Positions 1 through 32,739 of a stretch of DNA of 32,739 nt are shown in pieces. A model generated the notes under the pieces. The model did no database searches. It was not told the DNA's origin and saw only the letters and a list, made by a program, of their open reading frames with translations. The position numbers and the translations under genes are program-made. The stretch is taken from the IMG/VR virus record IMGVR_UViG_3300008459_000205, positions 1 through 32,739 of that record, one strand, 5' to 3'. The stretch comes from a virus. Each line of letters opens with the position of its first letter. Position 1 is the stretch's first letter.

Positions 1-123
1 GCTCCACCAGGAGCACCGGGTGCACCTCCTTCGTTTGGTGGTGAAATTGGAGCACCACCTCCAGGAGAAACCCCAGGAGAAGGCGGTGAAACTGCCACAC
101 CACCAGCGCCAGCTGAACAATAA
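1..123 (+). CDS. C-terminal end of a CDS, probably portal vertex protein (gp20-like)
   Basis: The first 40 codons read in frame 1 without a stop and end at TAA 121-123. The peptide is almost entirely Pro, Gly, Ala and Glu, a low-complexity tail of the kind that ends portal proteins in many T4-like phages. The identity is inferred from position: in T4-like genomes the gene before the gp21-gp22-gp23 block is portal gene 20, and here only a neck-type protein lies between. The domain that could prove it is outside the window, so another structural protein is possible. Confidence 0.5.
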   Translation, partial: APPGAPGAPPSFGGEIGAPPPGETPGEGGETATPPAPAEQ

Positions 124-131
124 CACTTAAC

Positions 132-1712
132 ATGAATACAAATATCCCATGCTTTACAAATGCACTGCCGGATGGTTATCCAGGATCGACCTATCTAAAT
201 AACAAAATTCAGACATATGCGGATTTAGCATTGCGCGTTAAAAAAGCATTAGGATATCCTGCCGTAAACGTCGAAGTAGCAGATTCACAATTGGCTGATT
301 TTATTGATCGTTCTGTTGAGATGTATACAAGATATGCAGGGTATACAGAAGAATATCTTGTATTCGATAGCAATTTGTATATTCCTGGTGTTGGTGTTCG
401 TTTAGATACATTACTCACAGGTAGAATGTGTTTGCAAGACACTAATTCTGATTATGAAATTAATCAATTTGAAAGAGGCGAATGTACATATCCAGTAGTT
501 ACATCAACGTCATCAATTGAGACATATCTTAGCAGTGCAGTATCTTATGCCCAAGCCAGTACTAACTCACCATCGGGTAATTTAGTAACATTAACACAAT
601 TATCTGCTTGGTCATTTCCAGTATCAAACGCCAATAAAGTAGTAGTGTCATCATTAACAAGTTACAATCCTATTACCTTATATTCGAATGTTACTGGCTT
701 AGTAAGTGTATCTAGTGGCAATGTTACGATCTATTCTGGCAGCTCGTATAACCTACCATCAGGATGCCCGACTCCGCCGTTGACAACATTATGGGGAATT
801 GACGTAACAAGAGCAAGTCATATCACTGTAGCAGGCTTGCCGGATTGTGAATTAACGCAATCAACATTAGCAATCCTTTCAACCAATGGCAATTACATTA
901 CAGCTAAAATATGCGATTCGTCTTTAAACTCTGAAGGATATATCCCCGCGACATTTACATTTCTTAGTGCTAAGCCATATCCTAATGCTATTTTTGGCTC
1001 GTTTAATTTATCAAGCAATAAGGTATTCAACATGTCATATTACACCACGAGCTGTGCACAATCAATGCCAGCAAAACTGCCTGTTAATATTGAATTTTAC
1101 AACGTAAGCACAGTCGAGAGTACAGGCTTTTCTTCAGTTTCTACTACGGGTAGATATGATTACAATCTAGAAGACTACCGCAAAATTACTAGTGTTGTGA
1201 GCTTTGAAGCTGGTAGTTTTACAAATACTAACATTCTGTTTAATATTGATTACGCAATTGCACAGAGAGTATTCGGTCAAACATCACAATTCAGCCACAT
1301 TCAGCATACTGGATTTGATCTTATCTCTTATGTAATTTTAAGACAATGGGTTGATCTTACTAATCGAATTTTAGCACGCAATGTTTATATTCGATTTGAT
1401 CGCAAAACACAATTATTAAAGCTTATACCAGAACCATCACCAAATAGCAGATATTGTGCTGCTATTGGCTGTTATGTTGAAAGACCGATAAGAGATGTAA
1501 TCAATGAAAAATGGGTTTTCGATTATACTTTAGCATTGACTAAAATTGCTCTCGGAAATATTAGAGGCAAATTTGGAAGCATCTCTTTATATGGTGGTGG
1601 ATCTGTAAATGCCGAAGTCGGTGCACAAGGATTAGCTGAACAAAAAGCACTCGAAGAATTACTACTAAAAGGTGGCGAAGGCCCAAGTATCGCTCCCTTC
1701 TTTATAGGATAA
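132..1712 (+). CDS. Virion structural protein, neck/adaptor-like
   Basis: A 526-residue protein that starts 8 bases after the preceding stop. The N-terminal 30-85 region (a helix with alternating acidic and aromatic residues, ending in YTEEYLVFD) looks like the start of head-tail connector or neck proteins, in which a short helical domain binds the portal. Residues about 120-340 are Ser/Thr/Asn-rich and beta-like, perhaps an inserted surface domain. The C-terminal third returns to a helical part with WVFDYTLALTKIALG followed by a Gly-rich segment, a pattern I recall from T4-like phage structural proteins next to the portal gene. It sits between the probable portal and the prohead protease, which supports a head or neck role. 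The exact T4 counterpart is not clear. There is no Shine-Dalgarno and no late octamer before it, so it is probably cotranscribed with the upstream gene. Confidence 0.6.
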   Translation: MNTNIPCFTNALPDGYPGSTYLNNKIQTYADLALRVKKALGYPAVNVEVADSQLADFIDRSVEMYTRYAGYTEEYLVFDSNLYIPGVGVRLDTLLTGRMCLQDTNSDYEINQFERGECTYPVVTSTSSIETYLSSAVSYAQASTNSPSGNLVTLTQLSAWSFPVSNANKVVVSSLTSYNPITLYSNVTGLVSVSSGNVTIYSGSSYNLPSGCPTPPLTTLWGIDVTRASHITVAGLPDCELTQSTLAILSTNGNYITAKICDSSLNSEGYIPATFTFLSAKPYPNAIFGSFNLSSNKVFNMSYYTTSCAQSMPAKLPVNIEFYNVSTVESTGFSSVSTTGRYDYNLEDYRKITSVVSFEAGSFTNTNILFNIDYAIAQRVFGQTSQFSHIQHTGFDLISYVILRQWVDLTNRILARNVYIRFDRKTQLLKLIPEPSPNSRYCAAIGCYVERPIRDVINEKWVFDYTLALTKIALGNIRGKFGSISLYGGGSVNAEVGAQGLAEQKALEELLLKGGEGPSIAPFFIG

Positions 1713-1725
1713 TATTACAAATACA

Positions 1726-1733
1726 TATAAATA
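1726..1733 (+). promoter_or_regulatory. T4-like late promoter octamer TATAAATA
   Basis: An exact TATAAATA lies in the 32-base gap before gene 21 and ends 11 bases before its ATG. A second, overlapping AATAAATA (1730-1737) ends 7 bases before it. In T4 this octamer alone directs sigma-gp55 polymerase and spans about -13 to -6, so the mRNA would have a leader of at most about 6 bases. Confidence 0.65.
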
Positions 1734-1744
1734 AATATAATCAT

Positions 1745-2428
1745 ATGCCGGGATTAAAATTATTAATCAATAAACCACTTGACATTCAATATTATCTCAA
1801 AGAATCAAATAAAGATTCGACAAGAGAAATGTTTATCGAAGGTCCTTATCTCATGGCTGAGGAAGAGAATCGCAATGGTCGTATCTATAGCGAAAATGAG
1901 ATGAAAACTGAAGTGGAGCGTTATACAGAACAAATGATCAAAACTGGCAGAGCGATTGGTGAATTGAATCATCCGACATCTGCTGAAATTAATCCAGAGA
2001 GAGCTTGCCATACAGTTATATCATTAAAACAAGAAGGCAATATCTGGATGGGAAAATCAAAAATTCTTAATGGAGTGCCAATGGGAGATTTAGTAAAAGG
2101 ATTATTGCTTAATGGTGTTAAGTTAGGAGTTTCATCAAGAGCGCTTGGTACATTATCAGAAACAGATGGCACTAAAGGCAATCGTGTATCTAATTTTCAT
2201 TTAATATGTGTAGATGTTGTTAGTGACCCATCAGTTCATAGTGCATTCGTTGAAGGTGTATTAGAATCGAAAACATGGATGTTAGATGGAAATGGTGAAT
2301 GTAAAGAATGTATGGATTTTGCTTATCGCCAGATGAATAAGGCATTAGGTTCTCTTCCGAAAAAAGATACTAATCAATATATTCAGGAACAAATCCAATT
2401 ATTTTTATCATCATTGCGTAAGATGTGA
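1745..2428 (+). CDS. 21: Prohead core protein protease (gp21-like)
   Basis: A 227-residue serine protease of the T4 gp21 family, close in size to T4 gp21. It matures the prohead by cleaving scaffold and capsid proteins after (I/L)-x-E. The catalytic His is likely His76 in GELNHP, and the serine is Ser130 or Ser131 in GVSSRALG; the Asp in DVVSDPS is also conserved in the family. The next genes encode its expected substrates, the scaffold and the major capsid protein. The ATG at 1745 is supported by the upstream late octamer. The C-terminal 45 residues are helical and charged and may be the self-cleaved tail. Confidence 0.93.
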   Translation: MPGLKLLINKPLDIQYYLKESNKDSTREMFIEGPYLMAEEENRNGRIYSENEMKTEVERYTEQMIKTGRAIGELNHPTSAEINPERACHTVISLKQEGNIWMGKSKILNGVPMGDLVKGLLLNGVKLGVSSRALGTLSETDGTKGNRVSNFHLICVDVVSDPSVHSAFVEGVLESKTWMLDGNGECKECMDFAYRQMNKALGSLPKKDTNQYIQEQIQLFLSSLRKM

Positions 2429-2457
2429 CACAAAATAGGTAAGTAGTTTTTTATATT

Positions 2458-2616
2458 ATGCGAGTCGACAAATACATCGATCAATTTAATGCTAGTATAG
2501 TTATGAAAAACTATGCACAAGCAGACAAGGCATTGAAAAAGATTGTTCAAGAAAAGCTTCGTGCTAAATTTGATAATGAATATCGCAAGATTGAGCAAAA
2601 GTTTTTTAATAAATAA
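2458..2616 (+). CDS. Small charged protein between protease and scaffold genes
   Basis: A 52-residue ORF (begins MRVDKYIDQF, ends in Asn-Lys) filling the gap between genes 21 and 22. It is strongly basic and predicted helical, with many Lys, Glu and Gln. In T4 the small prohead core proteins gp67 and gp68 lie in this gene cluster, though upstream of 21, so a minor prohead-core role is plausible by position only. No sequence match to gp67 or gp68 is claimed. The gene fits tightly: 29 bases after the protease stop and 5 bases before the scaffold ATG. Confidence 0.6.
   Translation: MRVDKYIDQFNASIVMKNYAQADKALKKIVQEKLRAKFDNEYRKIEQKFFNK
2608..2615 (+). promoter_or_regulatory. Late-type octamer AATAAATA before gene 22
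   Basis: AATAAATA overlaps the stop of the 52-aa ORF and ends 6 bases before the gp22 ATG, the spacing that would put +1 at the start codon in the T4 late-promoter register. It is one base off TATAAATA and lies in AT-rich DNA, so confidence is moderate. Confidence 0.4.
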
Positions 2617-2621
2617 ATTAC

Positions 2622-3551
2622 ATGAAAATATTAGATATTATTAAGGAAGCAACGAAAGAGTATCTTACAGAAGATACCTTCAAAGCAATCGAGCAAGGTA
2701 TTAGTGCCGAAGTCGAGCATCTTGTATCGGAAAAAGTCGATGCAGCTGTTTCAGTTGCATTAGATCGTCAAGATACAGAGCACGCTGTTGCATTAAAGAC
2801 CTTTGTTGAGAAACTTGATGTGGATCGTGCTAAGAAATTCGCACTCGCCCTTGAAGTTATGGAGAACGATCATATCGATAAGCTTATCCAGCTTAAAGAA
2901 AGCTATGAACAAGTTCTTCTTAAACAATCTGCAGATCTACGCGACGAGCTACGCATTCAAATTTCGAAATATCTTGACCTGCAACTTGAAAATGCAATTC
3001 CAACTAAACAAATTCAAGAAGCAGCAAAAGAAACATTTGCTCGTAATATTCTTTCAGAAGCACGTAAGCTTTTCTCCATCAATGACATTTATGAAAATGA
3101 AGTAGTTGTTGAAGCCGTAAAAGATGGCGCTCTTCGCATTAAGCAGCTCGAAGAACAACTTCAAAAATCTAAGAAACAAAATGAAGTGCTCACTGAAAAA
3201 TTTTCATCCGTAAGTGCTCGTTCACTGCTCAAAGAAAAAGTAACAAACCTTCCACAAGGTAAAGCTGCATATCTAAACAATTTCTTTAAAGGAAAAGACG
3301 AAGCTTATATCAAAGAAAATTTTGATTATGTAGTTTCTCTCTACGATAAAGAGGAATCTGAGCGTCGCCAGTTAGTCTCTGAAGAGACTAAAGAATTACG
3401 CCGACGCAGTAATGTTGATCGCTTAGTAACTGAGAAGAGAAGCGATGAAGCGGAAATTAATTCGCAACCGCCGGCATCTGATTCAAATCCGATGTTGTCA
3501 TATATTAGCGAATTAAAACGAAATGACTCTAAGCGTTTTGGTAGCGCCTAA
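2622..3551 (+). CDS. 22: Prohead scaffold (core) protein, gp22-like
   Basis: A 309-residue, highly charged, almost wholly helical protein with long coiled-coil stretches (about residues 25-135 and 165-205). That composition, a length near that of T4 gp22 and its place between the protease and the major capsid gene identify the internal scaffold that shapes the prohead and is later degraded by gp21. The C-terminal 30 residues end with a short helix (MLSYISELKR) followed by basic residues, the part that in T4-like scaffolds contacts the capsid protein. The name rests on synteny and composition, since scaffolds diverge fast. Confidence 0.88.
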   Translation: MKILDIIKEATKEYLTEDTFKAIEQGISAEVEHLVSEKVDAAVSVALDRQDTEHAVALKTFVEKLDVDRAKKFALALEVMENDHIDKLIQLKESYEQVLLKQSADLRDELRIQISKYLDLQLENAIPTKQIQEAAKETFARNILSEARKLFSINDIYENEVVVEAVKDGALRIKQLEEQLQKSKKQNEVLTEKFSSVSARSLLKEKVTNLPQGKAAYLNNFFKGKDEAYIKENFDYVVSLYDKEESERRQLVSEETKELRRRSNVDRLVTEKRSDEAEINSQPPASDSNPMLSYISELKRNDSKRFGSA

Positions 3552-3587
3552 GAGTGACTAACTATACCAACAAATCCAAATAATAAT

Positions 3588-5048
3588 ATGAATAAACACA
3601 TCACATCGTCACCTAACCTCATCAATGAGGATCGTGCAGCTCAACTGCTTGACAAGTGGGGTCCAGTTCTTGATTATTCTTCATCGACTGTAAAGCCGAT
3701 TGAAGAGGATTATGTTCGTCTTAGCACCGCAATCCTTCTCGAAAACCAAGAAAAATGGTGTATCACCGAGGCTAATATAGCTGCAGGTGGTTCAGCAACC
3801 AGTTCTTTTGTTTACGGTGGATCGACTGTTAATGGTGCAACACCAACCTTCGGCAATGCTGACACATATGCCCCAGGTGACGCGCGTCTTCCAAAAATCT
3901 TGATCCCAATGATTCGTCGTACCTTCCCAGAGCTTATCACCAATGAAATTGTTGGTGTTCAGCCAATGGGTGGTCCTGTCGGATTAGCATGGGCCCTTCG
4001 TTACAAATATGAAGGCACAGCCGGCCTTGACGGAACTACAGCTCCAGGAGTAACTGCTATTTGGCCATCTGTTTCAGCAGCACCAAATAATGAAATCGGA
4101 TATAACTTCCTCAACACTGGATATACCGGTGCATCTGGTGGTACATTCACCAATGATGCTTCTGGTACTGGTGTTGGTGTCCTTGGTGCATCTGGTATCC
4201 TTGCTGCTGACCGCGGTCTTGCAGCTGCTCTTGGTGTTTTCGAAGCACAAGGTAATTTCCCGCAAATTTCCCTTAGTATCGAGAAAACTGCCGTTGAAGC
4301 TGGTACCCGTCGTTTAGCAACCAAGTGGACACTTGAGCTAGAACAAGACCTTAAGAACATGAACGGTATTGATATCGATTCTGAATTGACAAACGCTATG
4401 TCGTATGAAATTCAGGCCGAAATCGACCGCGAAATGGTCATTCGTATGATCAAAGTATGTCTCAAGGCTGGTGCTGGCAAAGGATATTCCACATGGTCTC
4501 CTGCTTCTGCAGACGGTCGCTGGATCGCAGAGCGCGGTATTGACTTCTATAACAAGGTTCTTGTCGAAGCCAACCGTATTGCTATCCGAAACAGAAGAGG
4601 CGCTGCTAACTTCATCATTGCTACACCACGTGTGTGTACAATCCTGGAGATGCTCAAGGAATTCAAGCCATACATGATCACAGGAAACGTGAACACCCAA
4701 CCAACAGGCGTTGCTAAAGTTGGTTCCGTTGGTGGTCGCTTTAACATCTATCGTGATACGCGCTTTGAAGGCCAGATCCAAGTTGGATACCGTACCGACA
4801 CAGTCGAGTATGCCCTTCTTGGTTACAAAGGCCCAGAATTCTACGATACTGGTATCGTCTATTGCCCATACATTCCAGTGATGGTGCAAAGAGCAATCGA
4901 TCCGAATAACTTCACACCGCGTGTTGCTATGTTAACACGTTACGGCGTTGTCGACAATCTATTCGGTGCAGATCTCTACTACCACATGATCGTTGTTTCT
5001 GGTCTTAGCACTGCTTTCAGCCCTGCTGCACAATCAGTGTATCTCTAA
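3588..5048 (+). CDS. 23: Major capsid protein, gp23-like
   Basis: A 486-residue HK97-fold capsid protein of the T4 gp23 family. Recognisable blocks are the N-terminal prodomain with LLDKWGPVLD (residues 20-29), IPMIRRTFPELITNEIVGVQPM, the acidic helix around KWTLELEQDLKNMNGIDID, the GRFNIYRDTR strand and a C-terminal RYGVVDN segment. The prodomain has a gp21-type site I59-T60-E61 followed by Ala, matching the known cleavage position near residue 65 in T4. Gly/Ser/Thr-rich residues about 180-210 form a surface-loop-like insertion. Codon use is more GC-rich than the neighbours, as expected for a highly expressed gene. No late octamer lies directly upstream, and a strong terminator follows. Confidence 0.96.
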   Translation: MNKHITSSPNLINEDRAAQLLDKWGPVLDYSSSTVKPIEEDYVRLSTAILLENQEKWCITEANIAAGGSATSSFVYGGSTVNGATPTFGNADTYAPGDARLPKILIPMIRRTFPELITNEIVGVQPMGGPVGLAWALRYKYEGTAGLDGTTAPGVTAIWPSVSAAPNNEIGYNFLNTGYTGASGGTFTNDASGTGVGVLGASGILAADRGLAAALGVFEAQGNFPQISLSIEKTAVEAGTRRLATKWTLELEQDLKNMNGIDIDSELTNAMSYEIQAEIDREMVIRMIKVCLKAGAGKGYSTWSPASADGRWIAERGIDFYNKVLVEANRIAIRNRRGAANFIIATPRVCTILEMLKEFKPYMITGNVNTQPTGVAKVGSVGGRFNIYRDTRFEGQIQVGYRTDTVEYALLGYKGPEFYDTGIVYCPYIPVMVQRAIDPNNFTPRVAMLTRYGVVDNLFGADLYYHMIVVSGLSTAFSPAAQSVYL

Positions 5049-5076
5049 TCTAGAGCAATCAAATCACAATAACACG

Positions 5077-5109
5077 AAGAGAGCTGGAGAAATTCCAGCT
5101 CTCTTTTTT
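5077..5109 (+). terminator. Rho-independent terminator after gene 23
   Basis: A perfect 11-bp inverted repeat (5078-5088 with 5094-5104, core GAGCTGGA/TCCAGCTC) with a 5-base loop, running into six T residues. It lies 30 bases after the capsid stop and insulates the capsid transcript from the glycosyltransferase gene. Confidence 0.92.
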
Positions 5110-5131
5110 ATTGCATATCATCAATACTAAA

Positions 5132-5139
5132 TCTAAATA
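5132..5139 (+). promoter_or_regulatory. Late-type octamer TCTAAATA before the glycosyltransferase
   Basis: TCTAAATA ends 9 bases before the ATG at 5149 and lies just after a terminator, so a promoter is needed here. It is a variant of the TATAAATA late motif. Confidence 0.45.
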
Positions 5140-5148
5140 GTTAACAAA

Positions 5149-5841
5149 ATGAAAAAGTATAAAATTTATATATGTCATTATCCTCCTTTGACAGAAAGAA
5201 AAAAATACCTAGACACTGTTATTCCATACTTAAACATTGATTTTGAATATTCGACTGATTATACAAGTTATAAACCAACCCATGAAAATTTCTTTTCCAA
5301 AGAACATAATGATCTTGTATATAAAAACAACTTGTCATGTGTAAAATGTTACGACTTTAATCTTACCCCAGCACTAAAAGCATTATGCCTCGAACATGTA
5401 AACATTTATAATAAAATTATCAACGAAAATATTGATTATGGTATTATTTTTGAAGATGATGCTATTTTTGTTGATGATATTAAAAGTAAAATACATGAAA
5501 CATTAAAACACATACCTAATGATGCTGATGTCATTTATATGACAAATGGATGCGACGGAAGAGAAATTTATTTAAATAATAATGCGAATAGTGTTAATAA
5601 TTTTATTAAAATGTCAGTACCATATTCTTGGACTGCAGGTGCATACATAATAAAAAAAGAAACTGCACAATTATTCCGAGATAATATTATGCCTTTGGTT
5701 TTTCCTCCTGATTTTGAGCTAAACTATCTACAAAACAGATTCCAATCCACTGTATATTGGTTAAAAACACCAATCGTATATGAAGGTTCAAATCCTGTAT
5801 CGGGCGATTTATTCAGATATAATTCAAGTGTAAATCGATAA
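5149..5841 (+). CDS. Glycosyltransferase family 25-like protein
   Basis: A 230-residue protein with the layout of the GT25 / LPS-biosynthesis glycosyltransferases: an N-terminal strand with YICHYPPLTERKKYL, a middle helix in which CLEHVNIYNKI resembles the family's S-H-x-x-x-W/Y block, the metal-binding acidic motif IIFEDDAIF at about residues 99-107, and a later VPYSWTAGAYII strand. Family members transfer sugars from nucleotide sugars. In a phage this could glycosylate virion proteins or modify host surface sugars; the target is not visible here. It is more AT-rich than the capsid gene and sits between a terminator and its own promoter-like motif, which suggests an acquired cassette. Confidence 0.8.
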   Translation: MKKYKIYICHYPPLTERKKYLDTVIPYLNIDFEYSTDYTSYKPTHENFFSKEHNDLVYKNNLSCVKCYDFNLTPALKALCLEHVNIYNKIINENIDYGIIFEDDAIFVDDIKSKIHETLKHIPNDADVIYMTNGCDGREIYLNNNANSVNNFIKMSVPYSWTAGAYIIKKETAQLFRDNIMPLVFPPDFELNYLQNRFQSTVYWLKTPIVYEGSNPVSGDLFRYNSSVNR

Positions 5842-5881
5842 ATATACAAGAAAACTTTTTTAAAGAAGTCACTATTTATAC

Positions 5882-5889
5882 CATAAGTA
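5882..5889 (+). promoter_or_regulatory. Late-type octamer CATAAGTA
   Basis: CATAAGTA ends exactly 5 bases before the ATG at 5895, which places the T4-register transcription start on the A of the start codon. Confidence 0.4.
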
Positions 5890-5894
5890 TATTC

Positions 5895-6299
5895 ATGCCA
5901 TATTACAATTTTCAAGTAATTCCTCAATCAGCAACAACTCCTGCTACACTTGCTGTTACTTCTCGTGTAGTTAGCGGAGCCAATACTTTAGCCGAAATCA
6001 CTGTTATTGGTGGTAGTGCTAGATTTGGTTCTAATATTGTAGGTGTTTTATTCAATGCACCGACAGCAGCACCGGTTGCTTTGACTACTACATTCTCTGC
6101 ATTTGGTGCTACATTTACGATTAACCGCTCATTTAATAATCAAACGATCGCGCTTTTATTAGCAAACGGCGGCACAATACCATTCACAATGCTATCATCA
6201 GCAGCAACAGTAGCACTGAGCACTCTTTCTGCTGGTAATATTACATTTGCAGATTCGTGGCCAGAGTTACAACGTAAGTTTGATCTGGGGTATCTTTGA
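5895..6299 (+). CDS. Small beta-rich protein, possibly a virion component
   Basis: A 134-residue protein rich in Ala, Thr, Ser, Val and small hydrophobic residues, with no Cys and few charges. It reads as alternating beta strands and ends in a short helix (WPELQRKFDLGYL). I do not recognise a family. Composition and the late-type octamer before it suggest a capsid decoration or other small virion protein; this is inference. Its stop lies 2 bases from the stop of the convergent gene on the other strand. Confidence 0.6.
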   Translation: MPYYNFQVIPQSATTPATLAVTSRVVSGANTLAEITVIGGSARFGSNIVGVLFNAPTAAPVALTTTFSAFGATFTINRSFNNQTIALLLANGGTIPFTMLSSAATVALSTLSAGNITFADSWPELQRKFDLGYL

Positions 6300-6301
6300 T
6301 A

Positions 6302-6817
6302 TCACGCTTCTGAAACATCAATCGTAAGGGGTTGCTTGTTGACTTTTTCTTTAATATCACCAAGCAACCTCTCCATGATTTCTTCTCTTGATGCATTAAT
6401 GTAGAAATTGTTTTGCTGCAGTTGAGGTTGTTGCGAACCACCACCATTAAGTTCTTTTAATTGCTCGTGTTTACGCTCGAGCAATTTTTCTTTATGTGCT
6501 AATGCCTTATCTTGCATTTCTTCGGCATTTTTCATTTTTCTCTTCTGTAATGCAAATTTACTCATTAGTTCTAACTGCTTTGAAGCTGCAGTAATAAGTG
6601 ATGCTAATGCTGTAATAGTCTCACCATCGTTGGAGGCAATTGCTAAATCTTTGACTTCTTCAATACTGTCAATGCTTAGTTGAGTAATTGTATTGAGGTT
6701 TTTTGCGATGCTATCTTCGATATTATCGAGGTCAAGAGGTTCTTCAGGTTCTTGTTTCTTTGCTTTAGGAGTTACCTCAAAATTCTGTAAAATTTTTGCA
6801 ATTTCGTCGTCTTCCAT
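6302..6817 (-). CDS. Coiled-coil protein, candidate small terminase subunit (gp16-like)
   Basis: A 171-residue acidic/helical protein, close in length to T4 gp16 (164 aa). Residues 1-30 are an acidic N-terminus. Residues 35-125 form two long helices (IAKNLNTITQLSIDSIEEV, then LASLITAASKQLELMSKF and a Lys/Glu-rich heptad-like stretch). A Gln-rich linker follows, then a short C-terminal helix. T4-type small terminases have this central coiled coil and short terminal arms. The large terminase gene is not in the window, so the name is tentative. A TGTAAGTA element ends 7 bases before the ATG. The promoter region is shared with the divergent operon at 6854. Confidence 0.6.
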   Translation of the reverse strand: MEDDEIAKILQNFEVTPKAKKQEPEEPLDLDNIEDSIAKNLNTITQLSIDSIEEVKDLAIASNDGETITALASLITAASKQLELMSKFALQKRKMKNAEEMQDKALAHKEKLLERKHEQLKELNGGGSQQPQLQQNNFYINASREEIMERLLGDIKEKVNKQPLTIDVSEA

Positions 6818-6846
6818 TTGATTTTACTTACACCTGTGTTTATATT
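6818..6846 (+). promoter_or_regulatory. Sigma70-like promoter of the QueD-dUTPase-gp44 operon
   Basis: TTGATT (6818-6823), a 17-base spacer and TATATT (6841-6846). The -10 ends 7 bases before the ATG at 6854, so the first cistron would be leaderless or nearly so. The same TTGATT -35 and 17-base spacer recur before queE. Confidence 0.6.
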
Positions 6847-6853
6847 ATCTAGT

Positions 6854-7036
6854 ATGACAACAGTAACAATACAAGGCTATGGAACCTTTCAAATTCCAAC
6901 AGAGAGAGTAACAGAAGTGATGAATCTGCTACGATCAATGGCAGCTACTAAAATTAACCCATCTCCTGTTATGGAACAAGGACCTTGGAACGGTGCTGTT
7001 CTGCTTAATGAATATAAAAACACAGTAACACAATAA
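6854..7036 (+). CDS. Small protein of unknown function, first gene of the queD operon
   Basis: 60 residues from the ATG at 6854 (begins MTTVTIQGYG). An in-frame ATG at 6818 lies inside the promoter -35, so it is not used as the start. The sequence begins with a strand-turn-strand (VTIQGYGTFQIP), continues with a helix (VTEVMNLLRSM) and ends in a polar tail. I do not recognise it. The queD ATG follows 4 bases after its stop, so the two are almost certainly cotranscribed. Confidence 0.55.
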   Translation: MTTVTIQGYGTFQIPTERVTEVMNLLRSMAATKINPSPVMEQGPWNGAVLLNEYKNTVTQ

Positions 7037-7040
7037 TATT

Positions 7041-7502
7041 ATGAAAGAAATGGAATACGACCATGTATTTTTCTCGACAAAGGTCATTGAACTCGGATCA
7101 TGTGCTTTTCGCCAATGGAAAGCAATCCATAGTCATTGCAGTAAATTGCATGGTTATCGTTTGACTGCTAAATTTGTATTTGGATGTGATCGTCTCGATG
7201 AAAAAAACTGGGCAGTTGATTTTGGTGGATTGAAAGACCTTAAGAAAATTTTACAAGATCAATTTGACCATACCACCTGTGTCGCTGCTGATGATCCTTA
7301 TCTAGATAAATTCAAAGAATTACATGAACTTGGTGTTCTTGATCTTCGGATTATGCTCAATGGCGTTGGAGTCGAAAGAACAGCAGAATTTTGCTATAAT
7401 GCTGCTGCAAAAATCATTAAAGGAAAATATGGAGATCGTTGTTGGGTACAGAGCGTAGAAGTATTTGAACATGAAGATAATTCAGCAATTTCACACGGAT
7501 AA
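7041..7502 (+). CDS. queD: QueD-like 6-carboxytetrahydropterin synthase
   Basis: A 153-residue member of the PTPS/QueD fold, which turns 7,8-dihydroneopterin triphosphate into 6-carboxytetrahydropterin on the way to 7-deazaguanines (preQ0, queuosine, deazaguanine DNA modification). The active-site block HSHCSKLHGY (residues 30-39) has the catalytic Cys33 and zinc-binding His37. The usual HGH third ligand is HGY here, as I recall for other phage members, and the extra His30/His32 may compensate. Downstream are WAVDFGGLK (57-65), the DH pair at 76-77 and VGVERTAEF. queE lies 19 kb away in the same window, which supports a pathway role. The next gene starts 6 bases on. Confidence 0.9.
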   Translation: MKEMEYDHVFFSTKVIELGSCAFRQWKAIHSHCSKLHGYRLTAKFVFGCDRLDEKNWAVDFGGLKDLKKILQDQFDHTTCVAADDPYLDKFKELHELGVLDLRIMLNGVGVERTAEFCYNAAAKIIKGKYGDRCWVQSVEVFEHEDNSAISHG

Positions 7503-7508
7503 AAAAAT

Positions 7509-8048
7509 ATGATTAAAGTTAAATTCATTCAAACACACCCAGATGCGAAACTTCCAACCCGCAATAATCATGGCATGCTTGACGAAAGTATTCCAATCGA
7601 TGATTCACAAGAACAAGCAACGTTTGGTTTTTATCGTTTGCGCAATAATGGCGATACTGGATATGATTTATATGCTGTGGATGATGTAAAAATCCCTGGA
7701 ATGGGAATTGCTGTTCATGGTCAAGATCTTAGTGTCAATTCGGCTGTTGTTCCTGTAGGTTTAAAGCTTGCAGAGATTCAAGATGGGTATTGGTTTCGAA
7801 TTGAAGCTAGATCTGGATTAGGATTTAAATATTCAGTGCAACCACATTTTGGTATTATTGATAATCAATATCGAGGTGATTTAGGCGTCAAGATGTACAA
7901 TTTATCAAGCAAAGACTATCAAGTCAATAAAGGAGATAAGATTGCGCAGATTGTATTCTATCCTATTATTTCAGTGCAAATGTCATTCACAGACGAAGCA
8001 ACAGAATCAGCACGAGGTGAAAAAGGATTCGGCTCAAGCGGAAAATAA
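7509..8048 (+). CDS. dut: dUTP diphosphatase (dUTPase)
   Basis: A 179-residue trimeric-type dUTPase, which hydrolyses dUTP to dUMP and pyrophosphate to keep uracil out of phage DNA and supply dTMP synthesis. All five motifs are present: I GDTGYDLYA (48-56), II RSGLG (101-105), III around GIIDNQYRG with catalytic Asp118, IV GDKIAQIV (142-149) and V RGEKGFGSSG (169-178). It is longer than the usual 150 residues, with an N-terminal extension of about 30 residues and a loop near 60-78. It lies in an operon with queD and the clamp loader, with gaps of 2-6 bases and no Shine-Dalgarno. Confidence 0.96.
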   Translation: MIKVKFIQTHPDAKLPTRNNHGMLDESIPIDDSQEQATFGFYRLRNNGDTGYDLYAVDDVKIPGMGIAVHGQDLSVNSAVVPVGLKLAEIQDGYWFRIEARSGLGFKYSVQPHFGIIDNQYRGDLGVKMYNLSSKDYQVNKGDKIAQIVFYPIISVQMSFTDEATESARGEKGFGSSGK

Positions 8049-8050
8049 TC

Positions 8051-8995
8051 ATGTCTACATTCACTGACCTTTTTATCGAAAAGTATCGACCAAAAGTATT
8101 GGCTGATATTGTTCTTGAAGAATCTATTAGAGAAAAATTCAAAGGATATATTGAGAAGAAATCAATTCCCCATTTGCTCTTTGACGGCCCTCCAGGAATT
8201 GGCAAAACATCATTAGCTAAAATCATCACCAATGAAATAGGATGTGATCGGATTTATATCAATGCATCTGATGAATCTGGCATTGATACAATTCGAAATA
8301 AAGTGCAAGACTTTGCACAGACTGTATCATTGAACGATACTATCAAAGTTGTCATTCTTGATGAGGCTGATGGTATGTCTTCAAAAGGCAGTGGATCTTC
8401 CGCTCAAGACATTTTACGGAATGTGATGGAGGCGTACAGTGATAATTGTCGTTTCATTTTGACATGTAATAGTATAGCTAAAATCAGCAAACCATTACAA
8501 TCAAGATGTCAGAGGTTTGATCTGACGCCTCCAATCAAAGGAGTCTTGGGTCGTGTAGTATCAATTCTTTCACAAGAGAACATTACTCTTAATGCTGAAC
8601 AAAAATCATACATCGGGACAATTGTAAAAAGACATTATCCTGATATTCGCACAATTATCGGTATTATTGAGCAATCAATTGTTGGAGGCGAAATCACTGC
8701 AAAGCAAACCGCTGATACTACAAAATCAATTGCCAATGTCATTTTTGGCATGATTCAAGATCAAAAAAGCATCACAGAAATCCGAGAATATGCAATTACT
8801 AAATCAATTGATTTCAATAATGATTATGGTATTCTTCTTCGGGGATTTTTTAATGCTGCAAATGAAATGACAGATGAGAAAAAGAAAAGAGATACTATGC
8901 TTATTATCAGCAAGTATCTCTTTCAACACAGCTTAGTCATGGATCAAGAAATTAATGCCACTGCATGCTATCTTGAACTCATGAAAGCTATTTAA
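8051..8995 (+). CDS. 44: Sliding-clamp loader ATPase subunit (gp44-like)
   Basis: A 314-residue AAA+ clamp-loader subunit close in size to T4 gp44 (319 aa). It loads the gp45-type clamp at primer ends with ATP. Visible motifs are LFIEKYRPKVLADI at the N-terminus, Walker A GPPGIGKT (46-53), Walker B VVILDEAD (100-107), sensor 1 around CNS (139-141) and the SRC arginine-finger motif (151-153). The C-terminal helical collar follows. It starts 2 bases after dut. The small partner gp62 and the clamp gp45 are not in the window. The stop overlaps the convergent gene by 4 bases. Confidence 0.95.
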   Translation: MSTFTDLFIEKYRPKVLADIVLEESIREKFKGYIEKKSIPHLLFDGPPGIGKTSLAKIITNEIGCDRIYINASDESGIDTIRNKVQDFAQTVSLNDTIKVVILDEADGMSSKGSGSSAQDILRNVMEAYSDNCRFILTCNSIAKISKPLQSRCQRFDLTPPIKGVLGRVVSILSQENITLNAEQKSYIGTIVKRHYPDIRTIIGIIEQSIVGGEITAKQTADTTKSIANVIFGMIQDQKSITEIREYAITKSIDFNNDYGILLRGFFNAANEMTDEKKKRDTMLIISKYLFQHSLVMDQEINATACYLELMKAI

Positions 8996-9399
8996 GTTCC
9001 GTAATCGGTGTACTGTGCTTGTGTTGGTTGATCTTTCGGCTGACCTTGCACAGGCACCTGGAATGAATCGTTTTGATTGGCGACGAATTCTAATACGTCA
9101 ATCGGCACAGTAACTGGATTGTGCCAAAGCCCTGGCATTTTTTCTTCGACAATATCAGCGAAGATCGATCCATCACGAATCATGCCATTACCGCTGTGGT
9201 TTGGGGCAATAGCCGAAACGCGAATACGCATGCCATCGGTTCCCATTTCAGAAAGTTTATCAAGGACGTTTTTTCCCATGTTCTTGAAATATGGGTTGCT
9301 CTTCCAATTTTTCTTGAGCTTAACCACATCACCTTCGAGAATTCCACGCTGTTGGAATCGATTTAGTGCGGCTTCGAAAATCTGTTCAAATTTATTCAT
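8992..9399 (-). CDS. Conserved phage protein of unknown function
   Basis: A 135-residue protein. Residues 1-20 form a helix (FEQIFEAALNRFQ). Next comes a basic strand (GDVVKLKKNWKSNPYF) reminiscent of small SH3-like folds, then strands with MRIRVSAIAPN and SIFADIVEE, and a Gln/Pro-rich disordered tail from about residue 112. I recall similar proteins in T4-like phages but no function. Two late-type octamers lie upstream on this strand (CCTAAATA ending 5 bases and TATAAATA ending 26 bases before the ATG), suggesting late expression and perhaps a virion role. Confidence 0.65.
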   Translation of the reverse strand: MNKFEQIFEAALNRFQQRGILEGDVVKLKKNWKSNPYFKNMGKNVLDKLSEMGTDGMRIRVSAIAPNHSGNGMIRDGSIFADIVEEKMPGLWHNPVTVPIDVLEFVANQNDSFQVPVQGQPKDQPTQAQYTDYGT

Positions 9400-9404
9400 A
9401 TATG

Positions 9405-9412
9405 TATTTAGG
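9405..9412 (-). promoter_or_regulatory. Late-type octamer CCTAAATA (with a distal TATAAATA at 9426-9433)
   Basis: On the minus strand CCTAAATA ends 5 bases before the ATG at 9399. A perfect TATAAATA occurs on the same strand at 9426-9433, which would give a leader of about 21 bases instead. Either could serve the 135-aa gene. Confidence 0.5.
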
Positions 9413-9433
9413 GTATAATGATAATTATTTATA

Positions 9434-9964
9434 ATGGCATTAAATCTTAATATTAAAAATCAAGTTCGTCGACCTACTATTCAAAGTGCGACTGATTTGC
9501 CTGTACGAAAGGTTAATAAATTCGTTGATTTAAAATTAGATTTACAGCAAAGTAAAATAGGCAATCCTTTGTATTTCGATCAGACTATGGTCAATGGCAC
9601 TGATATTGCAATTGCTACAGATGAAGAAGCTATTATTGAATTTTTAAGAAACTTCTTCAGTTGCTCGCCTGGAGATTTATTTCTTAACCCAGAATTTGGT
9701 ATTAATCTAAGAAGATATACATTTGAGCCTGTCACTGAAAGAGTGGCAAATGAAATTGGTAATCAAATCAATTCTAATTTTGATGCGTTTGCTCTTTTAG
9801 GCAGGGATAATTTAGTTCGCCTCGAAAAAGTATACATTTATCCTAATGCAGAGCAAAGTCAATTTGAAATAGCAGTGTTATTTCAGATACCATCACTACA
9901 AAAGCAAATAACAATATTTGGTACTATTTCATCACAGGATGGGGTTTACTTTTTCACTAAATAA
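9434..9964 (+). CDS. 25: Baseplate wedge subunit gp25-like
   Basis: A 176-residue protein of the GPW/gp25 family, the lysozyme-like-fold wedge protein that starts sheath assembly. The core runs from about residue 55 (IATDEEAIIEFLRNFF) through the hallmark PGDLFLNPEFGINLRRYTFEP to the terminal strands. An N-terminal extension of about 45 basic residues precedes the domain, making it longer than T4 gp25 (132 aa). The gp6-like gene starts 5 bases after its stop, and the pair is a standard wedge module. Confidence 0.9.
   Translation: MALNLNIKNQVRRPTIQSATDLPVRKVNKFVDLKLDLQQSKIGNPLYFDQTMVNGTDIAIATDEEAIIEFLRNFFSCSPGDLFLNPEFGINLRRYTFEPVTERVANEIGNQINSNFDAFALLGRDNLVRLEKVYIYPNAEQSQFEIAVLFQIPSLQKQITIFGTISSQDGVYFFTK
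9956..9963 (+). promoter_or_regulatory. Late-type octamer ACTAAATA before the gp6-like gene
   Basis: ACTAAATA overlaps the gp25 stop codon and ends 6 bases before the next ATG. It could be an internal late promoter, but coding constraint may explain part of it. Confidence 0.35.
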
Positions 9965-9969
9965 ACACA

Positions 9970-11802
9970 ATGAGTAATATTATTCAAAGAGATGCCGTTT
10001 TGCCTTTGAAAAGCGATAGTTATGCGGCTTTTGATCCAGTTTCTCTTAAAGATCTTTTTAAGAAAAGACTCAATGATTCTGGTATTTTCACAGAGCAGAA
10101 TAATGAAGGTTCAAATTTAGCGGTACTGAATGATTTTGTATCAATGGCATTTGGTTCACTTCTATTTTATCTGAATAGATCATCAACAGAAGGTATGTTC
10201 ACCGAAGCTGATATCTATGAAAATATGAATAGAATTGTTAAGCTAAATGATTATAATCCTCAAGGATATCATGCTGCTAATTTAAGCTTCAGTGTTAGCG
10301 CTACTGCAGATATTCCAATTGGGGCATATACCATTCCTCGATATTCTTATATTAATGTGGTTGGTGATATCAATTACACATTTCCAAAAGATATCAGCTT
10401 TGTTAAATCAGTATCCGGTATTGAATTTCTGCAGGAACCATCAACACAGCAATTACTCTACCAAGGAAAATTTCGCGAATATCCAACAATCACAGCAGTG
10501 GGTGAGTCAAACGAATTAATTTATCTCATTACAGATTCTGGTACAAAAGTAGACCATTTCAATATTCATGTATATATTCAACCATCAGGAACCAATACAT
10601 GGGAATTGTGGGAGTCTACATCTTCATTATATCTTGAAAATGCGAATTCTAAAAGATACGAAATCAGATTCAATGAAAATGAAAGATATGAATTGAAATT
10701 CGGTGACGGTATTAATGGAGTACAATTAACTGCAGGTGATAAGATTGCTATTTTTTATCTGTCTACATTAGCACAAGAAGGTGAAGTAGGTGCTGGTGCT
10801 TTGCTCAATAGCGATCTAGTAGCATTTAATTCAAAAAATTATTCGAGCATATTGAGTAATGTTACGATTACGAATAATTCATTGCCATTGACATACTACG
10901 GATATCTCCTGTTCAATAATGCATACCCTTCGACTTACGCAAGCGACCCAGAAAGTGTTGAGCAAATCCGCAAGAATGCACCAAAGACTTATCGTTCTCA
11001 ATATCGCTTAGTAACGCCAGATGATTTTACATCTTATGTCAAAACTAACTTCTACAACATCATTCAAGATGCAGTTGTTGTAGATAACGATACTTTTGTA
11101 AATGGATATATGAAGAAGATTTACGATTATGGTATTTTAGATCCTTCACGTGAAAGCCGCATTCTTTTCAATCAAATTAATTTTGCTGATGCCTGTAACT
11201 TTAACAATGCGTATATCATCGCAGTTCCTCGTCAAGTTACTGGTTCCTTGTATACATCATATCTAACAACATCTCAAAAAAGACTCATATTAAACACAAT
11301 TAATAACTCAAAAACAAAGATACATACAGTCGAACCTGTTATCATGGATCCAATTTATATGGCATTTGATGTTGGCATTCCGCTATACGGCAATCAAATT
11401 AGCATGGCGGATTTGGGTACAGCCGAATTAGTAATTCAAAAAGATCCAAATTTAAGAGTTAATAATGCTTCGATTGTTGAAAATGTTGCTGCGATTATCG
11501 CTGAATATTTTGCGCGCAATAATATGTCTCTTGGAAAGTCTATTGATCTTTATGAAATCAACAATCAAATTTTAGGCGTGCCTGGTGTTCTTAGCTTTAG
11601 AACACAGCGAATTGACACGCCAACGATATCAATCGAAGGTTTAGGCTTGGTATCATATTCTCCTGTATATGGATTACCGTCATTTATATCTGCTAGATCA
11701 AACTTATCATTCTTTGAATTTGGATATCTAGTACCAAACATTACTTCTAAAATTCGAGTATTAGAAACTGCAGCAAATCTATCAAGATCAGTTCCTTATT
11801 AA
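9970..11802 (+). CDS. 6: Baseplate wedge subunit gp6-like
   Basis: A 610-residue baseplate J/gp6-type protein, near T4 gp6 in length (660 aa). In T4, gp6 dimers form the continuous ring around the inner baseplate. The family core is visible as an N-terminal helical part (NLAVLNDFVSMAFGSLLFYLNR), beta-rich middle strands (YELKFGDGINGVQLTAGDKIAIFYL) and the hallmark Y-R-S/T-Q-Y-R-L-V-T-P-x-D-F segment near residues 343-355. Then come VEPVIMDPIYMAFDV and VENVAAIIAEYF, the usual C-terminal half of gpJ-like proteins. It follows gp25 and precedes two large baseplate proteins. Confidence 0.9.
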   Translation: MSNIIQRDAVLPLKSDSYAAFDPVSLKDLFKKRLNDSGIFTEQNNEGSNLAVLNDFVSMAFGSLLFYLNRSSTEGMFTEADIYENMNRIVKLNDYNPQGYHAANLSFSVSATADIPIGAYTIPRYSYINVVGDINYTFPKDISFVKSVSGIEFLQEPSTQQLLYQGKFREYPTITAVGESNELIYLITDSGTKVDHFNIHVYIQPSGTNTWELWESTSSLYLENANSKRYEIRFNENERYELKFGDGINGVQLTAGDKIAIFYLSTLAQEGEVGAGALLNSDLVAFNSKNYSSILSNVTITNNSLPLTYYGYLLFNNAYPSTYASDPESVEQIRKNAPKTYRSQYRLVTPDDFTSYVKTNFYNIIQDAVVVDNDTFVNGYMKKIYDYGILDPSRESRILFNQINFADACNFNNAYIIAVPRQVTGSLYTSYLTTSQKRLILNTINNSKTKIHTVEPVIMDPIYMAFDVGIPLYGNQISMADLGTAELVIQKDPNLRVNNASIVENVAAIIAEYFARNNMSLGKSIDLYEINNQILGVPGVLSFRTQRIDTPTISIEGLGLVSYSPVYGLPSFISARSNLSFFEFGYLVPNITSKIRVLETAANLSRSVPY

Positions 11803-11805
11803 TCC

Positions 11806-13725
11806 ATGGCTAATTTTGTAATAACTCCAGCGCTTACGGGCTATGCCTCTATAACACAATTCACCCTTTCTGCGATTGGTGTTACGAAATCAAACTGGGC
11901 AATTGGTGACGGCACGATAGCTTCAAGCCCAACAAATATCTATAAGAAAACATATGAGCAACCAGGAATTTATCAGGTTAGCTTATTAGGAAATGATACA
12001 ACGCTTACGTCGGCAATTTCTGTTAGAAATTTTTTACCAGAATCAATTTCATTAAGAACATCATCGATAACAGGAGCAGCCGCATCTGCAGTTACTTTAA
12101 TTATTGATGTAACTTCAAACCAAAGCGGACCTATTGATATTGACCTTTATGCAAAAAACTCATATAGCACCCCATATCAATTTGATGAAAATTTATGGTC
12201 TCATCTGAATGCAAATTGGAAGTTTTTAAATGATGGACGAATTCCAACATCACGCATAACCGTAAACCCAACGAGTGTATATTACAGTAGCGCTTCTGGT
12301 ATAACATTCGATTCACAATATCCATTTATAGGCACCACTGCATCTGTAACGGCATATTATTATGATGATTTACCAAGCAGTCCTTCTGGCATTGACGTCA
12401 TAGTAACAAGACAATTTTCAGATACGATTAATAGCAATGTATCTGCTGCTGGATTAATTTTCTTATCAGCAAGCCCACCCACATCTCTTAATGTTACTAT
12501 GGATGGAGTTTCAAGTCTAAATCCATTTTATTGGATAGGCGGCAATATTCCTTATGTGATATCCATCAATGCAACCCAAGGGATATTAAAATATTTTCCA
12601 TTCAACACAACATCAAGCATAACTGCAAAAGCATCAATATTGAATGATACAAATAGTGACATCACATCGAGCTTTACATTTGAATCGAATACTAATCAGA
12701 TTATTAAAAAGTACAATGACGATGGATATACACATGCTGGAGGATATTCTAGGAATATTGCTAAAACAAGTACATCATCGTTAAATGTAAAAATATCAGC
12801 CAGTGCATTGTTTAGTATCAATTATAAAACATTAGGTCAGATATTTTTCAGTCCGTTAACATCCGTTGTATCGTATACATTAACTGGCATATCTTCGCCA
12901 TTTGATATCTTGCCTCTTACTCATAATAGCTTTCGTAGATTCAATGAAAGCAATAATTTTACATGCCAGTTAAGAGACTTTGTCAATGCACCTGTATTGA
13001 AAAATAGCGAAAATTTCTTTGTTAATTATTTAGAGGTTTTATTTGGCGGTGAACCGATCGACACTGAGCAACCTGGGCAGAAGATAATGGAAAGAATTTC
13101 TAATTTTTCTAAAAACCATCATGACGTCGAGACTGCAAATTTAAGACAATTTTTAAGTCTTGCAGAACAAATTGATTTGAATGTTGAAGACTTTGGAGTT
13201 TCATACCCCTCAAGACTAGCTCGAGTGATGGATGTTGCGTCATGCCCTCGTAAAAAGGTTTGGGGTGCGAGATGCCCTTGCAATGAAAATTTCGGATGCT
13301 CAAATTGTTGTGGTGATATTTGTAAGGTTTGTGGTAAAGATCGTACTAATAATTTAGGCGCACAATTAGCACTATCTGCTACTGTCAATGTTGGTACCCC
13401 TATTGTTGTGCAATATTTGCAATACAATGGCACTAAATATGATTTATATCATCCCAGAACAGTAGGAGCGTTATCATCATATGCAGTTTCCTCTCTTTCA
13501 GCCACTGGCGACTTCAAAATCCCATTAACAACACATTACAAATTCTACACCTACATTGACAGCCCTGCAAATAATCAAGTAGAGGGTCTAATTAATTGGG
13601 ATGACGAATATACAACCATTTCTGAGGCAGCTTCTTCAGAAAATGATTGGTATGGTGATAATCAAATCATAGACAGCTTATTCAATCTTGAACTCCATCG
13701 CGGATTAAATATCATCGACGAGTAA
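11806..13725 (+). CDS. Baseplate/tail structural protein with PKD-like and Cys-rich domains
   Basis: A 639-residue protein whose ATG lies 3 bases after the gp6 stop. Residues about 25-80 resemble a PKD/Ig-like domain (WAIGDGT, later YEQPGIYQVSLLG). Residues 90-390 are beta-rich repeats. Residues about 400-475 are helical (VNYLEVLFGGEPID to LSLAEQIDLNVEDFGV). A tight cluster of eight cysteines (480, 490, 492, 498, 501, 502, 506, 509) follows and could bind zinc or an iron-sulfur centre. The end is again beta strands. I recall Cys-rich modules of this type in baseplate proteins of T4-like marine phages. Position suggests a wedge protein filling the gp7/gp8 niche. Confidence 0.75.
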   Translation: MANFVITPALTGYASITQFTLSAIGVTKSNWAIGDGTIASSPTNIYKKTYEQPGIYQVSLLGNDTTLTSAISVRNFLPESISLRTSSITGAAASAVTLIIDVTSNQSGPIDIDLYAKNSYSTPYQFDENLWSHLNANWKFLNDGRIPTSRITVNPTSVYYSSASGITFDSQYPFIGTTASVTAYYYDDLPSSPSGIDVIVTRQFSDTINSNVSAAGLIFLSASPPTSLNVTMDGVSSLNPFYWIGGNIPYVISINATQGILKYFPFNTTSSITAKASILNDTNSDITSSFTFESNTNQIIKKYNDDGYTHAGGYSRNIAKTSTSSLNVKISASALFSINYKTLGQIFFSPLTSVVSYTLTGISSPFDILPLTHNSFRRFNESNNFTCQLRDFVNAPVLKNSENFFVNYLEVLFGGEPIDTEQPGQKIMERISNFSKNHHDVETANLRQFLSLAEQIDLNVEDFGVSYPSRLARVMDVASCPRKKVWGARCPCNENFGCSNCCGDICKVCGKDRTNNLGAQLALSATVNVGTPIVVQYLQYNGTKYDLYHPRTVGALSSYAVSSLSATGDFKIPLTTHYKFYTYIDSPANNQVEGLINWDDEYTTISEAASSENDWYGDNQIIDSLFNLELHRGLNIIDE

Positions 13726-13734
13726 GTAGGAATA

Positions 13735-16700
13735 ATGGCCGAAATCTTAAAGAAGTTATCTCAGCAAAGCAATGGAATCTATGAAAAGCAATATAATGCT
13801 AATCTAGCGAAAGGCATTGTTAATGATGTCCCTTTGGATTATAATCGGCCATTTACATTTTTAGAATGGTCTGCTGCAAATCCAAGCATTGCATCGACTA
13901 TTGCTAAAAAAGTATATGAGGAATATGTTAGCGGTTGGTACAATAATAGATACGATAAAACAACAGCATCTGAATTGCTCAAATCACAATATCGCCAGGT
14001 GATCGAAAGACTTCAATTTGTTTTCAAGGATGATCCAGAATTCAAAAAAATAGCAAATGCTAATCTTGATGACCCATATGACTTAGAAATACTCATTCCT
14101 GTTGTTTCTAAAAAACTTCGCGACATTGCATTATATTATGTAGATCAAAGAGCAAATGCAAAGAAAAGCAAGATCAAGTATAATATGGCAGGCAGTAGCT
14201 CTGCATTAGAAAAGCTATTCTACGAATATATTCTTAAAAATTATACTGCTTCGAAATATCAAACTACGGTAATAGAGCAAAGCGCATTTGCTAATTTACC
14301 TCAATTATCAGCTATTAAAGACGATTTTAAAATTGTCATTCAAGAACTATACGATACATCAATCTATCAAGATAAAAATCCAAAAACTACATATAGTGAT
14401 ATTACTACGAATTTTATCAAAGATGTTTGTAATAATGTAGAAGGCGAACAATATTACAATTCATTGGGTGTATATGATACGGTTATTAATAATCCTTTGT
14501 TTTTTGATCTTGCTGATTATGTATCCGATGTAGCGAATCTAACATTAAGTGCTACTGTAAATTTAGACGGAATTGATAGTAATAAGTTAAGCGAAATTGA
14601 AGCAACTGCAAAATATTTAGGCACTGATTTATATTATGTTAGTGGTGGGTATTATATACCCAAAGTCGATGAAGTGACGATTAACATTACATCAGGTAGC
14701 AATTTATTTTATTGGCCATCTGGTGAATTTGTATATCGTGGAATTACTAACACAGAATATGCCGCATTGCCTATTAATGATAGTCAATTTGTGCTATTTG
14801 GAACAGCTGCAGCTGATTATGAAAATGCCGATAAAATTTTCGTCAATAGATGTGGTTATGGAATCCAAGGTGCATGGTTATGCAAAGTATCAGAAGTAGA
14901 CCGTGAAGATACATTTAAGATTGAAATGCAAGGAGCTCTAAAATGTGAAGGGCGCACTATTATGAGATTTCCTTTTCCTGGTCGTGGATATTTTGTGGAT
15001 GGAGAATGGACTGGTGTACAAACTAACGGTCTAATCAATAAGACATACTTTACAGATACTGAAATCGCTGAGCTAGAAGGTCTTTATTGGAATACCACAA
15101 TCAATGAAGTATTATCATCCACAAAACCCGTTGCGATTAATGATAGCTATTTAGCAGCCGATGGGGCACAGGCCGGATCATTATATAGCCAAGCAGATCA
15201 TTTCTTCATTCGCGATACAACAAATGCTACTCGCATTGAGGATGAAAATCCTAATGGAGTATTCAATAATAATGTTCGTGACTATTGGTTATTTAAATTT
15301 GAAAAAACTGAACTACCAGTAGTCGCATCATTAGAGCTAAGCAGCACCGTTACTACTGATAAAGGAACACATATTTTTTGGCCATATCAAAGCTTCCAAG
15401 GAGCAAGCGAATACAAGCCACTTCCATCATACATCACAAGACGAAATAAAATAGCACTGCCAATTGCATTGTCAGGTCTTGATGTTCATAAAGTATTCGG
15501 TGCTGCAAAAGCAGGAACAAGTCATTTAGATTCTGATGTCATTCTCAAACTTGACAATTGTGGGAATGTAGTTGCTGCTGCATATCTCAAAGGACAAACA
15601 ATTCGCAATTTCAATAGCACTCAATTTAATGAAAAGGTGTTTACAAATAAACATCTTGAGCCTTTCAATTATACACTTTTATCAGGCACTATACAACCAG
15701 GTTTAACATTTCAAGCATCGCCGGGAATTGTAACGCCATTTTTATGGCTTGCTAATGGTTCAAAATTCGGTGATGTTAATGACATACCGCCATCTAAAAT
15801 AAATGATCTGCCTGCATTCACAGGCCATAAACATGAACCAAATTGCCCTTATCTTCGTAAGGATTTGCAATCACTTTATTACTATCAGGATGAAATAAAT
15901 CACACATCTGCGTGCGAATGTAAAGCTCTTAACTATTCTCCATTTGGCCATAAAGGAAATAGATTAGATTCTTATAATGCACTTACTGATTTAATTTTTG
16001 AAATAACAAATCCGTTAGACTTTGATAAATTTGAAATAACGGAATGGCGTGATAGCTTAGGAAGAAGCTGGCAAAATAGCGATCGTATTGCATATTTTAA
16101 ACTCGATGCTGATAATAAATTTGTTGATCTTGGATGGGGTACTGGCAAGTGGATAACACCAAATGGCAACGAATTTGTTCTGCGTCCTGGTGTAATGTAC
16201 GGTTATTACCGCAATAATAAATTACCTTGCTTGGTCACGAATTCGGATTTGTATTTTATTCTTAATCATTTATATTGCAAGCCAAGAAATTATCTTTCAG
16301 TAAAAGAAGAGCTTTGCTATAGTGAAGAATTTATCTTTGACTTCACTCCTCGTTGGGTTGATCTTACAGTAGATAGTGATGTTGATATTCAAAATTGGAA
16401 ATCGAGAGACTACACCGCATCGGATCTAGTATTATCTCCTGGCGATCATATTGTATATTTGCATCGCAAGCAAAATGATTTCGCCATTCAATGGGATGAT
16501 GGTTCTGTAAAATCATCAAAATATAATCTATTAAATTTTATATGGCAAACTAAGCTATATGGGTGGGATTACAAATATAACAAATGGACTGGATCACCTA
16601 ATACACTAGGAGCTAAACCGTATTGGGCATTAGCTGATTCGTTTTGTGGAAATGATCATTTTAATTTGTCAATAGGCAATCATCGACGTTTAGTGCAAAA

Positions 16701-18501
16701 TTATTTGTTTACAAATCATCCCGAATATACAACAGATACATTCAAACATTTTGATACAATAGAATATTTCCGTCGCAATGCTAATTCATTTATTTGGTCT
16801 CAAAGCTTTACTGTAAGCTCGACTAAAGATGAATATGAATGGAGAAAAATTAATCTCATCGAAAAGGAAGCATATATTCAGCACAATTGCGCAGCAAAGA
16901 CTGAATCTGTTCGCAAATGCTATGGTCTTCCACCAAATATTCAACCAACAGAAGATGAATCTGGATTTGTTGTTGATGTTGATGTGTTTGATAAGATAAT
17001 GGTCATTGAAAGCTTGACAGGTGAAAGTGATATCGTATTTGAATCATCTTCTCTTGATCAGCCTGTTAGTATTATCTATTGTGCTAAAAAACCATTTACA
17101 ATAACACAAAACCTAACAGACATATCTGTCGGATTACCTCCTTCTGGTGGTGTTTATGTTCCATTCGTTTCGGGGTTATTGATGCAAGCTACGGCACCTC
17201 ATGCTAATTTGCTAAATGTAAATAATCCAACAGTCGCATATGTGCCTCTGTCTAGTGGAATAAGAAGTAATGAAGAGCTTGGATTATTTACACCAGATAA
17301 TCTTGTAGTGCCTCTTTATAATTCGAGCATTGTAGATAAAGAACCAAATATTAATAATGACTATCAAGACAAAGTCTTTAGTGTTATTGATCCAAAATAC
17401 TACATTGACAACAGAGGACTTTCAGATACTGATAACGATCAAATATTAAAAATCAAATCAACAGACGCATCTGATATTAAATATCCATCGACAGCGGCAT
17501 GCAAAGCAGGTGATGTCTATAATGATAAAAATTACTCTAATTTTAATGCGTATCAAAGTGTATATGAAACACAGGGTAATGATTCTATAAGTGTCCCTTT
17601 TCGCGAACTTTCAGATCCATGGATCGGTGAATTTGATGATGATTGGTTTGATAAAATCAATTATTCTCCTAACCTATACGGTCAGTATAATGTTCTAAGC
17701 GGTGACAAGTCTTGGTTCTCGACAAGATTCAACGAAACAACATCGTACATTCACAATTATCAAACAGACATCTATGGCAATTATTATATTTTATTCAAAG
17801 ACAATATTAACGGCACAATATTCGCAAGAAGCAGTGCGTTTGGTCGTTTGTATGTAAAAGACTTAAATAACAAAACCCTACCAGCAATATCTGCATTGAG
17901 CAATATTTACGATACATATGCAGCATCGAATTCGTCGGTATATAATCAACTTACATCAAATAAAATAAGAAACGTAGAAGTCTATTATGATACAATTGTA
18001 ACTCATTTGTCATCAAATATTTTAATTGACAGAATTGCTATTGATTATGATACTGGTTTGATTTTCTCAAGCGCAGAGCAAAAAGCATCGAATAATTTGG
18101 ATGGTTCTTTTGTCATTTCGACGTCTGGTTCTATTTTCAGCACGGGCAATACATTACTATTGCCTGAAGACAATACACTAGTTATTGCGACATTAGAAGG
18201 TAGCAATCCACCATATCCAAAAATATACGAACATATTCTTGGAAGTGATGTAATACGTTTAGTTTATAACGGATTCAACGACTATGCTTCACTGACATCA
18301 CAAATGCCGTTTAATATTACAAGTGTGCCATCTTTCGATCTAAGCTACGACAAGGACTCAGAAATCTTCACAGTGAGCTACATTGGATACAATACTACAA
18401 ATTTAACACATGCATTTGCGACAATGTTTGTCAATCTTAAACGCAAAGGTGGTAAGATGTCATTAGACAGCTTTAATATTATTCGACCTTATACAGTCTG
18501 A
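13735..18501 (+). CDS. Very large baseplate wedge/tail structural protein (1588 aa)
   Basis: The longest gene in the window. The N-terminal 280 residues are helical (TFLEWSAANPSIASTIAKKVYEE and so on), and the rest is Asn/Tyr/Ser-rich and mostly beta. Residues 698-739 hold a His/Cys cluster (His698, His700, Cys704, Cys727, Cys729, His739) that could coordinate a metal. Order after gp25, gp6 and the 639-aa protein suggests the place of T4 gp7 (1032 aa), the largest wedge protein, but no direct match was recognised, and host-recognition domains in the C-terminal half are possible. AGGA lies 5 bases before the ATG, a rare partial Shine-Dalgarno here. Its 3' end overlaps the convergent gene by 13 bases. 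Confidence 0.8.
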   Translation: MAEILKKLSQQSNGIYEKQYNANLAKGIVNDVPLDYNRPFTFLEWSAANPSIASTIAKKVYEEYVSGWYNNRYDKTTASELLKSQYRQVIERLQFVFKDDPEFKKIANANLDDPYDLEILIPVVSKKLRDIALYYVDQRANAKKSKIKYNMAGSSSALEKLFYEYILKNYTASKYQTTVIEQSAFANLPQLSAIKDDFKIVIQELYDTSIYQDKNPKTTYSDITTNFIKDVCNNVEGEQYYNSLGVYDTVINNPLFFDLADYVSDVANLTLSATVNLDGIDSNKLSEIEATAKYLGTDLYYVSGGYYIPKVDEVTINITSGSNLFYWPSGEFVYRGITNTEYAALPINDSQFVLFGTAAADYENADKIFVNRCGYGIQGAWLCKVSEVDREDTFKIEMQGALKCEGRTIMRFPFPGRGYFVDGEWTGVQTNGLINKTYFTDTEIAELEGLYWNTTINEVLSSTKPVAINDSYLAADGAQAGSLYSQADHFFIRDTTNATRIEDENPNGVFNNNVRDYWLFKFEKTELPVVASLELSSTVTTDKGTHIFWPYQSFQGASEYKPLPSYITRRNKIALPIALSGLDVHKVFGAAKAGTSHLDSDVILKLDNCGNVVAAAYLKGQTIRNFNSTQFNEKVFTNKHLEPFNYTLLSGTIQPGLTFQASPGIVTPFLWLANGSKFGDVNDIPPSKINDLPAFTGHKHEPNCPYLRKDLQSLYYYQDEINHTSACECKALNYSPFGHKGNRLDSYNALTDLIFEITNPLDFDKFEITEWRDSLGRSWQNSDRIAYFKLDADNKFVDLGWGTGKWITPNGNEFVLRPGVMYGYYRNNKLPCLVTNSDLYFILNHLYCKPRNYLSVKEELCYSEEFIFDFTPRWVDLTVDSDVDIQNWKSRDYTASDLVLSPGDHIVYLHRKQNDFAIQWDDGSVKSSKYNLLNFIWQTKLYGWDYKYNKWTGSPNTLGAKPYWALADSFCGNDHFNLSIGNHRRLVQNYLFTNHPEYTTDTFKHFDTIEYFRRNANSFIWSQSFTVSSTKDEYEWRKINLIEKEAYIQHNCAAKTESVRKCYGLPPNIQPTEDESGFVVDVDVFDKIMVIESLTGESDIVFESSSLDQPVSIIYCAKKPFTITQNLTDISVGLPPSGGVYVPFVSGLLMQATAPHANLLNVNNPTVAYVPLSSGIRSNEELGLFTPDNLVVPLYNSSIVDKEPNINNDYQDKVFSVIDPKYYIDNRGLSDTDNDQILKIKSTDASDIKYPSTAACKAGDVYNDKNYSNFNAYQSVYETQGNDSISVPFRELSDPWIGEFDDDWFDKINYSPNLYGQYNVLSGDKSWFSTRFNETTSYIHNYQTDIYGNYYILFKDNINGTIFARSSAFGRLYVKDLNNKTLPAISALSNIYDTYAASNSSVYNQLTSNKIRNVEVYYDTIVTHLSSNILIDRIAIDYDTGLIFSSAEQKASNNLDGSFVISTSGSIFSTGNTLLLPEDNTLVIATLEGSNPPYPKIYEHILGSDVIRLVYNGFNDYASLTSQMPFNITSVPSFDLSYDKDSEIFTVSYIGYNTTNLTHAFATMFVNLKRKGGKMSLDSFNIIRPYTV

Positions 18502-18788
18502 ACAAATTGTGAAAAGTGTTGTGTGCGATAGTAAATTGGACCAGTGCCGCCAACTGCCTTTGCGCTTACTTGATCGCTATTAGTGATGCCTCTAAAAGTA
18601 AACGTATCATTTGCGGATAATAACATTGCAAATGTAGACGCTGAAAATCCTTGATCATAGATTTCAACGGGAACCCCTGATTTATTGACAATAATTACTT
18701 CGCTACATAATTGTGATGATAATGCTACTAAATTAGTGCCAATGGTTTGTGTGAATGATCTGCAAAAATTTTTATTTGTGAAAGACAT
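18489..18788 (-). CDS. Small beta-rich virion-type protein
   Basis: 99 residues from the ATG at 18788. A longer in-frame start at 18836 would run back into the upstream gene, while this start lies 14 bases after that gene's stop and 5 bases after CCTAAGTA. The sequence alternates strands (CSEVIIVNKSGVPVEIYDQG, DTFTFRGITNS, GPIYYRTQHFS) like a small jelly-roll or beta-sandwich. No family was recognised. Placed after a virion-type protein on the same strand, it is probably a fibre or head-decoration partner. Confidence 0.6.
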   Translation of the reverse strand: MSFTNKNFCRSFTQTIGTNLVALSSQLCSEVIIVNKSGVPVEIYDQGFSASTFAMLLSANDTFTFRGITNSDQVSAKAVGGTGPIYYRTQHFSQFVQTV

Positions 18789-18793
18789 ATAAA

Positions 18794-18801
18794 TACTTAG
18801 G
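18794..18801 (-). promoter_or_regulatory. Late-type octamer CCTAAGTA
   Basis: On the minus strand this octamer lies wholly in the 14-base gap between the 457-aa and 99-aa genes and ends 5 bases before the ATG at 18788. Confidence 0.45.
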
Positions 18802-18802
18802 G

Positions 18803-20176
18803 TCAGGCGCGTTGAATCATATTTATAGAAGCCCAAATTGAAGCATCGTTCGTAATTCCTTTACCAACAAGCGATAATGTTTCAGGAGTGCCATCAATTT
18901 TCATGCCCATTCTACCATTCAACCCACCAACTGCAACTTCACTCGTACCAATGCTTGATCCTTGTGATGCTCCTATAAATTTAGTCATTAAATCAATCCC
19001 ACCTGTAGCTGAAATTGAATTGCTTCCAATAGCATATTGGAGTGATGTGTTTGGAATATCATTCCACACTAATGAGGCACCACTAAAGGTAGCATTGTAT
19101 GCCAATTTATAGATGCATGAACCATTATTAGCTACATTGAGCAATTCTACAGACCTAACTAAAGGAACTATACTGCTTTGATTTGGATTCAAACGAACTA
19201 CAATGATCGGATGGAATGCCAAAACATCAACAGCAATGACTGCGCTAGTAGAAATTGATGCTGGCGTTCCTAGAATATCCTCATTGCCCTCAATAATGAC
19301 AGTCGAACAAATATGTTTCATTGAACCGCTTCCAGTTCCTGTTTGTCTTATTTCATATCGAATTGGCTGGTTTGGAATAGACAAATAGACTGCATTTAAC
19401 TGGTTGTAGTTCGTCACTTGATGTGCGTAGTAACATTTGCCTTGTAGGAAAAACCCAAACCGAACGCGACCAACACCGAGCCACTCATAGTCGAGTGTGA
19501 AAATTTGAGCCTTCGTAAAATCTATAGTCAAACCAGAAGATCCAGTTCCATCAAGTTTATCAATGTTCCATGATGATTGAGGTACAGTAACGTTATATGG
19601 AGTGCCATCATCCTTTTTAATAACAAACGATGCTCCGCTTGATGTTACTTCCAAATACATTCCGCTATTTGGTTCATAAGGGGCAGCAGATGCACTCTGA
19701 AACAAGCCAACACGCTTAATGATATTAGTTTGTGGAGCAAAAACTCCAGTAAAAATGCCTTGCATGCTTTTACCTGGCTGATAGTTGAAACGAAGAGGAG
19801 TCTGACGTATTACGTACGCGTTTGCGGATGTCGTAGACATTAATGTTAAGGAATCTCCAGATACATGAATACTCGTAGCATTTGATGAAACTATTTCATC
19901 AAAAACGACTGGCGTTTTATTATACAGTTGCTTTGAGTCTATTAGTGAAACTGGATTAGAAACTCTCAAGCGTCCGAATGCATCAGAAGAGGCATTATCA
20001 CCAAATGGACTTCCATTGGTTTGATCAGACTCGACATTGTAAACCAGAAGTGCGGTTTTATCATATACAGTAGGACCGGAAGCTGTAATTGCAGGAAAGC
20101 TCGAATCGCCTACAACCGAAACCCAGCACATTGTTTCTAGTGCTTGTTGTTGATATTTTGGGTTGGTATTAATCAT
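18803..20176 (-). CDS. Phage structural protein, fibre-like (FGRLRVSNP family)
   Basis: A 457-residue protein with the conserved N-terminal signature SDAFGRLRVSNP (about residues 64-75). Later come a segment with DKLDGTGSSGLTIDFTKAQ and the DYEWLGVGRVRFG block near residue 229. I recall this combination in many phage virion proteins from aquatic samples, often beside tail-fibre genes. The rest is beta-rich and ends in a Gly-rich stretch (IGASQGSSIGTSEVAVGGLNG). A receptor-facing or head-fibre role is inferred. The start is supported by ACTAAATA 6 bases upstream. It points away from the tmRNA and shares a 75-base intergenic region with it. Confidence 0.75.
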   Translation of the reverse strand: MINTNPKYQQQALETMCWVSVVGDSSFPAITASGPTVYDKTALLVYNVESDQTNGSPFGDNASSDAFGRLRVSNPVSLIDSKQLYNKTPVVFDEIVSSNATSIHVSGDSLTLMSTTSANAYVIRQTPLRFNYQPGKSMQGIFTGVFAPQTNIIKRVGLFQSASAAPYEPNSGMYLEVTSSGASFVIKKDDGTPYNVTVPQSSWNIDKLDGTGSSGLTIDFTKAQIFTLDYEWLGVGRVRFGFFLQGKCYYAHQVTNYNQLNAVYLSIPNQPIRYEIRQTGTGSGSMKHICSTVIIEGNEDILGTPASISTSAVIAVDVLAFHPIIVVRLNPNQSSIVPLVRSVELLNVANNGSCIYKLAYNATFSGASLVWNDIPNTSLQYAIGSNSISATGGIDLMTKFIGASQGSSIGTSEVAVGGLNGRMGMKIDGTPETLSLVGKGITNDASIWASINMIQRA

Positions 20177-20182
20177 TAAAAA

Positions 20183-20190
20183 TATTTAGT
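20183..20190 (-). promoter_or_regulatory. Late-type octamer ACTAAATA
   Basis: On the minus strand ACTAAATA ends 6 bases before the ATG of the 457-aa structural gene. It abuts the -35 of the divergent tmRNA promoter. Confidence 0.5.
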
Positions 20191-20218
20191 TGCAATCAAC
20201 TACACCTTAGTTTAATAT
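20190..20218 (+). promoter_or_regulatory. Sigma70-like promoter of the tmRNA
   Basis: TTGCAA (20190-20195), a 17-base spacer and TAATAT (20213-20218). Transcription would start near 20225, leaving about 27 bases of 5' leader for RNase P to remove before the mature end at 20252. Confidence 0.55.
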
Positions 20219-20251
20219 AGTAAATAAATATTTGTTCTTTGAAATTTCAAT

Positions 20252-20669
20252 GGGGGTGAAATGGTTTCGATTTAGCAGGCACAAATCATCAATGCATGTA
20301 GTGGTTGATCGGCTGGCCACTTAAAAAGCCAATCAAAATACCAAATGCAAACGACACTGATGTCAATGCTCTCCTAGCACAAGCAGAATACATCTTCAAT
20401 AACGTTGACGAGTTCATCGTTGAAGAAGAAGCTCTACTTGCGGCATGACCAAATAATGTTTAGTCCCTATGTAAAACATTATGAGAAATAACAATAGGCA
20501 AGACTGAAGCATTTATGTCTGTAAGTTAAAATGCCAGTCAGTGGATGATGTTCATACACAAGGCAAGGATGATTTTACCAGCAAGCCTTAATTGCAAAAA
20601 AATCTAAACATGTAGAATTGTGATTTACTCTTGCTAAAGACTCCGGTTCAACTCCGGACACCTCCACCA
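20252..20669 (+). ncRNA. ssrA: Transfer-messenger RNA (tmRNA), one-piece
   Basis: A complete phage-encoded tmRNA of 418 nt. The 5' end GGGGGTG pairs with CACCTCC to form a 7-bp acceptor stem (one G-T), followed by discriminator A and an encoded CCA (20667-20669). The T arm is perfect: TCCGG, TTCAACT, CCGGA. Helix 2 can form between AGCAGGCACAAATCA and the strand holding TGATTT and CTTGCT near the 3' end. PK1 pairs 20301-20304 with 20317-20320 and 20305-20314 with 20327-20336. PK2 pairs 20453-20461 with 20474-20482 and 20462-20470 with 20494-20498 plus 20502-20505. tmRNA enters stalled ribosomes as alanyl-tRNA, templates a tag and directs the product to proteases. No smpB gene is in the window, so host SmpB may be used. 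Confidence 0.96.
20347..20448 (+). other. tmRNA proteolysis-tag reading frame (33 residues plus stop)
   Basis: The resume codon is GCA at 20347, in the context AAATGCAAACGAC, closely matching the bacterial GCAAACGAC start. The frame runs to TGA 20446-20448. The tag begins ANDTDVN, has an acidic EEE near its end and finishes in ALLAA. Bacterial tags are usually about 8-15 residues, so this is very long, but the terminal LAA recognised by ClpXP-type proteases is kept. Confidence 0.85.
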
Positions 20670-20673
20670 TTTT

Positions 20674-20681
20674 TATAAATA
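20674..20681 (+). promoter_or_regulatory. T4-like late promoter octamer TATAAATA after the tmRNA
   Basis: An exact TATAAATA lies 4 bases after the tmRNA CCA end and stops 6 bases before the ATG at 20688, so the mRNA would start at or next to the start codon. No terminator separates tmRNA and gene. Confidence 0.65.
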
Positions 20682-20687
20682 ATCAAT

Positions 20688-21284
20688 ATGAATTTTAATA
20701 CTTTCTGCGAACAATATGGCGGTGCCATGCAGATGCTTGTTAATGAAAGGGTAAGCAATAACCTTCAATATCATCTCGATCACAAAATCAAATTATGCGA
20801 AAATGCATTTCGTATATATTCACAATCCTATTTTGAATTGATCGAGGAAGTCCGTAAACTTTATTTCGAAAATAAAATTGCACTTTGTGATGATGATGCT
20901 GGACTAGTAGAATCTCAACTTGGCATAAAGGCAATTTATGAAGGGCGTGAAATTTGGCTTGATGCTCCTATTACAATTGAAGAAGATTATCTTACAGAAG
21001 CCAAATATAAAGGCAAAACTGTTAATCTTCGCAGACCATTCCGCACTCCAGGAGGCCCAAAAAAATTTGCTGTCTATGTTAAGAATAGCAAAGGCAATAT
21101 CATTAAAGTGACATTTGGAGATCCTAACCTTAAAATAAGAAATGACGACCCAGCCAGATCAAGATCATTCAGAGCTAGACATAAATGCGAAACAAGAAAA
21201 GATCCAACCAAAGCTAGCTACTGGTCTTGCAACATCGCAAGATATCGAAAAGCCCTTGGACTTAAATCTAGTCGACCATGGTGA
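20688..21284 (+). CDS. Conserved phage protein with a basic C-terminal domain
   Basis: A 198-residue protein. Residues 1-100 are helical and not recognised. From about 105 it carries a basic domain: RRPFRTPGGPKKFAVYVKN, then FGDPNLKIR, then RSFRARHKCETRKDP and YWSCNIARY. I recall this domain (FGDPNMxIK, then RxSFRARHxC, then YWSC) in proteins of many T4-like phages, sometimes fused to head proteins; its function is unknown to me. The two Cys (in RHKC and WSC) with nearby His may bind a metal. A perfect late octamer precedes the ATG. Its last 143 bases are overlapped in another frame by the cupin ORF. Confidence 0.75.
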   Translation: MNFNTFCEQYGGAMQMLVNERVSNNLQYHLDHKIKLCENAFRIYSQSYFELIEEVRKLYFENKIALCDDDAGLVESQLGIKAIYEGREIWLDAPITIEEDYLTEAKYKGKTVNLRRPFRTPGGPKKFAVYVKNSKGNIIKVTFGDPNLKIRNDDPARSRSFRARHKCETRKDPTKASYWSCNIARYRKALGLKSSRPW

Positions 21285-21546
21285 GCTGCCTTTTCAGCAG
21301 TCCTCTGATGATAAAATCAGAGTGTTCAGCCCCGACATTTCTGATGGTGAATTGAAATGGCATTGGGACGAAGAATCTCGATTTGTCAAAATCATTGATG
21401 GTATTGGATGGCGAATACAAATTGATAATCACTTGCCAATCGATTTAGTTCCTGGTGAAATGTTTTTCATACAAAAAGGAGCTTGGCATCGGATCATCAA
21501 GGGCAAAACAAAACTTGTCGTCGAGATAACCAAAATGAAAGAATAA
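21142..21546 (+). CDS. Small cupin-like protein with uncertain start
   Basis: 134 residues if the ATG at 21142 is used. The folded part begins near residue 45 (DHGELPFQQ) and shows a single cupin barrel: ELKWHWDEESRFVKII, WRIQIDNHLPIDLVPGEMFFI and HRIIKGKTKLVVEI. I recall this small cupin as common in T4-like phages, without known function; the WHWDEE and GAWHR residues could hold a metal. The first 47 codons lie inside the conserved domain of the previous gene in another frame. The only other in-frame starts are TTG at 21256 and CTG at 21286, so either a long overlap or a non-ATG start is used. Confidence 0.7.
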   Translation: MTTQPDQDHSELDINAKQEKIQPKLATGLATSQDIEKPLDLNLVDHGELPFQQSSDDKIRVFSPDISDGELKWHWDEESRFVKIIDGIGWRIQIDNHLPIDLVPGEMFFIQKGAWHRIIKGKTKLVVEITKMKE

Positions 21547-21549
21547 ATA
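21542..21549 (+). promoter_or_regulatory. Late-type octamer AATAAATA before the NTase-ligase gene
   Basis: AATAAATA overlaps the cupin stop codon and ends 9 bases before the ATG at 21559. It is weaker evidence than the exact octamers. Confidence 0.3.
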
Positions 21550-21558
21550 AGTTTAGAT

Positions 21559-24033
21559 ATGTCAATTTTCAAATCAGTCCTGAGTTCTCTGTTAAATGAA
21601 GGCGGTCAAGCTGCTGAAAATTTAATTGCGCAATTGGCGAAAGATACAAACAACACCAGCCTCAAATATACAAGAGCGCTACCGACAAAAGAGGTAGTAT
21701 ATGAGGTTCAGCAATTATTAAAGATTCTTAGAAGCAAAAATTTAATCGACCGAAGAGAACCATCCTATTATCTAGGGTCTAGTAGATTATTTGCAATTAA
21801 AGCAGGATTAAGAGTTCCAGAACCAGATGAAATCGAAAGCCAAGAAATCATTAATAAAGCATTACAAACTAAGAAAGACTTTGGTGATATTGATTTAGAT
21901 GTGTATTTCGCTGCAGGGGTGACTACAAAAGATATAGGCAATTTCCTAAACAGCTATAAAGGAAAATACGCAGCTGCTGTTGGTGGTAATGAGATTAATA
22001 CCGCGGTCGTTGTTGATGGAACTAACAATGTAATTCAAATTGATATTGTTAATATTGAAGGTCGCGAACAGTATTTTGGCATGTCTCAATATGCTAGTAT
22101 GGCTGACATGTCAGTGGGTATCAAAGGCGTTGTGAGGGCTCTTCTTATTCGATCAATCGCAGCAACAAACCCAATCGATGTCAAAACAACAGAATATCTT
22201 GATAATCTCATCAAAGATACGGATGCATACAAAAACTTAGTAGCAAAGTACAGCCCACAAGAAATTGATTATGATTTAAGATACACATTAGGTGGTGATG
22301 GTTTAGCGTATAGAATCAATTGGCTTGTTGACGGAGTATCGCGTAACTACAGCAAAGGCGGTGTTAAATTCGACCAGCTTCAGCGATTTGTTTCAAACCA
22401 AGCAGTCACACCTGTAGCATACGAAGACATCGAAACTCTTGGTGCTGTATTAGGATTTAAAAATCCACAACATATGAAACATGTTGTTAAGATGGCTGAG
22501 CTGGTTTCAACTTTTGATGATGAACGCAAACAAAGCATTTGGAATGCGCTCGTCAAGAATCTCAAAACTAAAACACCAACAGCCACTAGAACACAAGGCC
22601 AAATCTCCACAGCAGAAGCCGCAAATGCATTAAAATACTTAAAACCATATTTTGGTGATATTGATTTTTCAGAAGCATCTGAATTTATGGGTGAAATGAC
22701 CGAAGCAGTAAAAATGACTTCTATTCCTCATATTGATCAAATGACACCAAAAGATTTTTGTAATCTTTTTAACGGTGGTGCCTGGGAAGTTTCAGAAAAA
22801 TATGACGGGTCGAATGTGTCATTTGGATTGTTAGATGGAGAAATTTTTGTCAAATCGAAAAAAGGAAATCCAGTTACAAATGAGCAGGATTTTATTGATA
22901 TGGCAGAAAAATTCGATAATGATATTTTTCTTGGATTTGCAAGGCTTCTTGCTGCTCTTAAAAAGAGTGACTTCAAATCTCTCATAAGTGGTATCGAATC
23001 TTCATTAGATTCACAAGTGCAGATATTCGGTGAAATGTTTAGCAAGCCTCACATGAATGTCATTCCTTATGCAGTAGATAAAATTGGAAATGGTGCTATT
23101 GTAATTTTCGGTGTTGTTAAATTAAATTCACCAAAAGGAACAGATATTACCACAACAGAGGACGGCCAAGCAATTAAAGATCAAATAGTCGAAGAAGTAA
23201 ACGGCGTTGATGGATGGATTTTCTATTCTAAAAAGCCTTTGTCTCTTGAGGTGACTGATGAAATTAAAACACAAATTCAGCGTGTTTGTGGTACTGAAAA
23301 TATGGCAATAATGGCCTCCAGAAAACGAACTGGAACTGAAGCTGAAATGAAAGCCAAATCATTATCAGAATTCCGCACCTTACAAGCATTAATCAAAAAA
23401 GAAATGCTTGGAGGTGTCGCTAATATTCCATCATCATTAGGTGCAGAAGAAATCGAAGGTGCTATCATTCGAAACATGCAGACAGGAGCAATTGCAAAGC
23501 TTGTCGATCTCGAAGGATTCGGTCGTCGCAGAGCCGAACAATGGGCGGGTGTTGATGCTCTGAAAAATTATCGTAAATCTCTCTTTAATAATCTCAAAGA
23601 AGATGTTCTTAAAAATGCGGACATCTTTATTCTTGACGACAAACAAGTACAGAAATTATCAGATGCAGTCGAGACAAGAGGGTCAAGATTTACAAGTCTT
23701 GATGATATGATTGACATATTATACGGCGATGCTGCTGATGAAGTGCAATTCGAAGAAGCATCAAAAATGGTAGCAGATCTATCAAACACATTAAAGCAAT
23801 ATCAAAAAGATATTGAAGGTGCGTTGACACAAATTAATAAAGATGATGCGAAAGCATATCAGGATACACAAAAAGCAATCACTTCAGAAAAGACAAGAAT
23901 CGATCAATTTATCATCGAATTAAACAAAAGAATTCTGAATAATCAAAATCCATATCTGTCGGTGATTGCATTTATCCTTGGACCGAGATCAATTGATGAT
24001 CTGAAAAAGAAATTCATGACTGCTGTTAAGTAA
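21559..24033 (+). CDS. Nucleotidyltransferase / RNA ligase fusion protein (824 aa)
   Basis: Two nucleotide-transfer domains are readable. Residues about 40-200 are a polymerase-beta-type nucleotidyltransferase: LGSS at 72-75, the paired acids Asp110/Asp112/Asp114 in DFGDIDLDV, and a third Asp162 in IQIDIV, which together form the metal triad. Residues about 395-655 are an RNA ligase domain: motif I EKYDGSN with nucleotidyl-lysine Lys414, motif III-like FGEM (490-493), motif IV EGAIIRN (633-639) and motif V AKLVD (646-650). All key residues are present, so both activities look intact. Residues 655-824 are helical, with a coiled coil about 730-790. The chemistry suggests RNA end repair (add or trim nucleotides, then seal) or nucleotidylation of a target. 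The substrate is unknown. Confidence 0.82.
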   Translation: MSIFKSVLSSLLNEGGQAAENLIAQLAKDTNNTSLKYTRALPTKEVVYEVQQLLKILRSKNLIDRREPSYYLGSSRLFAIKAGLRVPEPDEIESQEIINKALQTKKDFGDIDLDVYFAAGVTTKDIGNFLNSYKGKYAAAVGGNEINTAVVVDGTNNVIQIDIVNIEGREQYFGMSQYASMADMSVGIKGVVRALLIRSIAATNPIDVKTTEYLDNLIKDTDAYKNLVAKYSPQEIDYDLRYTLGGDGLAYRINWLVDGVSRNYSKGGVKFDQLQRFVSNQAVTPVAYEDIETLGAVLGFKNPQHMKHVVKMAELVSTFDDERKQSIWNALVKNLKTKTPTATRTQGQISTAEAANALKYLKPYFGDIDFSEASEFMGEMTEAVKMTSIPHIDQMTPKDFCNLFNGGAWEVSEKYDGSNVSFGLLDGEIFVKSKKGNPVTNEQDFIDMAEKFDNDIFLGFARLLAALKKSDFKSLISGIESSLDSQVQIFGEMFSKPHMNVIPYAVDKIGNGAIVIFGVVKLNSPKGTDITTTEDGQAIKDQIVEEVNGVDGWIFYSKKPLSLEVTDEIKTQIQRVCGTENMAIMASRKRTGTEAEMKAKSLSEFRTLQALIKKEMLGGVANIPSSLGAEEIEGAIIRNMQTGAIAKLVDLEGFGRRRAEQWAGVDALKNYRKSLFNNLKEDVLKNADIFILDDKQVQKLSDAVETRGSRFTSLDDMIDILYGDAADEVQFEEASKMVADLSNTLKQYQKDIEGALTQINKDDAKAYQDTQKAITSEKTRIDQFIIELNKRILNNQNPYLSVIAFILGPRSIDDLKKKFMTAVK

Positions 24034-24039
24034 TATATT

Positions 24040-24243
24040 ATGCAAAAAGAATCAAGATTAATTTGGGAAGCTTACACAGATACATTCGATCCTAAAGAAT
24101 TAAAAATGGGCATCAAAGTAGAAATGGAACATGGCATGGGCAAAGACCAAGCAGAAAAAATTGCCAAAGACCATCTTAAAGAAAATCCCAAATATTATAG
24201 TGATCTAAAAAAGTGCCAGACAAAATTAAAAGTAAAATTGTAA
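24040..24243 (+). CDS. Small conserved phage protein (DUF5661-like)
   Basis: 67 residues with the pattern FDPKELKMGIKVEMEH, then AEKIAKDHLKENPKYYSDLKK. This matches my memory of a short helical family common in phages (GIxVEMEHT, AxxIAxDHLxExPxYY; Pfam number recalled, not checked). Function is unknown. It begins 6 bases after the ligase stop and is probably cotranscribed with it. Confidence 0.75.
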   Translation: MQKESRLIWEAYTDTFDPKELKMGIKVEMEHGMGKDQAEKIAKDHLKENPKYYSDLKKCQTKLKVKL

Positions 24244-24272
24244 TTGCACAAAAATCAGCCATGCAGTATAAT
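24244..24272 (+). promoter_or_regulatory. Sigma70-like promoter at a start codon
   Basis: TTGCAC (24244-24249), a 17-base spacer and a perfect TATAAT (24267-24272). The -10 ends 5 bases before the ATG at 24278, so transcription should begin at the start codon itself. Confidence 0.75.
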
Positions 24273-24277
24273 GTTGC

Positions 24278-24835
24278 ATGAATTTGTTTATTCTTGATTC
24301 CGATCCTGTTACTGCTGCAAAATTCAATCAAGATTTGCATGTAAAGAAGATCATCATCGAAGGAGCCCAAATGCTCGGAAATGCATATGACCGAGTAAGA
24401 TTAGCTCAAAATGACGTACCAAGAACAGATAGAGGAACACCTCGTGTTGGAGGTCTTCCTAATCATCCAATGTCAAAGTGGGTGAGAGAAAATAAATCAA
24501 ACTACAAATGGACTCTTGATCATGTAAAGGAGCTTTGCAGAGAATACGCTTATCGCTTTGGTGGAAGACATTTTACTGAAGATTTCATTGATTGGGTTGA
24601 TAAAAATCCACCAGACCTGGCTGATGCTGCTATGACCATGCAGCCACAATGTTTTGCTAATAGTTTTCCACAATGCATTGTACCTGGAGATCCAGTCGCT
24701 GGATATCAAAATTATTACAATGCAGGTAAGCAATTTTTTGTTTACAATAAAAAGAAAAATCCAAGAAGGGTTTATGCTTCTTGGACTAATCGACCGATTC
24801 CAGGTTTCTTTATTCCAGTGTCAAGAGATATTTGA
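24278..24835 (+). CDS. Conserved phage protein of unknown function (MNLFILDSDP family)
   Basis: A 185-residue protein with the N-terminal signature MNLFILDSDPVTAAKFNQDLHVKKI, then GAQML and NHPMSKWVRENKSNYKW, ending with a Tyr-rich stretch (VAGYQNYYNAGKQFF). I recall this family as widespread in phages, always with LDxDPxxAAxxxxDxHVxK and an HPxxxWxRxSxxNYxW block, but without an experimentally established function known to me. The invariant Asp and His residues could be catalytic. It has its own strong sigma70-like promoter, which suggests early expression. The last 26 bases overlap the convergent Dps-like gene. Confidence 0.8.
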   Translation: MNLFILDSDPVTAAKFNQDLHVKKIIIEGAQMLGNAYDRVRLAQNDVPRTDRGTPRVGGLPNHPMSKWVRENKSNYKWTLDHVKELCREYAYRFGGRHFTEDFIDWVDKNPPDLADAAMTMQPQCFANSFPQCIVPGDPVAGYQNYYNAGKQFFVYNKKKNPRRVYASWTNRPIPGFFIPVSRDI

Positions 24836-25172
24836 GTTTGTTAACTTCGCTAAGAACCTCATCTCGAATATTCAAAAGATCTGAATCAGCACCATTACAG
24901 CTTTCTTGAAAGTCATTTTCAAGAAGAATTGCTGCTTTGTTTAGGGCGTCTGGAATATCAACTTCTCCCATGTTTTTGAGTGCAATGGTCTTGTTATATT
25001 GCAAACGATCTCCATATCGGCCTTGATACACTTCAACCAAGCGATCAATCAAATCATCTAATTTGTCGTAAAATTGCCCAAATGCATTATGCTGTGCATA
25101 TGATTGTGTTTGCCAGTGAAATATTTTGCTTTGCAGTTGAAGATGCAGCAACTGTTCTATAATTTGATTCAT
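24810..25172 (-). CDS. Dps/ferritin-like helical protein (DUF5856-like)
   Basis: A 120-residue all-helical protein. The N-terminal helix LHLQLQSKIFHWQTQSYAQH and the following FYDKLDDLIDRLVEVYQG resemble the first two helices of Dps-type ferritins, where the same His-Trp and acidic residues lie at the ferroxidase site. I recall a phage family of this kind (DUF5856, number not checked). Length is shorter than Dps (about 160), so a full ferritin cage is uncertain. It is divergent from the membrane-protein gene with a 10-base gap. Confidence 0.75.
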   Translation of the reverse strand: MNQIIEQLLHLQLQSKIFHWQTQSYAQHNAFGQFYDKLDDLIDRLVEVYQGRYGDRLQYNKTIALKNMGEVDIPDALNKAAILLENDFQESCNGADSDLLNIRDEVLSEVNKLKYLLTLE

Positions 25173-25182
25173 AATATTAATT

Positions 25183-25536
25183 ATGCCTGATACTTTAACT
25201 TTTATTCTGATTTGCTATGGCTGTACAATAATTTTGGCATATGGCAAAATTTTCAACAGAATCAGACCCAAGCATTCTTTTTTTCATTGCCCTATGTGCC
25301 TTGGGTTTTGGGTTGGAGTGTTTTTTGGTTTATTTTTACCAAATGGAATAGAAACATATACACCATTATGGATAGAAGAAAATACAGAACTAAGTAGTAT
25401 TATGAAAGATGGAATAAAGCTATTAGCAGATGGATGCCTAAGCTCAGGCACAAGCTACTTTATTGCCATGATTGTAAATGACGGAGGTATTAAACATGAA
25501 CACAGTAATCGAACATATCTGGACAAAAAGATTTAA
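25183..25536 (+). CDS. Small phage membrane protein with a CPMC motif
   Basis: A 117-residue protein with three likely membrane segments: residues about 5-24, 39-53 and 80-98. The motif HCPMCLGFWVG (35-45) at the start of the second segment is characteristic of a small membrane family I recall from T4-like phages; the two cysteines could bind metal or be redox active. Between segments 2 and 3 is a polar loop with ENTELSSIMKDG. A role in membrane modification is inference only. The last 41 bases overlap a 25-codon ORF preceded by a strong Shine-Dalgarno. Confidence 0.7.
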   Translation: MPDTLTFILICYGCTIILAYGKIFNRIRPKHSFFHCPMCLGFWVGVFFGLFLPNGIETYTPLWIEENTELSSIMKDGIKLLADGCLSSGTSYFIAMIVNDGGIKHEHSNRTYLDKKI

Positions 25537-25573
25537 CCTTCGACCAGTAGCACGTTGTTGCGGAGGTCGATAG
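25496..25573 (+). CDS. 25-residue peptide ORF with strong Shine-Dalgarno
   Basis: A short ORF (begins MNTVIEHIW, ends ARCCGGR) with GGAGG at 25483-25487, 8 bases before the ATG. That is the best Shine-Dalgarno in the window, where almost no gene has one. Its last codons lie in a hairpin and it is followed by two more hairpins, the last a terminator, so it looks like a leader peptide or a very small phage protein. Conservation is not known. Confidence 0.35.
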   Translation: MNTVIEHIWTKRFNLRPVARCCGGR

Positions 25574-25582
25574 CCTTCGGGC
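25540..25582 (+). other. Two RNA hairpins preceding a terminator
   Basis: TCGACC (25540-25545) pairs with GGTCGA (25565-25570), with an inner GCA/TGC pair (25550-25552, 25559-25561). Next comes GCC-TTCG-GGC (25573-25582), the very stable UUCG tetraloop. Both lie between the peptide ORF and the terminator at 25602. Confidence 0.5.
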
Positions 25583-25601
25583 AAATAGTTAAATTTAGCA
25601 T

Positions 25602-25636
25602 AAATAACAATAGCGTAACTGCTATTGTTATTTTTT
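25602..25636 (+). terminator. Rho-independent terminator abutting the next start codon
   Basis: A 12-13 bp perfect inverted repeat (AATAACAATAGC, 25603-25614, with 25621-25632) with loop GTAACT, ending in a run of T directly before the ATG at 25637. The stem is AT-rich, so efficiency may be moderate. Confidence 0.7.
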
Positions 25637-26032
25637 ATGGACATCGATAAAATTGTTTTACTCATTTACAAAATGTATCCAGTTGGTCCTCAAGTTCTTA
25701 CTTGGAAACCAAACGGCATTGATATGTATTTTCTTCCGAATACATCATCAAAGGGATTTGAAGATAAACTAAAACAAGAAACCCAATTGTTCATGAAATA
25801 TATGGGGTTTACTGATTTTGTAATAGATCAAATCAAACTTGACCTCTGCACAATCGAGCAACATGGAGTCCATTATCATTGCTTTGCGATACGTGCTTTG
25901 CCTGACTCAAAGCCATTTAATCTTCCGTTTTTGGATGATATTGTTTACATGCCATTGGAAGAATTATTAACAAAATTAGTATCACCTCATAAACTTTTTT
26001 TACAAAAATTTACAAATTGGACGATTGTCTGA
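25637..26032 (+). CDS. Hypothetical protein (131 aa)
   Basis: The start is set at 25637 (MDIDKIVLL); an in-frame ATG at 25625 lies within the terminator stem. It is a mixed alpha/beta protein: a helix with VLLIYKMYPVG, strands with GIDMYFLPN and VHYHCFAIRALPD, then an amphipathic C-terminal helix. Three His/Cys in HGVHYHC could bind metal. No family was recognised. It starts at the tail of a terminator, so it may depend on read-through or an unseen promoter. Confidence 0.6.
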   Translation: MDIDKIVLLIYKMYPVGPQVLTWKPNGIDMYFLPNTSSKGFEDKLKQETQLFMKYMGFTDFVIDQIKLDLCTIEQHGVHYHCFAIRALPDSKPFNLPFLDDIVYMPLEELLTKLVSPHKLFLQKFTNWTIV

Positions 26033-26038
26033 TATAAT
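26009..26038 (+). promoter_or_regulatory. Sigma70-like promoter
   Basis: TTTACA (26009-26014), an 18-base spacer and a perfect TATAAT (26033-26038) that ends 9 bases before the ATG at 26048. The leader would be about 3 bases. Confidence 0.6.
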
Positions 26039-26047
26039 TAAGCATAT

Positions 26048-26233
26048 ATGATCAAAACAGAAGATTGTTATATTGTTTTAACCGCAGATAAATTAGAACC
26101 AGCAGAAGAATACACGGATTATCTCTTTGATAGTGTTGAAGAAGCGGAGGATTATATTGAAAAAAATGGAGACGATGTTAATGATTATGACATTGTGTCT
26201 CTTATTGATTTTATTTCTGACATGGAATATTAA
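26048..26233 (+). CDS. Small acidic protein of unknown function
   Basis: 61 residues, very acidic (Asp/Glu about one third), with short strands at both ends and a central helix (SVEEAEDYIEKNG). Size and charge recall small phage host-takeover or DNA-mimic proteins, but nothing specific supports this. The strong sigma70-like promoter suggests early expression. Confidence 0.55.
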   Translation: MIKTEDCYIVLTADKLEPAEEYTDYLFDSVEEAEDYIEKNGDDVNDYDIVSLIDFISDMEY

Positions 26234-26242
26234 ACAATTTGC

Positions 26243-26271
26243 TTGATTTATTCATTGCCTGGTGTTATAAT
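26243..26271 (+). promoter_or_regulatory. Sigma70-like promoter of queE
   Basis: TTGATT (26243-26248), a 17-base spacer and a perfect TATAAT (26266-26271). The -10 ends 7 bases before the ATG at 26279. An in-frame ATG at 26243 overlaps the -35 and cannot be the start if this promoter is used. Confidence 0.75.
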
Positions 26272-26278
26272 AGACCAT

Positions 26279-27112
26279 ATGACACCAACTCAAACAACAC
26301 TTCCGATTGCTGAAGATTTTTACTCAGTTCAATGTGAAGGCATCACCACAGGCAAGCCTGCATATTTCATCCGACTGAAAGGCTGTAATCTAACATGCGG
26401 TGCTTCTCCTGCGTTCATTAAACAAATTCAAAGCCAAGGAAAAGGCAATATTGATTCGGGATCTTTTGTGGGCGATTTACATCAGGAAGATAAAGCATCA
26501 TGGACTTGTGATTCGATTCCTGTATGGCTATTCGGAGAAGCACAGCCATTTGATTATCTCACTACAAAATGGAAATCACACACCATGCCAAACGGCAAAT
26601 CAATGCTCGAATGGATTAAGCATAGATATATTCATTTGATTTGGACTGGTGGTGAACCTGCAATGCATCAGAAAAAAATTGAAGCATTTCTTGATTCACT
26701 TTTAGGTGAAGGGGTATTGCCATACAATGAAATTGAAACAAACGGTACTCTCGTATTGGAAGATAATTTTCTTGATCATCTCTCGCAAATCAATTGCAGT
26801 CTCAAGCTGAGCAATTCGGGCATGGCAAAACAAAAGAGGCTAAATGGTGATGCAATCAAATCAGTGCAGAAGCATTGGAATCATTGGTTCAAATTCGTCA
26901 TCTCAACAGAGGATGATATTCAGGAATTTATTAAGGAAGTATGTGAACCGTATGATATTGACATGGCAAATGTTGTGTGTATGCCTGGTTTGGATTGTCG
27001 AGAGGACTTCCACGAGCGCACACAATTTGTATTAGAGATGGCTAAAAAATATGGATTCCATGGATTGACTCGTCTGCATATTTCGGCTTGGGATAAAACA
27101 ACATCAGTATAA
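26279..27112 (+). CDS. queE: QueE-like 7-carboxy-7-deazaguanine synthase (radical SAM)
   Basis: 277 residues from the ATG at 26279. QueE rearranges 6-carboxytetrahydropterin into 7-carboxy-7-deazaguanine using S-adenosylmethionine and a [4Fe-4S] cluster, directly after QueD. The N-terminus EDFYSVQCEGITTGKPAYFIRLKGCNLTC fits QueE except for phage-type changes. The cluster cysteines are Cys36 and Cys40 (CxxxC), but the third, Cys77 in WTCDS, comes 36 residues later because of an inserted loop, instead of two residues later. GGEP (124-127) and NEIETNGT (later) are the usual SAM and substrate motifs. A tandem repeat lies at its stop, leading into the ATPase gene. Confidence 0.88.
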   Translation: MTPTQTTLPIAEDFYSVQCEGITTGKPAYFIRLKGCNLTCGASPAFIKQIQSQGKGNIDSGSFVGDLHQEDKASWTCDSIPVWLFGEAQPFDYLTTKWKSHTMPNGKSMLEWIKHRYIHLIWTGGEPAMHQKKIEAFLDSLLGEGVLPYNEIETNGTLVLEDNFLDHLSQINCSLKLSNSGMAKQKRLNGDAIKSVQKHWNHWFKFVISTEDDIQEFIKEVCEPYDIDMANVVCMPGLDCREDFHERTQFVLEMAKKYGFHGLTRLHISAWDKTTSV

Positions 27113-27130
27113 ATCAGTATAAATCAGTAT
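27101..27130 (+). repeat. Three tandem 10-bp repeats at the queE-ATPase junction
   Basis: The unit AAATCAGTAT occurs twice, preceded by a copy with one change (ACATCAGTAT). It carries the queE stop codon (first copy) and the next ATG (last copy). Each junction also reads TATAAATC, one base off the late octamer. Confidence 0.85.
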
Positions 27131-27920
27131 GATTACACATATTCAATTTTACAAAGGTTATGCTACTAAGCTAGCAAATATCGGCAATAAGCGATTTGAA
27201 TTCACAAAAGGAATTAATGTCTTATTCGGTCCTAATGGATGTGGCAAGTCTACAATTCTAAAGACAGCGGCCGCATATTGTGCGATTCCAAATGCGGGAT
27301 GGTCGATGCATAGTGACGCAAAGCAATTTGCATATCAAGGAGTCGAATATTTTCCACACAACTATGCAACATTTGCTCCTGGTAATTGTGTTGCTGATGT
27401 TGGTTGGGATGGCACCCCAACACTATTCAATGCAGGTGATATCGGAGCAAGTGATAGTTGGTTCTTTCAAAACGCAGGACAAAACAAAGATAATGTGTTC
27501 AGCGAGCAAGAACAAATGCTTGCAATGCTCAACAATCCATCAAGTGGTGAATATCGAGCATATCAGATCAATAAGATTCTAAATGCATTAAAGAGAAATA
27601 AACCAACAGATCTATTGCCAAATTCGTCTATTCCTCAAGATGATATGAATATCATCGCAAATGAAGTGCAGTATATTAGTTCCTTGCCAAGAACAGGACC
27701 AAATACTATTCTCTTTGATGAACCTGAAAGATCGCTAAGTTTGCCTAAGCAATTGGCATTTTTCAATGCCTTGAGTCAATTCAATGAATATCAAATTATC
27801 ATCTCGACACATAGTCCGCTTATTCTGTTCCAAGAAAACATCAACATTATTGATGTCGAGAGTGGTTATACACAAGAATGTGTTCAAATTCTAGTCAACC
27901 TATTCAGCAATATATCTTAA
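27129..27920 (+). CDS. ABC/AAA-type ATPase (SMC/OLD-like)
   Basis: A 263-residue P-loop protein: Walker A GPNGCGKST (34-42), an ABC-signature-like segment SSGEYRAYQ (138-146), Walker B TILFDEPE (193-200), and the switch His in STHSP (226-230). It has no long coiled coil and no nuclease domain, so it is an ATPase core only. Such proteins occur as phage recombination, DNA-binding or anti-defence factors; the role here is unknown. The 58-aa gene after it starts 3 bases past the stop and may be a partner subunit. The start lies in a 10-bp tandem repeat. Confidence 0.85.
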   Translation: MITHIQFYKGYATKLANIGNKRFEFTKGINVLFGPNGCGKSTILKTAAAYCAIPNAGWSMHSDAKQFAYQGVEYFPHNYATFAPGNCVADVGWDGTPTLFNAGDIGASDSWFFQNAGQNKDNVFSEQEQMLAMLNNPSSGEYRAYQINKILNALKRNKPTDLLPNSSIPQDDMNIIANEVQYISSLPRTGPNTILFDEPERSLSLPKQLAFFNALSQFNEYQIIISTHSPLILFQENINIIDVESGYTQECVQILVNLFSNIS

Positions 27921-27923
27921 TGT

Positions 27924-28100
27924 ATGTTTTTAACAAACTCAGAACAAAGTAAAATAAAAGATGTCATAAAGGATGCTCGGTTAACCTATGGCAACAATGA
28001 TAATTTAGATTTTCAAATTTGGAGAGTTGCTGAAGTCCTTTTTCGAGAAATAAAAAGACTTGAAAAGGAGATTGAAAAATTGAAAAAGAAATCTAGCTAA
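27924..28100 (+). CDS. 58-residue coiled-coil protein downstream of the ATPase
   Basis: A short ORF starting 3 bases after the ATPase stop (begins MFLTNSEQS). The C-terminal 25 residues are a Lys/Glu heptad-like helix (REIKRLEKEIEKLKKK). Coupling to the ATPase suggests they are expressed together. No family was recognised. The last 8 bases overlap the convergent gene. Confidence 0.55.
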   Translation: MFLTNSEQSKIKDVIKDARLTYGNNDNLDFQIWRVAEVLFREIKRLEKEIEKLKKKSS

Positions 28101-28314
28101 AGATTCGATACTTTAAATGATTCTGAAGCGAATCAAAAGTATCATCTTGATTGTGCGAAATTAAATCCTCAAAAGAAATCGGCAATCGGTTTGTGTCATT
28201 ATGAGGATAAAGAAAACAGGCGTAAGCATTTGGATAGAGTAACAAAGTTACAGATCCCCTTACGCCTGTTTTCGTTTCGCAATCAAAAAACGTAGCGACA
28301 CTATCGGGTTTCAT
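28093..28314 (-). CDS. Hypothetical protein (73 aa)
   Basis: A small mixed protein (begins MKPDSVATFFDCE) with a hydrophobic strand GSVTLLLYPNAYACFLYP and a polar C-terminus. Its ATG overlaps the stop of the EF-hand gene as ATGA (28311-28314), a typical translational coupling that supports it being real. Function is unknown. Confidence 0.55.
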   Translation of the reverse strand: MKPDSVATFFDCETKTGVRGSVTLLLYPNAYACFLYPHNDTNRLPISFEDLISHNQDDTFDSLQNHLKYRIFS

Positions 28315-28466
28315 TTTTCCATTTTAACACCTCTCGCAATGAGAACATCTTTACGAGTAATTTTTCCGTCACCGGATAGATCTTCTAGTTTCTTTTTCTT
28401 TTTCTTTTTTTCATCGATGCTTTTGTACGCTTCAAAGATGAGTTCGTTTTCTTTGTGTGTTGCCAT
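28311..28466 (-). CDS. Small protein with a C-terminal EF-hand-like loop
   Basis: 51 residues from the ATG at 28466; longer in-frame starts run back into the thioredoxin gene. The N-terminal helix (ENELIFEAYKSIDE) is followed by a poly-Lys run and then DLSGDGKITRKDV, a calcium-binding EF-hand or dockerin-type loop with acids at positions 1, 5 and 12. I recall similar single-loop tails in small T4-like phage proteins. GTAAATA ends 5 bases before the ATG. It overlaps the next gene by 4 bases. Confidence 0.65.
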   Translation of the reverse strand: MATHKENELIFEAYKSIDEKKKKKKKLEDLSGDGKITRKDVLIARGVKMEK

Positions 28467-28471
28467 ATACG

Positions 28472-28479
28472 TATTTACT
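28472..28479 (-). promoter_or_regulatory. Late-type octamer AGTAAATA
   Basis: On the minus strand AGTAAATA fills most of the gap between the thioredoxin stop and the EF-hand gene and ends 5 bases before the ATG at 28466. Confidence 0.4.
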
Positions 28480-28800
28480 TTACGAAGCATATTTCGATGT
28501 AATAAGCTCGAGATTCTTTTCATCGATAATACCAGTTTGTGTATACACGACTTCGCCATTTCTAAACCACAGCAATGTGGGAATACTACGTACTGAATAC
28601 TTTAGTGCAAGTGATGATACAAATTCATAATCTACGTCTGCTTTGTATACTTTAATAGTTTCAGTCTTTGAAGCGAAGGATTCTAGTGTTGGTAGTAGAA
28701 ATTTACAAGGACCGCACCAATCAGCATAAAAGTCAATAAGAATGTAATCGTTTGCAATTGCGGCATTAAAATCATCGGCATTGTGGATATGATTGATCAT
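28480..28800 (-). CDS. Thioredoxin
   Basis: 106 residues, the full thioredoxin fold. The active site is WCGPCK (28-33) and the cis-proline is Pro74 in SIPT. Family members reduce disulfides; in phages they serve ribonucleotide reductase, or the DNA polymerase in T7, while T4 encodes the related NrdC. No reductase gene is in the window. The start at 28800 is 22 bases from the divergent gene at 28823. Confidence 0.95.
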   Translation of the reverse strand: MINHIHNADDFNAAIANDYILIDFYADWCGPCKFLLPTLESFASKTETIKVYKADVDYEFVSSLALKYSVRSIPTLLWFRNGEVVYTQTGIIDEKNLELITSKYAS

Positions 28801-28804
28801 AGAT

Positions 28805-28812
28805 AATAAATA
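28805..28812 (+). promoter_or_regulatory. Late-type octamer AATAAATA
   Basis: In the 22-base gap between divergent genes, AATAAATA ends 10 bases before the ATG at 28823. Confidence 0.35.
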
Positions 28813-28822
28813 TTTTTATTGC

Positions 28823-30028
28823 ATGAAAATATCACCAGATAAAAATTCTCCACCTAAAAAATCTACAAAGACAGATCGAATTCAATTTTGGAGAGCGAAG
28901 AAAAAAATCGCATACAATCACATGAAAAGAGCCAAAAGCACTGGTAATGGTGGCTGGTATGATATGCTTCAACAACGCATTCAGAAATACGATAATAAAA
29001 TAGATACACTCACTGAAGATGAGTCTGGAACTGAACTGCAATCGACTGAGGCGGAAACACCAAAAGCTATCATTACACCATGGCCTCGTAATATGCTAAA
29101 TGTAGTCGAGCATATAAAAAATCTTGGTGAAGGTGGTCCTATTGATCCGTATTTTACGAAACTGTACATACAAAAATTCAAAAATTTTAAAATCAAAACA
29201 GGAACAGAAATTGGCAACGGTGCTGTCTATGTTGCTCTGTATTTGGATTCATTGCAATCATCTCCTCGTTTGAATACATCATCAACTCTAGAGGATGTGG
29301 AAAAATTTTTGATAGATCACATTGAGGTGAAAGGTGCTGATGTATTTTTTGATAATTCTAAAATAGAAGTAAAAGACGCAGAAGCACCATTTCGTGTTGG
29401 TGCTAGTGGTAAGACTGTAGCCAAAGGAGCTACATTATTTGCACCATTAAATAATTTGGTAGATGAATTTAAAACAAAATACGAAGAGCATTTTAAAAAT
29501 CTTGATGATCAAGAAGCATTAGATGAGTTCAATAAATACGCAGAATATTTTGAACCTACTGTATCGTGGGGACCGAAAAAATACGAATTCTTTGTATCCA
29601 CTAAAGGCAAATTAGCATTATCTTCACTGAAAGATTATGTGTATAGTAAAATGGATGATGAATCTAAAGATAAATTTGATCGCAAAGGATTTACAAATAA
29701 TCTGCTTGATATGTTATCAGATTTAGAAACAAATGAAGATATCACGACACGAGGTCAATATATCAAAAAATTAAATGATCTAATCAAGAAAAACAAAGAC
29801 TCATCATTTGGTGATGTTTATAAAGATATTTTCAGTGAGATTAAAGATAAAGCTGAAGAGATCAACAAAGGAATGCAAACATTATCAACATCTATTATGG
29901 GTAGATCCGATTTAATCTATTTTACAAAACAAAATGGATTTACATTTGCAGACATCAACAACGTTGCAAATGTAATCAAAGTAACATCTGTATCGGCAGG
30001 TCGCGGTATAGCGGTATTGAATGTTTAA
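28823..30028 (+). CDS. Hypothetical protein (401 aa), not recognised
   Basis: The start is set at 28823 (begins MKISPDKNSP); a longer frame from 28793 would run into the thioredoxin start. The first 60 residues are basic (FWRAKKKIAYNHMKRAKS), then come an acidic linker, and from about residue 95 a helical and strand mix with Lys/Asp-rich stretches. There are no Cys, no known motifs and no membrane segments. The basic N-terminus suggests nucleic-acid or virion contact. A late-type octamer precedes it, so a virion-internal protein is possible. The stop overlaps the convergent gene by 4 bases. Confidence 0.7.
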   Translation: MKISPDKNSPPKKSTKTDRIQFWRAKKKIAYNHMKRAKSTGNGGWYDMLQQRIQKYDNKIDTLTEDESGTELQSTEAETPKAIITPWPRNMLNVVEHIKNLGEGGPIDPYFTKLYIQKFKNFKIKTGTEIGNGAVYVALYLDSLQSSPRLNTSSTLEDVEKFLIDHIEVKGADVFFDNSKIEVKDAEAPFRVGASGKTVAKGATLFAPLNNLVDEFKTKYEEHFKNLDDQEALDEFNKYAEYFEPTVSWGPKKYEFFVSTKGKLALSSLKDYVYSKMDDESKDKFDRKGFTNNLLDMLSDLETNEDITTRGQYIKKLNDLIKKNKDSSFGDVYKDIFSEIKDKAEEINKGMQTLSTSIMGRSDLIYFTKQNGFTFADINNVANVIKVTSVSAGRGIAVLNV

Positions 30029-30417
30029 TCCCAATCAACTCGTTTGCTTGACTTCTTTGCTCTTTCACCCTTTGATGTACATTGAGACAAAGTAGGACGG
30101 CATGCTGGATATCCTTTGCGTTTTTCTCCTTCTTGTCTTCCACAAGGAACAAGATGGCCTTTGCGACTCTTTTTACAATCAATCCATCCCTTGCCTCTGT
30201 TGCGATCAAACCATTTATTCAGCGTTTCTTCGTTAACAGATTCTTTCTTTGCGTTGCCCCAATTCTTTGCTCCCATTTTACGGCATTTAACAATCGCACC
30301 AGATGCATAAGCAGAAGGAAACACTCGATAGCGTCTTTTTACTTTATAATAGCAAGCATCTTTGCCTGCTTCGCCGTAAAGATATCTTACAAGGGATTTA
30401 TTAGCATTCATCTTCAA
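30025..30417 (-). CDS. Basic Cys-rich protein of a phage/giant-virus family (DUF5872-like)
   Basis: A 130-residue, very basic protein with YGEAGKDACYYKVKRRYRVFPSAYASGAIV, then CRKMGAKNWG, WFDRNRGKGWIDCKK, HLVPCGRQ and a final PACRPTLSQC. I recall the PSAYASGAxVKCRK and GWIDC...PCGR blocks as a conserved domain in phages and large eukaryotic viruses (DUF5872 from memory, not checked). The spaced Cys residues suggest zinc binding. The function is unknown to me. The first 17 bases overlap the upstream gene; an internal ATG at 30411 is an alternative start. Confidence 0.75.
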   Translation of the reverse strand: MKMNANKSLVRYLYGEAGKDACYYKVKRRYRVFPSAYASGAIVKCRKMGAKNWGNAKKESVNEETLNKWFDRNRGKGWIDCKKSRKGHLVPCGRQEGEKRKGYPACRPTLSQCTSKGERAKKSSKRVDWD

Positions 30418-30673
30418 ACAGATCTCCTTGAATTAGATCAACCGAATCTTTGTGTTTAAGATACGATGCGACTGACTCAAGATAATCTTCTGCGATAGTG
30501 ATTTTTGATTGAACCCATGCAGGTATCTCAGGAGATTGTTCTAATGTACTGATGATTTCACCAGCTCTTTCAACTACATTTAGTAAAGAAGAAATAGCCA
30601 TTTCTTCTTCCTCTTCTTGGTGATAATTTGATCCTCTTGGTGTTTGTAAAAACTTTTTGTACTTGTCGTCCAT
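30401..30673 (-). CDS. Small helical conserved phage protein
   Basis: 90 residues. After a Glu-rich run (EEEEEM) comes a helical core: ISSLLNVVERAGEIIS, EIPAWVQSKITIAEDYLESVASYL. I recall the AWVQSKIT-A-DY motif as common in T4-like and other phages, beside capsid or replication genes, without a proven function. The start is supported by GATAAATA ending 5 bases upstream. It begins 4 bases after the nuclease stop and overlaps the next gene by 17 bases, so the three genes form an operon. Confidence 0.75.
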   Translation of the reverse strand: MDDKYKKFLQTPRGSNYHQEEEEEMAISSLLNVVERAGEIISTLEQSPEIPAWVQSKITIAEDYLESVASYLKHKDSVDLIQGDLFEDEC

Positions 30674-30677
30674 ATTG

Positions 30678-31367
30678 TTATTTATCTTTTGACTTCAACA
30701 AAAGATGGACTTCATATTTCAAATATTGAACAGGGATATAATTCCATTTCTCTTTTTCTGCATTGAGATAATTAATAGCCATCGCTCTTAGTTTTTTACC
30801 TGATTGAATTTCATACATATAAGCATAAAGCGATAATTGTAGAGCGTATGTATTGTGTTCGCATGCTTGAAGATGACCAACAGGTGCTAATAGATATTCA
30901 TTATAAGGAGAATAAAATCGGAATTTTTTATTTGTTTTAAAGTCAATAATACTAAATTGATCACCATGATCGATAATAATATCAGCCATTCCTGCTACTT
31001 TATAGAAATCATTGTAAACAATATGCTCTGCATACATACGCCGAATATCACCAAATCTATCCAATATATGATCAAATGATTCGTATAGAGTAATGTTCTC
31101 TTCATCACGCTTATTTAACGTGATATAATCTTCCATTATCTTGTGATAATTTTTCCCTCTAGCACAGCTAAAATCTCGCAACCCATCCCATTGATCTAAT
31201 ACCTCTTCCACACTAGTGCCATAATCTTTAGCTTTCTTTTCAGACCAATATTTTTTGTCAAATGGCTTTTTGAATTTTGACAGAATCGAAGAAACACTCG
31301 AGTATTCTTCGCCAGTTTCTGTATTGATATATTTGTGGGTTTCTTCGATGAGTTTAATATTTGCCAT
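30678..31367 (-). CDS. PD-(D/E)XK nuclease, Cas4/RecB-type
   Basis: A 229-residue nuclease. Family motifs in order: RGKNYH (His75), AEH (Glu114), GMADI (Asp129), IDFKT (Asp142, Lys144) and the trailing QLSLY (Gln177 to Tyr181) typical of RecB/Cas4-like enzymes. All metal-binding and catalytic residues are present. There are no Cys for an iron-sulfur cluster as in Cas4. A role in phage recombination, host-DNA degradation or end processing is inferred. Strand signals: a sigma70-like promoter directly upstream, and the 90-aa gene follows. Confidence 0.85.
   Translation of the reverse strand: MANIKLIEETHKYINTETGEEYSSVSSILSKFKKPFDKKYWSEKKAKDYGTSVEEVLDQWDGLRDFSCARGKNYHKIMEDYITLNKRDEENITLYESFDHILDRFGDIRRMYAEHIVYNDFYKVAGMADIIIDHGDQFSIIDFKTNKKFRFYSPYNEYLLAPVGHLQACEHNTYALQLSLYAYMYEIQSGKKLRAMAINYLNAEKEKWNYIPVQYLKYEVHLLLKSKDK
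30679..30686 (-). promoter_or_regulatory. Late-type octamer GATAAATA
   Basis: On the minus strand GATAAATA overlaps the nuclease stop and ends 5 bases before the ATG at 30673. Confidence 0.4.
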
Positions 31368-31373
31368 TTAATT

Positions 31374-31402
31374 AATATACATGCAAATAAGTATTATGTC
31401 AC
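31374..31402 (-). promoter_or_regulatory. Sigma70-like promoter of the nuclease gene
   Basis: On the minus strand GTGACA (31402-31397), a 17-base spacer and TATATT (31379-31374). The -10 ends 6 bases before the ATG at 31367, so +1 would fall on or next to the A of the start codon. Confidence 0.6.
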
Positions 31403-31409
31403 ATAAATA
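31402..31409 (+). promoter_or_regulatory. Late-type octamer CATAAATA
   Basis: CATAAATA ends 9 bases before the ATG at 31419. It touches the -35 of the divergent nuclease promoter. Confidence 0.45.
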
Positions 31410-31418
31410 GATTAAAAT

Positions 31419-31898
31419 ATGAACGCAGTAGCACGCCTTATTGGATGGATTCGTGAAGAAACAAATCTCAATGTTAAAATCACACTCAAGAAAACCGACG
31501 CAAAAAAACTTAAAGATCAGCTTGAAAGCGCTTTAAAACCTTGCCCTGAACCAACTCAAGACATTGATCTAAATTTGGAAAACAGACAAAAGGCGATTGA
31601 TGAATATATGTACGGCCCTGCAGACCCGAGCAACCCTGGTGATTATTGGGATGAACTCGCAATGGTCTGGAATGAAGATGATATCGCTGATGTAAAGAAA
31701 ATGGTGTGCGGCAACTGTGCAGCATTCAATGTGTCTAAAAGAATGAAAGCCTGTATTGAAACAGGCTTTCAAGATGAGGGCGAAGACGATTGGAATACCG
31801 TCGATGCTGGTGAGCTTGGTTACTGCCAATTCTTAAACTTTAAATGTGCAGCTAAGCGCACTTGTAAAGCATGGGTAACTGGAGGGCCGATCCGCTGA
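31419..31898 (+). CDS. Cys-rich conserved phage protein
   Basis: A 159-residue protein. The N-terminal half is helical, with YGPADPSNPGDYWDELA at about 65-81. The C-terminal half has the conserved Cys pattern CGNCAAF (97, 100), Cys112, GYCQF (Cys136), FKC (Cys143) and RTC (Cys149), followed by AWVTGGP. I recall this CGNCAAF-to-WxxGGP domain in many T4-like phages; the six Cys probably bind zinc or an iron-sulfur cluster. The function is unknown to me. Its stop abuts the end of the convergent gene. Confidence 0.8.
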   Translation: MNAVARLIGWIREETNLNVKITLKKTDAKKLKDQLESALKPCPEPTQDIDLNLENRQKAIDEYMYGPADPSNPGDYWDELAMVWNEDDIADVKKMVCGNCAAFNVSKRMKACIETGFQDEGEDDWNTVDAGELGYCQFLNFKCAAKRTCKAWVTGGPIR

Positions 31899-32739
31899 TT
31901 ATAACAATTTCAAATATCCAAGCACATGCTCATATCTCTCATTAATTGTTACTATTGAGTCGAGAATTTCTTGAATTCTTTTATCTTGTAATGGTTTGAT
32001 TTCTTTAGTATATAATTGCTTGTATTTTTCAAGAGTTGGATCATAATACTTATCTTTCCACTTTACTAGGCCAATATTTTCACCGTCGGCTAGGAGTTTG
32101 TATCCTTTATCATCAACTAAATGCATGATAAATTCACGAAGGTACGGCCAGTATTTTGGATGGACTGCTCTATTAGCATAACCTTTAATTTGCTTAATAT
32201 TATTTCCTTCATATTCAAGAGTAGCATGTGTTACATTCTCAGGGCTCCAAAGACCCCATATTTGTCCAGGTCGATATTGACCAGCACAATGCCCTAGTTT
32301 GTCACCTTCGTATTTACATACAGCATCTGTTAAAGCACTAATGATTTTATATCCATTTGGTAGTTTATAGATTATGTTATAATCTCTTCCTTCGCGAAAT
32401 CCACTTGAAGATGATTTAGTGCCTGTTCGTCGTAATTCTGCGTCCCATGCAGAAATTTCTTGGCCATAGACAAAGCTATAACTTTTTTTCGCCAATTTAC
32501 TAAGATATTCTTCGTCTCTAGATTGGAAATAATCTACAACGTGACCAAGAAAATCCATTCTTTGTGGATTGTATGTTACGTCGAATGCATTCTTTTTCCA
32601 TTCTTCATCGCCTTCTTTATACTCATATTTGCGAATTAAACCTTCCCTCTGTTTTTCTTCGTCTGTATTATTATCCATGAAGTAACGCTTTTCGGCTTTT
32701 TTAAGCCAATCGATAATGCGTTGATCTTGCAATCCTTTA
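31899..32739 (-). CDS. PcfJ-like phage protein, 5' end cut by window edge
   Basis: At least 280 residues on the minus strand, open to the window edge. A TTG at 32732 is the first usable codon, but the frame continues upstream with Lys-Gly codons, so the true start is probably outside. The conserved block LGHCAGQY (about residue 147), then HATLEYEGN and QIKGYANR, is the core of the PcfJ-like family found in phages and mobile elements; the Cys and His look catalytic. The biochemical function is not established to my knowledge. Confidence 0.75.
   Translation of the reverse strand, partial: KGLQDQRIIDWLKKAEKRYFMDNNTDEEKQREGLIRKYEYKEGDEEWKKNAFDVTYNPQRMDFLGHVVDYFQSRDEEYLSKLAKKSYSFVYGQEISAWDAELRRTGTKSSSSGFREGRDYNIIYKLPNGYKIISALTDAVCKYEGDKLGHCAGQYRPGQIWGLWSPENVTHATLEYEGNNIKQIKGYANRAVHPKYWPYLREFIMHLVDDKGYKLLADGENIGLVKWKDKYYDPTLEKYKQLYTKEIKPLQDKRIQEILDSIVTINERYEHVLGYLKLL

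Follow-up and report, generated by a model that had tools for sequence, protein, structure and literature searches.

A phage tmRNA whose 33-residue tag appears to belong to a conserved long-tag family selected at the protein level

The window, that is, the whole 32,739-base virus record that was analyzed, contains a one-piece tmRNA gene that is preceded by a boxA-like leader and flanked by two protein-coding genes. The features of the locus are listed below, where the basis of an assignment is given in parentheses.

18803-20176, minus strand: flanking gene, virion structural protein phrog_1645 (the same family adjoins the tmRNA in locus L312)
20234-20247, plus strand: boxA-like leader GTTCTTTGAAATTT, just 5' of the tmRNA (core TCTTTGA[AT]A at 20236-20244)
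20252-20669, plus strand: one-piece tmRNA gene, ssrA (ARAGORN, Rfam RF00023)
20252-20258, plus strand: 5' strand of the acceptor stem, GGGGGTG, its third base in the G3.U70 pair (sequence)
20347-20448, plus strand: tag frame with GCA resume codon, 33 codons, and TGA at 20446-20448 (ARAGORN, sequence)
20371-20415, plus strand: conserved tag core LLAQAEYIFNNVDEF, tag residues 9-23 (alignment of relatives)
20437-20445, plus strand: LAA C-terminus of the tag, a predicted ClpX-type degron (LAA in 45 of 60 distinct tags)
20454-20498, plus strand: pseudoknot PK2 (sequence; covariation in relatives)
20642-20658, plus strand: T arm with a perfect 5-bp stem, TCCGG-TTCAACT-CCGGA (sequence, Rfam alignment)
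20659-20669, plus strand: 3' strand of the acceptor stem, CACCTCC, followed by ACCA (sequence)
20688-21284, plus strand: flanking gene, 198-aa protein of unknown function, phrog_7595

Run on the window, ARAGORN placed a tmRNA with a 33-aa tag at exactly 20252-20669, and RF00023 matched the same interval over its entire length (model positions 1-374 of 374) with 115.7 bits (E 8e-45), where the gathering score is 47. Two of the checks proposed in the preliminary description, ARAGORN and a covariance model, thus both matched the full span. The tRNA-like domain claimed there was read directly in the sequence: the acceptor stem of 7 bp (GGGGGTG/CACCTCC) includes the G3.U70 pair, the T arm is perfect, and the CCA end is encoded in the window; in some relatives it is not encoded. 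Likewise, the GCA resume codon at 20347, which lies in the context GCAAACGAC, and the 33 sense codons to TGA were read directly, and ARAGORN agrees. The pseudoknots of that description were also recovered. In PK2, TAATGTTT (20454-20461) pairs with AAACATTA (20474-20481) to form the first helix, and CCTAT (20466-20470) pairs with ATAGG (20494-20498) to form the second; PK2 is backed by covariation in relatives, and the basis for the other pseudoknots is the Rfam alignment. The permuted two-piece class was excluded by the standard order and by the match to RF00023 rather than to a permuted model. With a full-length RF00023 match, the G3.U70 pair and CCA, a tag frame closed by a stop, and pseudoknots around the tag, the locus belongs to the tmRNAs, and it is very probably a real tmRNA that uses its long tag.

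The window is assigned to a T4-like phage, with a major capsid protein that shares approximately 32-35% identity with cyanomyovirus and marine virus counterparts; a T4-type prohead protease, a clamp-loader-like AAA protein, and a dUTPase are also encoded. In addition, QueD-like PTPS and QueE-like radical-SAM proteins are found at 7041-7502 and 26243-27112, which suggests 7-deazaguanine synthesis, and an 824-aa protein at 21559-24033 has an internal RNA-ligase domain with long flanks that carry no assignment. Among the large contigs with the long-tag tmRNA, a T4-type gp23 gene was found in seven of 24, where the remaining contigs may be fragments. The long-tag tmRNA occurs in several genomic neighborhoods, often with tRNAs nearby. 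As for host markers, the cyanobacterial marker psbA was absent from the 15 contigs examined, and the actinobacterial marker WhiB was absent from the 24 contigs examined. Phages that encode the 198-aa neighbor protein of the window have other tmRNAs: a permuted tmRNA with the 10-aa tag ANDEYYALAA in G075, identical covariance hits in G076 (L226/L227 for the pair), and a one-piece tmRNA with the 20-aa tag AEENVVSYDFSYDDVVAIAA in G049 (L192).

The tag of the window comprises 33 residues, ANDTDVNALLAQAEYIFNNVDEFIVEEEALLAA, with three D, five E, and no K or R, and its C-terminus is LLAA. As had been claimed, it is unusually long, given that tags of 10 aa are the commonest in the tmRNA database (PMC11915505). 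Among 29 one-piece viral tmRNAs fetched irrespective of their tags, the tag length given by ARAGORN had a median of 14 and a maximum of 31. A helix was predicted for residues 3-18 and 20-23, with a mean pLDDT of 92 over residues 11-20, the prediction being for the isolated 33-mer with a low pTM of 0.42. Matches to BepA helices in the PDB (E 0.008-0.04) were dismissed as chance similarity between helices. A free peptide product, as entertained earlier, is unlikely, since the tag frame lies inside the tmRNA and lacks a consistent start codon; the latter ground also led to the rejection of an independent small-peptide gene.

Relatives were sought among the 2.9 million viral contigs of IMG/VR with a degenerate DNA pattern for [DE]YIFNNxDEF. 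The search returned 66 contigs, all of which have the core in the tag frame and in a tmRNA context. An Ala codon precedes the core by 11-13 codons, and an acidic stretch and a stop follow it, the one exception being a contig that ends first. When the covariance model was applied to 19 of these records, 17 matched at full length above the cut-off and two ran off the contig end. Because the core pattern itself selects for the motif, a tag-blind search was run with two patterns derived solely from the pseudoknot that follows the stop codon. It identified 15 more distinct tags of 32-45 residues, which follow the same plan with one exception and include the replacements YILNN, YIINH, YCFNN, SEF, and DDV within the motif. 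Four further distinct tags came from loci already found.

The resulting 60 distinct tag genes included 57 with 33-35 codons, one with 32, and two with 45, and no early stops. An early stop that leaves a short real tag, a possibility raised in the preliminary description, was looked for and is absent, as the tag frame stays open for 32-45 codons in all 60 distinct relatives. All tags but one are strongly acidic (net charge -8 to -12 in 59 of 60, with K and R almost absent), and the stretch from the core to LAA varies freely. The LAA end is kept, as first described, in the window tag, and occurs in 45 of the 60, where a final A is found in 58; the 15 tags without LAA, which include close relatives of the window's, end in LFA, LVA, MVA, LLT, MFV, or others, and AFA was found in none. 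The 45-residue tags (L275, 83-217, plus strand, and L276) carry an 11-residue insertion that resembles a partial repeat of the core. Two viral tmRNAs with tags of 31 and 25 aa (L062 and L060, respectively) have tag ends that resemble those of the long-tag family and are possibly its distant relatives.

Comparison of the tags revealed selection on the peptide. Of the single-base codon differences, 67% were synonymous in the tag frame versus 15% in each of the other two frames, figures that give a direction rather than a formal significance, as pairwise codon counts are non-independent. Since the synonymous excess was observed in the tag frame only, the peptide itself is under selection. Diversity at the three codon positions was 0.18, 0.16, and 0.42 (0.21, 0.16, and 0.42 in the set that was not motif-selected), and pN/pS was 0.33 overall and 0.40 in the latter set; a divergent tag with an uncertain start (L333) was excluded from both the unselected-set diversity and the comparison of frames. 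Residues A1, A13, Y15, and N18 had no replacements in 59 aligned tags, with third codon positions varying, where Y15 and N18 belonged to the first search pattern and not to the second. Some third positions are nearly fixed, for example CTC/GTC/ATC at tag position 24. The long tag marks a conserved phage family in which the amino-acid sequence is under selection, a finding that the preliminary description had not anticipated.

The RNA fold was also conserved. In twelve relatives, the PK2 helices were 99.4% paired, 30 cells were changed on both sides compared with 9 expected from shuffles, and the covariation score was 0.605, whereas shuffling gave 0.212 and sliding no more than 0.152. A second PK2 subclass agreed with the first, the two being counted separately because a joint alignment is out of register between them. 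The G3.U70 pair was found in 36 of the 37 resolved acceptor stems of relatives, and the one exception is ambiguous by an inserted base. The tmRNA is under structural selection as well as peptide selection.

Upstream of the tmRNA, the leader core TCTTTGA[AT]A was found within 48 nt in 43 of 56 relatives, which are non-independent, compared with approximately 0.002 expected per site. The usual forms of the leader, GATCTTTGAAATTT or GTTCTTTGAAATTT, are similar but not identical to the gamma-proteobacterial boxA consensus GYTCTTTAANA (PMC5725501), and they suggest an rRNA-style antitermination of the untranslated RNA.

Among the 66 motif loci, ARAGORN missed 48 and misread 18, mostly by placing the tag start some 10 codons too far downstream. 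Surveys of phage tmRNAs that are based on ARAGORN, one of which reported a tmRNA in 402 of 18,146 phage genomes (PMC9004378), would therefore undercount this class where it is present. The tmRNA of the Gordonia phage GodonK (L397, 206-734), which spans 529 bases, is also unannotated and missed by ARAGORN, and a tRNA-His is annotated inside it.

A relaxed motif had five matches in 84,980 bacterial and archaeal genomes, none of which was in a tmRNA, and a host origin of the tag was rejected on this ground. In 50,697 phage records, no match to the tag motif was found above chance. A known isolate with the tag was sought by tblastn of a family tag, which gave chance matches only, the best in an E. 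coli-like protein. With blastn, the tmRNAs of relatives matched cultured phages in short pieces only (among the matches listed, the 3' T-arm end), and the window's own tmRNA had one 30-base match. A full-text literature search for the core peptides found no paper. Hence, the conserved family of 33-35 residues with its core and LAA end appears to have no precedent in anything searchable here. Long phage tags as such do have precedent, because acidic tags of 25 residues occur in Momo and apparently in GodonK; the rarity first claimed for the long tag is therefore only partly borne out.

Compared with bacterial one-piece tmRNAs (RF00023), the phage tmRNA shares the gene order, the acceptor stem and T arm, the G3.U70 pair, the resume-codon context, the pseudoknots, and LAA, whereas it differs in a tag of 33 residues instead of the usual 10, in an acidic core for which no cellular counterpart was found, and in that an SmpB gene is not alongside it. 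The Bxz1-type mycobacteriophage Momo (KR080196), compared here as a Bxz1 relative, and GodonK, whose 25-aa tag was read by eye from the sequence, likewise have one-piece phage tmRNAs with acidic 25-aa tags, but these tags are shorter, end in AALV, and lack the LLAxAEYIFNNADEF core, and the hosts are actinobacterial. With 33 aa and LLAA, the window tag falls outside the Bxz1 type, which is defined by a 25-aa tag and the AALV end. The tmRNA of Mycoplasma also has a tag extended far past the bacterial norm, but it is cellular and has an AFA end that is tied to the absence of ClpXP (PMC3985003); the window tag ends in LAA and is not of the Mycoplasma type, in which an AFA end is read by Lon. The extended, Lon-read tag of Mycoplasma is the working precedent for a longer tag that changes protease use. 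The cyanophages S-CAM1 and S-CBWM1 and the OM43 phage Melnitz resemble the window in carrying a tmRNA in large aquatic tailed phages, but theirs are permuted and two-piece, and the cyanophage tags are host-like with 21 and 15 aa (PMC9004378). Cultured T4-like cyanophages have permuted, host-type tmRNAs instead.

The best overall explanation, held with moderate confidence, is a functional phage tmRNA with a two-part tag signal composed of a docking core and LAA. The G3.U70 pair directs alanine charging, and through it the host AlaRS would charge the phage tmRNA with alanine. Host EF-Tu and SmpB would deliver it to ribosomes stalled on broken mRNAs, the use of host SmpB being proposed because no SmpB gene was found in 45 long-tag contigs, many of them fragments. 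The stalled ribosomes would resume at GCA 20347, so that the unfinished protein receives Ala and the 33-residue tag. The core LLAxAEYIFNNADEF, which is acidic and probably helical, may then dock on an adaptor, a protease, or another partner, a role proposed because fixation of Y15 and N18 would be needless in a plain spacer; a specific partner for the core is somewhat favored. The C-terminal LAA would pass the tagged protein to ClpXP-type proteolysis, and it is likely that tagged proteins are degraded. The RNA fold, the long frame, the peptide selection, and the LAA of most members are read from sequence and comparison.

ClpXP and ClpAP recognize the C-terminal ALAA of tags (PMC3985003). The LAA that marks a ClpXP substrate tag is present in the window tag and in 45 of 60, and the prevalence of LAA and of a final A is consistent with a ClpX-type recognition of ALAA, although this reading may be relaxed in some lineages because 15 tags lack LAA. 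Homologues of SspB and ClpS were not encoded in the 24 largest contigs, and phage-encoded SmpB, SspB, or ClpS was rejected, as none was found in the contigs examined. ClpP homologues were found in six of the 45 long-tag contigs (G005, G006, G008, G013, G026, and G038) and not in the near neighbor G011. Recruitment of another protease or adaptor by the tag is plausible.

Alternatively, the extra length might be an acidic or flexible lead-in that aids engagement by the host protease, with no specific partner and only LAA mattering. Such a lead-in would fit LAA as the commonest end, the net charge of -8 to -12 with few K or R, and the free variation between core and LAA, but it is considered unlikely, as A13, Y15, and N18 are unreplaced in the 59 aligned tags where third codon positions vary, and the core is also kept in tags found without using it. 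The tag could instead retarget proteins to another protease, such as Lon, through several contacts rather than to ClpXP. The loss of LAA in some family members points in this direction, as does the extended Mycoplasma tag that co-evolved with Lon, as described where PMC3985003 cites Ge and Karzai (2009) and Gur and Sauer (2008). However, the Mycoplasma AFA end is tied to the absence of ClpXP (PMC3985003) and most phage tags keep LAA, and retargeting of this kind is quite improbable.

The phage tmRNA might also work by titrating SmpB or displacing the host tmRNA, as an inhibitor or a decoy, with the tag secondary. For example, the endogenous tmRNA of E. coli is inhibited by the tmRNA of phage DS6A, which consists of a tRNA-like domain only (PMC11915505, PMC4131195). 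Selection on the tag peptide makes this role very improbable, since a decoy could do without a tag. It is exceedingly improbable that the tag sequence is kept for the RNA, by its fold or SmpB contacts, with the peptide incidental, or that the gene descends from a host tmRNA and is in decay. The tag frame does lie inside a structured RNA, and third positions such as those at tag position 24 are nearly fixed, but the in-frame synonymous excess, the codon-position pattern, the compensatory changes in PK2, and the lack of a cellular tmRNA with the long-tag core among the 84,980 genomes all argue to the contrary.

The tags of tmRNAs are usually regarded as degrons of approximately 10 residues. The family described here has tags of 33-35 residues, is phage-only in this study, and is under protein-level selection across many contigs, and phages would therefore have shaped the tag for a purpose. 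It is possible, and is put forward tentatively, that the conserved acidic, helical core serves as a handle dedicated to directing tagged proteins to one particular factor of phage or host, that trans-translation would serve as a means of retargeting proteins in the takeover of the host instead of copying host quality control, and that such tags may have arisen repeatedly, in aquatic T4-like phages, in Bxz1-like phages, and in GodonK.
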